Assembly: GCF_036226365.1 (NCBI RefSeq)
Contig: NZ_CP108462.1
Location: forward strand, 1,612,001 to 1,676,000
Direction: 5' to 3'
From: Streptomyces sp. NBC_01262
GTDB taxonomy: Bacteria > Actinomycetota > Actinomycetes > Streptomycetales > Streptomycetaceae
Length of the DNA: 64,000 bases
The notes under the pieces were generated by a model, which was given only the letters and a program-made list of their open reading frames with translations, was not told the DNA's origin and searched no databases. The position numbers and the translations under genes were made by a program. Position 1 is the stretch's first letter. Every line of letters begins with the position of its first letter. This document shows positions 1-64,000 of this stretch, piece after piece.

Positions 1-71
1 ACCAGCGCACCGGCGGCGGCGAGGAGGGTGGCGCTGAAGGCCAAGGCGTCTTCGGCAGCGGCGTCGTTCAC
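1..71 (-). CDS. 5' end of a divergent gene, possibly a small HTH regulator (partial)
   Basis: Reading the minus strand from a GTG at 71 gives an open frame to the window edge beginning VNDAAAEDALAF and continuing with an Ala/Leu-rich helix. This fits the N-terminal helix of a MarR-type or similar small regulator, but the DNA-binding part lies outside the window, so the family is a guess. The gene is divergent from the cupin gene and a clear palindrome lies between them, which is the usual arrangement for a regulator controlling itself and its neighbour. There is no convincing ribosome binding site before the GTG. Confidence 0.35.
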   Translation of the reverse strand, partial: MNDAAAEDALAFSATLLAAAGAL

Positions 72-81
72 ATCGGCAAGC

Positions 82-110
82 TTGACACATTGCGCAAGCA
101 GCTTGAGTAT
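82..110 (+). promoter_or_regulatory. Putative promoter for the cupin gene
   Basis: TTGACA at 82-87 and GAGTAT at 105-110 are separated by exactly 17 bases. The presumed transcription start would fall in the palindrome at 112-130, giving a simple way to repress the cupin gene. Confidence 0.45.
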
Positions 111-111
111 A

Positions 112-130
112 TGAGCAATCTACTTGCTCA
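112..130. promoter_or_regulatory. Operator-like perfect inverted repeat
   Basis: TGAGCAA at 112-118 and TTGCTCA at 124-130 form a perfect 7-base inverted repeat around a 5-base spacer. A second, outer pair (CTTGAG 102-107 and CTCAAG 127-132) partly overlaps it. It lies just downstream of the promoter candidate and between divergent genes, as expected for a MarR or TetR-type operator. The binding protein is inferred to be the partial gene at 1-71. Confidence 0.5.
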
Positions 131-160
131 AGTTACTTGCCCAATCAGGGGGTCCACGCC

Positions 161-535
161 ATGCCTTTCGTCCACGCCGCCGATGCCGTCGTCCACGAAC
201 TGCACGGGGTTCGTTTCGTCTCGTACGCCAATTCCGGCCTCGGCAGCACCGAGTTGTGCGCATGGCGGGGCGAGATCCCCGCCGGGACCGAGGGACCGGC
301 GCACAGGATCAGCCGCGAGGAGGTGTTTCTGCTGCTCAGCGGCTCGTTGAGGCTGAGCCTGGACGGCGAGGCTCGGTTGCTGTCCCCCGGTGATGTCGCC
401 GTCGCGCCCGCCGGGACGCTCCTGGGGGTCGCGAACCCCACCGCCGAGCCCGCCACGATGTGGGTCACCACCAGCCTCGGACTGGAGGCGGAACTCGCCG
501 ACGGGTCGCGGATCTCGCCGCCCTGGGTGCGGTGA
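161..535 (+). CDS. Small cupin-domain protein
   Basis: This encodes 124 residues of a single-domain cupin. The first cupin motif is visible around residues 47-63 (HRISREEVFLLLSG) followed by the typical SPGDVAVAPAG turn. Only one histidine of the usual His-x-His metal set remains in motif 1 and motif 2 has none, so the metal site is probably reduced or absent and enzymatic activity is doubtful; a binding or sensor role is equally likely. I chose the ATG at 161 because AGGGGG lies 8-13 bases upstream; an in-frame TTG at 137 would add eight residues but has no good ribosome site. A divergent regulator-like gene and palindrome lie upstream. Confidence 0.8.
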   Translation: MPFVHAADAVVHELHGVRFVSYANSGLGSTELCAWRGEIPAGTEGPAHRISREEVFLLLSGSLRLSLDGEARLLSPGDVAVAPAGTLLGVANPTAEPATMWVTTSLGLEAELADGSRISPPWVR

Positions 536-593
536 CTACCGGTGGCGCCGCGCCCTCGGTAGGGTGAAATGCGGCGCTTGGGTGGTCATTCGG

Positions 594-634
594 CGGTATG
601 CAATGGGGCGTTCCATTCAGTGCTTCGCATACCG
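594..634 (+). repeat. Interrupted inverted repeat in the leader of the small exported peptide
   Basis: CGGTATGC (594-601) pairs with GCATACCG (627-634), and the adjoining AATGG (602-606) with CCATT (613-617). Together they can form one bulged stem ending six bases before the AAGGAG ribosome site of the gene at 653. It could be a terminator for the cupin gene, or a leader structure affecting the downstream peptide; the lack of a T-run neither supports nor excludes termination in a GC-rich actinobacterium. Confidence 0.4.
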
Positions 635-652
635 ATGTTCAAGGAGACCACC

Positions 653-781
653 ATGCGCCGCTTCTTCAGCGCCGCCCTCGCCGCTCTCGCCCTCATCACG
701 GGGGCCGCGTTCGTCGACGGCCCCGGCGGCCTCGGCGCGCCGGGGACCACCAGCCCGGGGCTGTTCTCCGGCAACGCCTAG
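653..781 (+). CDS. 42-residue exported peptide with a chaplin-like C-terminal stub
   Basis: A strong AAGGAG site lies 6-11 bases before the ATG. The product is a signal peptide (basic MRR, then an Ala/Leu-rich hydrophobic core) followed by a short Gly/Pro-rich tail ending TTSPGLFSGNA. The tail resembles the first residues of a chaplin domain, which usually opens SPGVxSGN and then continues for about 40 more residues with two cysteines; here the frame stops there. The last four bases overlap the stop of the convergent gene. It is either a truncated chaplin remnant or a genuine very short surface peptide. The ribosome site and intact signal peptide favour expression; the function is unknown. 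Confidence 0.55.
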   Translation: MRRFFSAALAALALITGAAFVDGPGGLGAPGTTSPGLFSGNA

Positions 782-2727
782 GGCGCCTGAGCCGGGCGCA
801 GCGCCAGGGTCGGGTTACCGGCGGCGTCGCCCGAGGGCGGGCCGACGAGGGCGGTGAAGGCCTCCGTACGGATGGTCAGGCCGCCCTCGTCCAGGGTGAG
901 GACGGGGGCGTAGGCGCCGTCGGCGGTGTGGGCGGGGGCGTAGCGGACGGCGAGGACGGTCAGGCCGTCCGGGGAGCCGGGGGCGGGGGCCGCTTCCAGG
1001 GCGGTGGTGGCGACGATGTCGCGCCAGCCGGCGTCGGGGTTGCCGTAGCCGCGGGGGTCGGCGGCGAGGCGGAAGGCGGCCTGTTCCTGGGTGAGGCCGA
1101 TGGTGTCGGGGCTGTTGAAGTACGCCGAGCCGTCGGTGCCGGGGAAGTCGGGGGTGGTGAGGGTGAGTTCGCCCGCGGAGCTGACGGCGAGGCCGCCGGC
1201 CACCAGCGTGCCGCCCTCGGCCACGAGGCTCGCGCCCTTTTCGGCGAGGTCGAGGCCGCCGATTTCGGTGATCTTCGCGAGGCGGCCGTCGAGCGCGGTG
1301 GCGTACGGCAGTCCGGCCAGCATGCGCACGCCGGGGATGCGCTCCAGGGCGGTGGTCAGCCACAGGCTCGTGCCGTCGGTGACGTACAGCGACTGGACGT
1401 GGAGCAGGGTGTGGTCGCGGTTGACGACCGGCTTTGTGACGAGCTTGGCGACCAGGCCGCCGGGGGCGACGGCGTCGCGGACCCGGATCTCGCCCATGGG
1501 GCGGGTGAGCAGGAAGCCGTCGGTGGCGGGGCCGATGCCGTGCTGCCGGTTGACGGCGGCGGGGAGCAGGATCGTTCCCCCGGCCTCGATCAGGGCGGGG
1601 GTCATACTGCCGTCGAAGGAGACCGAGACACGCGCGGAGCGCAGCTGGTGGCGGGCGACGGCCGTGCCCGGGGTGCGGTACCAGCGGGTGGCGTCCTGGG
1701 TCTGCCAGACGAGCATGAAGGCGAAGTGGCCGTCGACATCGCCGTCGGGGCCGGCGGCGTGGCGGGCCCAGCGGGTGTCGGCCAGGTAGCGGCCGAGGTC
1801 GGAGCGGATGCGGCGGCCGAAGTAGCGCATGCCGAGGACGGCTTCGAAGCCGGAGTGCTGCTCGCTGTAGCGGGGGCCGCCGTTGTCGTAGCCGCCGGAG
1901 GCCAGGCGGGCGTCGATGTAGCGGGCCAGTTCGTCGCCGTCGGCGGCGAAGACCTGCTTGCCGCTGACCCGGTGGGCCTGGGCGAGGAAGGACAGCGAGA
2001 TCGGCCCGTAGTTGTTGTCGTACGCCCCGCCGTGCTCGGGCGGGCACAGCGCGCCCCGGTCGGGGAGGCGGCGGGCGCGGATCTCGGTGGCGTAGATGTG
2101 CAGGGCGCGCTCGCGCACCGCGTCGGCGTCCTTGGGGCCCAAGTGGCGGGCGAGCATCAGGGCTCCGACGATGGCACCGATGGCCTGGTTGGCGGTGTCC
2201 TGGGGGTTGAAGTACGCGACGTCGGTGAGCCAGCGCCAGTAGCCGTGGGCGACGTCGATGAGCTCGGCGCGCTGGTCGTCGGCGATCAGGCCCTCGGTGA
2301 GGTCCAGGACGTTGACGGCCTGGAGGAGGGCCCAGGCGGTGCTGGGCCAGTCGCCGATGGGGTGTTCGCCGTCGCCGAGGACGTAGCGGGCGTACGGCTC
2401 GCCGGAATCACGCATGCGCAGGTTGGGGTAGCCGGGATTGTCCGTGCGGTAGACCCGCATGCGCAGGTGGAATTCCAGGCTGCGGCGCACCGGCTCGACA
2501 AGGTTGTCAAGGGCGCCGCCGGAGCGCTGCCAGGCGAGGGCGAGCAGTGAGGTGATGCCGAGCGAGGTGTCGCCGATGTCGTCGCCGCAGCCGGGGCGTT
2601 CGAGGTTGCCGTCCTCGGTGATGCGGGCGAGGGCCTGGGCGGTGACTCGCTCCAGCACGGCGTCGTAGGCGGCCCGGTCGTCCGCCAGGTCGTGCAGGGC
2701 TCCACGCTGGTAGGTCAGGAAGACCAC
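778..2727 (-). CDS. Uncharacterised (alpha/alpha)-toroid-like carbohydrate-active protein
   Basis: This 649-residue protein has no signal peptide. The first 350 residues look alpha-helical and rich in aromatic and acidic residues (for example NNYGPISLSFLAQAHR and RYSEQHSGFEAVLG), followed by a region that looks like beta-sandwich. That is the general layout of heparinase/lyase-type and related (alpha/alpha)6-barrel enzymes, but I cannot assign a CAZy family. It starts with GTG nine bases after the stop of the MalG-type permease and closes a transport operon facing a GH38 mannosidase. The likely role is intracellular cleavage or trimming of the imported oligosaccharide. Family-level certainty is low; that it is a gene is very likely. 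Confidence 0.75.
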   Translation of the reverse strand: MVFLTYQRGALHDLADDRAAYDAVLERVTAQALARITEDGNLERPGCGDDIGDTSLGITSLLALAWQRSGGALDNLVEPVRRSLEFHLRMRVYRTDNPGYPNLRMRDSGEPYARYVLGDGEHPIGDWPSTAWALLQAVNVLDLTEGLIADDQRAELIDVAHGYWRWLTDVAYFNPQDTANQAIGAIVGALMLARHLGPKDADAVRERALHIYATEIRARRLPDRGALCPPEHGGAYDNNYGPISLSFLAQAHRVSGKQVFAADGDELARYIDARLASGGYDNGGPRYSEQHSGFEAVLGMRYFGRRIRSDLGRYLADTRWARHAAGPDGDVDGHFAFMLVWQTQDATRWYRTPGTAVARHQLRSARVSVSFDGSMTPALIEAGGTILLPAAVNRQHGIGPATDGFLLTRPMGEIRVRDAVAPGGLVAKLVTKPVVNRDHTLLHVQSLYVTDGTSLWLTTALERIPGVRMLAGLPYATALDGRLAKITEIGGLDLAEKGASLVAEGGTLVAGGLAVSSAGELTLTTPDFPGTDGSAYFNSPDTIGLTQEQAAFRLAADPRGYGNPDAGWRDIVATTALEAAPAPGSPDGLTVLAVRYAPAHTADGAYAPVLTLDEGGLTIRTEAFTALVGPPSGDAAGNPTLALRPAQAP

Positions 2728-2736
2728 GGGTTCGTA

Positions 2737-3615
2737 CTAGCCCTTCAATCCGGAGGTGGCCAAGCCTTCGACCAGCCGCTTCTGGAAGATCAGGAAGCAG
2801 ATCAGGGTCGGCAGCAGGGCGAGGGTCGACATGGCGAACATCGCGCCGTAGGAGGAGCCGCTGGTCTGGTCCAGGAAGAGGGTCAGGCCGAGGGGGACGG
2901 TGAACTTGTCGTTCTGCTGGAGGTAGACGAGCTGGTGCAGGAAGTCGTCGTACGTCCAGATGAAGGTGAAGATCGTCGTGGTGACCAGGGCCGGCTTCAT
3001 CAACGGCAAGATGATCTTCCAGTAGATCTGGAAGGGATTGGCGCCGTCCATCATGGCCGCCTGGTCCAGCTCGCGCGGGATGGAGCGGATGAACTGGACC
3101 ATCAGGAAGATGAAGAACGCGTCCGCGGCCAGGAACTTCGGCACGATCAGCGGCAGGAACGTGTTGATCCAGGTCAGGTTGTAGAAGATCGTGTACTGCG
3201 GGATCAGGACCGCCTGCGTGGGCAGCATGAGCGTGCCGAGCATCAGGCCGAACCAGATCTTCTTGCCGCGGAACTCGAAGCGCGCGAAGGCGTAGGCGGC
3301 CAGCGAGCAGGAGACGACATTTCCGATCACCGCGCCGATCGAGACGATCAGCGAGTTGGTGATGTACAGGGAGAAGGAGTTGCCGGAGCCGCTCCAGCCC
3401 TTGGAGTAGTTCTGCGGGTGCAGCGCGTTCGGGATGAGCCCGGGATGGGTGAAGATCTCGGTGTCGGGCTTGAAGGAGCTGCTGAGCATCCACATCAGCG
3501 GGTACAGCATGACGATCGCCACGCCGATGAGCACGGTGTGGATGAAGACACGGCGGGCGCCGGTCGCGGAGCGCAGCTTGCGCAGCGGTGACATGTTCGG
3601 GGTGATGACGGACAT
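2737..3615 (-). CDS. Sugar ABC transporter permease, MalG type
   Basis: This is a 292-residue membrane protein with about six membrane segments and the cytoplasmic EAA loop around residues 182-206 (RELDQAAMMDGANPFQIYWK), which docks the ATPase. The family is the carbohydrate-uptake type-1 permeases (binding-protein-dependent, MalFG/AraQ-like). ATG is chosen at 3615, with AGGAGTCC just upstream; the gene follows the MalF-type permease by 26 bases and precedes the toroid-like enzyme by nine. No ATPase gene is present nearby; in Streptomyces such importers normally use the shared MsiK ATPase, which is an inference here. Confidence 0.93.
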   Translation of the reverse strand: MSVITPNMSPLRKLRSATGARRVFIHTVLIGVAIVMLYPLMWMLSSSFKPDTEIFTHPGLIPNALHPQNYSKGWSGSGNSFSLYITNSLIVSIGAVIGNVVSCSLAAYAFARFEFRGKKIWFGLMLGTLMLPTQAVLIPQYTIFYNLTWINTFLPLIVPKFLAADAFFIFLMVQFIRSIPRELDQAAMMDGANPFQIYWKIILPLMKPALVTTTIFTFIWTYDDFLHQLVYLQQNDKFTVPLGLTLFLDQTSGSSYGAMFAMSTLALLPTLICFLIFQKRLVEGLATSGLKG

Positions 3616-3641
3616 GGGGTGAAGGACTCCTCGCTCAGACG

Positions 3642-4625
3642 TCAGTCGTCGTAGTGGACCCAGTAGCGGCTGGCGATGAAGTTGACCGCCGTGAAGCCTG
3701 CGATGACCAGGAACAGCACCCAGGCAAGCGCCGAGGCGTAGCCCATCTGAAGGTCGGTGAAGCCCTTCTTGTACAGGTAGAGGGAGTACAGCATGGTCGA
3801 GTTGAGCGGCCCGCCGGAGCCGTTGCTGACCACGTAGGCGGGAGTGAACGTCTTGAACGCGTCGATCATCTGCAGGACGACGTTGAAGAAGACGATCGGC
3901 GTCAGCAGCGGCAGGGTGATCTTGAAGAAGCGGGTGACGGGCGGTGCGCCGTCGATCGCGGCCGCCTCGTACACGTCCTTCGGCAGCTGCTTCAGGCCCG
4001 CGAGGAAGATGACCATCGGGGTGCCGAACTGCCAGACCGCGAGCAGGATCAGGGTGTAGATCGCGGTGTCGGGGCTGGAGATCCAGTCCTGGCCCTTGAT
4101 GCCGAACCAGGCGAGGAAGTCGTTGAAGAGGCCGTCGCCGCCGAAGACCTGACGCCAGACGATGGCGATGGCCACCGCGCCACCGAGCAGCGAGGGCAGG
4201 TAGAAGGCGGCCCGGTAGAGGCCGATGCCCTTGATATCGCGGTTGAGCAGCATCGCCACGCCGAGTGCGAGCGCCAGTTTCAGCGGCACCGAGACCAGCA
4301 CGTACAAAAGCGTGGCGTGCACCGAGTCCCAGAAGACCGGGTCGTCGGAGAACATGCGCTCGTAGTTGTGGGTGCCGACCCACTTCGCCGGCGTCAGCAG
4401 GTCGAAGTTGGTGAAGGACAGATACAGCGAGTCCAGCATCGGGTAGATCGTCAGGCCGAACAGGCCGACGAACCAGGGGGCCAGGAAGAGGAACGGCCAC
4501 CAGCCCCCGCCCCGCCGTCTGGCGAGGCGGCGGCGCATACGTTCGCGCTCCCGCTGGTCGGACGGAGTCGCCGGCGCCGGCGTCTCCTTCGCAACCTCGT
4601 CGGTCTTCGCGGTGGTCATACTCAT
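3642..4625 (-). CDS. Sugar ABC transporter permease, MalF type
   Basis: This 327-residue protein begins with a 40-residue basic cytoplasmic tail (Arg-rich at residues 25-38) followed by six or so membrane segments. The EAA motif is clear at residues 220-240 (EAAAIDGAPPVTRFFKITLP). It pairs with the MalG-type permease to form the heterodimeric channel of a type-1 sugar importer. It lies between the binding-protein gene and the second permease in one operon. The substrate is unknown, but the neighbourhood (GH38 mannosidase, ROK regulator, BadF kinase) points to a mannose-containing oligosaccharide or glycan fragment. Confidence 0.93.
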   Translation of the reverse strand: MSMTTAKTDEVAKETPAPATPSDQRERERMRRRLARRRGGGWWPFLFLAPWFVGLFGLTIYPMLDSLYLSFTNFDLLTPAKWVGTHNYERMFSDDPVFWDSVHATLLYVLVSVPLKLALALGVAMLLNRDIKGIGLYRAAFYLPSLLGGAVAIAIVWRQVFGGDGLFNDFLAWFGIKGQDWISSPDTAIYTLILLAVWQFGTPMVIFLAGLKQLPKDVYEAAAIDGAPPVTRFFKITLPLLTPIVFFNVVLQMIDAFKTFTPAYVVSNGSGGPLNSTMLYSLYLYKKGFTDLQMGYASALAWVLFLVIAGFTAVNFIASRYWVHYDD

Positions 4626-4682
4626 CTCCCTGGCCCTCTCCCGGTGTTCCGGTGTTCCGTTTGCGCCGCTGTGCCGTGCGGC

Positions 4683-6014
4683 TTACGCGGACAGGATGCC
4701 TGCCGCCTGGTCGAAGAACTCGCTCAGCTGCGCCTTGATGGTCTTCTTGCCGAAGGCGACAGCGAGGTTCGACTGGAACAGCAGGTCCCAGATCTGGTCG
4801 GCGCCCTGCGGCGGGGCGGCGGGGGCGGCCAGGGCGTTGGTCGCCTTCGAGACGCGCGTGGCGATGTAGTCGGCGTTCGCCATGTTCAGCTTGTCCGTCT
4901 CGGTCAGGCCCGAGGCGATCAGGTTGCGGGCCTTCTCGGTCGGCGGGATGCCGCGCAGCAGCTGGAAGTCCTTGATCGCCGTCGCGTCCTGGGCGATGAA
5001 CGACATGATCTTGACGGAGTCGGCGACCTTCTTGCTGGCCTTGGTGGCGCTCAGCAGGACACCGCCGTTGACGAAGTTGCCCTCACGGGCACCGGACCAG
5101 TCGCCCTGCGGGGTGGGCAGGAAGTCCAGCTGGGCGTCGGTGATCTTGCCGCCCGCGCCGTAGACACCGGAGTCGAAGGTGAACAGGGCCTTGCCGATGA
5201 CGACCGCGTTCTTGGTGAGGTCGTTGTGCGCGGCGGAGGTGATCGCCGCCGGGCCGGAGGCGTGGATCTTGCGCATCTCGGCCCAGTACTCCCACCACTC
5301 CTGGAGCGTGTCGGAGGTGAAGCCGACCTTCTTGCCGTCGTCGGAGAAGAACTGCTCGCCCTTCTCCCGAGCGAAGATCTCGAAGCACTGGAGGGCCGAG
5401 CCACCGCCGTCGTCGACGCCGTAGGTCTTGCCTCCGCTCTTCTTATAGACCTGCTCGGAGATCGACTTCAGGTCCGCCCAGGTCCAGTCCTGGTCCGGCA
5501 GCTTCAGGCCCAGGGCCTCAAGGCCGCTGCGGTTGACGGTGAGCTGGTTGACGCCGATGCCGGACGGGACACCGTACAGCTTGCCGTCGACGGTGCCGGC
5601 CGCGAGGAGCGTCTTGGAGAAGCCGGTCAGGTCCAGGCTCTTGCCGACGTAGGAGTCGATCGGGGCGAGCACACCCTTGCGGGCGTACTGGGCGACCAGC
5701 GCGGTGTCCATCTGGAGCAGGTCGGGGGCGCTGCCGCCGGCGATGTTGGTGTTGAACTTGTCGAAGTACCCGTCGTAGCCCTGGTAGGTCGCCTGGACCT
5801 TGATCGAGGGGTTCTTCTTCTGGAAGGCGGCAAGCGCCTTCTTGTAGGCCGCGTGGCGCTCGTCGCTGCCCCACCAGGTCATGGTGAGCTTGCTGCTGGT
5901 GCTGCCGGCGCCAGTGCCGCCGCTACAGGCGGCCAGGGCGCTGGTGAGGGCGCCTGTGGCGGCCAGCCCTCCGCCGATGCGGAGCAGGCCTCTGCGTGAG
6001 ATTTCGGTGCCCAC
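4683..6014 (-). CDS. Extracellular sugar-binding lipoprotein of the ABC importer
   Basis: This 443-residue protein carries an N-terminal twin-arginine signal (SRRGLLRIGG, Arg7-Arg8) with a lipobox ending LAAC, Cys30 being the lipidation site. The mature part is a family-1 extracellular solute-binding protein: it begins with a strand reading LTMTWWGSDERH and contains typical hinge and ligand-cleft regions. It captures the oligosaccharide outside the membrane and delivers it to the two downstream permeases. It is the first gene of the operon, behind a roughly 310-base control region holding two palindromes. Confidence 0.93.
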   Translation of the reverse strand: MGTEISRRGLLRIGGGLAATGALTSALAACSGGTGAGSTSSKLTMTWWGSDERHAAYKKALAAFQKKNPSIKVQATYQGYDGYFDKFNTNIAGGSAPDLLQMDTALVAQYARKGVLAPIDSYVGKSLDLTGFSKTLLAAGTVDGKLYGVPSGIGVNQLTVNRSGLEALGLKLPDQDWTWADLKSISEQVYKKSGGKTYGVDDGGGSALQCFEIFAREKGEQFFSDDGKKVGFTSDTLQEWWEYWAEMRKIHASGPAAITSAAHNDLTKNAVVIGKALFTFDSGVYGAGGKITDAQLDFLPTPQGDWSGAREGNFVNGGVLLSATKASKKVADSVKIMSFIAQDATAIKDFQLLRGIPPTEKARNLIASGLTETDKLNMANADYIATRVSKATNALAAPAAPPQGADQIWDLLFQSNLAVAFGKKTIKAQLSEFFDQAAGILSA

Positions 6015-6184
6015 CGGTTCCTCCTACATGTACGTGACGAAGTACCCGAGTGATTCGGGACTGGGGTGCTGCCGGGAAATGCCGGGAATGCTCGGGTACT
6101 GCTCAGGGGGTTGCGTGCTCCTGCGGATCGCGGCCTCGCCCGGCCGCGCCGCCGTGCGGACGAGGGTCCTGGTGGAGGGTCTGT

Positions 6185-6204
6185 GGATTCCGTATACGGA
6201 ATCC
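6185..6204. promoter_or_regulatory. Perfect 20-base palindromic operator candidate
   Basis: GGATTCCGTATACGGAATCC reads identically on both strands and lies 170 bases upstream of the binding-protein start. A perfect palindrome of this length is unlikely by chance and its shape suits a dimeric repressor of the GntR or TetR type. No gene for such a repressor lies in the window, so the regulator is unknown. Confidence 0.6.
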
Positions 6205-6285
6205 TGTCTCCTGCATCCCGTACGGGCACGCCCTCGTACAAGATCGTGGACCACTCGCCCTGAGCCGGGGTCCCGCCGACTCTAG

Positions 6286-6295
6286 TAAGCGCTTG
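6286..6295. promoter_or_regulatory. LacI-family-like operator core
   Basis: TAAGCGCTTG contains the AAGCGCTT palindrome with a central CG step that is characteristic of LacI/GalR-family operators. It sits at the far end of the sugar operon control region, directly after the ROK gene's stop. No LacI-type regulator is encoded in the window. Confidence 0.4.
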
Positions 6296-6326
6296 TCCGG
6301 ACATTTGCAGAGTGCGGGGCCCGGAG

Positions 6327-7484
6327 TCAATGCCCGGCCGTTTCCTCGCCGGTAACGTTTTGGATTCCCCGGGCCACGGCCAGGCGGGTCGCGCCCAGGA
6401 CGGTGCCGCTGTTGCCGAGCACGCTGGAGACCACCTCGGTGGGCCAGCTCAGCCGGGCCAGTTCGGCCCGGACACCGGGCAGGAGCTGGGGATTCGCGCC
6501 GATGCCGCCGCCCAGGACGATCAGCCCGGGATCCAGTACCGCGACCACGGCGGCGGCCAGTCTGCCCACCTCGGCGGCATGGCCGGCGACGAGGGCGGCG
6601 GCGGTGGCGTGACCTCGGGCGGCGAGTGAGAAAAGCTGCTCGGCGGTGTGCGGGACGGGCCCGTCGCCCTCGTCGGGCCGCCAGGCCACGGCGGCGCGGG
6701 CGATGAGGGAGCGGGCGCCCGCGTAGGCCTCCAGGCCCTCGTGCCGGGGCTGCTGAGCGGCGGCCCACGGGTAGGGCAGCCGGGCGACCTCCCCGGCCGC
6801 GCCGTTCGCGCCGCGCAGCACCTGGCCGCCCAGGACGATGCCCAGGCCGATGCCGTAGCCGATCTGCAGATAGCCGAACCCTGCCCGGTCGCGGTCGCGG
6901 GCGGCGCCTTCGTGCAGCTCGGCGAGGGCGGCGCAGTTGACGTTGTTCTCGATCCCGACCGGGACCCCGGCGGGCAGCGCGAGCGCCTCGACGGCGCCGC
7001 GGATCCGGGCGGTGGCCGGGCGGACCAGGCCGTCGGCGTCCTGCCCGGCGACATCCGGGACGGCGACGACAACGGCCCGCAGCGGGCCGGCGGCCGCCGC
7101 GCGCAGGGCGTCGATGACGGTGTGCACGGCGTCGGCGGGGCGCAGTTCGTTGTCGGTGCCCTGGACGGCGAGCACGGCGCCGTCCAGGGCGCAGCCGCGT
7201 ACCTCGGTGTGGGTCGAGCCGAGGTCGACGGCGAGTACGCAGCCGGCCCGGGGGCCGAGGCGGTAGACGGCGGCGGAGCGGCCGGTGGCGCCGTTGGCGG
7301 TGCCGGCGCGGGCGGCCAGACCGGCGGCCTCCAGCTCGGCCACGGCGAGGGAGACGGTGGGTTTGGACAAGCCGCAGGCGGCGGCCAGTTGGGGGCGCGT
7401 GGCGCGTCCGGCACCGGCCAGAACCTCAAAGACGGCTCTGGTACTGTCGCCCGGCCGCGGCCCGGCGTGATCACCAGCGGTCAT
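6327..7484 (-). CDS. ROK-family transcriptional regulator
   Basis: This 385-residue protein has an N-terminal winged helix-turn-helix at about residues 28-60 (RPQLAAACGLSKPTVSLAVAELEAAGL) followed by a ROK sugar-kinase-like domain from about residue 80 (VDLGSTHTEV; later YGIGLGIVLGGQVLRGANGAAGEV). The Cys-rich zinc motif of active ROK kinases is not evident, as in many ROK repressors. It probably represses the divergent kinase/mannosidase genes and itself, released by a sugar or sugar phosphate. A matching inverted repeat lies at 7562-7587. The gene lies just upstream of, and on the same strand as, the import operon, so it may regulate that too. Confidence 0.9.
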   Translation of the reverse strand: MTAGDHAGPRPGDSTRAVFEVLAGAGRATRPQLAAACGLSKPTVSLAVAELEAAGLAARAGTANGATGRSAAVYRLGPRAGCVLAVDLGSTHTEVRGCALDGAVLAVQGTDNELRPADAVHTVIDALRAAAAGPLRAVVVAVPDVAGQDADGLVRPATARIRGAVEALALPAGVPVGIENNVNCAALAELHEGAARDRDRAGFGYLQIGYGIGLGIVLGGQVLRGANGAAGEVARLPYPWAAAQQPRHEGLEAYAGARSLIARAAVAWRPDEGDGPVPHTAEQLFSLAARGHATAAALVAGHAAEVGRLAAAVVAVLDPGLIVLGGGIGANPQLLPGVRAELARLSWPTEVVSSVLGNSGTVLGATRLAVARGIQNVTGEETAGH

Positions 7485-7548
7485 ACGGTCCCCCAGGTCG
7501 TTCGATCAGGTCGCATCAAACATCGGGGGCCGCCGGTGGCACAGCCCC

Positions 7549-7577
7549 TTGACTCACTGTACTTCGTTAGTTAACTT
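7549..7577 (+). promoter_or_regulatory. Putative promoter for the kinase-mannosidase operon
   Basis: TTGACT at 7549-7554 and TAACTT at 7572-7577 are 17 bases apart. The -10 element lies inside the large inverted repeat at 7562-7587, so a bound repressor would block it directly. The leader to the GTG start at 7756 would be about 170 bases. Confidence 0.45.
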
Positions 7578-7587
7578 CCTAACGAAG
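7562..7587. promoter_or_regulatory. ROK-type operator
   Basis: CTTCGTTAG (7562-7570) and CTAACGAAG (7579-7587) form a perfect 9-base inverted repeat with an 8-base AT-rich spacer. GTTAG/CTAAC half sites of this kind are typical of ROK/XylR-type repressors. It lies between the ROK gene and the divergent kinase gene, making the ROK protein the obvious candidate. Confidence 0.7.
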
Positions 7588-7755
7588 CCAGACACACGCC
7601 TGTCGCCCTCGACCGAGGCCCGTCCCGGGGCCTCCTGACATCGCTGCTCTGATCCGCTTTGCTCTGCTACCTCGTCTCCGTCAGTCACGGTTTCGCCCGC
7701 CGTGCGCAGCAGACACCACCCCCACAGCGCTGCGTCCCGAAAGGCGAAGAACCAC

Positions 7756-8682
7756 GTGCAGGACTCCATTGCCCTCGTCGTCGGCATCGACGTCGGTGGC
7801 ACCAAGACCCATCTCCAGGCGTACGCCGGTGACAAGACCGTCGCCGACCACGTCCGCGCCAGCCGCGACTGGCGGCCGCATCACGCCGCCGACGCCGCGG
7901 ACTGGCTCACGGAGCTGATCCACCACGCCCTGCCCGCGGGGTCCCGTCCGGTGTCGGTCGCCGTCGGCGCCCACGCCTGCGAGACCCCGCGGCAGGCCGA
8001 ACTGATCCGGGGGGCGCTCGTCGCCCGCCTCGGCGGCGGTGTGCCCTGCCACGTCGTCAACGACTCCCGGCTCCTCGTCCCCGCCCTCGGGCTGGACAAG
8101 GGGGTCGGGCTGGTCGCCGGCACCGGCTCGGTCGCCGTCGGAGAGCTTCCGGACGGCACCGCCGTCCAGGTCGGCGGCTGGGGCGCGGTCCTCGGCGACG
8201 AGGGCGGCGCCGCCGGTCTCGTACGCGAGGCCGTACGCGCCGTCTACGCCGCCCACGACCGCGACGAGCAGCCGGACGAGCTGGCCCGGCTGCTGCTCAC
8301 GGCCTTCGACGCCCCCGAGGTCCCCGCGCTCGGCGCCGCCCTGGAGGCCGCGCAGGAGCCGTCCGCCGACTGGGGCCGGCACGGCGCGGCCGTCTTCGAG
8401 GCGGCCGCCGCCGGTTCCGCCATCGCCCGCGAGGTCATCGCGGAGGGCGGCCGGGCCCTGGCGGGCCTGGTCATCCAGCTCGCCGAACGCGGCGCCGTCA
8501 CCGACGACATCGTGGTGGCGGGCAGCGTCGTGCTCAACCAGCCGGTGCTCTTCACCGCACTCACCGATACCCTCGCCACCGCACTGCCCGGCGCCCGGGT
8601 GCACCCGCTGCGGGTGCCGCCGGTCACCGGGGCCGTACGGCTGGCCCGCCTGCTCCGCCAGTCCTCCCCGAAAGGCCTCTGA
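7756..8682 (+). CDS. BadF/BadG-type ATPase, N-acetylglucosamine-kinase-like sugar kinase
   Basis: This 308-residue member of the ASKHA kinase fold shows the phosphate-1 motif at residues 11-20 (IDVGGTKTHL), a GTGSVAVG phosphate-2 motif and a GWGAVLGDEGGAAGL segment typical of the BadF/GlcNAc-kinase family. It probably phosphorylates a hexose or amino sugar released inside the cell. The GTG at 7756 fits the family start; an upstream in-frame start at 7702 would add an untypical tail. It is followed five bases later by the mannosidase gene, so the two are co-transcribed, and the ROK gene is divergent. Confidence 0.87.
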   Translation: MQDSIALVVGIDVGGTKTHLQAYAGDKTVADHVRASRDWRPHHAADAADWLTELIHHALPAGSRPVSVAVGAHACETPRQAELIRGALVARLGGGVPCHVVNDSRLLVPALGLDKGVGLVAGTGSVAVGELPDGTAVQVGGWGAVLGDEGGAAGLVREAVRAVYAAHDRDEQPDELARLLLTAFDAPEVPALGAALEAAQEPSADWGRHGAAVFEAAAAGSAIAREVIAEGGRALAGLVIQLAERGAVTDDIVVAGSVVLNQPVLFTALTDTLATALPGARVHPLRVPPVTGAVRLARLLRQSSPKGL

Positions 8683-8687
8683 ACAGC

Positions 8688-11600
8688 ATGCGGATCCACG
8701 CCATCCGGTCCACCGATCTCTTCGTCGGCACCGGCCGGGCTCCCCGCCAGGTCGTGCGGGTCACCGTGGAGGGCACGGCCGACGGCGCCGGCCGCCCGGC
8801 CGGCCCGGTGCGGGTCCGTGTGGAGGGGCCGACGGTCAGCACACCCGAACCCGGGCTGATCACCCTCCCGGGCCCGGGGGAACAGACCGTCGCCGAGGTC
8901 GGCGTGGTCATCTCCGCACCGGCCCCCGAAGGCTCCGTGCACCGCGTCACCGCCATCGTTGAGGACGCCGACGGCGTCGGCGCCGGCCGCCGGTGCACAG
9001 CCGACGGGACCGTCACGGCTCAGGCCACCGGCTGGACAATGTGGATGGTGTCCCACTTCCACTACGACCCCGTGTGGTGGAACACCCAGGCCGGCTTCAC
9101 CGCCGTCCGCCACGAACTCCCCGACCTGCCCTGGGTCGACCGGCTGCGCCCGCCCCACGTGCGCAGCGCCTTCGACCTCGTACGCGCGCACCTGGACGCG
9201 GCCCGGCACGACGAGGACTACCGCTTCGTCCTCGCCGAGATCGACTATCTCAAGCCGCACTGGGACGCCTACCCGGACGACCGGGCCGACCTGCGGCGCT
9301 TCCTGCGCTCGGACCGCATCGAGCTGGTCGGCGGCAGCTACAACGAGCCCAACACCAACCTCACCCACCCCGAGTCGACCATCCGCAACACCGTCTACGG
9401 CATCGGCTACCAGCGCGACGTCCTCGGCGGCGACCCGCGCTCCGGCTGGATGCTCGACGTCTTCGGCCACGACCCCGCCCACCCCGGCCTGATGGCCGAC
9501 GCGGGACTGGACTCCAGCGCCTGGGCGCGCGGCCCGTTCCACAACTCCGGCCCGATGGGCCACGCCCAGGACATCGCCCGGATGCAGTTCCCCAGCGAGT
9601 TCGAGTGGATCTCCCCCAGCGGGCGCGGCGTCCTCACCCACTACATGGGGGCGCACTACACCGCGGGCTGGGCGATCAACCGCGCGGAGTCGGCCGACGC
9701 GGCCATGGAGGCGGCCTACGGCCAGTACGCAGAGCTGAAGAAGGTCGCGGCGACCCGCAATGTCATGCTGCCGGTCGGCCATGACCACAACGTGCCTTCC
9801 CGCTGGTGCACCGAGGTCCACCGCGAGTGGGCCAAGCGCTATGTCTGGCCGCGGTTCACGATGGGCCTGCCGCGCGACTTCTTCGATGCCGTACGCCGCG
9901 AGGCCGAGGACCGGACGGCATGGACGGTGTCGCCGGTCACGCCGCAGACCCGGGACATGAACCCCGTCTTCACCGGCAAGGACGTCTCCTACATCGACAC
10001 CAAGCAGGCCCAGCGCGCCGCCGAGACCGCCGTCCTGGACGGCGAGCGCCTCGCCACGCTCGCCGCCACCTTCCTCGGTGAGCGCTACCCCTCCGAGGCC
10101 CTCGACAAGGCCTGGCGGCTGCTGGCGTACGGCGCCCACCACGACGCCGTCACGGGCACCGAGTCCGACCAGGTCTACATCGACCTGGCGGCGGGCTGGC
10201 GCGAGGCGTACGAGCTGGGCGACCAGGTGCGAGGCGCCGCGCTGGAGCAGCTCGCCCAGGGCACGGACACGCGCGGCGAGGGCCGGGCGGTGTATGTCGC
10301 CAACACGCTGTCCTGGGAGCGGGACGGGGTCGTGTCGGTGCCCGCCGGCGAAGGCCTTGAGATACGGGACGACAGCGGACGGCCCGTACCGGCGGTGGCC
10401 GACGGCGGCACCCTCACCTTCCTGGCCCGGGGCATCCCCTCCCTCGGACACCGCGTCCACCGCCTTGTCGAGAGCCCGGCCGGGGGCACGACACCCGGCT
10501 GGACGGCCGTCCCCGGCGCGGCCGTCATCGACAACGGCACGTTCCGCATCGAGGCCGACCCCGCGCGCGGTGGCGCGCTGAGCCGGGTCACGGACCTGCG
10601 CACCGGCCGCGAACTGCTGCGCCCCGGCGGGCTCGGCGCCGAGCTGGTCGTCCAGGACGAGCACACCACCCACCCCGTGTGGGGCGAGGGCCCGTGGCAC
10701 CTGCTCCCGAAGGGCCCCGGCCGGGGCACGGGCGCGGCGCCCGCCGCCTCCGTACGGGTCGAGCACTCCCCCGTCGGGCGCCGGATCATCAGTGAAGCGC
10801 GGCTCGGCGAGCTGCGGTTCACACAGACGGCGACCCTGTGGGAGGGTGCCGACCGGGTCGACTTCCGCACCCGGGTCGACGGCTCGATCGGCCAGGACCG
10901 GCTGCTGCGGGTCCGCTTCGATCTCGACCTGCCCGGCGCGCTGCCGGTCTCCGAGGTCGGCTTCGCCGCCATCGGGCGGTCGTTCGGCTTCCCGGACTCC
11001 GACGCCGCCGAGCACCTGTGGACCCTGGACAACCCCGCCCACACGTGGGCCGGGCTCGGCTCGACCGCGCACCTCGCCCTGCGCGGCCCTGACGGCCGCA
11101 CCCTCAAGCACGCCATCGGCGTCGCCGAAGTGATCGCCCCCGCTGATCATGATGTACGCCCCCTCCTCGCCGCCCTCGTCGCCCAGGGCGTCACGGCCAC
11201 CACGACCCGCCCCGACGGCCCGCGTTACGGCTCCCTCGACGCGGACTCCAATCTCCCCGACATCAGGTTCGCACTCGGCACTGACAATGCCTTCGCGCAG
11301 GCCGTTCTGAGCGATGCCGGTCCGGCCTACCGCGAGGCACTGGCCACGCACGGACGGGTGTTCGTCCCGGCGACACGGACCCGGCGGGAGGCCTGGGTCC
11401 CCGGCGCGGACCTGCGCGGACCGCGCGATCTACCAGTCCTCATCGCCCACGACCTCACCGGCCTCGCCCTGACCGGATCCGTCATCGACGTCCCCGTCCC
11501 CGACGGCCTCGCCACCACCACCGAGCCGGCCGACGACTACTCCGCCGCCCTGCTCAACCACGGCACCCCCAGCTTCGTCGCCACCGCCGACGGCACGCTC

Positions 11601-12887
11601 TGCCTCACCCTCATGCGCGCCTGCACCGACTGGCCGGCGGGCATCTGGATCGACGGCGAGCGCCGCACCGTCCCCGACGGCAGCAGCTTCGCCCTCCAGC
11701 ACTGGACGCACGACTTCCGCTACAGCCTGGTCGCCGGGCCCGGCGACTGGCGCGCCGGCGGCTTCGTACAGGCCGGCCAGGAGGCGAACCACCCGCTGCT
11801 CGCCGTGGAAACGGCCCCGAGCGACGGAGAACTGCCCGCCGCCGCCTCACTGCTGACGGTCGAGCCGGACAATGTCCTGCTCAGCGCGCTCAAGCCACGC
11901 GGCAACGCGATGGCCTCCGGCCTGCCCGGGGACGCGGACCCCGGTGCCGACGGGCTGGCGGTCCGGCTGTACGAGTCGCAGGGGCGGGCGGTTTCGGCCC
12001 GCGTACGGCTGTTCGGCGCGGGTCTCGCGGAAGCCGAGGCGACCGATCTGCTCGAACAGGCCTCGGATGTACGGGCGGTTGCGGTGGAGGACGAGGGCGT
12101 CGTGCGGGTGGACCTGGGCGCGGCCGACGTCGCCACGTTCGCCGCCCGCCCGGTAGGCGCGCCGAGGACCCCCAAGGCCTCAGGCGCCGGACGGGCCGAA
12201 GTCGCCCAGCCCGTGTTCACGCGGTACTGGCTGCACAACGCCGGGCCAGCGCCCATCGGATACCTGCCGGTGAGCGTCCACCTGACGCAGCATGCGCAGG
12301 GGCGGATACGCGTGACCGTCGCGGCGGCAACCCGGCATGCGCAAGGCCGGGTCGAGCTCGACATACCGGCCGGCCTCACGGCGACGCCCCGGCAGAGCCT
12401 CGCGTACGACCTCGCGCCCGGCGAGCACGCGGACTTCGAGCTGGCCGTCGGCCCGGACGAGGGCGCCGCGCAGGGCACGTACTACGTGGCGGCGCGCATC
12501 CGGGACGAGCTCGGCCAGCTCCTGGAGGACGCCGTGCCGGTCACCGTGGGCGCGCCGACCGCCGAGCCGTTGCGGGCCGAACTGAGGCAACGCTGCGTGC
12601 GCGTGACGAACAACGCCCGCTCCGAGATCCGGGGCGAGGTGCAACTCGTCAGCCCGTACGGGACATGGGGAGCGCCCGGGGACGACATCGCGGTGACGCC
12701 CAGGACCCGGGGCTTCGCGATCGCGCCGGGGGCGACGGCCGAACTGCCCTTTGCCGTCGGCAGTTCGGCCACCGCCGAGCCGGGCGGCGAGTGGTGGGTG
12801 CTGGCCAAGGTCACGGCGTTCGGCGGCGTCCAGTACACGCGGGCGCTGCCGCTCACTGCAGATGGGCGGTGTCGTTCCAGAGGGTGA
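8688..12887 (+). CDS. Large GH38 alpha-mannosidase with extra N-terminal domain
   Basis: This 1399-residue protein contains the GH38 zinc site: SHFHYDP at 122-128 (His123, Asp127), the nucleophile in LDVFGHD (Asp257) and AHHDAVTGT (His484). Roughly 115 residues precede the catalytic domain, and a long beta-rich C-terminus (about 1150-1399) resembles NEW3-type accessory regions; typical GH38 enzymes are around 1000 residues. There is no signal peptide, so it acts in the cytoplasm on imported mannosides. It follows the kinase gene by five bases. The 3' end overlaps the convergent phosphatase gene by 35 bases. Confidence 0.93.
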
Positions 12888-13446
12888 CGGCCGGATCCCC
12901 GTACTCCCAGCCGAGGATGGACAGGGAGGCGGGAGCCAGGCTGAGCACCATGCCGCGCGCGGGGTCCAGGTGCAGCCAGCGGGCGGCCAGCGTGCGCAGG
13001 AAGTGGCCGTGGGCGAAGACGACGCAGTCGGTCTCGGAGTCCTTCGCCCAGGCGACGACCTGGTCGGCGCGGCTCGCGACCTGCCAGGAGGTCTCGCCGC
13101 CGATGACTCCGTCGCGCCAGATCACCCAGCCGGGACGCTCCTCGCGGATCTCCGGGGACGTACGGCCCTCGTAGGCGCCGTAGTCCCACTCCATGAGCGT
13201 GTCCCATTCCTCGGCGCGGTCCCCGAAACCGGCCAGCTCGCAGGTCTCGCGGGCGCGCGCCAGCGGGCTCGTACGGACCTGGGCGCCCGGGAAGTCCTCC
13301 CAGGGCGACCGCTTCAGGCGCTTGCCCAGCAGCCGGGCGGCGTCGCGTCCCTCCTCGGTGAGCGGGATGTCGGTGCGGCCGGTGTGCTGGCCACTCCTGG
13401 ACCACTCGGTCTGGCCGTGCCGGACGAGGATGAGGCGCGGGTGCAT
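12853..13446 (-). CDS. Histidine phosphatase family protein
   Basis: This 197-residue protein shows the RHGQT motif at residues 9-13, with His10 as phospho-acceptor, the second arginine in SPLARARET, and the C-terminal catalytic His in [12 protein letters not shown]. It belongs to branch 1 of the histidine phosphatases (phosphoglycerate-mutase-like); the substrate could be a sugar phosphate, nucleotide or cofactor phosphate. Its ATG overlaps the stop of the VOC gene by one base (TGATG), which implies translational coupling. It converges on the mannosidase gene. Confidence 0.9.
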
Positions 13447-13838
13447 CAGGACTCCTCTTTGTGGACGGCTTCGATGTTGTTGCCGTCCGGATCGCTCACG
13501 AACGCGCAGTACGCGCGGTATTGGGGCCAGTGGCGCGGGGCGTGGCGGCTGCGGCCGCCCGCCGCCACGGCAGCCGTGTGGAAGGCTTCGACCGCCGCGC
13601 GGTCACCGGCCGCGAAGGCGATGTGCACGCCGCGCGTGCACTCGGTGGCGGCCTCGGCCCGCTCCAGCGACAGCGAGGGCGTGTCGCGGCCGGGTGGCCA
13701 GTACTCGGCGGTCACGGCCGTCTCGTATCCGATACGGACGCCGAGCGGGGCGAGCGCGGCCGAGTAGAAATCCCTGCTCACGGCAAGGTCGGACGCGAAG
13801 ACGCCGATGTGGTGGACGAACGGTTCGGGGGATCCCAC
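13446..13838 (-). CDS. VOC-fold (glyoxalase/bleomycin-resistance-like) protein
   Basis: This 130-residue single VOC domain begins [18 protein letters not shown] and ends with the typical [16 protein letters not shown] strand. Metal ligands are plausible at His9 and the C-terminal Glu, but the substrate cannot be told. The GTG start at 13838 lies exactly six bases after TAGGCT (13850-13845), the leaderless promoter arrangement of Streptomyces. Its stop overlaps the start of the histidine phosphatase gene, so the two form a small operon. Confidence 0.87.
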
Positions 13839-13844
13839 ATGCCC

Positions 13845-13850
13845 AGCCTA
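13845..13850 (-). promoter_or_regulatory. -10 element of a leaderless VOC transcript
   Basis: On the minus strand TAGGCT (13850-13845) is followed by six bases and the GTG start at 13838. TANNNT followed by six bases before the start codon is the signature of leaderless genes in Streptomyces. Confidence 0.5.
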
Positions 13851-13917
13851 GGCGGCCCGCACGCTGAGCGCTGCGGGCACTGCGGGCGCCGTCTGTGCTG
13901 GTAGTGGACGTGCCACA

Positions 13918-13945
13918 TTGACAGAAGTCCGATTTTGCCTAATTT
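13918..13945 (+). promoter_or_regulatory. Promoter of the twin exported-peptide operon
   Basis: TTGACA (13918-13923) and TAATTT (13940-13945) are separated by 16 bases in an unusually AT-rich stretch. This would give a leader of about 75 bases, ending in the hairpin at 13993-14028. A perfect palindrome GCGTATACGC at 13968-13977 lies in that leader and may bind a regulator. Confidence 0.5.
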
Positions 13946-13992
13946 TTCCGTTACATGACACTTCTTTGCGTATACGCTGATATGCGGCGATA

Positions 13993-14028
13993 GGAGACCT
14001 GACCTCTCCGATGAGGAAGGAGGTCTCC
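13993..14028 (+). promoter_or_regulatory. Leader hairpin that overlaps the ribosome binding site
   Basis: GGAGACCT (13993-14000) is perfectly complementary to AGGTCTCC (14021-14028); inside the loop CCTC (14003-14006) can pair with GAGG (14013-14016). The AAGGAGG ribosome site (14017-14023) sits between and partly within the second arm, and the ATG follows at 14030. The structure could mask or expose the start depending on temperature, ligand or a bound factor. Confidence 0.5.
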
Positions 14029-14029
14029 C

Positions 14030-14308
14030 ATGCGACGCACCCGCTTCACCCGGCTTCTGGCTACCGGCGCCGCGTCCACGCTGGTCGTGGGCGGAGCCTC
14101 CCTCACCTCCATCGGCGCGGCCTCCGCCGCCCCGACCGACACGACGGCCGCGACGACGCAGCACAACCCGCAGCCGAATCCGCACCCCCGGCCCAAACCC
14201 AAGCCGCAGCCGTGCCGGTGGGTGCCTCAGCAGACCATCACTCTCCAGCTGCCACTGCTCGGAAAGTTCGTGATCACGATTCCGGCCCACTGGCAGTGCC
14301 CGCACTAA
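14030..14308 (+). CDS. Small secreted protein A with Cys-bracketed domain and HWxCxH end
   Basis: The product is 92 residues with a clear signal peptide (MRRTRFTRLL, Ala/Gly-rich core, cleavage near ASA-AP, residues 33-35). A Thr/Gln stretch and a Pro/His/Lys linker (about 44-61) lead to a 29-residue segment opened by Cys62 and closed by Cys90, probably one disulfide, enclosing alternating hydrophobic/Thr residues (TITLQLPLLGKFVITIP) that look like two beta strands. It ends HWQCPH. A perfect AAGGAGG site precedes the ATG, partly inside a hairpin. The next gene, 22 bases on, has a matching signal peptide and C-terminus. I do not recognise the family. Confidence 0.8.
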   Translation: MRRTRFTRLLATGAASTLVVGGASLTSIGAASAAPTDTTAATTQHNPQPNPHPRPKPKPQPCRWVPQQTITLQLPLLGKFVITIPAHWQCPH

Positions 14309-14330
14309 CAGCGATAACGGAGGGACAACC

Positions 14331-14621
14331 ATGCGTAACCGACTTATGCGAGGCCTCGCCCTGGGCGCGGCGTCCACAATGCTCGCCGGCGGAGCCGCAC
14401 TCACCGTGGCCGGCACCGCCTCCGCAGCTCCCGCCGCCCCGTCCGTCCCCTCACCCACACACCCCGGACCGGGCCACCACAACCACCACCACTGCTTCTG
14501 GCAGCAAGGCCACTGGACGAAGGTCTGGCACCACGGCTTCTGGGACAAGTGGGGCCACTGGCACCACGGCTACTGGGTCAAGTTCTGGGTTCCGGGGCAC
14601 TGGGTCTGCGCCCACCGGTAA
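14331..14621 (+). CDS. Small secreted His/Trp-rich protein B with Cys-bracketed domain and HWxCAH end
   Basis: The product is 96 residues with a signal peptide nearly matching that of protein A (GAASTM then GGAALT and ASAAP, cleavage near residue 32). The mature part has 14 His and 9 Trp; after a HHNHHH cluster come Cys55 and Cys93 bracketing a segment in which HHGFWDKW and HHGYWVKF are near-repeats, ending HWVCAHR. This density of imidazole and indole groups suggests binding of metal or heme, or a surface-active or amyloid-like sheet; all of these are inference. GGAGGG precedes the ATG. A strong hairpin terminator follows at 14635-14671. No known family recognised. Confidence 0.8.
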   Translation: MRNRLMRGLALGAASTMLAGGAALTVAGTASAAPAAPSVPSPTHPGPGHHNHHHCFWQQGHWTKVWHHGFWDKWGHWHHGYWVKFWVPGHWVCAHR

Positions 14622-14634
14622 CGCATGACCAGCA

Positions 14635-14671
14635 GGCCCCCGGCCCGGGATCCGCTCCCGGGCCGGGGGCC
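14635..14671. terminator. Perfect 16-bp hairpin terminator between convergent genes
   Basis: The arms 14635-14650 and 14656-14671 are perfectly complementary (GGCCCCCGGCCCGGGA and its complement) with a 5-base loop. It lies between the peptide gene and the convergent transporter gene and can end transcription from both sides. There is no T-run, as is usual in Streptomyces. Confidence 0.8.
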
Positions 14672-15694
14672 TCAGCGTGCGGCCGGGACGGACGCGGCGG
14701 GCGCGGCGTACGTCGCGGGCTCGGGGGGAGCGGCGGCCCGGCGTCGGGCGATGACGGCGCAGACGATGAGCTGCATCTGGTGGAAGAGCATGAGCGGGAG
14801 CAGCACGAGGGCGGCCTGGGGGCCGCCGAAGAGGACTGTGGCCATGGGGAGGCCGGAGGCGAGGCTCTTCTTGGAGCCGCAGAAGACGATGGTGACGCGG
14901 TCCGGGCGGGAGAAGCCGAGCCGGCGGGCCGCGTAGGACGTGGCGGCGAGCATGAGGCCGAGCAGCAGCGCCTCGACGCCGAGGAGGGCGAGCAGGCGCA
15001 GCGGGGTGACCTGGTGCCAGATGCCCTGGACCACGCCCTCGCTGAAGGCGGTGTAGACGACCAGGAGGATCGAGGCACGGTCGACGTAGCCCAGGACCTT
15101 CTTGTGGCGGGCCAGAAAGCCGCCGAGCGGCCCGCGCAGGGCCTGCCCGGCGAGGAACGGTACGAGCAGTTGCAGCACGATGCCGAGTACGGAGTCCGCG
15201 GACAGGCCCGCGCCGTGCCCGCCGAGGAGCAGGGCGGCCAGCAGCGGGGTGACGAGCAGCCCGAGGAGGCTGGAGAAGGAGCCGGCGCAGATCGCGGCGG
15301 CGACATTGCCCCGGGCGATCGAGGTGAAGGCAATCGAGGACTGGATGGTGGACGGCAGCAGGCACAGGAACAGCAGGCCGGTGTAGAGCTGCGGTGACAG
15401 GACGTACGGGACGAGTCCGCGGGCGGCGAGGCCGAGCAGCGGGAAGAGCACGAAGGTGGACGCCAGGACGGTGAGGTGGAGCCGCCAGTGCCTGAGCCCG
15501 TCGAGGGCCTCGCGGGTGGAGAGCCGGGCGCCGTAGAGGAAGAAGAGCAGGGCGACCGCGCCGGTCGAGACCCCGCCGGCCGTGGTGGCGGCCGCGCCCC
15601 GGGCGGGCAGGAGCGCCGCGAGCAGGACGGTGCCGACGAGCGCCGCGATGTAGGGGTCCAGGGGGAACCTGGACGGGAACCGCAGGCGGCGCAT
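14672..15694 (-). CDS. SBF-like bile acid:sodium symporter family transporter
   Basis: This 340-residue polytopic membrane protein has about ten hydrophobic segments and the SBF-like (SLC10A7/YfeH-type) pattern: GARLSTREAL near the N-terminus, LPSTIQSSIAFTSIARGN in the middle and CGSKKSLASGLPMATVLF near the C-terminus. It probably moves an organic anion with sodium, substrate unknown. I placed the start at 15694, where AAAAGGAC lies six bases upstream. It is divergent from a LysR regulator, which likely controls it. Confidence 0.9.
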   Translation of the reverse strand: MRRLRFPSRFPLDPYIAALVGTVLLAALLPARGAAATTAGGVSTGAVALLFFLYGARLSTREALDGLRHWRLHLTVLASTFVLFPLLGLAARGLVPYVLSPQLYTGLLFLCLLPSTIQSSIAFTSIARGNVAAAICAGSFSSLLGLLVTPLLAALLLGGHGAGLSADSVLGIVLQLLVPFLAGQALRGPLGGFLARHKKVLGYVDRASILLVVYTAFSEGVVQGIWHQVTPLRLLALLGVEALLLGLMLAATSYAARRLGFSRPDRVTIVFCGSKKSLASGLPMATVLFGGPQAALVLLPLMLFHQMQLIVCAVIARRRAAAPPEPATYAAPAASVPAAR

Positions 15695-15829
15695 ATATGT
15701 CCTTTTCGTGCTCGGGCAGGCCCTGGGGTCGGTGGGCCGACGGGCCCCTCTCCAGGCTCCTCTTCCGTCCGGCGATCGTAAATCCCTGTGACCGCGCTTA
15801 CTGCCATCATGTTTCGCGATAGCCACCGC

Positions 15830-15835
15830 TAGGCT
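15830..15835 (+). promoter_or_regulatory. -10 element of a leaderless LysR transcript
   Basis: TAGGCT at 15830-15835 lies exactly six bases before the ATG at 15842, matching the leaderless promoter pattern. There is no ribosome binding site before the ATG. Confidence 0.55.
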
Positions 15836-15841
15836 TGCGGC

Positions 15842-16717
15842 ATGTTCGATCCGGTGCAGCTGCGGACCTTTCTGGCCGTCGCGCAGACCCTCAGCTTCAC
15901 GCAGGCCGCGCAGCGGCTCGGCCTGCGGCAGTCCACCGTGAGCCAGCACGTACGGAAGCTGGAGGACACGGCGGGGCGGCGGCTGTTCACCCGCGACACC
16001 CACAGCGTGGAGCTGACCGAGGACGGCGAGGCGATGCTCGGCTTCGCCCGTACGATCCTGGCGGCGAACGAGCGGGCGGCGGGCTGGTTCGCGGGGACGC
16101 GGCTGCGGGGGAAGCTGCGCTTCGGCACGTCGGAGGACTTCGTGCTGACCCGGCTGCCGGAGATTCTGGAGGCGTTCCGGCGGGAGCATCCCGAGGTGGA
16201 CCTGGAGCTGACGGTCGAGCTGTCGGCGACGCTGCACCAGCGGCTGGCGGCGGGGCGGCTGGACCTGATGCTGGGCAAGCGGGCGCCGGAGCCGGGCGGG
16301 CCCGGGGGCCAGATCGTGTGGCGGGACAAGCTGGTGTGGATCGGCGGTGAGCGGCTGCGGCTCGCCGGGCCCGAGCGGCCGGTCCCGCTGATCCTGTATC
16401 CGCCCCCGGCGATCACCCGGGCCCGCGCGCTGGAGGCGATGGAGCGGCACGGCCGCGCCTGGCGGGTCGCCTGTACGAGCGGCTCGCTCAACGGTCTGAT
16501 CGCGGCCGCCCGGGCGGGGCTCGGCGTCATGGCCCATGCGCAGGGGCTGATTCCGCCCGGGCTGGTACGCGTACCGGCCCGGGCGGGACTTCCGGAGCTG
16601 GGCGAGGTGGACTTCGTGCTGCTGCACGGGCGGCGGAGGCCGCATGCGCAGGACGCGGCGGACGCGCTGGCGACGGCGGTCCTGGCGGGCGGCGACCGGC
16701 TGCACCAGCCGCTGTAG
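15842..16717 (+). CDS. LysR-family transcriptional regulator
   Basis: This 291-residue protein has the N-terminal LysR winged helix (FLAVAQTLSFTQAAQRLGLRQSTVSQHVRKLE in shorter blocks; recognition helix around residues 30-50) and a periplasmic-binding-protein-like effector domain from about residue 90 (GKLRFGTSEDF). It is divergent from the SBF transporter and probably activates it in response to the transported anion. Translation appears leaderless. Confidence 0.92.
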   Translation: MFDPVQLRTFLAVAQTLSFTQAAQRLGLRQSTVSQHVRKLEDTAGRRLFTRDTHSVELTEDGEAMLGFARTILAANERAAGWFAGTRLRGKLRFGTSEDFVLTRLPEILEAFRREHPEVDLELTVELSATLHQRLAAGRLDLMLGKRAPEPGGPGGQIVWRDKLVWIGGERLRLAGPERPVPLILYPPPAITRARALEAMERHGRAWRVACTSGSLNGLIAAARAGLGVMAHAQGLIPPGLVRVPARAGLPELGEVDFVLLHGRRRPHAQDAADALATAVLAGGDRLHQPL

Positions 16718-16748
16718 CGGGCGACGACCGGTGGCCGCTCTGCCGCGT

Positions 16749-16788
16749 CTACTCCCCTACTCCGCTACTCCCCTAATTCCCCTACTCC
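16749..16788 (+). repeat. Short tandem repeat of an 8-9 base unit overlapping a stop codon
   Basis: Five near-copies of CTACTCCC run in tandem (starts at 16749, 16757, 16765, 16773 as CTAATTCCC, and 16782). The last copy contains the stop of the minus-strand gene at 16782. Such slippage-prone repeats could alter the C-terminus of that protein. Confidence 0.7.
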
Positions 16789-18728
16789 TCCGATTCCTCG
16801 TCCTCCTCGTACGAAAGGGTCGTGGGCGTGGAGTCGGGGCCGTTGCCGAACGGGGACCACATGCGCAGGTTGGTCAGTTCGGCGGTGCTGCGGTCCCATG
16901 TGTCGAAGAACTCGGTGCGCTGACGCAGGGCGGCGGCCAGGAGCCGGAGGGATTCCTTGCGCGTGCGGCGTCCGTGGTCCTGGCGGCGGCGGCGCTGGAC
17001 GGGGACACGCCGGAGGTCGAGGAGACCCCAGACGGCCACGGCCGCACCGCCGGCGGCTACGGAGACGGCGGTGTTGCCGCGCAGGAGCACGACGGCGAGG
17101 GTGGTGGTGAGCGCGCCACCGAGACCGGCGGCGACAAGGCGGAGCCAGTTGTGGGTGACGGCCCGTACCGCTTCGCGGGTGAGGTCGTCGATGTGAGTGG
17201 CGAGCCGGTCGGCGAGCAGCGGCTCGTCGATGAGCACGGCGGGATCCGTGGGAACGTCGATGGTCCAGCCGTGCAGGTCGAGGTGGATCTGCTGGGGCCG
17301 CTGGGTGGCGGCGGCGCGGACGAAGTCGGCGGCGGACTGCTGGACGCTCTTCCAGACGCAGATGAGGGCCAGCCGCCGCCCGGCCGCGCCGAGTTCGACG
17401 CGTTCGGGCTCGAATACCGCGTGGTCGAGGATCGCGGCGAAGTCCAGCCCCGGCGCGAACTCGGCGAGCACCGGCTGCGGGGAGGCGGGAACGGCGAGGG
17501 CGGCAAGGTTCTCGCCACGGTTCTCGACGACACGGCGCTGCCATTGCATCTCACGGTGGAGTTCGGCCTCGTCGGCCTCGGGGCGCTCGATGAGCATTTC
17601 GAGCGCGAGGCCCGCGTAGCCGCGCCCGGCGGCGAGTTCCTCGGGGGTGTCGGGGAATTCCCGGTTGAGGTGGCCGAGCAGGCCCCCGGGGATGGTGGCC
17701 AGCTCCCAGCCGTAGGCCAGGCCGTCCCACTGGTCACCGATCGCCTCGCGCAGCGCGGGGAAGCGTTCGGCGGAAACCTGCGTGCGCAGTTCCCACAGCC
17801 GCTGGTCCCAGCGCAGCGCGCGCGGCCGTGAGCCGGCGATGCGCTTGTCGCTGGCGTGCCGGCCCCGGGCCCGGCCCGCGCCGCGGTCCGCTTCCGGGGT
17901 CTCGGAGTCGTTGTCCCAGCGGAGCATCGCCTGCAGGGCGAACGTATGGGCCTCTGCCCCCAGTTCTCCGGCGGCGATGGCGCTGAGGACGGGCTGGAAC
18001 TCCGCTTCGAGCCGCTTGGGGTCGAGGGTCTCCAGGTAACGGCCGGCCCAGCGGGCGGCCTGGTCCTGCTCGCCGAGACGGGCGAAGGTGAGGGCTGCGA
18101 AGAGCTTGGCCTTGGCCGGGTCGAGGGCATATGCCTGCTGCCGGGCCCGCTCGCTGGTGTCCGGATCGCCCAGGTGGCGCGCGGCCAGCGCGGTGAGCGC
18201 CGGGGCCAGCCAGTACGTGGAGTCCCAGAGCAGGGAGTCCTGGAGCGCTTCCTTGACGATCAGCGGCTCGACGGCGTCCCTGCGGATCGCGTCGGCGGTG
18301 AGGGTGTGCGTGAGTCCCCGTGCCAGGGAGCGGATCCGCTTGCGTCCGCCGAAGCGCGTCAGCCAGTCGGTGGTCAGCCGAGCCAGCTCCGCCTGGGCAC
18401 CGGAGGCCAGGCGGTCGCGTTCGTACTGCTGGAGGAAGACCGCGAACTCGTCCCTGCTGCGCGCGACGTCCTCGCTCAGCTCGGTGACGGTCCCGGTCAG
18501 GTCTGCCAGGCGGGCGGACACCTCGCTCATCGTGCCGTGCAGTCCGCCCACCCAGGCGTTGACTCCGGTCACCTTGACGCTGAGGGCGTCCAGCTCGCTT
18601 CCATGGCGGACCTGGGCGGCCGACAGCCGCACTATCCGCTCGCTCAGTTCGTTTATGCCGGTAATACCTGCGGTCTCTGTTGTTCCGGTGGTTCCGGAGG
18701 TTCTGTCGGGGATCTGTTCCCCTGTCAT
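16782..18728 (-). CDS. Uncharacterised coiled-coil protein with a membrane hairpin and acidic tail
   Basis: The product is 648 residues from the ATG at 18728. Residues 25-110 show heptad-like spacing (ELSERIVRLSAAQVRHGSEL and so on) typical of coiled coil. A helical, TPR-like middle follows (LAPALTALAARHLGDPDTSE; FAALTFARLGEQDQAARWAG). Near residues 535-580 two hydrophobic stretches (VAAGLGGALTTTLAVVLL; VAAGGAAVAVWGLL) form a membrane hairpin, then a basic loop and a C-terminus ending YEEDEESEE. An upstream in-frame GTG at 18806 is possible but has no ribosome site. It lies downstream of an AsnC-type regulator. I cannot name a function; an inner-membrane scaffold is one possibility. Confidence 0.75.
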   Translation of the reverse strand: MTGEQIPDRTSGTTGTTETAGITGINELSERIVRLSAAQVRHGSELDALSVKVTGVNAWVGGLHGTMSEVSARLADLTGTVTELSEDVARSRDEFAVFLQQYERDRLASGAQAELARLTTDWLTRFGGRKRIRSLARGLTHTLTADAIRRDAVEPLIVKEALQDSLLWDSTYWLAPALTALAARHLGDPDTSERARQQAYALDPAKAKLFAALTFARLGEQDQAARWAGRYLETLDPKRLEAEFQPVLSAIAAGELGAEAHTFALQAMLRWDNDSETPEADRGAGRARGRHASDKRIAGSRPRALRWDQRLWELRTQVSAERFPALREAIGDQWDGLAYGWELATIPGGLLGHLNREFPDTPEELAAGRGYAGLALEMLIERPEADEAELHREMQWQRRVVENRGENLAALAVPASPQPVLAEFAPGLDFAAILDHAVFEPERVELGAAGRRLALICVWKSVQQSAADFVRAAATQRPQQIHLDLHGWTIDVPTDPAVLIDEPLLADRLATHIDDLTREAVRAVTHNWLRLVAAGLGGALTTTLAVVLLRGNTAVSVAAGGAAVAVWGLLDLRRVPVQRRRRQDHGRRTRKESLRLLAAALRQRTEFFDTWDRSTAELTNLRMWSPFGNGPDSTPTTLSYEEDEESEE

Positions 18729-18812
18729 TTCCGTCGTACCCACCCCCCGGTGGTCGCGTTGGTCGTGCGTACGATGAAGCACGTAGTCACCATTGCGCAA
18801 GAGCACCTGTGA

Positions 18813-19793
18813 CTATCTGCGTTCTTCGTACGTCATCTGTTTGAATTTACGTACGACAGGCGCGGTCTCCACATGCCGCACCCCGTCCAGGGCTCCGATT
18901 TTTTCATTGAGGTATGCGTAAATACCGGCGTGGTCACGGCAGATGACCGAAGTGACCAGATTGGAAGTACCGGTGGTCGCGGCGACGAAGGCGGTCTCGG
19001 GGTGGCCGGCGAGCGCCTCACCGACCGTGGCGAGCGCGGATGGCGCGACTGTGAGCCAGAGTACGGCCTGGGCGTCGTAGCCGAGCAGTACAGAGTCGAA
19101 TTGAACGTCGAAATAGAGAACTCCGGCGCGTACGAGCTGTTCAAGGCGTCGTTTGACGGCTGACTCCGAGCGGCCGGTGGCCCGGTGCAGCTCGGGGTAG
19201 GAGGCGCGGCCGTCCTCCGCGAGGGCGGCGAGCAGCGACTCGTCCTCGGGGGCGAGCCGGAACGGGCCGCCGGGGTGGTGGTCGTGGTCATAGGCAGGCA
19301 CGCGCAGCGCGGCGTTCTGCTCGGGGGTGAGGCTGTCGCCCTTGGTGAACCAGCCCTGGACGCCGCCGTAGAAGACGTGCAGCACGGACATGGCTCTGAT
19401 CTCGACGATGCTCGGGGTGCGCGGGAGCTTGCCGAACAGCAGGGCGTCGTACTCGTCGCGGTCGGAGTCGGTGACGCAGAACAGCTCCGTACCGCCGGAG
19501 GTCAGCCGGACCCATGCCGTGTCGGGGCGGCGGGCGAGGGCCTTGGCGATGGTCACGGAGGCGTCGGGGGTGCAGCGCAGCCGCAGGATCCAGCGGGTGC
19601 GGCCGAGGCGTGCGCCGTCGGTCATGCCGATCACGCGCATCCCGAAGTCGGCGCGCAGCCGCCGGTAGCGGCGGGCGACCGTCTGGTCGGAGACACCGAG
19701 GACGGCGGCGATCCGGCTGAAGGGGGCTCTGGGATCGAGCGTCAGGGCGTGCAGGAGCTGCTCGTCGGTCAGCCCGCGGTCGTGGGAATCCAC
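18813..19793 (-). CDS. Tandem-domain Lrp/AsnC-family transcriptional regulator
   Basis: This 326-residue protein is about twice the size of a normal Lrp/AsnC protein and is an internal duplication: a first HTH at residues 8-50 (LDPRAPFSRIAAVLGVSDQTVARRYR) with its sensor domain, then a second HTH near 185-225 (LAEDGRASYPELHRATGRSESAVKRR) with a second RAM-type domain. It starts with GTG at 19793. It is divergent from an MFS drug exporter 114 bases away and probably regulates it; the uncharacterised membrane protein follows on the same strand. Confidence 0.9.
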   Translation of the reverse strand: MDSHDRGLTDEQLLHALTLDPRAPFSRIAAVLGVSDQTVARRYRRLRADFGMRVIGMTDGARLGRTRWILRLRCTPDASVTIAKALARRPDTAWVRLTSGGTELFCVTDSDRDEYDALLFGKLPRTPSIVEIRAMSVLHVFYGGVQGWFTKGDSLTPEQNAALRVPAYDHDHHPGGPFRLAPEDESLLAALAEDGRASYPELHRATGRSESAVKRRLEQLVRAGVLYFDVQFDSVLLGYDAQAVLWLTVAPSALATVGEALAGHPETAFVAATTGTSNLVTSVICRDHAGIYAYLNEKIGALDGVRHVETAPVVRKFKQMTYEERR

Positions 19794-19906
19794 CGCTGAT
19801 CACCTCTGTGCTGTCGGAATCCGGCGCTGGAATCGCTCTGGCTGGCGCGTTCGGGCGCCGGATGGCGATCGTACGGCAACGGAACACCGAAGAGGGAGAG
19901 AGAGCG

Positions 19907-21460
19907 ATGCGCAAGTGGGGGCCGCTGGTGGCGGTCTGTCTGGGGACATTCATGCTGCTGATCGACGTGACGATCGTGATCGTGGCGCTGCCGGACATCG
20001 CGGACACGCTGGACGCGTCGCTGTCGCAGTTGCAGTGGGTGATCGACGTCTATGCGCTGGCGCTCGCCGCGCTGCTGCTCGGCGCGGGCTCGGCGGCCGA
20101 TGTGATCGGGCGGCGGAAGGTGTACGTGGCGGGGACGGCGTTGTTCGCGGTGGCCTCGCTGGCGTGCGGGCTGGCGCCGAACGCCGGTGCGCTGGTGGCG
20201 ATGCGGGCGGTGCAGGGGGTGGGCGCGACCGCGATGTTCGCGACCACGCTGTCGCTGCTGGGGGCGGCCTACCAGGGCCGGGACCGGTCGGTGGCGCTGG
20301 GGGTGTGGGGCGCGGTCAGCGGTGCGGCGGCGGCGCTCGGGCCGGTGCTGGGCGGGCTGCTGACGCAGGGGCTGAGCTGGCGGTGGGTGTTCTTCGTCAA
20401 TCTGCCGGTGAGCGCGGCGGCGGTCTGGCTGACGCTGCGGGTGGTCCGTGAGTCGCGGGGCGGCGCGGGCGCGCGGATCGACTGGGCCGGTACGGCGGCG
20501 TTCGCCGCCTTCGCCGGCACTGCGACGTATGCGGTGATCCGCGCCGACACGGTCGGCTGGGGCTCGGGCCGCACACTCGGCACGCTGGCCGCCTCCGCCG
20601 TCGCGCTGGCGCTGTTCGTGGTGGCCGAGCGGCGGGCCGGTCATCCGATGCTGGATCTGCGGCTGTTCGGCAACCGCTCCTTCCTCGGGGTGATGGTGGG
20701 CACGGTCGCGCTCAACTCGGCGGCCTTCGGCTTCCTGCCGTACACCTCGCTGTGGCTGCAGACGGTGCTCGGCATGAGCCCGGTGCGCGGCGGCCTGGTG
20801 CTGATCCCGCTCGCGGTGGCGGCGTTCCTGGCGGCGGGGCTCGGCGGGCGGCTGCTGCACGGGGCGCCGCACCGGTGGGTGGTCGGGGGCGGGCTGCTGC
20901 TGATCGGTGCGGGCGCGCTGGCGCAGGCGGTGCTGGACGCGGACTCGGGGTGGGCGTCGCTGACGGCGGGCCTGGTGCTGGCCGGGCTGGGCGTCGGGCT
21001 GGTCAACCCGGCTGTCGCTTCGGCGGCGCTGGCCTGCGTACCGCCACGGCAGGCGGGGATGGCGGGCGGCGCGGTGAACACGATGCGCCAGCTCGGGTAC
21101 GCGCTCGGGGTCGCCGTCTTCGGGACCCTGCTGACGAACCGTATGCAGAATTCGCTGACTGTCGACGGTATACAGGATCCCCACACCACGGCCCGGGTCC
21201 TGGCCGGCGGCGGGGCTCGCGAACTGCTCGCCCGGATACCGGCCGCACAACGCGACACCGTCGACCACGCCCTGCGGGCCGCCTTCGCGTCAGGGCTCAA
21301 CACGGCCGCCGTCGCGGCCGGTACGGCAGGACTGCTGGCCGGCGTGGCCGTGCTGGTCCTCGTGCGGACCAAGGCACCCGAGCAGCAGTCGGAGCAACCG
21401 GGCAGCCTCCCACAACAGCCCGGTCACGCTTCCGTAGAGTCACCGGCCGCCGCGCCGTAG
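19907..21460 (+). CDS. MFS drug:H+ antiporter, DHA2 (EmrB/QacA) family
   Basis: This 517-residue protein has about 14 membrane segments. The DHA2 signature LIDVTIVIVALPDIADTL appears in the first segment, the motif A loop reads SAADVIGRRKVYV, and motif C in segment 5 reads ALGPVLGGLL. It probably exports a toxic compound or secondary metabolite. I chose ATG at 19907 because GAGGGAGAG precedes it; an in-frame ATG at 19863 would add 14 residues. It is divergent from the Lrp/AsnC gene and followed by a strong terminator. Confidence 0.9.
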   Translation: MRKWGPLVAVCLGTFMLLIDVTIVIVALPDIADTLDASLSQLQWVIDVYALALAALLLGAGSAADVIGRRKVYVAGTALFAVASLACGLAPNAGALVAMRAVQGVGATAMFATTLSLLGAAYQGRDRSVALGVWGAVSGAAAALGPVLGGLLTQGLSWRWVFFVNLPVSAAAVWLTLRVVRESRGGAGARIDWAGTAAFAAFAGTATYAVIRADTVGWGSGRTLGTLAASAVALALFVVAERRAGHPMLDLRLFGNRSFLGVMVGTVALNSAAFGFLPYTSLWLQTVLGMSPVRGGLVLIPLAVAAFLAAGLGGRLLHGAPHRWVVGGGLLLIGAGALAQAVLDADSGWASLTAGLVLAGLGVGLVNPAVASAALACVPPRQAGMAGGAVNTMRQLGYALGVAVFGTLLTNRMQNSLTVDGIQDPHTTARVLAGGGARELLARIPAAQRDTVDHALRAAFASGLNTAAVAAGTAGLLAGVAVLVLVRTKAPEQQSEQPGSLPQQPGHASVESPAAAP

Positions 21461-21503
21461 CTGAGTCAACAGTGATGAGCGCGAGCAGATTTGGTGGAGA
21501 TCA

Positions 21504-21543
21504 CCGGTCGCGCGCCGGACCCCACGGTCCGGCGCGCGGCCGG
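21504..21543 (+). terminator. Long GC hairpin terminator after the MFS gene
   Basis: The arms 21504-21521 and 21526-21543 form an 18-bp stem with one G-T wobble and a CCAC loop (core GCGCGCCGGACC against its complement). It lies 43 bases after the MFS stop and before the acyl-CoA synthetase promoter. Confidence 0.75.
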
Positions 21544-21685
21544 CGCTGCTTGCGGTAACAGGGACGATGCCCACCACCAGCACAAACGTGCTATTCGACG
21601 TCACTGCGGGTGATCGCCCGACCTCTCCCCCCGCTCCTGAGGATCAGGTAGCTTACGGGCGCCCCGAGCGGTCGAGGAGCGACTT

Positions 21686-23563
21686 TTGCGCGAGTTCACC
21701 ATTCCCCCACTGGTGACGGCACCCCAGGCGGGCGGTCTGGCGGACGCGGTGTTCGTCAACGCCACCGAGGAGCCGGACCGAGTCGTGCTCGGACGCCGTA
21801 CGACGGCACCGGCCCAGTCCCCCGCCGACATCGCCGACGCCGCCGACGCGCCCGCCGACGCCCCCTGGCAGGACGTGACCGCCGCGCGCTTCCGCGACGA
21901 GGTGATGGCCGTCGCCAAGGGCCTGCTGGCCCAGGGGATACGTTTCGGCGACCGGGTGGGACTGATGTCCAGGACCCGCTACGAGTGGACGGTGCTGGAC
22001 TTCGCGCTGTGGAGCATCGGGGCACAGCCGGTCCCCATCTACCCCACCTCCTCCTCCGAGCAGGTCCGCTGGATGCTGCACGACTCCGCGGCCGTCGCCT
22101 GCGTCGTCGAGCACGAGGACCACGCCATGACCATCGGCGCCGTCATCGACGAGCTGCCGCAGCTCACCCGCCTGTGGCAGCTCGACTCCGACGCCCTCGC
22201 CGAGATCGCCGCCGCCGGCACCGAGATCGACGACGACGTCGTGCACCGGCACCGCAACGCCGTCACCCCCGAGGCCATCGCCACCGTCATCTACACCTCC
22301 GGCACCACCGGCCGCCCCAAGGGCTGTGTCATCACCCACGCCAACTTCATGGCCGAGGCCGACAACGTCATCAACCTCTACGAGCCGGTCTTCCACTCCA
22401 AACCCGGCGACGAGGCCTCCACCCTCCTCTTCCTCCCCCTGGCCCACGTCTTCGGCCGGATGGTCGAGGTCGCCGCCGTCCGTGCCCGGGTGCGCCTGGG
22501 CCACCAGCCCAATCTGGCCGCGGCCGAACTGCTCCCGGCGATGGCCACCTTCAAGCCGACTTTCGTCCTCGCCGTCCCGTACGTCTTCGAGAAGGTCTTC
22601 CAGGGCGCCCGCCGCAAGGCCGAGGCGGGAGGCAAGCTCGGCGTCTTCGAAAAGGCCGTGGACGTCGCCGTGCGGCACGCCGAAGCGATGGAGGCCAAGG
22701 CCTTCGGCACCGGCCCCGGCCCGACCGCCGGCCTGCGCGTGCAGCACCAGCTCTACGACAAGCTCGTCTACGGCAAGGTGCGCGCCGCCCTCGGCGGCCG
22801 GGTCAGGCACGCCTTCTCCGGCGGCTCGGCGATGGACCGGCGGATGGGCCTGTTCTTCGACGGCGCCGGCGTCCGTATCTTCGAGGGCTACGGCCTCACC
22901 GAGTCCACCGCCGCCGCCACCGCGAACCCGCCCGAGCAGACCCGCTTCGGCACCGTCGGCCTGCCCATCCCCGGCACCACCGTCCACATCGCCGACGACG
23001 GCGAGATCTGGCTCCACGGCGACCAGGTCTTCGAGGGCTACCTCAACAACCCCAAAGCCACCCACGAACTCCTCCACGAGGGCTGGCTCGCCACCGGCGA
23101 CCTCGGCGCCCTCGACGAGGACGGCTACCTCACGATCACCGGCCGCAAGAAGGAGATCCTGGTCACCAACGGCGGCAAGTCCGTCTCCCCGGTGCCCCTG
23201 GAGGAGCGCGTACGCTCCCACCCCCTGGTCGGCCAGTGCGTCGTCCTCGGCAACGACCGCCCCTTCATCTCCGCCCTGATCACCCTCGACCCCGACGGCG
23301 TCACCCACTGGCTGGCCATGCACGACAAGCCGGTGCCCTCCATCGCCGACCTGGTCCGCGACCCGGACCTGGAGGCCGAGATCCGGCGGGCCGTCGTGGC
23401 CGCCAACACCCTGGTCTCGCAGGCCGAGTCGATCCGCACCTTCCGCATCCTGTCCGGCCAGTTCTCCGAGGAGCACGGCCTGCTCACGCCCTCGCTCAAA
23501 CTCAAGCGCAAGGCCATCGAGAAGGCCTACGCACAGGAGATCGAGCTCCTCTACCGCGGCTGA
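21686..23563 (+). CDS. Long-chain fatty acyl-CoA synthetase (FadD15-like AMP-dependent ligase)
   Basis: This 625-residue adenylate-forming enzyme activates fatty acids to acyl-CoA via an acyl-AMP. The P-loop-like motif YTSGTTGRPKG begins at Tyr203, the FEGYGLTEST motif and the hinge GWLATGDLGALDEDGYLTITGRKKEI (motifs A5-A8) follow. The near-terminal Lys (SLKLKRKAI) for adenylation is present. It starts with TTG preceded by GGAGCG. The sequence matches the actinobacterial FadD15/long-chain branch. It is probably monocistronic; the next gene is 110 bases on behind its own operator. Confidence 0.93.
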   Translation: MREFTIPPLVTAPQAGGLADAVFVNATEEPDRVVLGRRTTAPAQSPADIADAADAPADAPWQDVTAARFRDEVMAVAKGLLAQGIRFGDRVGLMSRTRYEWTVLDFALWSIGAQPVPIYPTSSSEQVRWMLHDSAAVACVVEHEDHAMTIGAVIDELPQLTRLWQLDSDALAEIAAAGTEIDDDVVHRHRNAVTPEAIATVIYTSGTTGRPKGCVITHANFMAEADNVINLYEPVFHSKPGDEASTLLFLPLAHVFGRMVEVAAVRARVRLGHQPNLAAAELLPAMATFKPTFVLAVPYVFEKVFQGARRKAEAGGKLGVFEKAVDVAVRHAEAMEAKAFGTGPGPTAGLRVQHQLYDKLVYGKVRAALGGRVRHAFSGGSAMDRRMGLFFDGAGVRIFEGYGLTESTAAATANPPEQTRFGTVGLPIPGTTVHIADDGEIWLHGDQVFEGYLNNPKATHELLHEGWLATGDLGALDEDGYLTITGRKKEILVTNGGKSVSPVPLEERVRSHPLVGQCVVLGNDRPFISALITLDPDGVTHWLAMHDKPVPSIADLVRDPDLEAEIRRAVVAANTLVSQAESIRTFRILSGQFSEEHGLLTPSLKLKRKAIEKAYAQEIELLYRG

Positions 23564-23612
23564 CCAGCCCGGCTCGGGAATGAGCGCGGCCAGGAGATCG
23601 TTCACGTTGAAA

Positions 23613-23632
23613 GAAATGTCCGCGGACATTTC
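23613..23632. promoter_or_regulatory. Perfect 20-base palindromic operator before the aldo/keto reductase
   Basis: GAAATGTCCGCGGACATTTC is self-complementary over all 20 bases and lies 41 bases upstream of the GTG at 23674. TTGAAA at 23607-23612 abuts it as a possible -35. It suits a TetR-family dimer; the cognate repressor is not obvious in the window. Confidence 0.65.
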
Positions 23633-23673
23633 CGAAGACATGACAACGCAACGACGAAAAGGATCACCTGCTC

Positions 23674-24519
23674 GTGAGCAAGGCCACCGAGGTCCCCTTC
23701 ATCACCCTCAACAACGGCGTGCGCATGCCGCAGCTGGGCTTCGGCGTCTGGCAGGTGCCGGACACCGAGGCGGCGGCCGCCGTCTCCAGCGCCCTGGAAG
23801 CCGGCTACCGCAGCATCGACACCGCCGCGATCTACGAGAACGAGAAGGGCACCGGCCAGGCCCTCGCCGCCGCCGGGCTGCCCCGCGAGGAGCTCTTCGT
23901 CACCACAAAGCTCTGGAACTCCGACCAGGGCTACGACGCCATGCTGCGCGCCTTCGACGCCTCGCTCGACAAGCTCGGCCTGGACTACCTCGACCTCTAT
24001 CTGATCCACTGGCCGACCCCCGGGCGCGGCCTGTACCCCGACACCTGGCGCGCCTTCGAGAAGCTGTACGCCGACGGCCGCGCCAAGGCGATCGGCGTCT
24101 CCAACTTCCCCGTCGCCCAGCTCCAGCACCTCCTCGACAGCGGCTCGACCGTCCCCGCCGTCAACCAGATCGAGCTGCACCCCAACCTCCCCCAGGGCGA
24201 GCTGCGCGCCTTCCACGCCGCCCAGGGCGTCGCCACCGAGGCCTGGTCCCCCCTCGGCCAGGGCAAGGGCCTGCTGGCGGAACCGGCGCTGGCCGCCCTC
24301 GCCGCCAAGCACGACCGCAGCCCGGCCCAGGTCGTGCTGCGCTGGCACCTCCAGCTCGGCAATGTCGTCATCCCCAAGTCCGTCACCCCCTCCCGCATCC
24401 GCGAGAACCTGGACGTATTCGGCTTCGAGCTCGACGCCGACGACGTCGCCGCCATCGGCGCCCTCGACAACGGCCACCGCCTCGGCCCGGATCCGGCCAA
24501 CTTCGACTACGTCGGCTGA
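23674..24519 (+). CDS. Aldo/keto reductase (2,5-diketo-gluconate reductase-like)
   Basis: This 281-residue TIM-barrel oxidoreductase has the full catalytic tetrad: Asp49, Tyr54 (SIDTAAIYENEKG), Lys79 (VTTKLW) and His112 (LIHWPTP). The NADPH-binding IPKSVTPSRIREN loop is present near the C-terminus. It reduces aldehydes or ketones with NADPH; the family includes DkgA/B-type enzymes. It begins with GTG, with AAAAGG about 12 bases upstream. A perfect palindrome in the promoter suggests induction by a carbonyl or other small molecule. Confidence 0.93.
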   Translation: MSKATEVPFITLNNGVRMPQLGFGVWQVPDTEAAAAVSSALEAGYRSIDTAAIYENEKGTGQALAAAGLPREELFVTTKLWNSDQGYDAMLRAFDASLDKLGLDYLDLYLIHWPTPGRGLYPDTWRAFEKLYADGRAKAIGVSNFPVAQLQHLLDSGSTVPAVNQIELHPNLPQGELRAFHAAQGVATEAWSPLGQGKGLLAEPALAALAAKHDRSPAQVVLRWHLQLGNVVIPKSVTPSRIRENLDVFGFELDADDVAAIGALDNGHRLGPDPANFDYVG

Positions 24520-24562
24520 CCTTTCGGCTGACTTACGCGTAGAGCGCGCGGCGTGGCCGGTC

Positions 24563-24568
24563 TACGCT
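24563..24568 (+). promoter_or_regulatory. -10 element close to the start of the secreted protein gene
   Basis: TACGCT lies eight bases before the ATG at 24577, and no ribosome binding site is visible, so the transcript is probably leaderless or nearly so. Confidence 0.4.
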
Positions 24569-24576
24569 CGCGTGCC

Positions 24577-25407
24577 ATGAAGCCCGCGCTGCGCACCGCC
24601 GCCGTACTGGCCGGCGCCGTGACCCTGACCGCCGCCGCGACCGCCACCGTCCACGCCGCCTCACCCGGCGGCTGGACGGAGGCGGGCTCGGCGTCCGTGA
24701 GCTCCCTCACCGGCAGCCAGGGGCTGGCCAGCCTGGCCGACGGCTCGCTGGTGTACCGGGGGCTGGGGTCGGTCCCGCTGTCGCTGCGGATCCAGGGCTG
24801 GGTGCATGTCGGCGACCCGGACGCGGCGAAGGGCTACGTCTTCGACGCGTACCAGGGCGAGGACACGGCGACGTCGAAGATGTACGCGGTCACGACCCCG
24901 GCCGGGCAGCAGTACACGTACGTCCATCAGCTCGACGCGGGCGAGAAGCTCAACAACTCCTTCGCCGCGATCTCGCCCGACGCGCAATGGCTGGTCTCGG
25001 GCGAGTGGGGCGACCAGAACCGGCTGCAGGTGTTCCCGGCGCCGCTGCTCAACGCCTCGACGCCGGCGACCGGCGGGACGCTCTCGCAGGCGGGGCAGAT
25101 CACCCTGGACAAGCAGGTCAGCGACATCCAGGGCTGCGACTTCGTCTCGGACACCCGGCTGGTGTGCGCCTCGGACGACACCGCGAAGGACCTGCTGCAG
25201 GTCGACCTGCCGCACGCCCTGGACGGCACGGCTGTCACCGGCACGGTCACCGCTCTGCTGACGCTGCCGCAGCGCAGCATCTGCACCGGCACCTTCGAGG
25301 CCGAGGGCGTCGACTACGACCCGACGGCGAAGGTGCTGCGCGCGGAGGTGGTGCCGCCGAGCATCTGCGCGGTGTCGACGACCGTGTACTCGTACACCCC
25401 GTCCTGA
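24577..25407 (+). CDS. Secreted protein of unknown function, possibly beta-propeller-like
   Basis: This 276-residue protein has a signal peptide (MKPALRTAAVLAGAVTLTAA, cleavage near VHAA residues 25-28). The mature part contains short repeated blocks ending in strand-like segments (LADGSLVYRGL, ISPDAQWLVSGEWG, DFVSDTRLVCASDD) that resemble WD/YVTN-type propeller blades, and four cysteines in the C-terminal half that could form disulfides. No enzyme motif is seen. It probably acts outside the cell. Start at the ATG 24577, close behind TACGCT; convergent with the TetR gene. Confidence 0.8.
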   Translation: MKPALRTAAVLAGAVTLTAAATATVHAASPGGWTEAGSASVSSLTGSQGLASLADGSLVYRGLGSVPLSLRIQGWVHVGDPDAAKGYVFDAYQGEDTATSKMYAVTTPAGQQYTYVHQLDAGEKLNNSFAAISPDAQWLVSGEWGDQNRLQVFPAPLLNASTPATGGTLSQAGQITLDKQVSDIQGCDFVSDTRLVCASDDTAKDLLQVDLPHALDGTAVTGTVTALLTLPQRSICTGTFEAEGVDYDPTAKVLRAEVVPPSICAVSTTVYSYTPS

Positions 25408-25419
25408 CCGTCCTAGCCG

Positions 25420-26073
25420 TCACGCCCCGCGACGGAGCAGTGTCGCCTCCACCCCCGCGATGATCGCGCCGATCCCCTCGTCGAAGCCCCGCTCGTGGTC
25501 CTGGAACATCTCGCGCCCCGCCTCGGCGGACAGCGGGTATGCGGCGAGGCGCTGCGCGCGGGCCTCGACGTCGTACCCCTCGGTGCCCGCGAACGGGTCG
25601 GGGCCCATGGCCTGTTCCTCGATGACGTAGCCGATCGTGAAGCTGTACGCCGTCAGCCACGCGCGGGCCGCGGCGCGCGGGGTGAACCCGGCCACGACCA
25701 GCACGCGCAGGTTCTCCTCCATGCCGTCCGCGTAGGACGTGTCGGTGAAGGTCGTGCCGCTGTAGACCTTGGCTCCGTCGCGGTAGCGCAGCAGGTGGGC
25801 GCGCAGGCCGTGCATGCGGGTGCGGAAGGTGTCGCGCCAGTCGTCGGACGGCGGGGCGGCGGTGTCGGCGGCCATGCGGCGCATCATCTCGGTCGCCATC
25901 TCGTCGAGCAGCGCCTGCTTGTCCTTGAAGTGCCAGTACAACGCGGGTGCCTTGACGTCGAGTTCGTGCGCGATCGCGCGCAGCGTCAGGCCCTCCAGGC
26001 CGACCTCGTTGAGCAACCGCAGGGCGGTCTCGGCGACCAGGCGGCGGTCGAGTTTCGATGTTCTCCGGGTCAC
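25420..26073 (-). CDS. TetR-family regulator (TetR_C class)
   Basis: This 217-residue repressor has the N-terminal HTH at residues 10-55 (TLRAIAHELDVKAPALYWHFKDKQALLDEM) and a C-terminal ligand domain like that of tetracycline repressors. It starts GTG at 26073 and is divergent from the FAD monooxygenase, with two similar palindromes between them. By analogy with TetR/TetX-like and rifampicin-monooxygenase pairs it probably senses an aromatic compound that the neighbour oxidises. Confidence 0.93.
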   Translation of the reverse strand: MTRRTSKLDRRLVAETALRLLNEVGLEGLTLRAIAHELDVKAPALYWHFKDKQALLDEMATEMMRRMAADTAAPPSDDWRDTFRTRMHGLRAHLLRYRDGAKVYSGTTFTDTSYADGMEENLRVLVVAGFTPRAAARAWLTAYSFTIGYVIEEQAMGPDPFAGTEGYDVEARAQRLAAYPLSAEAGREMFQDHERGFDEGIGAIIAGVEATLLRRGA

Positions 26074-26083
26074 GGTTGACAGT

Positions 26084-26096
26084 TTAACGCCGTTAA
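26084..26096. promoter_or_regulatory. TetR operator 1
   Basis: TTAACGCCGTTAA is a palindrome of 6-1-6 bases lying 11 bases before the TetR start. It shares the TTAAC/GTTAA arms with operator 2, 24 bases away, so both are probably bound by the same protein. Confidence 0.75.
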
Positions 26097-26119
26097 GTGC
26101 ACGCTGGGAGCAGGTCGAA

Positions 26120-26134
26120 CTTAACAGTGTTAAG
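26120..26134. promoter_or_regulatory. TetR operator 2
   Basis: CTTAACAGTGTTAAG is a palindrome of 7-1-7 bases, directly abutting the GGAG ribosome site of the monooxygenase gene. Occupancy would block both transcription and, in the RNA, lie next to the start region. Confidence 0.75.
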
Positions 26135-26143
26135 GAGACGGAA

Positions 26144-27577
26144 ATGACCGTGACCACGGACGTACTGATCGTCGGCGCCGGACCCACCGGCCTGGCCCTC
26201 GCGGTGGACCTCGCGCGGCACGGGGTGGCGGCGGTGGTGGCCGAGCGCGGCCCGCGACTGTTCCCCGGATCGCGCGGCAAGGGCCTGCAGCCGCGGACGC
26301 TGGAGGTGCTGGAGGACCTCGGCGTACTGCCGCGGGTGCTGGCGTCGGGCGGCCCGTATCCGCCGAACATGATCTGGCGTGACGGCGAGCGCCTCGGCGA
26401 ACAGCGGATGTTCGACGCCGCCGAGCCCACGGAGGCCGAGCCGCACGGCGTTCCGTGGATGCTGCCGCAGTGGCGTACGCAGGAGGTGCTCTACGACCGG
26501 CTGCGCGAACTCGGCGGCGAGGTCCTGTTCGGCCGCGAGGCGGTCGGGTTGGAGCAGGATGCCGACGGCGTGACGGTGTCGTTCGCGTCGGGCGAGCCGG
26601 TGCGGGCGCGGTACGTCGTGGCGGCCGACGGCGGCCGGTCGGCGGTGCGGCGCCTCGTCGGCATCGGCATGACCGGCGAGACGCTGGACCCGGCCCCGGC
26701 CCTGGTCGCCGACCTCCGCCTCACCGGGCTCGACCGCGAGCACTGGCACGTCTTCCCGCCGGCGGACGGCAGTGGCGACGGCTTCCTCGCGCTGTGCCCG
26801 CTGGCCGGCACGGACGACTTCCAACTGGTGGCGAACTTCCCCGACGGCACCGCGCCCGACCCGTCGCTGGACGGCGTACGCAAGCTGGTGGCCTCCCGTA
26901 CGCACCTGGCCCCGGACCTGATCACGCAGGTGCGCTGGGCCTCCGACTTCCGCCCGCGCGCCGCCCTGGCGGACCGCTTCCGCGCGGGCCGGGTCTTCCT
27001 GACCGGCGACGCGGCCCATGTCCACTCCCCGGCAGGCGGCCAGGGCCTGAACACCAGCATCCAGGACGCGTACAACCTGGCCTGGAAACTGGCGGCGGTA
27101 CTGGCGGGCACGGCCGACGAGTCCCTGCTCGACACGTACGAGGAGGAACGCCGCCCGAACGCGGCGGAGATGCTGGGCCTGACCACCAGCGTCCACCGGG
27201 GCGAGACCCGCCGCGGCCGGGAAACCCAGCAACTGGACCTGGGCTACCGGACATCGAGCCTGTCCCTCGACACCAGGCCCGGCCTCCCGGACACCGCCCT
27301 GACCGCCGGCGACCGGGCCCCCGACGGCAGGAGGGAAGGGGTGCACCTGTTCACCCAGTTCCGCGGCCCTCACTGGACATTGCTGACGGTCGGCGTGGCC
27401 GGAGACCTGCCGGCACTGGACATCCCGACGGTCCGGCTCACCGCCTACGAGGCGTACGGCACCGGCGTCTTCCTCATCCGCCCGGACGGCTACGTGGGCT
27501 GGGCGGGCGCCACGCCGAAGGGCCTGCCGGACTACGCGGCGGGGCTGGGGCCGGCGCTGGGGGCCGGCATCGACTGA
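26144..27577 (+). CDS. FAD-dependent aromatic monooxygenase (PHBH/TetX/Rox-like)
   Basis: This 477-residue flavoprotein has GAGPTG at residues 11-16 for FAD, the DG motif (YVVAADGGRSAVRR) and the GD motif with FLTGDAAHVHSP followed by GGQGLNTSIQDAYNLAWKL. These define group A flavin monooxygenases that hydroxylate aromatic substrates with NAD(P)H and oxygen, including antibiotic-inactivating enzymes. The C-terminal thioredoxin-like domain is short. Start ATG follows AAGGAG. The divergent TetR regulator and operators suggest substrate-induced detoxification or tailoring. Confidence 0.92.
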   Translation: MTVTTDVLIVGAGPTGLALAVDLARHGVAAVVAERGPRLFPGSRGKGLQPRTLEVLEDLGVLPRVLASGGPYPPNMIWRDGERLGEQRMFDAAEPTEAEPHGVPWMLPQWRTQEVLYDRLRELGGEVLFGREAVGLEQDADGVTVSFASGEPVRARYVVAADGGRSAVRRLVGIGMTGETLDPAPALVADLRLTGLDREHWHVFPPADGSGDGFLALCPLAGTDDFQLVANFPDGTAPDPSLDGVRKLVASRTHLAPDLITQVRWASDFRPRAALADRFRAGRVFLTGDAAHVHSPAGGQGLNTSIQDAYNLAWKLAAVLAGTADESLLDTYEEERRPNAAEMLGLTTSVHRGETRRGRETQQLDLGYRTSSLSLDTRPGLPDTALTAGDRAPDGRREGVHLFTQFRGPHWTLLTVGVAGDLPALDIPTVRLTAYEAYGTGVFLIRPDGYVGWAGATPKGLPDYAAGLGPALGAGID

Positions 27578-27588
27578 CGGCGGCTTTC

Positions 27589-27760
27589 GGGTGCCGGATG
27601 CAAGGCCGCGCCTTCGAGCTCAAGCTGACCGCCGTCGAGGAATTCGAGCCGATCAAGGCCGAGTTCGGCCTCTTCGCCATCACGGCTCCCACCCTGCTCC
27701 TCTCCGGCAGGCGTGACGGTCGTCGCCGGGGAACTGCACCGCTCCGTCCACAGCCGATGG
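27589..27760 (+). pseudogene. Fragment of an alpha/beta hydrolase with frameshift and internal deletion
   Basis: Frame 1 reads RAFELKLTAVEEFEPIKAE and then ITAPTLLLSG (27682-27708), a typical pre-acid-residue segment of alpha/beta hydrolases. The expected acid turn and helix are missing; instead a different frame reads VTVVAGELH from 27713, matching the strand leading to the catalytic histidine (usually VTVLPGxGH). So about 20 codons are deleted and the frame shifts by one. No start or N-terminal domain remains between the monooxygenase stop and here. Confidence 0.55.
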
Positions 27761-28375
27761 TCACCCCGCAGCCCAGCTCGCGACGCTGCGGAGCAGCCAG
27801 CCGCCCGCCACGAGAACAGCCGCGGCCACGGCCGTCACCGCGAGCGCGCGCAGGTGGCCGCCTGGGGTGGGGGTCCGGTGGTGGAGGAGCGGTTCCGGTT
27901 CGGCCCACAGGTAGGCGAAGAATCCGAAGCCGGTGAGCGTACAGATGAGCAGCCACGCGGGACCGGACGAGACCCGGTGTCCCGCCGCCGTCAGACAGCG
28001 AAGGACTACGGTCAGCCCGATGGCGCAGACGAGGATCCGCAGCAGCGGGGAGCGCAGCGCCAGCGGGTAGGCCGGCAGGATGAGAAGTCCGAGGCCGCCC
28101 ATGCCGTAGGCGGCGTCCTCGGCCTCGAAGCGTACGGTCCCGGCCTGACGCCGGAGCTGGGACTCGAACGCGGCCGGATCACCCGCGTACGTCAGGCTCC
28201 GTTCGGTCAGTGGGCCCGCCGACCACCGGACCCACGTGTCCTGGCCGTCCGAGTCGTAGCGCACGACCGAAGCCCGGCCGGCCCGCACGTCCTGGGACAG
28301 CTGTCCCAGGCCGGACGGGAGCGGGAACATCTGCAGGACGAACGCCAGGAACGAGACGACCAGCGCCGCCAGCAT
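27761..28375 (-). CDS. Membrane protein of unknown function
   Basis: This 204-residue protein has an N-terminal hydrophobic segment (residues 1-20), an extracytoplasmic part of about 70 residues with VVRYDSDGQDTWVRWSAGPLTE, and three or four further membrane segments (GLGLLILPAYPLALR, LLRILVCAIGLTVVL, WLLICTLTGFGFFAYL, AVTAVAAAVLVAGGWL). It resembles small actinobacterial integral membrane proteins with no assigned role. ATG 28375 is the first possible start after an upstream in-frame stop; no clear ribosome site. It lies 58 bases after the 97-residue gene. Confidence 0.65.
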   Translation of the reverse strand: MLAALVVSFLAFVLQMFPLPSGLGQLSQDVRAGRASVVRYDSDGQDTWVRWSAGPLTERSLTYAGDPAAFESQLRRQAGTVRFEAEDAAYGMGGLGLLILPAYPLALRSPLLRILVCAIGLTVVLRCLTAAGHRVSSGPAWLLICTLTGFGFFAYLWAEPEPLLHHRTPTPGGHLRALAVTAVAAAVLVAGGWLLRSVASWAAG

Positions 28376-28433
28376 CGGGGGCCTGGCCAGCCGCCAGATC
28401 GCCTCGGAGGTGAGGCGTCTGCTCTGCCACGTC

Positions 28434-28727
28434 TCAGTGTGGATGCGCTCTCACCCGGCCGTCCTCGTCGGGCACGGTGAACGTGATCGCTCTCACGCCG
28501 TCGTTGTCCCGCCCGGGGAACGACCCGACGTAGACCTCCGAGTAGTCGCCCAGGGTCTCCTCGAACTCGTCGAGTTCGCCGGCGCCTGCGATGAACTCGA
28601 CCTCCAGACGGCCCGGCTCCGCGCCGGGGACGCCGACGACGCAGTCGTACTCCTCGGCGGCGATCCTCAGGATCGTCTCCCGCACCGCGTCGATGTCGAC
28701 CGAGTCGATCAACTTGCCGAAGTTCAC
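28434..28727 (-). CDS. Small conserved-type hypothetical protein
   Basis: This 97-residue acidic protein starts with GTG at 28727 (VNFGKLIDSVDIDAVRETIL). A predicted helix is followed by alternating strands with many Asp/Glu residues (EFIAGAGELDEFEETLGDYSEVYVG), with no signal peptide. No family is recognised. It is probably co-transcribed with the membrane protein downstream. Confidence 0.6.
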   Translation of the reverse strand: MNFGKLIDSVDIDAVRETILRIAAEEYDCVVGVPGAEPGRLEVEFIAGAGELDEFEETLGDYSEVYVGSFPGRDNDGVRAITFTVPDEDGRVRAHPH

Positions 28728-28852
28728 TCAGAAATCGTATAGGAGCCCGCCCTTAGCGGAAGGCCGCCGCGTAAACACCGGTGCGCGCGTGCCGCGCCTC
28801 GCCGATACTCCTGTGGTTCGAGCTTGGCCGTCGGATTCCCGAGGAGCCGTCA

Positions 28853-29584
28853 ATGACCGGTGGCTGGGCCGCCGATGTCCTGCTGGGCGGGATCATCGCG
28901 CTGGGCGCGTCCGTGCAGCGGCTGACGGGGATGGGGTTCGCGCTGGTGGCGGTGCCGGCGCTGGTCCTGCTTCTGGGACCGGCCGAGGGTGTGGTGCTGG
29001 CGAACTGCGCGGCGGGGGTCATCAGCGCGGTCGGGCTCGTGGACGGCTGGCGGGAGGTCCGGCCCGCCGCGATGGTGCCGCTGGTTCTCGCCGCCGCCTG
29101 CACGGTGCCGGCCGGGTCCTGGACGGCCGCGCGGCTGCCGGAGCCGGTACTGCTGGTGGGCATGGGGGTGCTGGTGAGCGCGGCCGTGCTGCTGGTGATG
29201 CGCGGCGCCCGGGTGCCGGCCCTGCGGGGCGTCAGGGGAGCGGTGGCCGCGGGGGCCGCGGGCGGGTTCATGAACTCCTCGGCGGGGGTCGGCGGCCCGG
29301 CGGTGTCGCTGTACGCGGTCAACGCGGGCTGGACGGTACGGGAGTTCGTGCCGAACGCGCAGTTCTACGGGGTCGTGGTGAACGCGTTCTCCGTCGCGGC
29401 CAACGGTGTGCCGAGGCTGGCCCCGCCGGTCTGGCTGCTGGCCGGGGCTGCGCTCGCGGCGGGCACGGTGATCGGGAAGGCGCTCGGTGAGCGGGTGCCG
29501 GAGCGGCGGGCCCGGCAGCTGGTGCTCGCGCTGGCCCTGGCCGGCGGGCTCACCACCCTGGGCAAGGGGCTGTGGGGGTTGTGA
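28853..29584 (+). CDS. TauE/SafE-family sulfite exporter-like membrane protein
   Basis: This 243-residue protein has seven or eight hydrophobic segments and the duplicated TauE/SafE pattern: QRLTGMGFALVAVPALVLLL in the first half and GGFMNSSAGVGGPAVSLYA in the second. Members export sulfite, sulfoacetate or other organosulfonates. GAGGAG precedes the ATG at 28853. The sulfonate-type ABC importer in this window lies 11 kb away, so a joint pathway is speculative. Confidence 0.88.
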   Translation: MTGGWAADVLLGGIIALGASVQRLTGMGFALVAVPALVLLLGPAEGVVLANCAAGVISAVGLVDGWREVRPAAMVPLVLAAACTVPAGSWTAARLPEPVLLVGMGVLVSAAVLLVMRGARVPALRGVRGAVAAGAAGGFMNSSAGVGGPAVSLYAVNAGWTVREFVPNAQFYGVVVNAFSVAANGVPRLAPPVWLLAGAALAAGTVIGKALGERVPERRARQLVLALALAGGLTTLGKGLWGL

Positions 29585-29593
29585 GCCCCGTCC

Positions 29594-30025
29594 TCAGAGG
29601 GTGTGGGCCACGACCCGGCCTGCGAGCACCGCCTCGACGAAGGGCTCGGGCGGGGCGTAGTGGTGGGCGATGACGTAGTGCACGATCAGGTCGGGGGCGA
29701 TGAGCCATTGGCCGAGGCCGGTCCGGACCCGGATCTCGCCGTGGCCGACGAGGATTTCGCGGCCGTTCCTGATCACTCTCACCGGGTAGGTGCGGCCGCC
29801 GCCGAAGAGCCGCCGGGGGCACAGCCGGCAGCCGTGCCAGCGGCTGGTGATGGTGCTGAGGTGTTCGCAGGCCAGGGCGAAGAGCCGGTCGGCGAACAGG
29901 GGGGCGGGTTCGGCGGCGGGGTAGGCGTGGCCGGGATCGAGCCAGCCGACGGACACGGCGTCGATGCCGGGAGGAATCGTTTCCGTGAAGTAGCCGTACG
30001 GGCTCAGGTCCTGGTAGTACGCCAT
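29594..30025 (-). CDS. Hypothetical protein of the Streptomyces YxDLSPYxY type
   Basis: This 143-residue protein opens YYQDLSPYGYF and continues VGWLDPGHAYPAAEP, features I associate with a widespread uncharacterised actinobacterial family. A CRLCPRRLF pair of cysteines lies near residue 66. There is no signal or membrane segment. Role unknown; it is convergent with the TauE gene. Confidence 0.7.
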   Translation of the reverse strand: MAYYQDLSPYGYFTETIPPGIDAVSVGWLDPGHAYPAAEPAPLFADRLFALACEHLSTITSRWHGCRLCPRRLFGGGRTYPVRVIRNGREILVGHGEIRVRTGLGQWLIAPDLIVHYVIAHHYAPPEPFVEAVLAGRVVAHTL

Positions 30026-30091
30026 CGCGGCCCTCCCCTCATGTCATGGCTGTTGCCGCGGCGCCAGCGTGCTGCGGACGGCGCTTTCAGG

Positions 30092-32215
30092 TCAATGCCC
30101 CGTCCGGGCCTTGCTCCTGCCCGGCTCGTGTGTCCCGTCGCGCGTCCCGCCCTCGGCGTCCCGTGGCCGCAGCCAGCCGCGCAGCACTGCGTGCACCGCC
30201 TCGGCGCCGACGATGCGGTGCTCGGGGCCGTCCAGGCTGTATGGGTGCATCAGGAAGGCGCGGTTCTGGTCACCGCCGAGGCCGCCGTGGGAGCCGACCT
30301 GTTCTTCGAAGGCGTGCACGGCGCCGGTCGCCGGGTCACAGGCGGAGTTGACCATGATGTCGGCGGCGTGCGGGAAACCCGCCGTGCGCAGGACGGTCGC
30401 GGCCGCGCCGGGGCCGAAGGGGGCCAGTGGGTCGGGGCCGCCGGTGAGGCGGCCCGTGGCGAGTTCGAGCTCCGCGCCGCCGGGGCCGAGCACCAGGGGG
30501 CCGCGCGGCTCGCTGCGCACGAGGACGAAGCCGATGCCCTGATGCTCCGCCAGGGTCCGCAGCAGGGCGGGGTGGCGGCGGTCGATGTCCTCGCGGCTGG
30601 CCCGGCCGGGCAGGTCGGGGAAGCTGATCAGGCCGAGGTTGCCGGAGGCGAGCACCACCGGGTCGGAAACCGGGCCTGCGCATGCGGCGTCCTCCTCACC
30701 GCCGCGCCGGCCGTGTTCCGGCCTGCGCAGCGCGGCCCGGGCGGCGGCGCGGGCCTCGGCCCCGCTGGCCGTATGCCGCGCCCTGCGCGGCACCGGCAGC
30801 CCGCACCCGGCGCGCACCAGGTCCTTCAGGCTCAGCCCGTACGCGGCGGCGAAGGTCTCGCCGTGGCTCTGGCCGTGGTCGGACAGCAGCACGATGCGGT
30901 AGCGGCGGGGTGCGTAACGGGCGGCGTCGGCGATCAGCCGGATCGTCCGGTCGAGGCGGGCCAGGACCCTCATCGCGTCGCCGCTGCGCGGGCCGGAGTG
31001 GTGTGCCACCTCGTCGTAGGCGACCAGGTCGGCGTAGACCGCGGTGCGCCCGGCGAGCATGTCGCCGATCACCGCCGCGGCGGCCACGTCGCGCTCGACG
31101 ACGGTGGCGAAGGCGCGCAGAAAGGGGTAGAGGCCGCCGCGCCCCACGCGCGGGCGGTCCCGGCGCAGCAGGGACGCCGTCGACTCGCACATCTCGCGGC
31201 CGGCTTCGGCGAAGAAGGCGGCGGCAGTGCGTACCGCGTTGGCGGGGTCGGAGAAGTACGCGAAGTAGCCGGTGCGCGAGCGCGAGAAGCGGCCGCGCCG
31301 GGCCGCCACCGACATCACCAGCGCGAGCTGCTGCGCGCCGCCGCTGAACAGGTTGCCGCGGCTCGCGCCGTCCAGCGCGCCGCCGGCCGCGTCCTCGGCG
31401 AGCAGGCCCGGGGAGCCGGTGCGGGCCACCGCCCGGCGTTCCAGCTCTGCGGCGCCGGAGGGGCGGTTGCAGACCATCAGCTGGCCGGTTTCCTTCTCGT
31501 ACCAGCGGAAGGCGGGCACGTCCTCGTTCGAGCCGTGCAGGATGGCGAGCTGGCTGGATCCGGTCTGGCTGCTCCAGTCCGTACGCCAGGGCATGAGGCG
31601 GTGGGTGGTGTCGAGCCAGTCGGCCACCGTCTCCATCGCGGGCGGCCGTACGCGGCCCTTGCGGCGGGTCGGGCGCACCGCCTCGCGCAGGATGTCGTGG
31701 CCGACGCCGTCGAGCTGGATGAACACGATCCCGGGAGTCTCCCCGTCGACGGCCGCGCGGCGGCGCCCCGCCAGGCGGGCGAGTCTGCGGCCGTAGGCCT
31801 CGTCGTCGCGCATCGCCAGGGCGGTGCTGGTCGCCGACGAGGTCGCGGACATCACGGCGGCGATGACCACGGCGGTCGCGGGGGTCACGTCGCCGCGCCA
31901 GTCGGGCGCGATGCGCAGGGCAATCAGAAGCAGCGAGCCGTTGAGAAAGAACACCAACGCGCCCAGGACCAGGGCCGGGACCAGCAGCAGCGCGCGTACG
32001 AGCGCCGGCCACACCAGCGCGCTGAGCAGGCCGAACGCCCCTGCCCCGACGGCCGCCGTGGCGGCGATCCGGGTCGGGCTGTCGCCGGTCGGCGACTGGA
32101 TCGTGAAGTCCGGGAGGATCCCGGCCAGCACCGCCATCGTCGCCGTCGCCACCGCCCACACCGCCAGGACACGACCGACCGCCCGTCCCAGGGACCGCCA
32201 CCGACGCAAGTTCAT
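30092..32215 (-). CDS. Membrane-anchored alkaline-phosphatase-superfamily protein
   Basis: This 707-residue protein begins with about four membrane segments (residues 12-130, holin-like) and then an alkaline phosphatase/phosphodiesterase domain. Metal-site residues are visible: FIQLDGVGHD (first Asp), SSQTGSSQ with the likely nucleophile, YDEVAHHSGP (Asp and His), LLSDHGQSHG (Asp-His) and SHGGLGGDQ (last His). It probably hydrolyses a phosphodiester or phospholipid at the outer face of the membrane. I chose ATG 32215, as the longer frame upstream runs into the divergent promoter. It is divergent from the MBL-fold gene. Confidence 0.87.
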   Translation of the reverse strand: MNLRRWRSLGRAVGRVLAVWAVATATMAVLAGILPDFTIQSPTGDSPTRIAATAAVGAGAFGLLSALVWPALVRALLLVPALVLGALVFFLNGSLLLIALRIAPDWRGDVTPATAVVIAAVMSATSSATSTALAMRDDEAYGRRLARLAGRRRAAVDGETPGIVFIQLDGVGHDILREAVRPTRRKGRVRPPAMETVADWLDTTHRLMPWRTDWSSQTGSSQLAILHGSNEDVPAFRWYEKETGQLMVCNRPSGAAELERRAVARTGSPGLLAEDAAGGALDGASRGNLFSGGAQQLALVMSVAARRGRFSRSRTGYFAYFSDPANAVRTAAAFFAEAGREMCESTASLLRRDRPRVGRGGLYPFLRAFATVVERDVAAAAVIGDMLAGRTAVYADLVAYDEVAHHSGPRSGDAMRVLARLDRTIRLIADAARYAPRRYRIVLLSDHGQSHGETFAAAYGLSLKDLVRAGCGLPVPRRARHTASGAEARAAARAALRRPEHGRRGGEEDAACAGPVSDPVVLASGNLGLISFPDLPGRASREDIDRRHPALLRTLAEHQGIGFVLVRSEPRGPLVLGPGGAELELATGRLTGGPDPLAPFGPGAAATVLRTAGFPHAADIMVNSACDPATGAVHAFEEQVGSHGGLGGDQNRAFLMHPYSLDGPEHRIVGAEAVHAVLRGWLRPRDAEGGTRDGTHEPGRSKARTGH

Positions 32216-32282
32216 GGTCCAAGCGTGGCACGGGGTGCTGTCTGGGCAGGCATAGGCTCGGGCGTGAGGCGAGGAGGCGGGC

Positions 32283-33065
32283 GTGACGGGCGTGGCGGCG
32301 GTGGAGATCACGTGGTGGGGTCATGCCACCGTGACCGTGCGGGACTCGGGGGTGCGGGTGCTCACGGATCCGCTGTTCGCGCCGCGCCTGGCGCATCTGC
32401 GGCGGCGCGGGGGCGCGGTGCCGCCCCCGGCGGCGGTGGACGCGGACGTGGTGGTGGTGTCGCACCTGCACATGGACCATCTGCACCTCGGCTCCCTCGC
32501 GCGGCTCGCGCCCGGGACGCGGGTCCTCCTGCCGCGCGGTGCGCAGGAAGCGGTTCCGGGGCTGCGGCGGCTGCGCGGCATGCGCAGGCTGGATCTCGTC
32601 GAGGTGGAGCCCGGGGACGAGGTCAAGGTGGACGGGGTGACGGTACGGGCGGTGCCCGCCGCGCATGACGGGCGGCGGCTCCCGTACGGGCCCCGGCGGT
32701 CCCCGGCGCTGGGATACGTGGTGGAGGGCGCGGCCAGGACGTACTTCGCGGGCGACACCGGGCTGTTCGACGCGATGGCGGAGGCCGTCGGCCCCTGCGA
32801 CACCGCGCTGCTGCCGGTCGGCGGCTGGGGACCGTTCCTGGGCTCGGGCCATCTCGACGCGGGCCGCGCCGCGCAGGCTCTGTCCCGGCTCGGCGCGCGC
32901 AGCGCGGTGCCGATCCACTTCGGGACGTACTGGCCGATCGGCATGGACGCGGTGCGCCCGCACGAATTCCACTCCCCCGGCGACGAGTTCGTGCGGCTCG
33001 CCGCGCATGCCGCGCCCGCCGCGGCAGTGCACCTGCTCGGGCACGGGCAGAGCGTGGAGCTGTGA
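32283..33065 (+). CDS. MBL-fold metallo-hydrolase (UlaG-like)
   Basis: This 260-residue protein has the full metal-binding set: SHLHMDHLH (HxHxDH), FAGDTGLF (Asp) and PIHFGTYW (His). It belongs to the UlaG/NAPE-PLD-like branch of the metallo-beta-lactamase fold, whose members cleave lactones or phosphodiesters. It starts with GTG preceded by GAGGAGGCGGG. The adjacent alkaline-phosphatase-type and DedA-type genes suggest lipid or membrane phosphate chemistry, which is inference. The DedA-like gene follows in four bases. Confidence 0.9.
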   Translation: MTGVAAVEITWWGHATVTVRDSGVRVLTDPLFAPRLAHLRRRGGAVPPPAAVDADVVVVSHLHMDHLHLGSLARLAPGTRVLLPRGAQEAVPGLRRLRGMRRLDLVEVEPGDEVKVDGVTVRAVPAAHDGRRLPYGPRRSPALGYVVEGAARTYFAGDTGLFDAMAEAVGPCDTALLPVGGWGPFLGSGHLDAGRAAQALSRLGARSAVPIHFGTYWPIGMDAVRPHEFHSPGDEFVRLAAHAAPAAAVHLLGHGQSVEL

Positions 33066-33069
33066 TCCT

Positions 33070-33702
33070 GTGATCAGTTTCCTGGCCGAGCAGACCTCGA
33101 CGTCCTCCGAATCCACCCAGCAGGTGGTCGGCTACCCGACGCTCTTCCTGCTGGTCGCCCTCGGCTCGCTGGTGCCCGTCATCCCGACCGGCGCCCTGGT
33201 GAGCACCGCCGCCGTGGTGGCCTTCCACCACCATGCCGCGCCCTTCGCCCTCGCGCTGGTCTTCGTCACCGCCGCGCTCGCCGCCTTCATCGGCGACATG
33301 GCCCTGTACTGGCTCGGCCACCGCGGTGTGCGCTCCCGCAACGGCTCCCGCTGGCTGAGGCGGCTCCAGGAGCGCGCCGAGCCCGGCCGCCTCGAAGCGG
33401 CCCAGCGCAGGCTGGAGCAGCACGGGGTGACGGTTCTGGTGCTGTCCCGGCTCGTCCCGGCCGGACGGATCCCGGTCATGGTCGCCTGTCTGCTGTCCGA
33501 GCTGCCGATTCGGCGCTTCGCCCGTGGCGACATACCGGCCTGCCTGGCCTGGGCCGCCGCCTACCAGCTCATCGGGATCCTGGGCGGCTCGCTCTTCCCC
33601 GAACCCTGGCAGGGCGTGGTCGTGGCCGTCGCGCTCACCGTCACCATCGCCGCCGCCCCGCAGGCCTGGCGACGGGTGGTCAGCCGCCAGACAGCGCACT
33701 GA
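33070..33702 (+). CDS. DedA/VTT-family membrane protein
   Basis: This 210-residue protein has the DedA/VTT layout: re-entrant LGSLVPVIPTGALVS, FIGDMALYWLGHRGVR, and the later LSRLVPAGRIPVMVACLL. Such proteins act in membrane lipid (undecaprenyl phosphate or phospholipid) flipping. It starts with GTG at 33070, five bases after the MBL stop, so it is in the same operon. Its last 23 bases overlap the convergent aminotransferase-like gene. Confidence 0.85.
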   Translation: MISFLAEQTSTSSESTQQVVGYPTLFLLVALGSLVPVIPTGALVSTAAVVAFHHHAAPFALALVFVTAALAAFIGDMALYWLGHRGVRSRNGSRWLRRLQERAEPGRLEAAQRRLEQHGVTVLVLSRLVPAGRIPVMVACLLSELPIRRFARGDIPACLAWAAAYQLIGILGGSLFPEPWQGVVVAVALTVTIAAAPQAWRRVVSRQTAH

Positions 33703-34813
33703 GGGCGGCTCCCAGCGCGGCCAGGGCCGCCGTGACATGCGGCAGCGCCAGCGGGTCCTGCGCATGCAGCGCCGCCGAGCGCTCCTTCTCCCCCGTGCCG
33801 CACAGCGGGCCGACATCGATCCGCACGCGGGGCGCCGCCGCGTCGTCGCCGAACCGGTGGCCGCCCGACACCGGCCGTCCCAGCCGCTGGCCCAGCCACG
33901 CCTCCAGGCCGGGCGCGTCCAGCCCGGTGCGCAGCTGCTCCAGGTCGGCGTACATCTGGAAGCCCGCCTCCGGCGGCCGGCACAGCGCGCCCGCCCCCGT
34001 CACCGCCTTGTACGCGGCCGCGCCCACCAGCGCGTGCAGCCGCTTCGCGGCGGCGGCATGGGCCCGTACGTCCTCCGGCTCCTCCAGCGCGTACGCGGCC
34101 GCCGACGCGACGGGCGACGGCAGCACGCTGCGCAGCCCCGCCGCGATGCCCAGGGTCTCCATGCGCAGGCGTACGCCCTGCTCGGTGTCCGGGAAGCGGG
34201 CGACGGCGGCGGGCCAGCCGGGCGGCAGGAGGGACGCGCCGAGGTCGGCGAGGACCACGGTCTGCGCGGGCAGGATCTCGGCGGGGCTGAGCAGGACGAC
34301 GCCGGGCTGGACGGTGTCGCTGTAGGTCTCGTCGGACAGCACGAGCAGCCGGGCGTCGGCCGCCGCCTCGCACACCTCGTGCAGCAGCTCCGGCGGCGTC
34401 ACCGTGCCCGTCGGGTCGTCCGCGGCCGACAGCACCAGCACCCGCGGGTCCACGCCCTCCGCGCGCGCCCTGCGGACCGTCTCCAGCAGCGCGAACGGAT
34501 CCGGGGCGCCGCCGCCCTCCGCCGGGGTCTGCACACTGAACGTACGCCGCCCCAGCAGCCGCCCCGGCGCGGTGTGCCACGCGGCCGCGGGCCGGGCCAC
34601 CACGACGGCGTCGCCGCCGATCGCCGCGAGCAGCGCCAGCAGCAGCGGCTCCGCGCCCGGGGCCGCGGCGACCTGCTCCGGGCCGGTGGGCAGGCCACGG
34701 CGCTCCCAGTACCCGGCCGCGGCGGCGGGGGCCCTGCGCGGGTCGCCTTGCGCGGCTGCCACGGTGAGGTAGGGCGGGATCGGGAGTCCGGGGTCGGGCC
34801 ATGCGGCGGGCAC
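33680..34813 (-). CDS. Class I/II aminotransferase-like protein lacking the PLP lysine
   Basis: This 377-residue protein has the fold-type I aminotransferase pattern: DDPTGTVTPPEL (normally NPTG), LVLSDETYSD (the Asp that contacts the PLP ring) and a C-terminal PRVRIDVG with the substrate Arg. At the place of SxSKxxxxPGWR it reads ADLGASLLPPGW, with no lysine; the only lysines lie elsewhere (AAKRLH, AYKAV, GEKE). So it should not form the internal aldimine and may be a pseudoenzyme. GTG start at 34813 is preceded by a C6/T8 tract complement and GGGGGG. Confidence 0.82.
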   Translation of the reverse strand: MPAAWPDPGLPIPPYLTVAAAQGDPRRAPAAAAGYWERRGLPTGPEQVAAAPGAEPLLLALLAAIGGDAVVVARPAAAWHTAPGRLLGRRTFSVQTPAEGGGAPDPFALLETVRRARAEGVDPRVLVLSAADDPTGTVTPPELLHEVCEAAADARLLVLSDETYSDTVQPGVVLLSPAEILPAQTVVLADLGASLLPPGWPAAVARFPDTEQGVRLRMETLGIAAGLRSVLPSPVASAAAYALEEPEDVRAHAAAAKRLHALVGAAAYKAVTGAGALCRPPEAGFQMYADLEQLRTGLDAPGLEAWLGQRLGRPVSGGHRFGDDAAAPRVRIDVGPLCGTGEKERSAALHAQDPLALPHVTAALAALGAALSALSGG

Positions 34814-34860
34814 GAGGCACCCCCCTTTTTTTTGCGGCGATTTCGCCGCCGCTTCGCTCA

Positions 34861-34935
34861 GCCGCTGTCGACAGTCGACCGTGCTCGGTCGCTCGTTCCT
34901 CACGACCTGCGCGCGCTCTCCTTTTCGACAGCGGC
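34861..34935. repeat. Long-range 11-bp inverted repeat in an intergenic region
   Basis: GCCGCTGTCGA (34861-34871) is perfectly complementary to TCGACAGCGGC (34925-34935), 53 bases apart, between the aminotransferase-like gene and the small gene at 35022. A transcript across it could fold; it may also be a protein site. Upstream of the aminotransferase start on its strand. Confidence 0.4.
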
Positions 34936-35021
34936 CGCTCCGCTTTGGCTCAATCGCCTGCCGTCGGTCGCAGATGCCGGGTGGCGTCGGCCTCTCCGAC
35001 CACGGTTGCACGTATCGGGGG

Positions 35022-35255
35022 TCAGCGCTCCCGGGCGCCGTCGCGGGTGCGGGCGGAGGACACCTGGCGGTGGGGGTGACGGCGCAGGTACTCGCCTTCG
35101 AGGTCGGTCATGCGCGTGTTGTGTGCCTGAAGTGCGGCCGGGGAGCCGTAGAGCAGGGTCTCGTGCCGGGTGCGGTGCACTGTTTCCAGCTCGCGCAGCA
35201 GGTTCCGCTCGTCGAGATCCGCGGGGTCGACCCCGCCGTCGTCGTAGGGGCTCAT
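35022..35255 (-). CDS. Small hypothetical protein (helical, 77 residues)
   Basis: It reads MSPYDDGGVDPADLDERNLL and then RELETVHRTRHETLLYGSPAALQAHNTRM in two helices, ending in an Arg-rich tail. Short proteins with this layout are common in Streptomyces and remain uncharacterised. I chose ATG 35255; a GTG three codons upstream is possible. It is divergent from the PAP2/DAGK gene. Confidence 0.65.
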   Translation of the reverse strand: MSPYDDGGVDPADLDERNLLRELETVHRTRHETLLYGSPAALQAHNTRMTDLEGEYLRRHPHRQVSSARTRDGARER

Positions 35256-35281
35256 GACCTGCACCTACCCGGGGGCCGGAG

Positions 35282-36802
35282 GTGAAACCGCCCAGGGCGG
35301 GTACGCGCATGCGCATGAAGCGAAAACTGAGCGCCCCGAGCGGCTGGGACCGCACCCTGTTCCACCAGGTCGCCGCACGTCGCTGGCCGGCCGCGGAGCC
35401 GGTGCTGCCGAGGCTGAGCCGGAGCGCCAATCACGGGCTGCTGTGGTTCGGGGTCGCGGCCGGGATCGCGGTGGTGGGCGGCCGGCCGGGCCGGCGGGCC
35501 GCTCTGCGCGGGGTGGGTTCGCTGGCGCTGGCCTCGGCGACGGTGAACACGATCGGGAAAGGCGCGGTGCGCAGGGCGCGGCCGTTGGTGGAGGCGGTGC
35601 CGGTGATCCGGCGGCTGCGGAACCAGCCGGTCACGACGTCGTTCCCGTCCGGGCACTCCGCGTCGGCGGCGGCGTTCGCGGTGGGGGTGGCGCTGGAGTC
35701 ACCGCGCTGGGGCGCGGTGGTGGCGCCGGTGGCCTGGTCGGTGGCCTTCTCGCGGATCTACACGGGCGTCCACTATCCGAGTGATGTGCTGGTGGGCGCG
35801 GCGATCGGCGCGGGCGCGGCCTTCGCGGTGCGCGGGCTCGTACCGGCCCGCAGGGACGGGGTGCCCGCCGTGCAGCCGCGGGCCGACGCGCCCGCGCTGG
35901 CGGAAGGGCGTGGGCTGTATGTGGTGGTCAATGCGGCGTCGGGGCCGCCCATGCTGCTCAGTCCGCCTGCCGAGCGGCTGCGGGCGGCCCTGCCGCAGGC
36001 CTCGGTGACGGAGCGGACGGAGGACGACGACCTGGCCGGGCTTTTGGAGAAGGCGGCCCGGCAGGCGGCCGAGCACGGCGGCGCGCTGGGCGTGCACGGC
36101 GGGGACGGGACGGTGAATCTGGCGGCGGCGGTGGCGGTGCGGCACGGGGTGCCGCTGGCTGCGTTCCCCGGCGGTACGTACAACCACTTCACGTTGGACC
36201 TGGGCATCGAGACGGTCGAGGACGCCGCAGGAGCGGTCATGGCGGGCACGGCCGTCGCCGTGGATGTCGCCCGCTTCACGTCCCTGGACGAAGCGGGAGC
36301 CGACCCGGTGCCGTTTCTCAACACCTTCAGTATCGGCGCCTACCCGGAGCTGGTGCGTTACCGGGAGCGCTGGGCCCGCCGCACCGGCAGCTGGCCCGCC
36401 GGGGTGCTGGCGGCGGTGCACGTCCTGCGCACGACGCGTCCCGTCGAGGCCGTGATCAACGGCCGGCGGCGTCCGATCTGGCTGCTGTTCGCCGGCAACG
36501 GCGCCTACCGCGGTGTGGGGCTCGCCCCAGTGCGGCGCCGTGATCCGGCGGACGGCCTGCTGGACGTACGGATCGTCGACGGCGGTCCCTTCGCCCGTAC
36601 GCGGCTGCTGGCGGCGGCACTGACCGGGGCTCTGGCGCACTCGCCGGTCTACTCGGCCGCCCTGCTGCGCCGGCTGCGCGTGAGCGGGCTCGGCGCGGGC
36701 GCGCACCTCGCGTATGACGGCGAAGTGGCACCCGCGCCGACCGAGCTGCTCCTCGACAAGGTCAACGAGGCCCTGGTCGTCTACCGTCCGCTGGCCCGCT
36801 GA
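35282..36802 (+). CDS. Fusion of PAP2 lipid phosphatase and diacylglycerol-kinase domain
   Basis: This 506-residue protein carries two domains. Residues 40-185 are a PAP2 acid phosphatase with the three catalytic motifs KGAVRRARP, FPSGHSAS and SRIYTGVHYPSD, embedded in membrane segments. Residues 215-500 are a DAGK/LCB5-like catalytic domain with GVHGGDGTVN and FPGGTYNHF. One half removes a phosphate from a lipid and the other adds one, so it could switch phosphatidate and diacylglycerol pools. Such fusions occur in actinobacteria. It starts with GTG after GGGGGCCGGAG. Confidence 0.9.
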   Translation: MKPPRAGTRMRMKRKLSAPSGWDRTLFHQVAARRWPAAEPVLPRLSRSANHGLLWFGVAAGIAVVGGRPGRRAALRGVGSLALASATVNTIGKGAVRRARPLVEAVPVIRRLRNQPVTTSFPSGHSASAAAFAVGVALESPRWGAVVAPVAWSVAFSRIYTGVHYPSDVLVGAAIGAGAAFAVRGLVPARRDGVPAVQPRADAPALAEGRGLYVVVNAASGPPMLLSPPAERLRAALPQASVTERTEDDDLAGLLEKAARQAAEHGGALGVHGGDGTVNLAAAVAVRHGVPLAAFPGGTYNHFTLDLGIETVEDAAGAVMAGTAVAVDVARFTSLDEAGADPVPFLNTFSIGAYPELVRYRERWARRTGSWPAGVLAAVHVLRTTRPVEAVINGRRRPIWLLFAGNGAYRGVGLAPVRRRDPADGLLDVRIVDGGPFARTRLLAAALTGALAHSPVYSAALLRRLRVSGLGAGAHLAYDGEVAPAPTELLLDKVNEALVVYRPLAR

Positions 36803-36811
36803 CCGGCCGTC

Positions 36812-37228
36812 TCACTGGCTGGACAGGCTTGCCAGGGCCCGGACGCCCTCGCCGCCGATGGTGAGGGTGTCCGGCGATCCGGCGTCGATGGACAGCGTCA
36901 GCTCGTCCGAGGGCCAGCTGCTGCTGAGCACCGCGAGGGGCACGACGCGGTAGCGCTGGGTCGTGGGCAGCGCCTCCGTCAGACGCACCTCGTCGGTGAA
37001 GACGGGCACCAGTTTCGTGCCGTCCTCCTGCTCGTAGACCGGCAGCTGGATCGACTGCGGCTCCGGCCCGAAGCCCGAGGCGTCGGGCTCGCCCGGCACG
37101 GGCAGCAGCACATCACTCACCGCGAGGGTGCTCAGCGCAGCGGTGCGTTCACCGCCCACGGCGATCTCGTGCAGAGCCCGCTGCGCGGGCGGCAGAGCCC
37201 CGTTGGGCTCGCTGTTGTACTGGGTCAT
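36812..37228 (-). CDS. SseB-family protein
   Basis: This 138-residue protein has the SseB N-terminal-domain pattern: an LPVYEQEDGTKLVPVFTDE strand pair in the middle and an acidic C-terminal half. SseB-like proteins in actinobacteria are small cytoplasmic proteins of unclear role, often near secretion or stress genes. No signal peptide. It is convergent with the PAP2/DAGK gene (9 bases apart). Confidence 0.72.
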   Translation of the reverse strand: MTQYNSEPNGALPPAQRALHEIAVGGERTAALSTLAVSDVLLPVPGEPDASGFGPEPQSIQLPVYEQEDGTKLVPVFTDEVRLTEALPTTQRYRVVPLAVLSSSWPSDELTLSIDAGSPDTLTIGGEGVRALASLSSQ

Positions 37229-37478
37229 GGCCGTTCCTTCCTTCGTACGGCTTCCATGCGACCTGAACGGCGCGCATACCCAGCGATGCGATGATCATGC
37301 CTTCCCCGTGCCGTGCGGCGGCAACGGATGGATGGCGAGCGCCGGTTGACGCAAGGGCTTGCACGAAAACCCTAGGGATAACCCCTTACGCCGCGTGCGT
37401 TACGGCCGTTTCCACTACCCGCGGTAAGGGGGAAGCTCCAGAAGCCGGGCCGTACTTTGCGGTTCAGTGAGCACCAGC

Positions 37479-37497
37479 CAAGGTAAGGTGACCCTCA
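37479..37497. promoter_or_regulatory. Iron-box-like site (DmdR/IdeR type)
   Basis: CAAGGTAAGGTGACCCTCA matches 12 of 19 positions of the actinobacterial iron-box consensus (TTAGGTTAGGCTAACCTAA) including the core AGG/CCT halves. It lies 19 bases before the ATG of the esterase gene, which is a siderophore-hydrolase type; iron-dependent repression by a DmdR/IdeR regulator would fit. Confidence 0.55.
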
Positions 37498-37515
37498 TTT
37501 TAGGATCTCTTTGCC

Positions 37516-38877
37516 ATGATGACCGCCGCGGAGGGTTTGCCGATCATGCTGACTGCCCTGTCCTCCCTATGGAGCCCGCCCACCGACGCGCCGGGGCACG
37601 CGCCGCGCACGCCACGGCCGGTCCCGGTGGAACGCGTGCGCAGCCCGCGGATCACGGCGCTCGCCGAAGCCCCGGAGAAGGCCCAGGAATTCTGGCGGGC
37701 GGTGGAGACCGAGGGCACCCCGCTGATCGAGCCGATCGAGGGGGATCCGGGGCACCACGCGGTCACCTTCCTGTGGCGCGGGGATCCGGCGGCCGACGGC
37801 ACGCGCGCGGTGCTCGCGGTCCCGGACAAGGTCTCCGATCCGGCCGACCCGGGCGCCAACCTGATGGCGCGCGTGCCGGGTACGGATGTCTGGCACTGGA
37901 CGGTGCGCATGCGCGGCGACTGGCGGGCGACATACGCGCTGTGCGTGGACGACGGGCCGGCCGAGACCGGCCACGAGGCCGGGCCGCACAGCCCCGCGTA
38001 TCTGCGCCGCCTGCGCACGCGCACCCGCCGCGATCCCCTCAACCGGGTGTCCTTCCCGGGCCGTTGGGGCGGTGAGCCGCTCTCGGTCGTCGCGCTGCCG
38101 AAGGCCCCGCGCTCCCGGGTCTCCGACTGGGAAAGACGCATGCGCAACGGCGGCCGCGCACGGGGGGAGAGCGGCGTCCACACCATGCGCAGCGCCAACC
38201 TGCGCAACTGGCGCCGGGTCTGGACCTACGCCCCGGCCGGTTACGAGGATCTCGCCGGCCTGCCGGTGGTGGTCCTGCTCGACGGCGAGATGTGGGGGCC
38301 CGAGCTGGGCGTCGCCACCCTCCTGGACAACCTGATCGCCGACGGACTGCTCCCGCCGCTGGTCGCCCTCATGCCGGACTCGCTGGACAGCGACACCCGC
38401 AGGGACGAACTCACCTGCGACGACCGCTTCGTGGACTACCTCGCCCGCGAGCTGCTCCCCTGGGCCGCCGGCCGCTGGCCCGTCACCGACGACCCCTCCC
38501 GCACCGTCATCGCGGGCCAGGGCCTCGGCGGCCTGATGTCGGCCTACGCGGCGCTGCGGCGCCCGGAGCGCTTCGGCAGCGTCCTGGTCCAGTCCGGCGC
38601 TTTCTGGTGGCCCACGTCCGCGGTTGACTCTACGCGCGGAGACGAATGGCTGGCGGACCGCATCCGGGCGACCCGGCGGCGGCCGGTCCGATTCCGCCTG
38701 TCGGCCGGGCTGCAGGAGTGGGCCCTGCTGCCGGCCAACCGGCGGCTGCGCGACGCGCTGCGGGCCAAGGGCTACGACGTGAACTACCGCGAGATCAACG
38801 GCGGCCACGACTACGTGTGCTGGCGGGACGAACTGGCCGAGGGCCTGGTGGCGATGCTGGGCAGGCCGTTGTCCTAG
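37516..38877 (+). CDS. Fes/enterochelin-esterase-type protein with nucleophile Ser replaced by Gly
   Basis: This 453-residue protein has the N-terminal Fes beta domain (about 30-170, VTFLWRGD and DVWHWTVRMRGDWR) and an alpha/beta hydrolase domain. Family members have AGQSxGGL at the nucleophile elbow; here it is AGQGLGGL with Gly336 (codon GGC at 38521). The other triad parts remain: GLQEW (acid) and NGGHDYVCW (His). Fes enzymes release iron from siderophores. The loss of Ser suggests no hydrolysis: perhaps siderophore binding or another chemistry. Iron box in the promoter. Confidence 0.85.
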   Translation: MMTAAEGLPIMLTALSSLWSPPTDAPGHAPRTPRPVPVERVRSPRITALAEAPEKAQEFWRAVETEGTPLIEPIEGDPGHHAVTFLWRGDPAADGTRAVLAVPDKVSDPADPGANLMARVPGTDVWHWTVRMRGDWRATYALCVDDGPAETGHEAGPHSPAYLRRLRTRTRRDPLNRVSFPGRWGGEPLSVVALPKAPRSRVSDWERRMRNGGRARGESGVHTMRSANLRNWRRVWTYAPAGYEDLAGLPVVVLLDGEMWGPELGVATLLDNLIADGLLPPLVALMPDSLDSDTRRDELTCDDRFVDYLARELLPWAAGRWPVTDDPSRTVIAGQGLGGLMSAYAALRRPERFGSVLVQSGAFWWPTSAVDSTRGDEWLADRIRATRRRPVRFRLSAGLQEWALLPANRRLRDALRAKGYDVNYREINGGHDYVCWRDELAEGLVAMLGRPLS

Positions 38878-38961
38878 ACGGCTGGTCCGCCGCCCTGCGC
38901 AAGGCGCTCGCCGGTACCGATCCCGGCGCGCGCGTGCCGGGTTGCCCGGACTGGTCGCCCT

Positions 38962-39480
38962 CTACGGCCGTCTCCCCCTCGGCCGTCTCCGCATCGACGG
39001 CGACCGCACCCCCGGCAGCCACGCCGGCACAGCACGGCAGTACGCCTCGTAGTCCTCCCCGTACGTCTCGCGCAGCGTCGGCTCCTCGTAGCCGCGTACG
39101 AAGGCCGCGACCGTCAGCCACACGGCGGCGCCGTAGACGAACAGGACGGGGCGCAGCAGGAACAGCGCCTGCCCGAGAATGACGGCGACGACGGCCAGAT
39201 ACATCGGATTGCGCACGTAGCGGTAGGCGCCGCCGACCACCAGGTGCCGCGTGGGCGCGATCGGGGCCGGGGTGCCGAGGCCCTCGCGCACGAAGCGCGC
39301 GAAGGCGTGCAGGAGCACGGCGGTGCCCGCGAGCACCAGCGCACCACCGGCCGCCTGCGCGGGCCAGGTGTGCGCGGATGCCCGGTAGCCCGTCAGCCAC
39401 CAGGGAACGAGGCCGGCCACGACGCCGGGCGCGGCCGCGAAGAAGGCCGCGCTGCCGAGGGCCGCACAGGTGCGTCGCAC
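38962..39480 (-). CDS. Membrane isoprenylcysteine/PEMT-type methyltransferase family protein
   Basis: This 172-residue protein has four to five membrane segments and the ICMT/PEMT signature GGAYRYVRNPMYLAVV followed by EEPTLRETYGEDYEAYCRAVP. Such proteins methylate small hydrophobic substrates at the membrane, or are of unknown role. It starts GTG at 39480 only seven bases after the ABC ATPase stop, so it is likely the last gene of that operon. Confidence 0.83.
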   Translation of the reverse strand: MRRTCAALGSAAFFAAAPGVVAGLVPWWLTGYRASAHTWPAQAAGGALVLAGTAVLLHAFARFVREGLGTPAPIAPTRHLVVGGAYRYVRNPMYLAVVAVILGQALFLLRPVLFVYGAAVWLTVAAFVRGYEEPTLRETYGEDYEAYCRAVPAWLPGVRSPSMRRRPRGRRP

Positions 39481-39487
39481 GGCCGCG

Positions 39488-40252
39488 TCACGTCTTGGCG
39501 GCGCGGATGTGACCGTAGACGTGCGTGCGCAGTTCGGCGAAGCGGGGCAGGGAGCGGGTGACGATCTGGTCGCGGTCGTCGGGGAGGTCGATGCGCAGTT
39601 CTTCCTGGACGACGGTGGGCGAGCCGGACAGGACGATGACGCGCTGGGCGAGGTAGACGGCCTCGTCGATGTCGTGGGTGACCAGGACGGTGGTGATGCG
39701 GAGCCGCCGCCAGAGGCCGAGGAGGAGGTCTTCGAGGTCGGCGCGGGTCTGGGCGTCGACGGCGGCGAAGGGCTCGTCCATGAGCAGGACCTGGGGCTCG
39801 TAGGCGACCGCGCGGGCGATGGCGACGCGCTGCTGCATGCCGCCGGAGAGCTGCCAGGGGTGGGCGGAGCCCGCGTCGGACAGGCCGACGGCCTGGAGGG
39901 CGCCGGTGACCAGTTCCTCGCGGCGCGGGCGCGGGACGCCCTTCTCGCGCAGGGGGAGTTCGACGTTCTGACGGACGGTCATCCAGGGGAAGAGGCTGCG
40001 GCCGTACTCCTGGAAGACCACCGCCATGCCGGGCGGCGGCCCGGAGACGGCGCGGCCGGCGAGGCGGACCTGGCCGGCGGTGGGCGTGAGGAGGCCCGCG
40101 ACGCACTTGAGAAGGGTGGTCTTGCCGCAGCCGGAAGGGCCGACGACGCAGACGAGTTCGCCCTCGTCGACCTTGAGGTCGATGGCGCGCAGGGCCTCGA
40201 CGGTGCGGCCACGGCCTTCGTAGACCTTGCGCAGGCCGGTTATCTCAAGCAT
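39488..40252 (-). CDS. ABC transporter ATPase, TauB/SsuB type
   Basis: This 254-residue ATPase shows Walker A GPSGCGKTT, the Q-loop, signature LSGGMQQRVAIAR, Walker B VLLMDEPFAAVD and the H-loop VTHDIDEAV. It belongs to the nitrate/sulfonate/taurine-type importers. Its start overlaps the preceding permease gene by eight bases. It powers uptake by the two permeases and binding protein encoded just upstream. Substrate unknown. Confidence 0.93.
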   Translation of the reverse strand: MLEITGLRKVYEGRGRTVEALRAIDLKVDEGELVCVVGPSGCGKTTLLKCVAGLLTPTAGQVRLAGRAVSGPPPGMAVVFQEYGRSLFPWMTVRQNVELPLREKGVPRPRREELVTGALQAVGLSDAGSAHPWQLSGGMQQRVAIARAVAYEPQVLLMDEPFAAVDAQTRADLEDLLLGLWRRLRITTVLVTHDIDEAVYLAQRVIVLSGSPTVVQEELRIDLPDDRDQIVTRSLPRFAELRTHVYGHIRAAKT

Positions 40253-41021
40253 GCGTCTCCCGCTGGTGCCAGTACAGAACGCGGCGTTCGACGGCCCGGA
40301 ACGCCAGAGAGAGGAGGAAACCGAGAAGACCGAGCAGCACGATGCCGCTCCACATCTCGGGTATCTGGAAGCCTCGTTGGAACAGCACGACGGTGTAGCC
40401 GAGGCCCGAGGTGCTGGCGAACATCTCGCCGATGACCATCAGGATGATGCCGATGGACAGGGCCTGCCGCAGCCCGGCCATGATCTGCGGACTCGCGGCG
40501 GGCAGCACGAGGTGCCACAGCCGCGACGGGCCGCGCAGGCCGTAGGCGCGCGCGGTGTCGGCGAGCACTTCGTCCAGGGCCCGCACTCCCTCGACGGTGT
40601 TGAGGAGTACGGGCCAGATCGCGCCGGAGACGATGACCAGGACCTTCATGGTGTCGTTGAGCCCGGCCACCAGCATGATCAGCGGTACGAGCACCGGCGG
40701 CGGGACGGCCCGGAAGAACTCCAGGACGGGCTCGGCGGTCAGCCGCAGCCTCCGGTACGACCCGATGGCCACGCCGAGCGCGATGCCCAGGAGCGCGGCG
40801 AGCGCGTAACCGGCCAGCAGCCGGCCGAGGCTGGGCAGGACGTCGTCCAGGATGCGGCGGGTGAACCACACGTCGGCGAAGGCGGTGGCGATGCGCGTCG
40901 GCGAGGGCACGTAGAAGCTGGGGCTCAGCACGCTGTAGCCCCACCAGCCGAGGACGAGCGCCACGGGGAGGGCGAGGAGCCTGACGAGGCGCAGCGGCAG
41001 GCCGGTCATGCGCCGGATCAT
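40245..41021 (-). CDS. ABC transporter permease, TauC/SsuC type (second)
   Basis: This 258-residue membrane protein has six membrane segments and the EAA-type loop near residue 175 (LDEVLADTARAYGLRGPSRLWHLVLPAA). It overlaps the other permease gene by four bases and the ATPase gene by eight, which is typical of tight operons. Having two different permeases means the channel is a heterodimer, less common than homodimers in this family. Confidence 0.92.
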   Translation of the reverse strand: MIRRMTGLPLRLVRLLALPVALVLGWWGYSVLSPSFYVPSPTRIATAFADVWFTRRILDDVLPSLGRLLAGYALAALLGIALGVAIGSYRRLRLTAEPVLEFFRAVPPPVLVPLIMLVAGLNDTMKVLVIVSGAIWPVLLNTVEGVRALDEVLADTARAYGLRGPSRLWHLVLPAASPQIMAGLRQALSIGIILMVIGEMFASTSGLGYTVVLFQRGFQIPEMWSGIVLLGLLGFLLSLAFRAVERRVLYWHQRETHA

Positions 41022-41797
41022 CGTGTGGTCTCCCCTCGTACGGAGGGGTGCCAGGCCAGCAGCCGTCGTTCGAGCTGCCGTACGGCGAGGTTGACGGCGA
41101 CGCCGGTGAGGCCGGCGACCGCGATGAGCGCGTAGACCTCGGCGACGGCGCCGCCGGACTGGGCGAGCTGGATCTGGAGGCCGAGTCCGGGGCTGCCGAT
41201 GACCAGTTCGGCGGTGACGGCGAGGATGAAGGCGACCGCGGCGGCGAGCCGCAGGCCGGTCATGACGTAGGGCAGGGCGGTCGGCCAGACGAGGCGGCGC
41301 AGGATGGTCCAGCGGCCGAGCCGGTAGCTGCGGGCGGTCTCGCGGGCGACGGGGTCGACGTCGGCGACGCCGTACAGCACCTGGATGAGGACCTGCCAGA
41401 AGGAGGCGTAGACGATGAGCAGGAGGCTGGAGCCGAGGTCGGCGCCGTAGAGGAGGGTGGCGAGCGGGATGAGGGCCACGGAGGGGATGGGGCGCAGGAA
41501 TTCGACGGTCGAGGTGGTGGCGGCGCGGGCTCCGGGGATGGCGTCGATGAGCACGCCGAGGGCGAGTGCGAGGACGAAGGCGATGGCCAGGCCGATGGCC
41601 CAGGCGCGCATGGTCTCGCCCAGGGCGGTCCAGAGTTCGCGGCCGGCCAGATCGCGGAGGAGTGTATGCAGTATTTCGTCGGCAGGCGGCAGGAAGTCGC
41701 GGGATATCAGGCCGAGCCGGGGTACGGCCTCGGCGACTGCGAACAGTATGCCGAGGCCCAGGATCCCGTATGCGATATCCCGCAACCGTCCCGTCAC
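41018..41797 (-). CDS. ABC transporter permease, TauC/SsuC type (first)
   Basis: This 259-residue membrane protein has six membrane segments and the EAA loop near residue 150 (DVDPVARETARSYRLGRWTI). I chose GTG at 41797, whose GTGA overlaps the stop of the binding-protein gene (translational coupling). It works with the second permease and the ATPase. Confidence 0.92.
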   Translation of the reverse strand: MTGRLRDIAYGILGLGILFAVAEAVPRLGLISRDFLPPADEILHTLLRDLAGRELWTALGETMRAWAIGLAIAFVLALALGVLIDAIPGARAATTSTVEFLRPIPSVALIPLATLLYGADLGSSLLLIVYASFWQVLIQVLYGVADVDPVARETARSYRLGRWTILRRLVWPTALPYVMTGLRLAAAVAFILAVTAELVIGSPGLGLQIQLAQSGGAVAEVYALIAVAGLTGVAVNLAVRQLERRLLAWHPSVRGETTR

Positions 41798-42756
41798 GGC
41801 AGCAGAGCGTCCAGGTCGGGCTTCTTGGTCAGCACGCCGTCGTTGAGGGCGTCCTCGGAGATGGTCTCGACCGAGGCCCGGTTGATGTCCTGGGGCCACT
41901 TCGTCAGGATGATCTTGTCGGCGGTCTTCGCGTCGATCTTGGTGTAGCTCAGCAGCTCCTTGCGCGCCTCGTCCGGGTGCGCCTCGGCGTACGCGAAGGC
42001 CTCCTTGATCGCGGCGGTGAAGCTCTTGACCAGCTCCGGGTCCTGCTGGGCGAGTTTGGTGCCGGTGAAGTACATCGCCACCGTCAGGTCGGACGCCGCC
42101 TCGGCGAAGGGCCAGACCACCGGCCTGGCACCCGAGGCCATGGCGATGGTCACGAAGGGCTCCGGCACCCAGATCGCGTCGACACTGCCCTTGCTCAGCG
42201 CGGCGGGCATGTCGGGGAAGGGCATCTCGACGAACTTGAGTTTGGACGGGTCCCCGCCGTCCTTGCGCACCGACGCGCGGATGGTGGTGTCGCCGATGTT
42301 CTTGAGCTGGTTGACCGCGATGGTCTTGCCCTCAAGATCCTTGGCGCTCTTCACCGCGCTGTCCTTCTTCACCAGGACGGCGCAGAAGTCCTTGCCCACC
42401 ACACCCGTCGAGGAGGCCCCGTTGGAGACCACCTTGATCGGCAGGCCCTGCGCGGCGGCGGTGAGCACCGAGGTGGTGTTGGCGAAGGCGAAGTCGAACT
42501 GCCCGCCCACCACGCCCGAGATGCTGGTCGCGCCGCCGGTCACCGCCGTTATCTTGGCGTTCAGCCCGTGCTTCTTGAAGATGCCCTTGCTGACCGCGAG
42601 ATAGACCGGCGCGGTGTCCGCGATGGCGATGGCGCCGATCTTGATCGTCTTCGTACCGTCGGAACCCTTGCCCGACGGGCTGCCGGAACCACCACCACAA
42701 GCGGCCGCGGCGAACAGCGCGGTGGCCGCCAGGAACGTGCATAACGTACGACGCAT
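41794..42756 (-). CDS. Binding lipoprotein of a sulfonate/nitrate/thiamine-precursor-type ABC importer
   Basis: This 320-residue protein has a lipoprotein signal ending FAAAAC (Cys20) and an NMT1/THI5/SsuA-like body (IGAIAIADTAPVYLAVSKGIF; GATSISGVVGGQFDFAFANTT). GGGAG precedes the ATG at 42756. It delivers an anionic or heterocyclic nutrient (sulfonate, nitrate, taurine or a thiamine precursor); the sequence does not settle which. It heads the operon with two permeases, ATPase and methyltransferase-like gene. Confidence 0.92.
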   Translation of the reverse strand: MRRTLCTFLAATALFAAAACGGGSGSPSGKGSDGTKTIKIGAIAIADTAPVYLAVSKGIFKKHGLNAKITAVTGGATSISGVVGGQFDFAFANTTSVLTAAAQGLPIKVVSNGASSTGVVGKDFCAVLVKKDSAVKSAKDLEGKTIAVNQLKNIGDTTIRASVRKDGGDPSKLKFVEMPFPDMPAALSKGSVDAIWVPEPFVTIAMASGARPVVWPFAEAASDLTVAMYFTGTKLAQQDPELVKSFTAAIKEAFAYAEAHPDEARKELLSYTKIDAKTADKIILTKWPQDINRASVETISEDALNDGVLTKKPDLDALLP

Positions 42757-42874
42757 GGGCACTCCCGGAGACATGGTTCGTCCTGCGAACTGTCGTTCAT
42801 TGGGTGGTGCGCCAAGCGACGGTAGGGGCGGTGGCCTGCCGAGTCAACGGCCCGGACAGCTGTACACAATTTCG

Positions 42875-43606
42875 TTAACAAGTAGTTGCAGTGGCCAGTG
42901 CCGCGCTGTACCCCGCAGGGACCGCCAGGTCGGTGACCGTCCAGCCGGGAACGGGGTACGGGACCGGGCCGGCGCCGACGCGCGTGCGGTCCGGGTTGTC
43001 CGCCAGCCCGGCGCCGGTGCCCTTGAGGTACGCCTCCTTGCGGGCCCAGCAGCGCCCGAAGGCGGCAGCCCGTTCGGCGGGCGGCAGCGCGTCCAACTCG
43101 GCACGCTCGCCGGGGTGGAGGATGGCCTCGCGCAGCTCCGCCACGACCCCGGGGGCCGGGATCTCCTCCACATCGACGCCGAGAGGCGTGGCGGCGAAGG
43201 CCAGCAGCACCAGCCCCGCGCTGTGCGACAGCGAGAAGTGCGGCCCGCCGTCCCCGGCCACCGCGGGGCGGCCGTGCGGCCCCCCGCACACCGGGCAGTC
43301 CTCGCGGACGAGGACGACGGACCCGGGATCCTCGCCCCGGTACGCCCCGAGCAGCCGCCGCAGCGCGATATGGGCCACGGCGTACATGTCCCGGTCGGCG
43401 GGCCGCAGGAACGCCTCGTACCGGGCCAGTTCGGCGGCGTCGAGCATCGCCCGCCCGGCCTCGAAGCCGGGCGCGGGCACATGGTCGGCGACGCGGGCCA
43501 GCCACACGTCGGGCGCGGCGCCGAGCACCGGGCTCCCGGGCACCGGGCCGGGTCCGAGCACCCTGGGGTCGTCCCTGGCGTCGTCCCTGGGGTCGTTCAC
43601 TTGCAC
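42875..43606 (-). CDS. 4'-phosphopantetheinyl transferase (Sfp type)
   Basis: This 243-residue protein has GVDVEEI (Asp145, Glu147) and CWARKEAYLKGTG (Glu191, Lys195), the Sfp-type magnesium and CoA site, and a DCPVCGGPHGRP segment typical of long actinobacterial members. It loads carrier domains of polyketide or peptide synthetases or siderophore systems. It starts GTG at 43606 with GAGGAG nearby and ends with TAA. Its neighbours do not include a synthetase, so it probably serves genome-wide. Confidence 0.92.
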   Translation of the reverse strand: MQVNDPRDDARDDPRVLGPGPVPGSPVLGAAPDVWLARVADHVPAPGFEAGRAMLDAAELARYEAFLRPADRDMYAVAHIALRRLLGAYRGEDPGSVVLVREDCPVCGGPHGRPAVAGDGGPHFSLSHSAGLVLLAFAATPLGVDVEEIPAPGVVAELREAILHPGERAELDALPPAERAAAFGRCWARKEAYLKGTGAGLADNPDRTRVGAGPVPYPVPGWTVTDLAVPAGYSAALATATTC

Positions 43607-43651
43607 GGCTCCTCGGGGCAGTCGGGGTCCTCGGGGACGATCCTACGGAAG

Positions 43652-43660
43652 TTATCCACA
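43652..43660 (+). promoter_or_regulatory. DnaA-box-like 9-mer
   Basis: TTATCCACA is the classic E. coli-type DnaA box, although Streptomyces prefers TTGTCCACA. A single copy lies between the divergent PPTase and dppA genes. It may be chance. Confidence 0.25.
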
Positions 43661-43700
43661 GGTCCGGGCGAGGGGCCTGGAGCGATCCGGGGGCAGCGCG

Positions 43701-43706
43701 TAGCGT
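43701..43706 (+). promoter_or_regulatory. -10 element before the peptidase operon
   Basis: TAGCGT lies eight bases before the ATG at 43715, and no ribosome binding site is visible. Leaderless or nearly leaderless transcription is likely. Confidence 0.4.
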
Positions 43707-43714
43707 GACGTTCC

Positions 43715-44548
43715 ATGAAGATCCTGATCAGCGCCGACATGGAGGGCGCCACCGGCGTGACCTGGCCCGCTGACGTACTGCCCGGCAGCGAGCAGTGGCA
43801 GCGCTGCCGGCACATGTTCACCTCCGATGTGAACGCCGCCATCGCCGGTTTCCACGACGCCGGCGCGGATGAGGTCCTGGTCAACGAGGCCCACTGGACG
43901 ATGCGCAATCTGCTGCTGGAGCAGTTGGACGAGCGGGCCCAGATGCTGACCGGCAGGCACAAGGACCTGTCGATGGTGGAGGGCGTGCAGCACGGGGACG
44001 TGGACGGCATCGCGTTCGTCGGCTACCACACGGGCGCGGGCACCGAGGGGGTGCTGGCGCACACCTATCTCGCCAACTCCATCACCGGCGTGTGGGTGAA
44101 CGGCGAGCCGGCGAGCGAGGGTCATCTCAACGCACTGGTCGTCGCCGAGTACGGGGTGCCGGTGGTGCTGGTCACCGGTGACGACCGCACCGCGCGGGAC
44201 GCCCTGTCCTACGCGCCGCGGGCCCGCACGGTCGCGGTCAAGGACTATGTGTCGCGGTACGCGGCGGTGTGCCGCCCCCCGGCGCGCACGGCGGCGGACA
44301 TCAGGGCGGCGGCCAAGGAGGCGGTCGCACTGGCGGTGCGGCACGAGCCGCACCGGGGCGGGCCGTTCACCGTCGAGGTGGAGTTCGACGCGGTGCATCT
44401 GACCGGGGCGGCGGCCGTCGTGCCGGGGGTGGAGCGGTCCGGCGAGCGTGCGGTGCGGTACGAGTCGCCGACCATGTACGAGGGCATCAGGTGCTTCAAG
44501 GCGGTGACCACGGTCGTGTCGGCGGCGGTGGAGGAACAATATGGCTGA
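43715..44548 (+). CDS. dppA: M55 D-aminopeptidase (DppA-like)
   Basis: This 277-residue protein opens MKILISADMEGATGV with the zinc-binding Asp8 and Glu10, and has the M55 core around VNEAHWTMRNLL, GYHTGAGTEGVLAH and NGEPASEGHLNAL. DppA-type enzymes cut D-Ala-D-Ala and D-amino-acid amides or peptides and form a ring of ten subunits. It is the first gene of a four-gene peptidase operon with overlapping starts. The role is probably use of D-residue-containing peptides. Confidence 0.92.
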   Translation: MKILISADMEGATGVTWPADVLPGSEQWQRCRHMFTSDVNAAIAGFHDAGADEVLVNEAHWTMRNLLLEQLDERAQMLTGRHKDLSMVEGVQHGDVDGIAFVGYHTGAGTEGVLAHTYLANSITGVWVNGEPASEGHLNALVVAEYGVPVVLVTGDDRTARDALSYAPRARTVAVKDYVSRYAAVCRPPARTAADIRAAAKEAVALAVRHEPHRGGPFTVEVEFDAVHLTGAAAVVPGVERSGERAVRYESPTMYEGIRCFKAVTTVVSAAVEEQYG

Positions 44549-45902
44549 CGGGGTTGATGAGCGCATGGGCGAGCAGGGCACGGACCAGCAGGCCATGGAC
44601 CGGCAGGCCATGGACGAGGTGGTGCGGTTCACCTCGGACCTGATCAGGATCGACACGACCAACCGGGGCGGCGGCGACGGCAACGAGCGTCCGGCGGCCG
44701 AGTATGTCGCCGAGCGGCTCGCCGACGCCGGCATCGAGGCGCGGATCCTGGAGTCGGCGCCCGGGCGGGCCAATGTGGTGGCCCGGATCGCGGGCACGGA
44801 CCGGGCCGCGCCCGCGATGCTGGTCCACGGGCACCTGGATGTCGTTCCCGCGGAGGCCGCCGACTGGACGGTGCACCCGTTCTCCGGCGAAGTGCGCGAC
44901 GGGGTCGTGTGGGGGCGCGGGGCCGTCGACATGAAGAACATGGACGCGATGATCCTGGCGACGGTACGGGCCTGGGCCCGGCAGGGCCTGCGGCAGCCGC
45001 GCGACATCGTGCTCGCCTTCACCGCCGACGAGGAGGACAGCGCGGCGTACGGGGCCGGTTATCTGGCCGCCGAGCACGCAGGCCTCTTCGAGGGCTGCAC
45101 GGAGGGCATCAGCGAGTCCGGCGGCTTCACCTTCCACGCGGGCGGCGGCATGCGGCTGTATCCCGTCGGGGCCGGTGAGCGGGGCACCGCCTGGCTCAAG
45201 CTCACCGCGCGCGGCAGGGCCGGGCACGGCTCGAAGGTGAACAAGGAGAACGCGGTGAGCCGACTGGCCGCCGCCATCACCCGGATCGGCGCACACGAGT
45301 GGCCGGTGCGGATCATCCCCACCGTGCGGGCCGCGCTGACCGAACTCGCCGCGCTGCACGGCATCGAGCCGGACTTCGACGACGTCGACGCGCTGCTGGC
45401 CAAGCTGGGCCCGGCGGCCGCGCTGGTCGAGCCGACGGTCCGCAACAGCGCCAACCCGACGATGCTGCAGGCCGGTTACAAGATCAATGTCATCCCGGGG
45501 CACGCGACGGCGTATGTCGACGGGCGGATGCTGGCCGGCGCCGAGGAGGATTTCGCCCAGACCCTCGACCGGCTCACCGGGCCCGATGTCGAGTGGGAGT
45601 TCCAGCACCGTGAGGTGCCGCTGCAGGCTCCGGTGGACTCGCCGACGTACGCCGCGATGCGCGAGGCGCTCCAGCACTTCGATCCGGAGGGCCATGTCGT
45701 GCCGTACTGCATCGGCGGAGGCACCGACGCCAAGCAGTTCTCCCGGCTCGGCATCACCGGCTACGGCTTCTCGCCACTGAAGCTGCCGGAGGGCTTCGAC
45801 TACGCGGGGATGTACCACGGGGTCGACGAGCGGGTCCCGGTGGAGGCGCTGCACTTCGGGGTCCGGGTGCTGGACCGCTTCCTGCGAGGGGGAGCCCGAT
45901 GA
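44541..45902 (+). CDS. M20-family metallopeptidase
   Basis: This 453-residue protein has the two-zinc M20 set: LVHGHLDVVPAE (His98, Asp100), GRGAVDMKN (Asp130), and FTADEEDSA (Glu164/165), plus the dimerisation domain around residues 220-340. It removes amino acids or splits dipeptides in the cytoplasm. Its start overlaps the D-aminopeptidase gene by eight bases. A Gln/Asp-rich N-terminal tail of about 25 residues is unusual. Confidence 0.92.
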   Translation: MADGVDERMGEQGTDQQAMDRQAMDEVVRFTSDLIRIDTTNRGGGDGNERPAAEYVAERLADAGIEARILESAPGRANVVARIAGTDRAAPAMLVHGHLDVVPAEAADWTVHPFSGEVRDGVVWGRGAVDMKNMDAMILATVRAWARQGLRQPRDIVLAFTADEEDSAAYGAGYLAAEHAGLFEGCTEGISESGGFTFHAGGGMRLYPVGAGERGTAWLKLTARGRAGHGSKVNKENAVSRLAAAITRIGAHEWPVRIIPTVRAALTELAALHGIEPDFDDVDALLAKLGPAAALVEPTVRNSANPTMLQAGYKINVIPGHATAYVDGRMLAGAEEDFAQTLDRLTGPDVEWEFQHREVPLQAPVDSPTYAAMREALQHFDPEGHVVPYCIGGGTDAKQFSRLGITGYGFSPLKLPEGFDYAGMYHGVDERVPVEALHFGVRVLDRFLRGGAR

Positions 45903-47902
45903 AGCGCGCCCCGTACGGCAGTTGGGTCTCGCCGATCGACGCGGGCACGGCCGCCGCGCACGACGGGCGGCCCGAATGGCCCGGCGCGGTGGGAGACGAG
46001 GTGTGGTGGACCGAGCCCCGCCCCGCCGAGGGCGGCCGCAGAGCCCTGGTGCGCCGCCGCGCGGACGGGCGCACCGAGCCGGTGCTCCGGGCGCCGTGGA
46101 ATGTGCGCACCCGCGTCATCGAGTACGGCGGCCGGGCCTGGGCCGGGGCGCCGGGGCTGGTCGTCTTCGCGCACTTCCCCGACCAGCGGCTGTACGCGTA
46201 CGAGCCGGACCTGCCGGGGGACGCGCCGAGGCCGCTGACCCCGGTGTCGGCGGTCGGGGGCGGGCTGCGCTGGGCCGACCCCCGGATCGACCTGGACCGG
46301 GGCGAGGTGTGGTGCGTCCTGGAGGAGTACACCGGCGAGGGGCCCGGCGATGTACGCCGGATGATCTCCGCCGTCCCGCTGGACGGCTCCGCCGCCGAGG
46401 ACCGGGGCGCGGTGCGGGAACTGACCGACGCCGCGCACCGGTTCGTCACCGCGCCCAGGCTGTCCCCGGACGGACGGCAGGCCGTGTGGCTGGCCTGGGA
46501 CCATCCGCGGATGCCCTGGGACGGCACCGAGCTGAGGATCGCCGAGGTCACGGACGAGGGCACTCTCGCCGGGCCGCGCACGCTCATCGGCGGGCCAGGG
46601 GAATCGGTCGCCCAGGCCGAATGGGCGCCCGACGGCACGCTGCTGGCGGCCACCGACCGCACCGGCTGGTGGAATCTGCACCAGGTCGACCCCGCCACCG
46701 GCGAGGCGGTCGCCCTGTGCCCGCGCGAGGAGGAGTTCGCCGGACCGCTCTGGCAGATGGGCGCGCGCTGGTTCGCCCCTCTCGACGGTGGCCCCCTCGG
46801 CAGTGGCCCGGTCGGCAGTGGCCCGGTCGCGGTCCTGCACGGCGTGGGCGCGCAGCGCCTCGGGATACTGGACCCCGCCACCGGTGAGCTCACCGACGCG
46901 CCGGGACCGTGGACCGAATGGACCGGCGGCTCGCTCACCGTGGCCGGCGACCGGGTCATCGGCACGGCCGCGAGTGCCCGCACCTCCTGCGAGGTCGTCG
47001 AGTTCGACACCCGCACCGGCCGCTCCCGGGTGATCGGTGCGGCACACCAGGACGCGGTGGACCCGGCGTATCTGCCCGAGCCCGTCGAGCGGGTCTTCAG
47101 CGGTCCGGGCGGCCGGGAGATCCACGCCCAGGTGTATCCGCCCCGGAACCCCGATTTCACCGCTCCCGAGGGCGAGTTGCCGCCCTACGCGGTGTGGGTG
47201 CACGGCGGCCCGACCAGCCGGGCCCCGATCGTCCTGGACCTGGAGGTCGCGTACTTCACCTCGCGCGGCATCGGTGTGGTGGAGGTCAACCACGGCGGTT
47301 CGACCGGCTACGGGCGGGCGTACCGCGAGCGGCTGCGCGAGCAGTGGGGAGTGGTCGAGGTCGAGGACTGCGCGGCCGTCGCCCGGGCGCTGGCGGACGA
47401 GGGCACCGCAGACGGGGCGCGGCTGGCGATCCGGGGCGGTAGCGCGGGCGGCTGGACCAGCGGCGCGTCGCTCACCTCGACCGAGGTCTACGCCTGCGGC
47501 GCGATCAAGTATCCGATCCTCGACCTGTACAGCTGGGCGTCGGGCGCCGAGACCCATGACTTCGAGTCCCAGTACCTCGAAGGCCTCATCGGCCCCCTCG
47601 CGGAGGTGCCCGAGCGATATCGCGAGCGCTCCCCCGCTCACCACGCCGACCGGATCCGCTCGCCCTTCCTCCTCCTTCAGGGCCTGGACGACGTGATCTG
47701 CCCGCCAGCGCAGTGCGAACGCTTCCTGGACGAGGTCGCCGGGCGCGGCATTCCGCACGCGTATCTCGCCTTCGAGGGCGAGGGGCACGGGTTCCGCCGC
47801 GAGGACACCATGATCACCTGTCTGCACGCCGAACTGTCGCTGTACGGGCAGGTCTTCGGCTTCGACCCGCCGGGCACACCGCCCCTGGAGCTGAGCAAGT
47901 GA
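45899..47902 (+). CDS. S9-family prolyl-oligopeptidase-like serine peptidase
   Basis: This 667-residue protein has an N-terminal beta-propeller-like part (strands such as RLSPDGRQAVWLAWD and EWAPDGTLLAATDRTG) and a C-terminal alpha/beta hydrolase with nucleophile Ser515 in GGSAGGW, acid in QGLDDVICPP and His in EGEGHGF. It trims oligopeptides. A short in-frame duplication of GSGP lies near residue 302. ATG at 45899 overlaps the previous stop (ATGA), so it is translationally coupled to the M20 gene. Confidence 0.92.
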   Translation: MKRAPYGSWVSPIDAGTAAAHDGRPEWPGAVGDEVWWTEPRPAEGGRRALVRRRADGRTEPVLRAPWNVRTRVIEYGGRAWAGAPGLVVFAHFPDQRLYAYEPDLPGDAPRPLTPVSAVGGGLRWADPRIDLDRGEVWCVLEEYTGEGPGDVRRMISAVPLDGSAAEDRGAVRELTDAAHRFVTAPRLSPDGRQAVWLAWDHPRMPWDGTELRIAEVTDEGTLAGPRTLIGGPGESVAQAEWAPDGTLLAATDRTGWWNLHQVDPATGEAVALCPREEEFAGPLWQMGARWFAPLDGGPLGSGPVGSGPVAVLHGVGAQRLGILDPATGELTDAPGPWTEWTGGSLTVAGDRVIGTAASARTSCEVVEFDTRTGRSRVIGAAHQDAVDPAYLPEPVERVFSGPGGREIHAQVYPPRNPDFTAPEGELPPYAVWVHGGPTSRAPIVLDLEVAYFTSRGIGVVEVNHGGSTGYGRAYRERLREQWGVVEVEDCAAVARALADEGTADGARLAIRGGSAGGWTSGASLTSTEVYACGAIKYPILDLYSWASGAETHDFESQYLEGLIGPLAEVPERYRERSPAHHADRIRSPFLLLQGLDDVICPPAQCERFLDEVAGRGIPHAYLAFEGEGHGFRREDTMITCLHAELSLYGQVFGFDPPGTPPLELSK

Positions 47903-48825
47903 AACAAGCAGGCCTCGTACCTCTGTCGCGGCCCCGCCCGCTGGTCCCCGGCGACCGGGTCGCCGTCGTCGCACCCAGCGGCCCGGTGGTGCCCGAGCGG
48001 CTGGACGCGGGGCTCGACATCCTGCGCGCCTGGGACCTCGACCCGGTGCCCGCCCCGCATGTCCGGGACCGCGACCCGCGCCTGGGCTACCTCGCGGGCG
48101 ACGACGCGTCACGGGCCCGCGACTTCCAGGACGCCTGGTGCGACCCCGGGACCGCCGCCGTGATGTGCGCCCGCGGCGGCTACGGGGCCCAGCGCATGCT
48201 GGATCTGCTCGACTGGGACGCGCTGGGGGCGGCGGGCCCCAAGACCTTCGTCGGCTTCAGCGATGTGACGGTCCTTCATGAGGCCTTCGCCCTGCGCCTC
48301 GGCCTCGCCACCCTCTACGGGCCCGTGGCCGCCGGGGTGGCCTTCGTCAAGGACGAGCCGACGCAACGGCACCTGCGCCACACCCTCTTCGAGCCCGCCC
48401 GGGCCCGGGTCCTCACCTCCCCCACCGCCGCTCCCCTGGTGCCGGGCCGGGCCCGGGGTGTCACCGTCGGGGGCTGCCTGGCCATGCTCGCCTCCGAGAT
48501 CGGCGCCCCGCGCTCCCGGTCCACCCTGCGGGGCGGCATCCTCGTCCTGGAGGACGTCGGCGAGCGGCCCTACCAGCTGGACCGGATGCTCACCCAGCTC
48601 CTGCGCTCCGGCCTGCTGGACGGCGTCGCCGGCATAGCCCTCGGCTCCTGGCGCGACTGCGGTCCCTACGAGCACGTACGGGCCGTCCTCCTGGACCGGC
48701 TCGGCCCGCTCGGCGTGCCGGTCGTGGAGGAACTGGGCTTCGGGCACGGGGACAGCAGCCTCACCGTCCCGCTGGGCGTCCCGGCCGTGCTGGACGCCGA
48801 GGCGGGGACGCTCACGCTGTCCTGA
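47899..48825 (+). CDS. S66 LD-carboxypeptidase (muramoyl-tetrapeptide type)
   Basis: This 308-residue protein has the S66 motifs: ARGGYGAQRMLDLLD, FVGFSDVTVLHEA (nucleophile Ser in FSD), ILVLEDVGE (Glu) and GFGHGD (His). LD-carboxypeptidases release terminal D-Ala from murein tetrapeptides or hydrolyse LD-dipeptides. GTG at 47899 overlaps the preceding stop (GTGA). It completes the peptidase operon; the stop lies in a 14-base tandem repeat. Confidence 0.92.
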   Translation: MKQAGLVPLSRPRPLVPGDRVAVVAPSGPVVPERLDAGLDILRAWDLDPVPAPHVRDRDPRLGYLAGDDASRARDFQDAWCDPGTAAVMCARGGYGAQRMLDLLDWDALGAAGPKTFVGFSDVTVLHEAFALRLGLATLYGPVAAGVAFVKDEPTQRHLRHTLFEPARARVLTSPTAAPLVPGRARGVTVGGCLAMLASEIGAPRSRSTLRGGILVLEDVGERPYQLDRMLTQLLRSGLLDGVAGIALGSWRDCGPYEHVRAVLLDRLGPLGVPVVEELGFGHGDSSLTVPLGVPAVLDAEAGTLTLS

Positions 48826-48858
48826 TCGGGCTGGCCTGATCGGGCTGGCCTGATCAGG
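48821..48858 (+). repeat. Tandem 14-base repeat over the S66 stop codon
   Basis: CCTGATCGGGCTGG is repeated perfectly at 48821-48834 and 48835-48848, followed by a partial third copy (CCTGATCAGG). The TGA stop (48823-48825) is in the first copy. The third copy contains TGATCA, a palindrome. Confidence 0.8.
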
Positions 48859-48866
48859 AGAACGGC

Positions 48867-50132
48867 TCAGAAGTGGTCCGGGCACCAGGGCGCGACCGAG
48901 CTGCGCAGCAGCACATCCGCCCGCTCGACCGCCCCCGGGCGCAGCTCCCGCACCAACCCCGCCGCCGCGAGGAGCGGCACCGAGACACCACCCAGGTACA
49001 GCGAGCCCAGCGCCCCGGCGTCCATGGCCAGGTCGGCCGGGTCATCGGTGCGCTCCGCCCGCCCCGTGCCGTCGGCGGCGGCCTCGACGGCCCAGCGGCC
49101 CGCGGCGTACCCGGAGCCGCCCGGACCGGAATCGGCGACCTCCAGCACGACCCGGCCGGGTCCGCGGTACGTACGGGCGCCGAAGGCGGCGGGCACGTCG
49201 AGGACCTTGAGCCACACGCCGTCCCCGCACTCCTCCGTCGGCACGGCGGCCCGGGGGTTGTTGAGGAGCAGCGGCAGCGGGTCGTCCGGCGCGATGTTCT
49301 CGACGCGCACCTTGCGGATCCAGTCGACCGAGAAGGCGTACCGCCACAGCGCCTCTTCGGATTCGCGGTCGGTCGCGAAGTGGTCCAGCACTCTGAGGGT
49401 GTGGTTGGGGCCGCCTTCGGCCCAGGCATCGTCGACCAGGTAGGCCAGCAGGCCGGTCACCTCGCCGCCGGCGTCCCGGTGCAGGGCGTAGAACGGCTCC
49501 TTGAAGGTTTCGCCGGGGCGGGCGATCTCCCCGGTGTCGCCCTCCCAGTGCCAGGCCGCGCGGCTGATCGCGCCGGGCCGGGTGACGCGGAACCGGTCGA
49601 ACAGCTCGGGTCCGTGCTTGCGCACCTCGGCCATGGTCGCGAGGTCGATCCGGCCGGTGCCGGCGGCGCCGACGCCCGCGCGAAGCCCGCCGGAGGAGGG
49701 GATGGACATCTCGCATCCGCCCTGCCACAGCGCGGGCCCGAAGCCGAACCGGCCGTAAATGGCGTACTCGGCCGGATACAGGATGGCCACCGCCTCGCCG
49801 CGCTCCCGCGCACCGGCCAGGTCCCGTTCCATCATCCGGCCCAGCAGCCCCTGCCTTCGGTGTGTCGAGGTCACCGTCACCCCCGCGATGCCGTCCGCCG
49901 CGAGCGTGGCGCCGCCGGGCACCGTGAGCTCGAAGGGGATGCTGCGGAAGGTGCCCACGCAGCGCTCCCCGTCGAAGGCCGCCTGCCAGCGCCCCGGCTC
50001 GAACGTGCGCTTGCGCCACGGGAGGTCGCCGGCCTCGTACCGCGACAGGAACCCTCGCCGGGCGGCCCGTCCCCACTCCTCGATCTCGTCCTCGTGGATC
50101 ACCCGGACGTCGACGTTGCGCGCGATACCCAT
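48867..50132 (-). CDS. GNAT acetyltransferase, Eis-like
   Basis: This 421-residue protein resembles Eis: an N-terminal GNAT domain with GVTVTSTHRRQGLLGRMM (CoA motif V/I-x-x-x-x-R/Q-x-x-G-x-G/A-like), a second GNAT fold and a C-terminal SCP2-like domain. Members acetylate aminoglycosides or protein lysines. I chose ATG 50132, which is seven bases after TACCGT (leaderless-like). The gene is convergent with the peptidase operon. Confidence 0.88.
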   Translation of the reverse strand: MGIARNVDVRVIHEDEIEEWGRAARRGFLSRYEAGDLPWRKRTFEPGRWQAAFDGERCVGTFRSIPFELTVPGGATLAADGIAGVTVTSTHRRQGLLGRMMERDLAGARERGEAVAILYPAEYAIYGRFGFGPALWQGGCEMSIPSSGGLRAGVGAAGTGRIDLATMAEVRKHGPELFDRFRVTRPGAISRAAWHWEGDTGEIARPGETFKEPFYALHRDAGGEVTGLLAYLVDDAWAEGGPNHTLRVLDHFATDRESEEALWRYAFSVDWIRKVRVENIAPDDPLPLLLNNPRAAVPTEECGDGVWLKVLDVPAAFGARTYRGPGRVVLEVADSGPGGSGYAAGRWAVEAAADGTGRAERTDDPADLAMDAGALGSLYLGGVSVPLLAAAGLVRELRPGAVERADVLLRSSVAPWCPDHF

Positions 50133-50139
50133 GCCTCGC

Positions 50140-50145
50140 ACGGTA
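50140..50145 (-). promoter_or_regulatory. -10 element before the Eis-like gene
   Basis: On the minus strand TACCGT lies seven bases before the ATG at 50132, consistent with a leaderless transcript. Confidence 0.4.
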
Positions 50146-50190
50146 CGGAGGAGGGGCCGCCCCCGCATCCGGTTTTGTCACACCGCCCGG

Positions 50191-50919
50191 TCAGCTCCTG
50201 CGCCCCGCCACCAGCCAGTTCGTCGGCACCAGGATCCGTGAGCCGTCGGGCGCGTACTCCGTGGTCGTCAGCGCGATCGCGCCCTGGTCCAGCACGTCGA
50301 GCCCGGCCGCGCGGAAGAACGCCGGGATCGCCTCGTCCGGGACCTCCCCCGGGGCGATGCCGTGGGCGAAGACGGCCGCCAGCTTGGCGGGCGGGCCGCC
50401 GGGGCCCTGGGCCAGGCCCATGAGGACGCCCTTGGCGGCGCCGGACAGCTCGTCGGCGAAGACCCGGCCGCGGGCGCCGGCGAGGGCGGCGATTCCGGCG
50501 ACCAGGGGTTGGCGCTCGTCCGGCTCGCACTGGTGGAGGACCCCGCGCATGTAGACGTTCGCGTCGCCCAGCTCGGCGTGCAGCGCCCGCGCGGCGGCCT
50601 CGTCCGCCGGGTTGAGCCGGCGGTAGTCCGCGAGGCCGCGCGGGTCGGCCCGCCGGGCGTGGTCGACGGCGGCCGCGGCGAGGTCGACGCCGATGGCGCG
50701 CCCGTAGCGCCCGGCAAGGTACCGGGTCTGGGTGCCGTTGCCGCAGCCGAGGTCGACGATCGGCAGCGAGTCGTCGAAGTAGCCCTCGAAGAGCGGGAGA
50801 TGGAGAGCGGCGGTGACCTCGGCCTCGGAGTCCCAGAAGGCCGCTCCGGGTTCGTCGGCCAGATCGCGCCAGTAGTTCTCCCACGCCTGCTGATATCCGC
50901 TGGAACTGGACACGTTCAT
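50191..50919 (-). CDS. Class I SAM-dependent methyltransferase
   Basis: This 242-residue protein has the SAM-binding motif IVDLGCGNGTQT near residues 55-67 and an acidic AIGVDLA that follows. The first 40 residues (YQQAWENYWRDLADEPGAAFWDSE) resemble small methyltransferases with a substrate cap. No specific substrate can be named. ATG 50919 has GGGGAG five bases upstream. A perfect 11-base tandem repeat lies about 20 bases before it. Confidence 0.85.
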   Translation of the reverse strand: MNVSSSSGYQQAWENYWRDLADEPGAAFWDSEAEVTAALHLPLFEGYFDDSLPIVDLGCGNGTQTRYLAGRYGRAIGVDLAAAAVDHARRADPRGLADYRRLNPADEAAARALHAELGDANVYMRGVLHQCEPDERQPLVAGIAALAGARGRVFADELSGAAKGVLMGLAQGPGGPPAKLAAVFAHGIAPGEVPDEAIPAFFRAAGLDVLDQGAIALTTTEYAPDGSRILVPTNWLVAGRRS

Positions 50920-50938
50920 GCGCACTCCCCAGGATCGG

Positions 50939-50960
50939 ACGCATAGTCAACGCATAGTCA
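50939..50960. promoter_or_regulatory. Perfect 11-base tandem direct repeat in a promoter
   Basis: ACGCATAGTCA occurs twice in direct succession (50939-50949 and 50950-50960), about 20 bases upstream of the methyltransferase start. On the gene's strand it reads TGACTATGCGT twice and could include a -10. Direct repeats one helical turn apart are typical of response-regulator and DNA-looping sites. Confidence 0.65.
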
Positions 50961-51040
50961 GAGTCCTGGCTACAGGGGTGGGTTGACCTTGACAAGCGTC
51001 CGGCGCAATCCGTACCCGGGATTCCGCTACCGCCAGCGCT

Positions 51041-53509
51041 CTACCGCCCGCGCCCCCGTGGCGGCAGCGACTGCTCGAACCACACGGTCTTGCCCTGCGC
51101 GGTACGGCTCGCACCCCACTCCCGGGCCAGCCGGCTGACGATCCGCAGGCCGCGCCCGTACTCGTCCTGCGGCCCGGCGCCGATCAGCACCGGCACCGAG
51201 TGGTCGTCGTCGGCGACCTCGCACAGCAGGGCGTCGGCCCGGACCAGCCGCAGTTCGATGTGGCGGGTGTGGGCATGGCGTACGGCATTGGTGACGACCT
51301 CGCCGACCAGCAGTTCGGCCGTCTCGGCGGCCTCCTCGAAGCCCCACCGCACCAGCGTGTCGCGGGTGAGCCGCCGGGCCCTGGCCACCTCGCGGGGGTC
51401 GAGGGCGAGCTGCCACGTGGCGACGTCCTCGCGGGGGATGCCGTTGAGCCGCGCCATGAGGAGGGCGACATCGTCCTTGCGGCCGCCGGGCCGGTTGAGG
51501 GCCCGGATGATGGTGTCGCAGGCGTCGTCCATGGAGGCGGCCGGGTGCGCGGCGCTCTCGCAGAGCGCGGCCAGCCCCTGGCCGATGTCCTGGCCGCGCA
51601 CCTCGACCAGGCCGTCGGTGCAGAGCACCAGCCGGTCGCCGGGGGCGACGGACACCTTCACGGTCTCGAAGGGGACGCCGCCGATGCCGATGGGCGCGCC
51701 GGTGGGGATGTCCAGCAGTTCGCTGCGCCCGTCGGCCGCCCTGACGAGCACGGGCGGGATGTGACCGGCGTTGGCGATCAGCAGCTCGGATTCGACCGGG
51801 TCGTAGACGGCGTACAGACAGGTGGCCAGATAGTGCTCGCCGAGGCGCTGCGCCAGGTCGTCGAGATTGCGCAGGAGCTGCACGGGCGGCATGTCCATCG
51901 CCGCCATGGTCTGCACGGCGGTCCGCAACTGCCCCATCATCGCGGCCGAGTTGAGGCCGTGCCCCATGACGTCGCCGACCACCAGTGCCAGCCGCGAGCC
52001 GGGCAGCTTGATGGTGTCGAACCAGTCGCCGCCGACCCGGCCCAGCCGGGTGCCGGGCAGATAGCGGGTGGCCACATCGCACCCGGGCATGCGCGGGGTG
52101 ATCTGTGGCAGCATGCTGTCCTGGAGGGTGTCGGCGACATTCTCCTGGTACGTGTACATGCGCGCGTTGTCCAGCACGAGCCCGGCGCGGGCCGCCAGTT
52201 CGGCCCCTGTCACGCGGTCCATGTCGTTGAAGACGGCCCGTTGGGCGTGCCGCAGCAGGATCATGAAGCCGAGCACCACATTGCGCGCCTTCAGCGGGAC
52301 GACCAGCATCGACCGCCCGGTGATCAGCGGCCGGATGTCGCGCTTCTCGAACTGCGAGGCGATCGCGTCGCCCATCGGCTCGGTGATCCGGGGCACCAGC
52401 ACCGGCTGGCCGCTGGTCATGCACTGGAAGAACGGCGTGTGCTCGGGGAACGGCATCGACTCGCCGACCGGCACCACATCGTCCCAGCGCCCCGGCTCGT
52501 CGTTGTGCTCGATCGCGACCCGGTACCACATGGTGGTGACGTCCGGCGGCCCGTCCGGGAAGCCCTCGCCCGCGAGGACCTGCTCGCGCAGATACGTACC
52601 CGCGACATCGGTGAAGCGGGGGACGACGGCCGCGCTCACCTCCTGGATCGTACGGGCCAGGTCGAGGGAGGAGCCGATGCGCCCGCTGACCTCGTTGAGG
52701 AACTCCAGGTGCTCGCGTACGGCGGCGTATTCGAGGTCGTTCTCGACCGCGCCGGGCTGTGGCGCGGCGGCTTTCCCGGCCGCCGCCGAACCCGTCGCGG
52801 CCGAACCGTCCGCCGCCCGCCGCCGGCCCGCGCGGCGCTCGGCCCGCTTGGGCACGCCCCAGTCCGGGGTGACGGGCACCCGGTCGTGCTGGCTGATCTC
52901 CAGCACCGGATAGCCGAGTTCGAGTACCTGGGAGACGATCCGGCGGCTCTCGGCGACGCTCATGCTGGGCAGGATCTCCGGCAGCCGCTTGGCCAGCTCC
53001 TCGGCGCCGGGGAACTCCGTGTGCAGCGCGAAGCCGGGCGCGATCCGCTCGAACTCGTCCTGGTCGTCCGCCTCCTCGGGCGGGGTGTGCAGCTGCGCGG
53101 CGTCGGCGGCCAGCATGAGCAGCCGCTCGGGCCCGGGGCCGACCAGCGGGTAGGCCCACCACAGGACATCGACTTCCGGGTCGCAGAGTCGGGCGCGGCC
53201 CGCGGTCGGGTAGGACGTCTGACCGTTGAGCGACGCGTCGAGATCGGGGCCGAGGTCCTCGTCCGGGTCGTACGCGGCTCCGCTCGAACCGCCCACGTCG
53301 TCGGGCAGGGTGCCCGACACCGGCAGCAGGTCGACCGCCGGCCGGCCCAGCGCCTCTTCCTTGGCCCGCCCGAACAGCCTGCGGGCGCCCGTGCTCCAGT
53401 GCGAGACCAGGCCCTGAGCGTCCACCACGACCACGGCGAGGGGCACCCGTCCGGACAGACCGGAGCGGGATTCCCCGCCCTGCGGTACCCGAGGGTCCCG
53501 ACGATCCAT
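51041..53509 (-). CDS. SpoIIE-type PP2C phosphatase with PAS, GAF and ATPase domains
   Basis: This 822-residue protein has a PAS-like domain (residues 20-130, VVVVDAQGLVSHWSTGARRLFGR), an Ala/Pro linker, a GAF domain (about 280-440), a SpoIIE/RsbU phosphatase (GGDWFDTI and GDVMGHGLNS around residues 490-530) and a C-terminal HATPase_c (GEVVTNAVRHA N-box, DEYGRGLRIV). It probably dephosphorylates an anti-sigma antagonist and phosphorylates a partner, setting sigma-factor output from a signal bound at PAS/GAF. Streptomyces encode many of these. It starts ATG at 53509, divergent from the membrane protein. Confidence 0.92.
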   Translation of the reverse strand: MDRRDPRVPQGGESRSGLSGRVPLAVVVVDAQGLVSHWSTGARRLFGRAKEEALGRPAVDLLPVSGTLPDDVGGSSGAAYDPDEDLGPDLDASLNGQTSYPTAGRARLCDPEVDVLWWAYPLVGPGPERLLMLAADAAQLHTPPEEADDQDEFERIAPGFALHTEFPGAEELAKRLPEILPSMSVAESRRIVSQVLELGYPVLEISQHDRVPVTPDWGVPKRAERRAGRRRAADGSAATGSAAAGKAAAPQPGAVENDLEYAAVREHLEFLNEVSGRIGSSLDLARTIQEVSAAVVPRFTDVAGTYLREQVLAGEGFPDGPPDVTTMWYRVAIEHNDEPGRWDDVVPVGESMPFPEHTPFFQCMTSGQPVLVPRITEPMGDAIASQFEKRDIRPLITGRSMLVVPLKARNVVLGFMILLRHAQRAVFNDMDRVTGAELAARAGLVLDNARMYTYQENVADTLQDSMLPQITPRMPGCDVATRYLPGTRLGRVGGDWFDTIKLPGSRLALVVGDVMGHGLNSAAMMGQLRTAVQTMAAMDMPPVQLLRNLDDLAQRLGEHYLATCLYAVYDPVESELLIANAGHIPPVLVRAADGRSELLDIPTGAPIGIGGVPFETVKVSVAPGDRLVLCTDGLVEVRGQDIGQGLAALCESAAHPAASMDDACDTIIRALNRPGGRKDDVALLMARLNGIPREDVATWQLALDPREVARARRLTRDTLVRWGFEEAAETAELLVGEVVTNAVRHAHTRHIELRLVRADALLCEVADDDHSVPVLIGAGPQDEYGRGLRIVSRLAREWGASRTAQGKTVWFEQSLPPRGRGR

Positions 53510-53791
53510 GGCGCGCTCCGCTCGCGACTGGCGACGATCCGTGACTGCGCTTCCACGGTACGGCTACGGCGGAGCCCCGCGTAAGCCAATGGCCGAATCC
53601 GGCGCACGCCCGCGCGATCACGGCCCGAACCCGCACGATGCGCGCGCGATCGCCACCGGATCCCCACCACATCCCCGACCGATCCCATCGCGGAGGCAAC
53701 CTCACAGCCGCGTGTTAGCGTCCTTTGTCGCTGATCGGACTCCAGATCCACAGGTGCGGGGTCGCCAACCCGCCCGAAGGAAATCGCCGCC

Positions 53792-55426
53792 ATGGCCACC
53801 ACGCTGGAGCCCCTCGCCCTGCGACTCGCGCCCATACGCCTGCGGCTCCACCGGCCCGTCGTGGCCGCCACCCTCCTCGCGGCGGTCCTCAGCGTCATAT
53901 GGGCGCTCTTTCTCGCCAACGACGCCGGTGACCTGGCCGCCCAGTACGCCTGGACCGACTTCGCGCTGAAGCACCCGGACTCCGCGTACAACCTCTCCTG
54001 GTACGGCGGCATGCACCCCGCCTCGTACAGCCTGTTCTCCCCCTACGTCATGGGCCTGCTCGGCGTCCGTACCACCGCCGTGCTCGCGGCCACCCTCTCC
54101 GCGACCGTCGCGGCCCGCCTGCTGGTGCGCTCCGGCATCGCCCGGCCGATGCTGCCGGCGCTCTGGGCGGCCTTCTCCCTCTGGTGCGATGTCGCCTCGG
54201 GCCGGGTGACCTTCGCCCTCGGCATCCTGTTCGGGCTGGCGGCGGCCGACCTGATCCTGAAGGACCTCGTCCCCAGCGCCCGCCGCCTCGTCGCGGCCTC
54301 GCTCCTGGGCGCCCTGGCCACCGCATGCAGCCCGGTCGCCGGGCTGTTCGTCGAGGTGCTGGCCGCGGCCCTGTTCCTCACCGGCCGCCGCCGGCCCGCG
54401 TACATCCTGGCCGCCGGGCCGCCGGTGATCGTCGGGGCGACCTCGCTGCTCTTCCCGTTCTCCGGGGTGCAGCCCTTCGCCTGGTACTTCGCGGCCCTGC
54501 CCTTCTGCGCGGCGGTGCTGGCGGCGGTGCTGGTGCCGCGCGACTGGCGCACGGTGCGCGCCGGTTCGGTGGTCTACGCGACCGGGATAGCGCTCACCTT
54601 CGCGATACCGTCGCCGATAGGCAGCAACGCGGAACGGCTCGCGCTGCTCTTCGGCGGTGTGGTCCTGCTGTCGGCCGCGCTGGCCGGACGGATGGGGACC
54701 CGCCGGACCGTCGCGATCTGGCTGGCCTTCTCGGCCGTCGCCGTGTGGCAGACCAGCAAACCGGTCGCCGACCTGATCAACACCGCCCCGGTGACGGCCA
54801 CCATCGAGCACGCCAAGCCGCTCATCACCGAGCTCCGCCGCCTCCAGGCCAACCGCGCCCGCGTCGAGGTCGTCCCGCTGCGCTCCCACTGGGAGGCCTC
54901 GGGGCTCGCCCCCGTCGTCAACCTCGCCCGGGGCTGGAACCGCCAGGCCGACGTGGAGCGCAACCCCCTCTTCTACGACGGCACGCTCACCGCCGCCACC
55001 TACCGCGCCTGGCTGCGCAACTGGGGCGTCCGCTACGTCGTGCTGCCCGCCGACGAGCCGGACGGCGCGGGCCTGGCCGAGTCCAAGCTCATCACCTCGG
55101 CCCCGCACTCCTGGCTCCGGCCCGTCTGGCAGGACGCGCACTGGCGGCTGTTCCGCGTCACCGGCACGCGGCCGCTGGCCGACGCCCCCGCCACCGTCAC
55201 CCACGCCGGCTCCGCCGACCTCACCGTGCACGTCCCCGCCGCCGGCTCCTACCTCCTGCGGATCCCGTACTCCCCCTGGCTCGGCATCGAGGGCGCCACC
55301 GACTCGCTGCACGGCTGCCTGTCGCAGTCCGGGACGTGGACCCGGCTCCAGGCGCCCGCGGCCGGGACGTACCGGATCGGCGCGCGGTACGCGCTGACGC
55401 GCGGCACGCCCTGCGAGGAGGACTGA
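53792..55426 (+). CDS. Polytopic membrane protein with a large C-terminal soluble part
   Basis: This 544-residue protein has about ten membrane segments in residues 20-330 and then a soluble C-terminus. LSWYGGMHPASYSLFSPY after the first segment resembles the first loop of GT-C glycosyltransferase-like membrane proteins. Later text such as RNWGVRYVVLPADEPDG is typical of actinobacterial 6-pyruvoyl-tetrahydropterin-synthase-related or GT-C membrane proteins. GAAGGAA precedes the ATG. A role in cell-wall or lipid glycosylation is possible but unproven. Confidence 0.8.
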   Translation: MATTLEPLALRLAPIRLRLHRPVVAATLLAAVLSVIWALFLANDAGDLAAQYAWTDFALKHPDSAYNLSWYGGMHPASYSLFSPYVMGLLGVRTTAVLAATLSATVAARLLVRSGIARPMLPALWAAFSLWCDVASGRVTFALGILFGLAAADLILKDLVPSARRLVAASLLGALATACSPVAGLFVEVLAAALFLTGRRRPAYILAAGPPVIVGATSLLFPFSGVQPFAWYFAALPFCAAVLAAVLVPRDWRTVRAGSVVYATGIALTFAIPSPIGSNAERLALLFGGVVLLSAALAGRMGTRRTVAIWLAFSAVAVWQTSKPVADLINTAPVTATIEHAKPLITELRRLQANRARVEVVPLRSHWEASGLAPVVNLARGWNRQADVERNPLFYDGTLTAATYRAWLRNWGVRYVVLPADEPDGAGLAESKLITSAPHSWLRPVWQDAHWRLFRVTGTRPLADAPATVTHAGSADLTVHVPAAGSYLLRIPYSPWLGIEGATDSLHGCLSQSGTWTRLQAPAAGTYRIGARYALTRGTPCEED

Positions 55427-55451
55427 CCCGGTCCTGGCTCAGAGGTCTGAA

Positions 55452-56276
55452 TCAGAGGTCGCCGTGGATGGCCCTGGCGATCTTCTGGATCGTGGCGACG
55501 CCGTAGTCCATCGTCTTGTCGTCCTCCGACAGCACCACGATCCCGTAGTCGTTGCCGTTGCCGGTGAACGCGCCGATGCTGTGGACCCGCCACTTGTGCG
55601 TCGCCCGCGGCAGCCACCCGTTCTTCACATGGACCGTCGCGTTGCTCGGCGCCCCGGCCGGTACGCCCCAGCGCTGACCGGTGACGACCTTGTTCATCAG
55701 CCACAGCTCATAGGAGCGCGACGCCTTGGTCAGCACCTTGTTGGTCGAGGTCAGCAGCCTGAGCAGCTTCACCTCGTCGCCCGCGGTGATCTGGGTGAGG
55801 CCCCAGTAGCCGTTCGCGCCGGGCTTGGTGTTCGTCATCTTCGCGAGGTTCAGGAAGTGCTGGACGCCCTTGACCTTGACCTGCTTCCACAGCTTGGTCG
55901 TCGCCGTGTTGTCCGACTTGGTGATCATGGCCTTCGCCAGCGACTTCTCCCGGTTCGTCAGCCCCCGGTGCGCTTCCTGCGCCTGCCGCATCAGCGCCGC
56001 GAGCAGCGTGGCCTTCACCACGCTCGCCGAGTCGTACTTCACCCCCGCCCGGTACGTGCAGGCGGTGCCCGTGCTCCGGTCGTACAGCGCGACCGCCACC
56101 ATGCTCTTGCGGTTCTTGAGTGCGGCCGTGATGTCGGTCTTCAGCTCCTTAGCGAGTCCCGATTTGTGTGAGGTACATGTCACCGTGGGCGTGGCCGCGG
56201 CAGCCGTGCCCGAGGCCGCGACCACGCCGACGAGTGATGCGGCCGCCGCGGCCGCGGATATGCGCGATATGTGCAC
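55452..56276 (-). CDS. Secreted class-A beta-lactamase-like serine hydrolase
   Basis: This 274-residue protein has a signal peptide (cleavage near AAA, residues 26-28). The serine-hydrolase motifs of the beta-lactamase/PBP fold are SVVK (Ser85-Lys88), SDN (121-123) and KNG. It is rich in lysine compared with neighbours. It probably acts on a cell-wall peptide or similar; beta-lactamase activity is possible. It starts GTG at 56276. It lies next to an NlpC/P60 gene, which also acts on murein. Confidence 0.88.
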   Translation of the reverse strand: MHISRISAAAAAASLVGVVAASGTAAAATPTVTCTSHKSGLAKELKTDITAALKNRKSMVAVALYDRSTGTACTYRAGVKYDSASVVKATLLAALMRQAQEAHRGLTNREKSLAKAMITKSDNTATTKLWKQVKVKGVQHFLNLAKMTNTKPGANGYWGLTQITAGDEVKLLRLLTSTNKVLTKASRSYELWLMNKVVTGQRWGVPAGAPSNATVHVKNGWLPRATHKWRVHSIGAFTGNGNDYGIVVLSEDDKTMDYGVATIQKIARAIHGDL

Positions 56277-56394
56277 CGAAGTCCGTCCCGTTCCGTGTTG
56301 CTTTGGCCAACACTCTTGAACAGGACACTCCAGCAGACGCCGGGGCCATACGGCTACCCCCGACGGGCGCCGATTTCAGATCCGGCGACCGGCC

Positions 56395-56865
56395 TCAGTC
56401 CGCCCGCCCGTACCGGACGTTCCGGGTCCAGATCCGCTCCAGCCGCACCCGCCCGCCCGGTCGCGGCGCGTGCCAGATCCGGCCGTGGCCGGCGTAGATG
56501 CCGACATGTACGATCCCGCCACCCGCCGGAAAGAAGACCAGGTCACCGGGGACGCGCTGACGCCGGCTGACATGGTAGGTGCGCTCGTACTGCCCCTCGG
56601 CGGTCCGGGGAAGCCGCATGCCCGCTTCACGGAAGGAGTAGAGCATCAGCCCCGAGCAGTCGAACCGCCGGGGCCCGGTGGCGCCGCACGCGTAGGGCGC
56701 CCCGCGTTTGGAAGCTGCCACGGCGAGGGCTCTTTGCCCGTACGGCTGCGCTCCGAATGCGTCGGCCCGATGGACGGGACCGACGAGTCCCGCGCACAGC
56801 AGGACGACGGCCATCAAGGCACCGACGGACGTGTGTCGCTGGCCGAGATTGATCAACCTGGACAT
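56395..56865 (-). CDS. Secreted NlpC/P60-family cell-wall peptidase
   Basis: This 156-residue protein has a signal peptide (residues 1-36) and an NlpC/P60 domain: RFDCSGLM with nucleophile Cys70, DLVFFPAGGGIVHVGIYAGHG with the His. These enzymes cut gamma-D-Glu-to-diamino-acid bonds in murein stems. GCGGAGG precedes the ATG. The adjacent serine hydrolase gene suggests joint use in envelope remodelling. Confidence 0.9.
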   Translation of the reverse strand: MSRLINLGQRHTSVGALMAVVLLCAGLVGPVHRADAFGAQPYGQRALAVAASKRGAPYACGATGPRRFDCSGLMLYSFREAGMRLPRTAEGQYERTYHVSRRQRVPGDLVFFPAGGGIVHVGIYAGHGRIWHAPRPGGRVRLERIWTRNVRYGRAD

Positions 56866-57092
56866 CTCAGTACCTCCGCGTCTGGATGAAGCGCTTTGGT
56901 TCTCGATGACCGAACAGTTTTGTCCGCGACGCCCGCTATCTCATGACCTAATACGGTGTCTTATGTCCGGATTCGGCTACAGATCCATTGCTTTTATGCA
57001 GAGATGATGTACGCACCTCCGTCCGCTGCCGGGGGCGCACTTCCCTCCAACAGGTGAACGCCGGCGCGCGGGGCGTACCACCGGGTGCATAT
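56866..57092. other. AT-richer intergenic region between divergent genes
   Basis: This 227-base stretch is less GC-rich than its surroundings, especially 56890-57010, and holds the divergent promoters of the NlpC/P60 gene and the small ORF at 57093. TAATAC occurs at 56948-56953 as a possible -10. I see no other structure. Confidence 0.3.
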
Positions 57093-57281
57093 ATGCGTTA
57101 CTCCGGCATGGACAGTGCCTCCACCACCGCTGGGTGCCTGCTCGACCACTCAAGCCACTGCGGCCCCTACGCCCAACTCACCGGCGCCTACTGGCTGGAC
57201 CCACCCTGGGAACCCTCCGAAACGGCCCTCACCCCCACCGCCCCGGCGAGAGAGGACGCACCCCGCGTGGAAGCGGGGTGA
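57093..57281 (+). CDS. Small ORF of 62 residues, uncertain gene
   Basis: It reads MRYSGMDSASTTAGCLLDHSSHC and then GPYAQLTGAYWLDPPWEPSE, with two Cys and two Trp and an acidic end. Third positions are mostly G or C, as in real genes here, but no good ribosome site precedes the ATG; an in-frame GTG at 57054 is equally weak. It is not a recognisable family. Possibly a small regulatory or secreted peptide without signal. Confidence 0.35.
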   Translation: MRYSGMDSASTTAGCLLDHSSHCGPYAQLTGAYWLDPPWEPSETALTPTAPAREDAPRVEAG

Positions 57282-57324
57282 CGACCACGGGCCCACCTGC
57301 GACGCCGCCCCGGACAGGGCCGGG

Positions 57325-59661
57325 TCAGTCCTCGTGCCCCAGTTGCAGGTCGCGCTCGGTGCGCCCGCCGCCCGCCAGTTGGAGCACGGTGGCGACGGGC
57401 GGGTAGCCGGAGGCGATGACGGTGTACTCGCCCGCCGCGAGGTCGACGAAGCGGAAGACGCCGTCGGCGGCCGTGGTGACGGAGTCGAGGACGTTGCCGG
57501 CGGCGTCCAGGAGCGTGACGCGGGCGTCCTCGACGGTGCGGCCGCCGGAGGCGCGGACGGTGCCGCGCAGGATGGCGCCGCCGGCGAGTTCGATGTCCTG
57601 GCGGGTCTCGCGGGAGGGCTGGACGGAGACGGGGAGGGCGGCGGGGCGGTAGGCGGGGGCGGTGGTGGCGAGGGTGTACTCGCCGGAGACCAGGTCGGTG
57701 AGGAGGTAGGTGCCCTCGCGGGTGGTGCGGGTGGTGGCGATGACGTCGCCGCGGGCGTCGGTGAGGGTGACGATGGCGTCGCGGACGGGGGCGCCGTCGG
57801 AGGTGTGGACGGTGCCGGCGAGGCGGCCGGCGCCGCCGAGGACGACGTCGAGCTCCACCGGGTGCTGGCCGACGGTGACGGAGACGGCCTGGGGCTGGTG
57901 GCCGCCGGCGGCGGCGATGAGGACGTAGGAGCCGTTGCCGGGGGTGGACAGGGCGTAGCGGCCGTCGTCGGCGGTGGCGCCGCGGCCGATCTGGTGGCCG
58001 GTGGCGTCGATGAGGGTGAGGGCGGCGCGGGGGACGGTGGAGCCGTCGGAGTGCTGGACGGTGCCACAGACGGGAACGCCCGCGCCGGTGCGGGCGCCGG
58101 GGACTTGGTGCTGCTGCTGGGTCTGGGTCACCAGGGGTTTCTCCTTGAGCAGGAAGGCCAGTAGGAAGCCGACCGCGAGCACCGGCACCAGGAAGAGGAA
58201 GATCCGCGGCATGGCGTCGGCGTAGGCCCGTACGTACGCGTCGCGCAGCGCCGGCGGCATGGCGTGGACGAGCTGCGGGGTCAGCGACCGCGCGTCCGGG
58301 AGGCCGGCTCCTTGCGGGAGGCCCGCGGCGAGGCGGTTGGCGAACAGCGTGCCGAAGACGGCGGCGCCGACGGAACCGCCGATCTGGCGGAAGTAGTTGT
58401 TTGCGCTGGTGGCGGCGCCGAGGTCGCCGGGGCGTACGGAGTTCTGGACGGCCAGGACCAGGACGGGGAGCGTGAGGCCGATGCCGAGGCCCAGCACCAG
58501 CATGTACGCGCTGTACTGCGGCCGGGACGTGTCCGCGTCCAGCAGCGACAGCAACCACATGCCGGTCGCCGAGAGCGCGCCGCCCAGGACCGGGAAGAGC
58601 TTGTAGCGGCCGGTACGGCTGATGAGCTGGCCGGAGGCGACGGAGGCGAGGACGACGCCGAGCATCATGGGCAGCATGAGCAGCCCGGACTCGGTGGCGG
58701 AGACCCCGTCGACCATCTGCAGGAAGGTCGGCAGATAGCTGGCCGCCCCGAACAGCGCGACACCGACCACGGCCCCGATCAGCGCCGTGACGTTGAAGAT
58801 GCCGTCGCGGAACAGCCGCAGCGGGATCACGGGTTCCACGGCGAACCGTTCCACCACCACGAACAGCACCGCGCTGGCCAGCGCGCCCGCGCCGAGCCCC
58901 ACGATCGCCTGCGAGCCCCAGGCGTAGCGCGTGCCGCCCCAACTGGTCAGCAGCACCAGGCAGGTCGAGCCGGTGGCGAGCAGAGCTGCGCCCAGGACAT
59001 CGAGGCGGGGGCGGACATCCGGCTTGGGCAGGCGCAGGACGACGGCGATGAGGGCGAGGGTGAGCAGCCCGAAGGGCACGTTGACGTAGAAGCACCAGCG
59101 CCAGGAGGCGTGGTCGGTGAAGAAGCCGCCGAGCAGCGGTCCGGCGACGGAGGCGAGGCCGAAGGCTGCGCCGATCAGGCCCATGTAGCGGCCGCGTTCG
59201 CGGGGCGGGACGATGTCGGCCATGATCGCCTGCACGCCGATCATGAGCCCGCCGCCGCCGATGCCCTGTACGGCGCGGAAGGCGATCAGCTCGTCCATGG
59301 AGCGGGACCAGCCGGCCAGGGCGGAGCCGATGACGAAGACGACGATGGCGAACTCGAAGACGCCCTTGCGGCCGAAGAGATCGCCGAGCTTGCCGTAGAG
59401 CGGCAGGCCGATGGTGGAGGCGAGGAGGTAGGCGGTGACGGCCCAGGACATCTTGTCCAGGCCGTGCAGCTCGCCGACGATCTTGGGGAGGGCGGTCGCC
59501 ACGATCATCTGGTCGAGCGCGGCGAGCAGCAGCGTCAGCATCAGGCCGATGAAGATCAACCGGATCCGGCGCGGGGAGAGTTCGGTGCCCCTGGGCACGG
59601 GACCGGACGGCGGGGCCGCCGCGTCGCCGTACGCCGGCTCGGTCAGCGTGCTCGTGCCCAC
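57325..59661 (-). CDS. MFS drug transporter fused to three carboxypeptidase-regulatory-like domains
   Basis: This 778-residue protein has a 14-segment DHA2-type MFS part (to about residue 530; [33 protein letters not shown]) and then a Gln-rich linker and three beta-sandwich repeats of about 80 residues (each with GTV-S-DG-v-DA-VTL-D-GY-l-v and GEYT), of the carboxypeptidase regulatory-like or transthyretin-like fold. The latter probably lie at the cytoplasmic face because the MFS has 14 segments. It exports a drug or lipid; the added domains could sense or tether. ATG 59661. Confidence 0.88.
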
Positions 59662-59775
59662 CCGTCCACTCCCCTCGTCGCGCCTGCCCTGCGACCGACA
59701 ACGATCAGCAGGCGCGACGATTTCCTTCCGGGGAGCAGAACCACCCGTATCAGTGACCGGGGGCCGCGCGGCGCC

Positions 59776-60225
59776 CTACTTGGCGCCCTCGACCTCGGCG
59801 GCCAGCCGCGCGAGCACGGCGTCGTAGATCCGGTTCAGGCCCTTGGGGGCGAAGGTGCGCTCGAAGAAGCCGCCGATGCCGCCCGCGCCGTTCCAGGTGG
59901 TCGTGGTCACGACCTTGGAGCGGCCCTCACCGGCCGGGGTGACGGTCCAGGTGGTCACCATGGAGGAGTTCTGGTCGGTCTCGACGAGCTGCCCGGCGGT
60001 GGGCTCGGTCACCGCGAAGAGGATGTCCCGGATGCGCTTCTCGGTGGCCTGGAGCTTCCAGTGGACGAGGGTGCCCTCACCCTTGCCGCCCTCCCGGACC
60101 TCGTACTCGCTGAACTGCTCGGTGAGCAGCTTCCCGCGGGTGCCGGTGTAGTCGGCGAGCGCGGTGAACACCTCTTCCGGCCCCGCCTCGATCTCGCGCT
60201 GCGTGGTGGCCTCTACCTGGCCCAT
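59776..60225 (-). CDS. SRPBCC (START-like) domain protein
   Basis: This 149-residue protein reads as a single SRPBCC cavity domain of the polyketide-cyclase/dehydrase-like type (QREIEAGPEEVFTALADY, WTVTPAGEGRSKVVTTTTW). It binds a hydrophobic ligand or lipid; no catalytic residues are certain. ATG 60225 follows GAGGACGGG. It is divergent from the radical SAM gene. Confidence 0.82.
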   Translation of the reverse strand: MGQVEATTQREIEAGPEEVFTALADYTGTRGKLLTEQFSEYEVREGGKGEGTLVHWKLQATEKRIRDILFAVTEPTAGQLVETDQNSSMVTTWTVTPAGEGRSKVVTTTTWNGAGGIGGFFERTFAPKGLNRIYDAVLARLAAEVEGAK

Positions 60226-60351
60226 GTGCCCGTCCTCTGCTCTGGTGCGTGGGTCTGTGCGTGCGTCTTCCGTATGCGGGCACAGCATCGCACTCGACGT
60301 TATTCGCTCATGTGTTCTATTCTCGAATCAAGGGCAACACGAGGAGGCACC

Positions 60352-61377
60352 ATGCGCTGGGACAACCTGAGCCGCGACGGCACCGCCGCACTCTTCGGGA
60401 CCGATGTCGTCACCCGTACGTTCGACACCCCCGAATTCCGCGGGATCACCTTCCACGAGGTCAGGGCCCGCTCGATCGTCAACCGCGTGCCGGGCGCCTC
60501 GCGCATGCCGTTCGAATGGACGATCAACCCCTACCGGGGGTGCAGCCACGCCTGCGTCTACTGCTTCGCGCGCAAGACGCACAGCTATCTCGACCTCGAC
60601 ACCGGGCTGGACTTCGACTCCCAGATCATCGTCAAGGTCAACGCCCCCGAACTGCTGCGCCGCGAGCTGGCCGCGCCGCGCTGGCAGGGCCAGCACATCG
60701 CCATGGGCACCAATGTCGACTGCTACCAGCGCGCCGAGGGCCGCTACCGCCTCATGCCCGGCATCCTCGGCGAGCTGCGCGACCGCGCCAACCCCTTCTC
60801 CATCCTCACCAAGGGCTCGCTGATCCTGCGCGACCTGGAGATCCTGCGGGAGGCGGCGCGGGTCACCGACGTCTCCACCGCCGTCTCCGTCGGCTTCCTC
60901 GACCGCGAGCTGTGGCACACCGTCGAGCCGGGCACACCCTCACCCCAGAAGCGGCTGGACGTCTGCCGCACCCTCAACGAGAACGGGATCGCCTCCGGCG
61001 TGCTCATGGCCCCCGTGCTCCCCTACCTCAGCGACTCCCCCGAGCAGCTGCGCGCCACCGTCCGCGCCATCGCCGAGGCCGGCGCCACCTCCGTCACCCC
61101 GCTCGTCCTGCACCTGCGCCCCGGCGCGCGCGAGTGGTACATGGCCTGGCTGTCCGTCCACCACCCACGACTGCTCTCGCGCTACAAGGCGCTCTACGCG
61201 GACGGGGCCTACGCCCCCACGTGGTACCAGCGGCGGATCACGCGCCAGGTGCACGAATTCGCCACCGAGTACGGGATCGGACCGAGCCGGCGGCCACTGC
61301 GGCAGGCGCCGCCACCGCAGGCGGAGCCAGCGGCGGCGGAACCCACCGAACCCACCCAGCTGATGCTTCAGGTGTAG
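60352..61377 (+). CDS. Rv2578c-family radical SAM protein
   Basis: This 341-residue protein opens MRWDNLSRDG and holds the cluster motif CSHACVYC (Cys64, Cys68, Cys71), which binds a 4Fe-4S cluster and SAM, in a partial TIM barrel. Family members are the actinobacterial Rv2578c and Streptomyces intein-free homologues; the substrate is unknown and DNA repair or RNA modification has been suggested. GAGGAGG precedes the ATG. Its 3' end overlaps the convergent ArsR-SRPBCC gene by ten bases. Confidence 0.92.
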   Translation: MRWDNLSRDGTAALFGTDVVTRTFDTPEFRGITFHEVRARSIVNRVPGASRMPFEWTINPYRGCSHACVYCFARKTHSYLDLDTGLDFDSQIIVKVNAPELLRRELAAPRWQGQHIAMGTNVDCYQRAEGRYRLMPGILGELRDRANPFSILTKGSLILRDLEILREAARVTDVSTAVSVGFLDRELWHTVEPGTPSPQKRLDVCRTLNENGIASGVLMAPVLPYLSDSPEQLRATVRAIAEAGATSVTPLVLHLRPGAREWYMAWLSVHHPRLLSRYKALYADGAYAPTWYQRRITRQVHEFATEYGIGPSRRPLRQAPPPQAEPAAAEPTEPTQLMLQV

Positions 61378-62132
61378 AGCAGCGATCCCGGCGTGGTGAG
61401 CAGCTCGCCCGTCTCCAGCCAGGTCTTCAGACCGGAAAGGATCATCGGCCAGCCACCGAAGAGCTCCTCGTTGGCGCCCTCGCGCAGCTGGTCATGGGTG
61501 ACGGTGAGGCGGCAGGAGTCGCCGACGGGCTCGATCTCCCAGGTGATCCTGGACTCCCCCTCGCTCTTCACCTCGTCACTCCACAGTGCGGTCATCGTCT
61601 GCACGAGCCTGCGCGGCGGGTCCACCTCCAGGATCTCCCCCTCGCCCAGCGGCCCGGGGGCGCCCGGCGCGCCCATGACGTAGCGCGAGCCGGGCTTCCA
61701 GTCCGAGGTGATCCCGGCGCCGAAGTTGTACTTGGAGCGGATCTCGGGATCCGTGATCGCCTCCCAAAGACGCTCCGGGGTGGTGCGGATGTAGAGCTCG
61801 AAGACCTTTTCCATCGTTCTCTCCAGTCGGCTCTTGAGGTCGCTCAGACCGGCGGCCCACGGTTGCGCGTACTTGCTCACCCACCGGTCGTGGACGAGCC
61901 GGATCGGGACGGGGTTGAGGAAGTGGAGCTTCTCCCGGCCGCGCCGCCTGGTCACCACCAGGCCGGCCTCCTCCAGCTGCCTCAGGTGCTTCATCACGGC
62001 GAAGCGCGTGATGTCGAAGCGCGCCTCCAGGGAGCTGAGCGTCTGCCCGTCCTCATGGAACAGCGCGTCGAGGAGGCTGCGCCGGGTCGGGTCGGCGAGC
62101 GCCTTGAACACCGCGTCCTGTTCCTCTGCCAT
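61368..62132 (-). CDS. ArsR-type HTH fused to an AHSA1/SRPBCC domain
   Basis: This 254-residue protein has an ArsR winged helix in residues 1-95 (LADPTRRSLLDALFHEDGQTLSSLEARFDITRFAVMKHLRQL) and an AHSA1-type SRPBCC domain in about 105-254 (KVFELYIRTTPERLWEAITDPE; GEGEILEVDPPRRL). Most such pairs are separate genes in an operon; here they are fused, giving a repressor that senses a hydrophobic ligand in its own cavity. It lies upstream of a GTGAC/GTCAC operator at 62146-62161. Confidence 0.9.
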   Translation of the reverse strand: MAEEQDAVFKALADPTRRSLLDALFHEDGQTLSSLEARFDITRFAVMKHLRQLEEAGLVVTRRRGREKLHFLNPVPIRLVHDRWVSKYAQPWAAGLSDLKSRLERTMEKVFELYIRTTPERLWEAITDPEIRSKYNFGAGITSDWKPGSRYVMGAPGAPGPLGEGEILEVDPPRRLVQTMTALWSDEVKSEGESRITWEIEPVGDSCRLTVTHDQLREGANEELFGGWPMILSGLKTWLETGELLTTPGSLLYT

Positions 62133-62145
62133 GATTCAAAAATAG

Positions 62146-62161
62146 GTGACCTTTTAGTCAC
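62146..62161. promoter_or_regulatory. ArsR-type operator
   Basis: GTGAC (62146-62150) and GTCAC (62157-62161) are an inverted pair six bases apart, just upstream of the ArsR-SRPBCC gene and the divergent GNAT gene. The position and spacing fit binding by the ArsR domain. Confidence 0.6.
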
Positions 62162-62184
62162 ATGTCAAGCCCAGCCAGGCTTCC

Positions 62185-62190
62185 TAGGGT
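62185..62190 (+). promoter_or_regulatory. -10 element of a leaderless GNAT transcript
   Basis: TAGGGT ends exactly six bases before the ATG at 62197, the leaderless pattern. Confidence 0.5.
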
Positions 62191-62196
62191 GCCGCC

Positions 62197-62835
62197 ATGA
62201 CACTCGTACGACCGATGACCGAGGCCGACATCGACGCCGTGGCCACGATCCGCGTGCGGGGCTGGCAGGCGGCGTACGCCGGGATCGTGCCGTCCGGCTA
62301 CCTCGACGCGATGAGCGTCGAGGAGGACGCCGCCCGCCGCCGCGACTTCTTCGCGAGATCCACCGGCCGCGTCGAGAACCTCGTCGCCGTCGACGGCGAC
62401 ACCGTCACGGGATGGGCCGCCCACGGCCCATCCCGCGGCGACGACGCGACGCCCGCCGACGGCGAGCTGTACGCGATCTACGTCCGCCCCGGCCTCATCG
62501 GCACCGGTATCGGGCGCGCGCTGACCGACGCCGCCCTTGCGTCCGCCGCGGCGCGGGGCTTCACGCGCATGCGGCTCTGGGTGCTCGCGGACAACGCACG
62601 CGCGCGCCGGTTCTACGAGCAGGCGGGATTCGCCCCCGACGGGGCATCACAGGAGGAGGACTACGACGGCACGCTCCTCACGGAGGTCCGCTACGCCCGC
62701 TCCACCCGGGCCAGCGCGGCGTCCGCCGCCTCCCGCAGCCTCGGGTCCTCGCTTGCCGAGCGGAGCACGGGCACCGCCCGCCGGTCGGCGAGCTCGCCCA
62801 GCCCTTCCACGCAGGCGAGCGCGATCCGCCGGTAG
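62197..62835 (+). CDS. GNAT acetyltransferase with a C-terminal overlap tail
   Basis: Residues 1-167 are a GNAT domain (IYVRPGLIGTGIGRALTDAAL is the acetyl-CoA loop; RRFYEQAGFAPDG is the C-terminal strand region). The natural end would be near residue 167 (LLTEVRYAR), but the frame runs on to residue 212 in a Ser/Ala/Arg-rich tail, which is the antisense reading of the HEAT-repeat gene. The overlap is 145 bases. Translation is probably leaderless. The stop may have been lost. Confidence 0.87.
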   Translation: MTLVRPMTEADIDAVATIRVRGWQAAYAGIVPSGYLDAMSVEEDAARRRDFFARSTGRVENLVAVDGDTVTGWAAHGPSRGDDATPADGELYAIYVRPGLIGTGIGRALTDAALASAAARGFTRMRLWVLADNARARRFYEQAGFAPDGASQEEDYDGTLLTEVRYARSTRASAASAASRSLGSSLAERSTGTARRSASSPSPSTQASAIRR

Positions 62836-63191
62836 GGCGAGCCCGGCTCGGTGAGCAGGCGCTCCAGCGTCCGTGTGAGCGCGGGCACGGCCTCGGGCTC
62901 GCGCAGCGACACCAGCAGCCGGATCGCCGGGAGGGCGTAGGCGGTGCGCAGGGGGTTGGTGGCGAGGGCGGCGGCGGCCCGGGAGGTGCGGGGGTCGGCG
63001 AGGCGGGCGAGGGCGCGGGCGGCCGTGTCGGCGAGGCCCGGGTCGCGGTAGTTGAGCACCATGACGAGGGTCTCGAAGGCGCGGGCGTCGTCGGCCTCGG
63101 CGAGGGCGACGGCGGCGTCGAGCCGGACGGCCAGGGATTCCCCCGGTTCGGTGAGGGTCGCGGCGAGTTCTTCGCGTAATGCGGTGTCCAC
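62691..63191 (-). CDS. HEAT-repeat-like protein
   Basis: This 166-residue helical protein consists of about five HEAT-like repeats of around 30 residues (AVALAEADDARAFETLVMVLNYRD; ALARLADPRTSRAAAALATNP; LREPEAVPALTRTLERL). Such proteins are scaffolds; the function is unknown. GTG 63191 is the start. Its 3' third is antisense to the GNAT gene. Confidence 0.8.
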   Translation of the reverse strand: MDTALREELAATLTEPGESLAVRLDAAVALAEADDARAFETLVMVLNYRDPGLADTAARALARLADPRTSRAAAALATNPLRTAYALPAIRLLVSLREPEAVPALTRTLERLLTEPGSPYRRIALACVEGLGELADRRAVPVLRSASEDPRLREAADAALARVERA

Positions 63192-63492
63192 CGGCGACAG
63201 ACTACCCCGCTCATCTGTCAGCGACCCACATCACATGCGCGCAGGGCTGGCGGGAAGGTTACTGGCCGGTTACCCTCGAACCAACGCACGCAGCGGCCTG
63301 GTGACGCAGCCGCCGTGTGCGGCCGTTGTCGGTTCGGCACCATCGCGGCGAGGCCCCGGGACAGGGTCCGTCATCACCCTCACGTGTGGGCACGCATACC
63401 CGCGTACACGCCCCGCGGCTCCACCCAACTCCTCGTAACCCGTGTGCGCCGTATGCCACGGCCACGGGACCCTCAGCATCTGGAGTCTCGCG
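63192..63492. other. Intergenic region before the dehydrogenase gene
   Basis: This stretch of 301 bases holds the direct repeats GGTTACTGGCC/GGTTACCCTCG (63257-63278) and an inverted GTAACC (63435-63440), and a weak GCCGC/GCGGC hairpin at 63309-63323. I see no gene in it. Confidence 0.4.
63257..63278 (+). promoter_or_regulatory. Two 11-base direct-repeat units
   Basis: GGTTACTGGCC (63257-63267) and GGTTACCCTCG (63268-63278) share GGTTAC and lie exactly one DNA turn apart. PhoP-type and other response regulators bind 11-base direct repeats, but the sequence does not match the PhoP consensus well, so the protein is unknown. Confidence 0.35.
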
Positions 63493-64000
63493 ATGGACCG
63501 TCCCCAAAGCTCCCAGGACCCGCAGAGCCCTCTTGTCATAGCCGTCATCGGCCTCGGCACGATGGGCACCGGAATCGCCGATGTCATGGCCTGTGCGGGC
63601 CATGAGGTCATCGGCGTCGACATCAGCGAAGCCGCCGCCCGCCAGGCCGTCGAGACCCTGGAGGCCTCGACCGCCCGCGCCGTTCGGCATGAGCGGATCA
63701 CCGGGCAGGAGCGCACCGCCGCCCTCGCCCGCTTCCGTACGTTCCCCGATCTGCAGGCCGCGGCCGAGGCGGATCTGGTCATCGAGGTGGTGACCGAGCA
63801 CTTCGAGACCAAGTGCGAGGTGCTGACCGCCCTCGACGGCATCGTGAAGCCCGGCGCGATCATCGCCACCGGCACCAACGCGCTGTCCGTCACGCAGCTC
63901 GCCTCGCGCACCTCGCGCCCCGACCGCGTCCTGGGCCTGCACTTCTTCGCCCCCGCCCAGAAGATGAAGCTGGTCGAGGTGGTCTCCACCGTCCTCACCT
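63493..64000 (+). CDS. 3-hydroxyacyl-CoA dehydrogenase (3-hydroxybutyryl type), 5' part
   Basis: From the ATG at 63493 (GGAG about eight bases upstream) 169 residues are read before the window ends. The NAD-binding motif VIGLGTMGTGIADVM begins at residue 18, followed by GVDISEAAA, then EADLVIEVVTEHFETK, IIATGTNALSVTQLA and GLHFFAPAQKMKLVEVV, all typical of the 3-hydroxybutyryl-CoA dehydrogenase family. The C-terminal domain lies beyond the window. The role is reduction of acetoacetyl-CoA or fatty-acid beta-oxidation. Confidence 0.92.
   Translation, partial: MDRPQSSQDPQSPLVIAVIGLGTMGTGIADVMACAGHEVIGVDISEAAARQAVETLEASTARAVRHERITGQERTAALARFRTFPDLQAAAEADLVIEVVTEHFETKCEVLTALDGIVKPGAIIATGTNALSVTQLASRTSRPDRVLGLHFFAPAQKMKLVEVVSTVLT

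Follow-up and report, generated by a model that had tools for sequence, protein, structure and literature searches.

What do two small neighbouring genes of Streptomyces sp. NBC_01262 encode, given that their products begin and end alike and differ in the middle, and what might such proteins do once exported? The genes lie in a 64,000-nucleotide stretch (the window, meaning the whole stretch of DNA analysed) within a 9.74-Mb single-contig genome, G000; G and L numbers are our own handles for genomes and loci.

14030–14308, + strand: gene A, 92 aa; signal peptide (14030–14128, our own reading) and a 59-aa mature two-Cys protein
14331–14621, + strand: gene B, 96 aa; signal peptide (14331–14426, our own reading) and a 64-aa mature protein

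Two apparently exported proteins with a common plan

Both open reading frames are present where the first-pass annotation had placed them, separated by 22 bases and each preceded by a ribosome-binding site, and they are probably carried on one transcript. Their near neighbours are a histidine phosphatase, a glyoxalase-type gene and what reads by eye as a BASS-type transporter. The N-termini of A and B look like export signal peptides, which we cut by eye after residues 33 (A) and 32 (B), and the near match claimed between them is recovered in a search of the own genome (B against A, E = 3.5e-6; A against B, E = 2.1e-6). The plan CxW...HWxC is literal in both proteins, with CRW and HWQCPH in A and CFW and HWVCAH in B, and the 14 histidines and nine tryptophans attributed to B are indeed counted in its mature part. 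The reading that we favour, with a probability of about 0.6, is that B is an exported, disulfide-clamped, tryptophan-zipper-like beta mini-protein of an undescribed WxxGxW family of the Streptomycetaceae, and that A is most likely its short, Trp-poor sibling.

A tandem WxxGxW repeat in the core of B

The mature part of B divides into a His-rich tail and a core bracketed by its two cysteines:

14475–14492, + strand: His-rich stretch (HHNHHH) before the first Cys of B, read from sequence
14493–14609, + strand: Cys-to-Cys core of B (C23–C61 of mature B), AlphaFold2 pLDDT block means of 90–97 for residues 21–60
14499–14516, + strand: WxxGxW motif 1 (WQQGHW)
14526–14543, + strand: WxxGxW motif 2 (WHHGFW)
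14559–14576, + strand: WxxGxW motif 3 (WHHGYW)
14586–14603, + strand: WxxGxW motif 4 (WVPGHW)

The near-repeats HHGFWDKW and HHGYWVKF picked out earlier are real, and belong to two of four tandem WxxGxW motifs in B, a motif of which A has none. When the 39-residue core was shuffled 200,000 times, four such motifs came up once. The tryptophans of mature B (positions 25, 30, 34, 39, 42, 45, 50, 54 and 59) and its cysteines (23 and 61) are all symmetric about residue 42; random sets of nine tryptophans were palindromic in 25 of 200,000 draws, a test that is not independent of the repeat. The repeat unit can be written W-x-x-G-x-W-x3 with a period of nine, the spacing found in 22 of 56 successive motif pairs across 63 family proteins. 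The tail ahead of the core varies widely among the relatives of B.

Distribution and conservation of the B family

Whole B matches 42 of 394 Streptomycetaceae genomes at E ≤ 1e-6, its own included. Because signal peptides contribute to these matches, the mature core was used as a separate query, and it matches 35 of the 394 (E ≤ 1e-4, 7 of 17 genera), the weakest five by partial matches only. A draw from the phylum gave two matches among 296 genomes: the own genome and G076, which is of the same family, Streptomycetaceae. The 28 named loci fall in Streptomyces, Streptacidiphilus, Kitasatospora, Peterkaempfera, Streptantibioticus and one actinomycete MAG, with up to five copies per genome (G087; G081 has four). 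Streptacidiphilus, a genus of acid-loving actinobacteria, carries divergent copies (L104–L112), several per genome, in what looks like a lineage expansion. G000 itself holds a third member on the − strand (L002, 1336–1683; G000:C1:4406302-4406478), laid out as a signal peptide, a long His/Asp/Arg tail (HDDHGRDDHGRGHDD...) and then CNWRSGHW...C. Longer relatives (e.g. L053, L075 and L113) have at least three units on each side of a central linker. Two long-repeat relatives, L128 (5595–6347, Streptomyces yangpuensis) and L131 (5639–6397, Kitasatospora sp. MBT63), are close to a gene that by eye resembles an RskA-type zinc-finger anti-sigma factor. Neither B nor L113 has a match in 72,556 plasmid records; one relative sits on a 453-kb contig of G338 that could be a plasmid.

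Two alignments were used below, A1 (B and 19 hand-picked relatives) and A3 (B and 23 short-type relatives). Of the 28 named loci, 23 entered A3; L113, L127, L128 and L131 were excluded as longer types, and no open reading frame was recovered at L114. Before the counts over 64 proteins, L013 was dropped because it duplicates L011, and L017, L070 and L071 were removed manually, their matches being to the signal peptide or of low complexity. A B-family profile recovers 26 of the 28 loci (not L114 or L128) and finds no clear second member at any of the 28, the best other frame reaching 13.7 bits (L130).

The core of B aligns without internal gaps to 22 of the 23 A3 relatives. Ten residues (C23, G28, W30, W34, D40, H46, G48, W50, C61 and R64) are invariant in all 23, W54 and H35 are kept in 22, and Lys or Arg occupies position 32 in 22 and position 52 in 23. 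Only four of the nine tryptophans of B are fixed; W25, W39, W42 and W59 recur in none of the 23 and W45 in four, and many relatives have one strict WxxGxW or none. This pattern of conservation indicates that B is a Trp-enriched member of the family, in which the constant elements of the core are four Trp, two Cys and an H-D-H set. Written as C-x4-G-x-W-x3-W-H-x4-D-x5-H-x-G-x-W-x3-W-x6-C, the family core is fitted by B at every position, and A keeps the cysteines and end motifs only.

Among 64 proteins (A, B and 62 relatives), 56 have exactly two cysteines in the part of the sequence that was counted, spaced by 38 in 33 of the 56, and five proteins have none. Two of the eight departures (L034 and L041) are put down to a start codon that is probably wrong. 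L030 is counted as a two-Cys protein, although another residue takes the place of its first core Cys and a Cys in the tail makes up the count, so that its segment is misplaced in the 55-row scoring of end motifs described below. The net charge of the mature part has a median of +6 (range −3 to +24, misassigned starts included; negative in 4 of 64) and the median pI is 10.4. Between B and L011 dN/dS is 0.38, and the 14 pairs computed range from 0.11 to 0.54, which argues that the family members are real proteins constrained by purifying selection.

Predicted structure and likeness to a tryptophan zipper

AlphaFold2 was run on mature B with a 24-row alignment. The model has a mean pLDDT of 80.5, rising to about 97 over residues 31–60, a confidently predicted all-beta core, with a low pTM of 0.44, and predicts strands at 23–26, 29–35, 49–55 and 58–61 with short bridges at 38–39 and 45–46. 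Strands 29–35 and 49–55 fit the register i+j=84 (29+55=35+49), which is also the register of the symmetric Trp and Cys. Paired in this way, the inner strands would set W30 opposite W54, K32 opposite K52 and W34 opposite W50, so that the basic residues (K/R32 and K/R52) would sit between the two Trp pairs. Each xG of WxxGxW would make a tight turn joining its two tryptophans, and C23 and C61 would be linked by a disulfide. A tryptophan zipper is defined by cross-strand Trp pairs beside a two-residue xG turn; here sequence spacing and predicted strands agree, and from these we infer the pairs themselves.

Passages of PMC2705519 describe the designed hairpin trpzip2, SWTWENGKWTWK, as having an Asn-Gly type I' turn and cross-strand Trp pairs, and its turn as given there, WENGKW, is itself a WxxGxW like the motif of B. 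In the family, relative L025 contains ENGQW. However, trpzip2 is a 12-residue synthetic peptide without a disulfide, whereas members of the B family are natural, repeated and larger, with a Trp pairing predicted from the model and spacing. If the structural reading is true, a designed Trp-zipper turn is used in nature as the repeat unit of very small exported proteins, which would supply stable ready-made scaffolds and a route to the role of WXXGXW proteins. A bolder version, in our judgement a long shot, is a natural repeated tryptophan zipper in which stacked W-x-x-G-x-W-x3 units (2+2 in B, at least 3+3 in relatives) would fold into a beta sheet of pseudo-twofold symmetry, closed by the disulfide and carrying a Trp-Arg/Lys-Trp ladder, and A, as a Trp-stripped sibling, would co-assemble with B into an extracellular sheet or fibre.

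The best Foldseek matches of the B model are chains of the F-type T4SS outer-membrane core complex, 7spb_A1 and 7oko_1. For residues 150–202 of 7spb_A1, Foldseek gives E 0.057, probability 1.00 and 27% identity over 44 columns, and superposition gives a VIA Z of 3.3, an rmsd of 7.1 over 52 and a TM-score of 0.38. With this TM-score and a Z under 8, the likeness is perhaps only a common beta arrangement. The match to this small F-plasmid T4SS chain is weak yet oddly specific. Neither chain appears in profile searches of PDB sequences with A1 and A3, which returned nothing credible.

Relation of A to B

The single-sequence AlphaFold2 model of A (mean pLDDT 76.3, about 85–91 over residues 31–59; pTM low at 0.36) predicts strands at 30–32, 35–41, 45–51 and 54–56, an arrangement that matches B except for its shorter middle. 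The pairs C29/C57 and W31/W55 are placed symmetrically around residue 43. Scored against 55 family proteins, the end motifs of A reach −5.07, above the shuffles of A itself (mean −29.2, p=0.003) and still negative. The earlier suggestion that both are secreted and share a two-Cys design is moderately supported, by the shared strand layout and by the end motifs, although the negative score tells against it. The alternative is that A is an orphan, unrelated to B beyond a similar signal peptide. In favour of this, the B-family profile misses A at E ≤ 1, most of the better matches of A across the 394 genomes fall on the signal peptide, and the best PDB matches of the two models differ (with the A model, Foldseek gives nothing under E 1.8, and its PDB matches do not overlap those of B). 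We nevertheless consider it unlikely, because a B-like strand layout is predicted from A alone, the end motifs stand out from shuffles, and adjacency together with similar signal peptides is what a tandem duplication would leave. That A is a short, Trp-poor sibling of B is most likely.

Some match to A at E ≤ 1e-3 occurs in 48 of the 394 Streptomycetaceae genomes; a number of the weaker ones reach the mature part, several in much longer frames. Matches in G054 and G010 and those that are known family members were inspected individually. G014 retains the promoter region and B, but all that survives of A there is a frame-broken remnant of its end; among 35 genomes of the genus, G014 is also the only other carrier of the neighbouring VOC gene at E ≤ 1e-30. 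The decayed copy beside B implies that A is old at the locus and has been lost at least once. With that copy, and with no convincing intact orthologue seen in the 394 genomes, A cannot be taken for a general partner of B.

Comparison with described families

Neither A nor B reaches the cut-off of any family in Pfam-A or NCBIfam, but the claim that no described family has this design is weakened: the repeat is already represented in Pfam as PF12779 (WXXGXW repeat, 2 copies), which matches 7 of 20 A1 members at E ≤ 1 (best 0.0056) and 1 of 24 in A3 (E 0.097). B itself has no match to this model at E ≤ 10 (gathering cut-off 18 bits), and the scores of five relatives, 6.9 to 16.9, are all under that cut-off, the highest being that of L053 (16.9 bits, four stretches). 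Tandem WxxGxW is common to PF12779 and the B family; in the latter, a Cys pair closes off the repeats in most members, and the repeats lie on either side of a central linker. A table in PMC8078820 lists PF12779 among repeat families modelled without a known structure, with dashes in place of a PDB template, and the identifier also occurs in two plant papers. In a literature search with most subscription journals outside its reach, no paper appears to describe the two-Cys Streptomycetaceae family. The motif is already known (PF12779), and the two-Cys family is apparently undescribed.

Several other models gave matches far under their cut-offs and mostly to the signal peptide. Formate_TAT (TIGR02811) matches 10 of 20 A1 members, with a best E of 0.0013 and an E of 0.048 for B, a hint that the signal could be of Tat type. 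MelC1 matches one of the 20 (E 0.0015), and StpX matches L002 (E 0.0015).

What B might do

Our proposal for function is a guess, offered tentatively: exported B would be a rigid, cationic, aromatic module that holds on to a polymer of the wall or of the extracellular space, be it glycan, teichoic acid or matrix, and A would present a different surface on the same scaffold. Gene neighbourhoods were compared all against all over 205 open reading frames (at least 100 aa, chosen by codon composition; 34 stretches), and no neighbour recurs widely. Apart from the family itself, the most widespread group, which resembles short-chain dehydrogenases, occurs at seven loci; three further groups are each found at three loci and all others at two, in many cases the same pairs of closely related loci.

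The main rival to wall or matrix binding is an antimicrobial role, in which the family would be secreted cationic beta-hairpin peptides used in competition. Small, apparently exported, Trp/Arg-rich two-Cys proteins of this charge and pI, patchily distributed (35 of 394 genomes) and in up to five copies (G087), would suit such a role. We think it improbable, since the neighbourhood comparison found no recurrent adjoining gene fit for immunity, processing or transport, dN/dS is below 0.6 in 14 of 14 pairs with no sign of diversifying selection, and 4 of 64 family proteins are negatively charged. More doubtful still is a division of labour proposed by the first-pass annotation, with A structural and B a secreted metal or heme binder whose His clusters and tryptophans would serve as ligands and pocket. 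Fourteen of the 64 mature residues of B are His, L002 and L011 also have His-rich tails, and two core histidines are kept in the A3 relatives (H46 in 23 and H35 in 22 of 23) with the invariant D40 between them, so that H35-D40-H46 may be a metal or heme site. With H58, kept in 17 of 23, three of the 14 His lie in well-conserved columns, but the remaining core histidines are kept far less (H29 in 6, H44 in 4, H47 in 1 and H36 in none of 23), the His-rich tail varies freely, and a survey of 89 WxxGxW motifs from 63 proteins often shows V, K, Q, R, Y or W where B has His. Since most histidines of B are not conserved, the metal or heme idea is weakened; the acidic relatives L051 and L054 hold just two and one mature His, and here too the lack of a widely recurring neighbour counts against it.

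Least probable by far is that B is a BcpO-like helper in the export or maturation of a large surface protein. BcpO (NCBIfam NF037971, CDI system lipoprotein) is, like B, a small exported protein, described in the relevant passages of PMC3415462 as a predicted lipoprotein needed for BcpA function, and two relatives match the lipo_BcpO model (L072, E 7.9e-6, 26 bits; L055, E 0.023, 15 bits). Both are under the 80-bit cut-off, the match of L072 starts inside its signal peptide, and B has no match; the BcpO profile found none in six genomes, and the controls were likewise without a match. According to the same passages, BcpO of alleles 1–5, 7 and 8 has a lipobox and bcpO genes are located in Burkholderia-type CDI loci. 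The signal peptide of B, read from sequence, ends in TASA with APAAP following, without a Cys at the cleavage site and hence without a lipobox, and its near neighbours, listed above, are of other kinds. The relatives of B also make a concrete, testable, apparently secreted family for the biology of the Streptomycetaceae.

Sequence elements around the two genes

Five elements flank or separate the genes:

13918–13945, + strand: promoter-like stretch (TTGACA ... CCTAATTT), conserved upstream of B in G014 (aligned with L011)
13968–13985, no strand assigned: inverted repeat GCGTAT-acgctg-ATATGC, putative operator, read from sequence
13993–14028, + strand: leader hairpin, 8-bp stem (13993–14000 with 14021–14028), MFE −23.3, z −1.95
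14319–14323, + strand: ribosome-binding site of B (GGAGG), read from sequence; GGAGGGACAACCATG is identical in L011
14634–14672, + strand: hairpin after B, 17-bp stem, z −5.39 for 14605–14690, terminator-like without a T-run

The annotation had given the pair its own promoter, an RNA hairpin and a strong terminator. The upstream region is well conserved in L011 from TTGACA (13918) to about 13986, and the L011 counterpart of the promoter-like stretch is TTGACA-N15-TATAAT, but a consensus scan of the locus, which requires spacers of 16–18 nt, found no promoter. Downstream of this stretch, the L011 version of the inverted repeat is perfect (GCATAT/ATATGC), and the repeat is a possible operator. 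The leader hairpin has an 8-bp stem, and its 3' arm overlaps the ribosome-binding site of A; its folding is only modestly above that of shuffles (z −1.95; −2.58 for the last 80 bases before A), and it is not kept in L011. After B the 17-bp hairpin is strong, but it lacks a T-run and the consensus scan found no terminators.

An Rfam search of the A/B locus gave only matches far below gathering scores, and on the loci of 20 relatives (E ≤ 0.1) a single tRNA. Leaders with z below −2 number 12 of 61, whereas random pieces of these loci reach that level in 4 of 60 cases, with median z of −0.85 and −0.17, respectively (WB, L034 and L041 were left out of this comparison). Strong hairpins lie just 5' of the ribosome-binding site in many relatives, within the last 80–90 bases before the start (L009–L056, e.g. 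L050, L024, L040 and L046), and a TGCCCGGCCGAA stretch is common to the leader hairpins of several of them.
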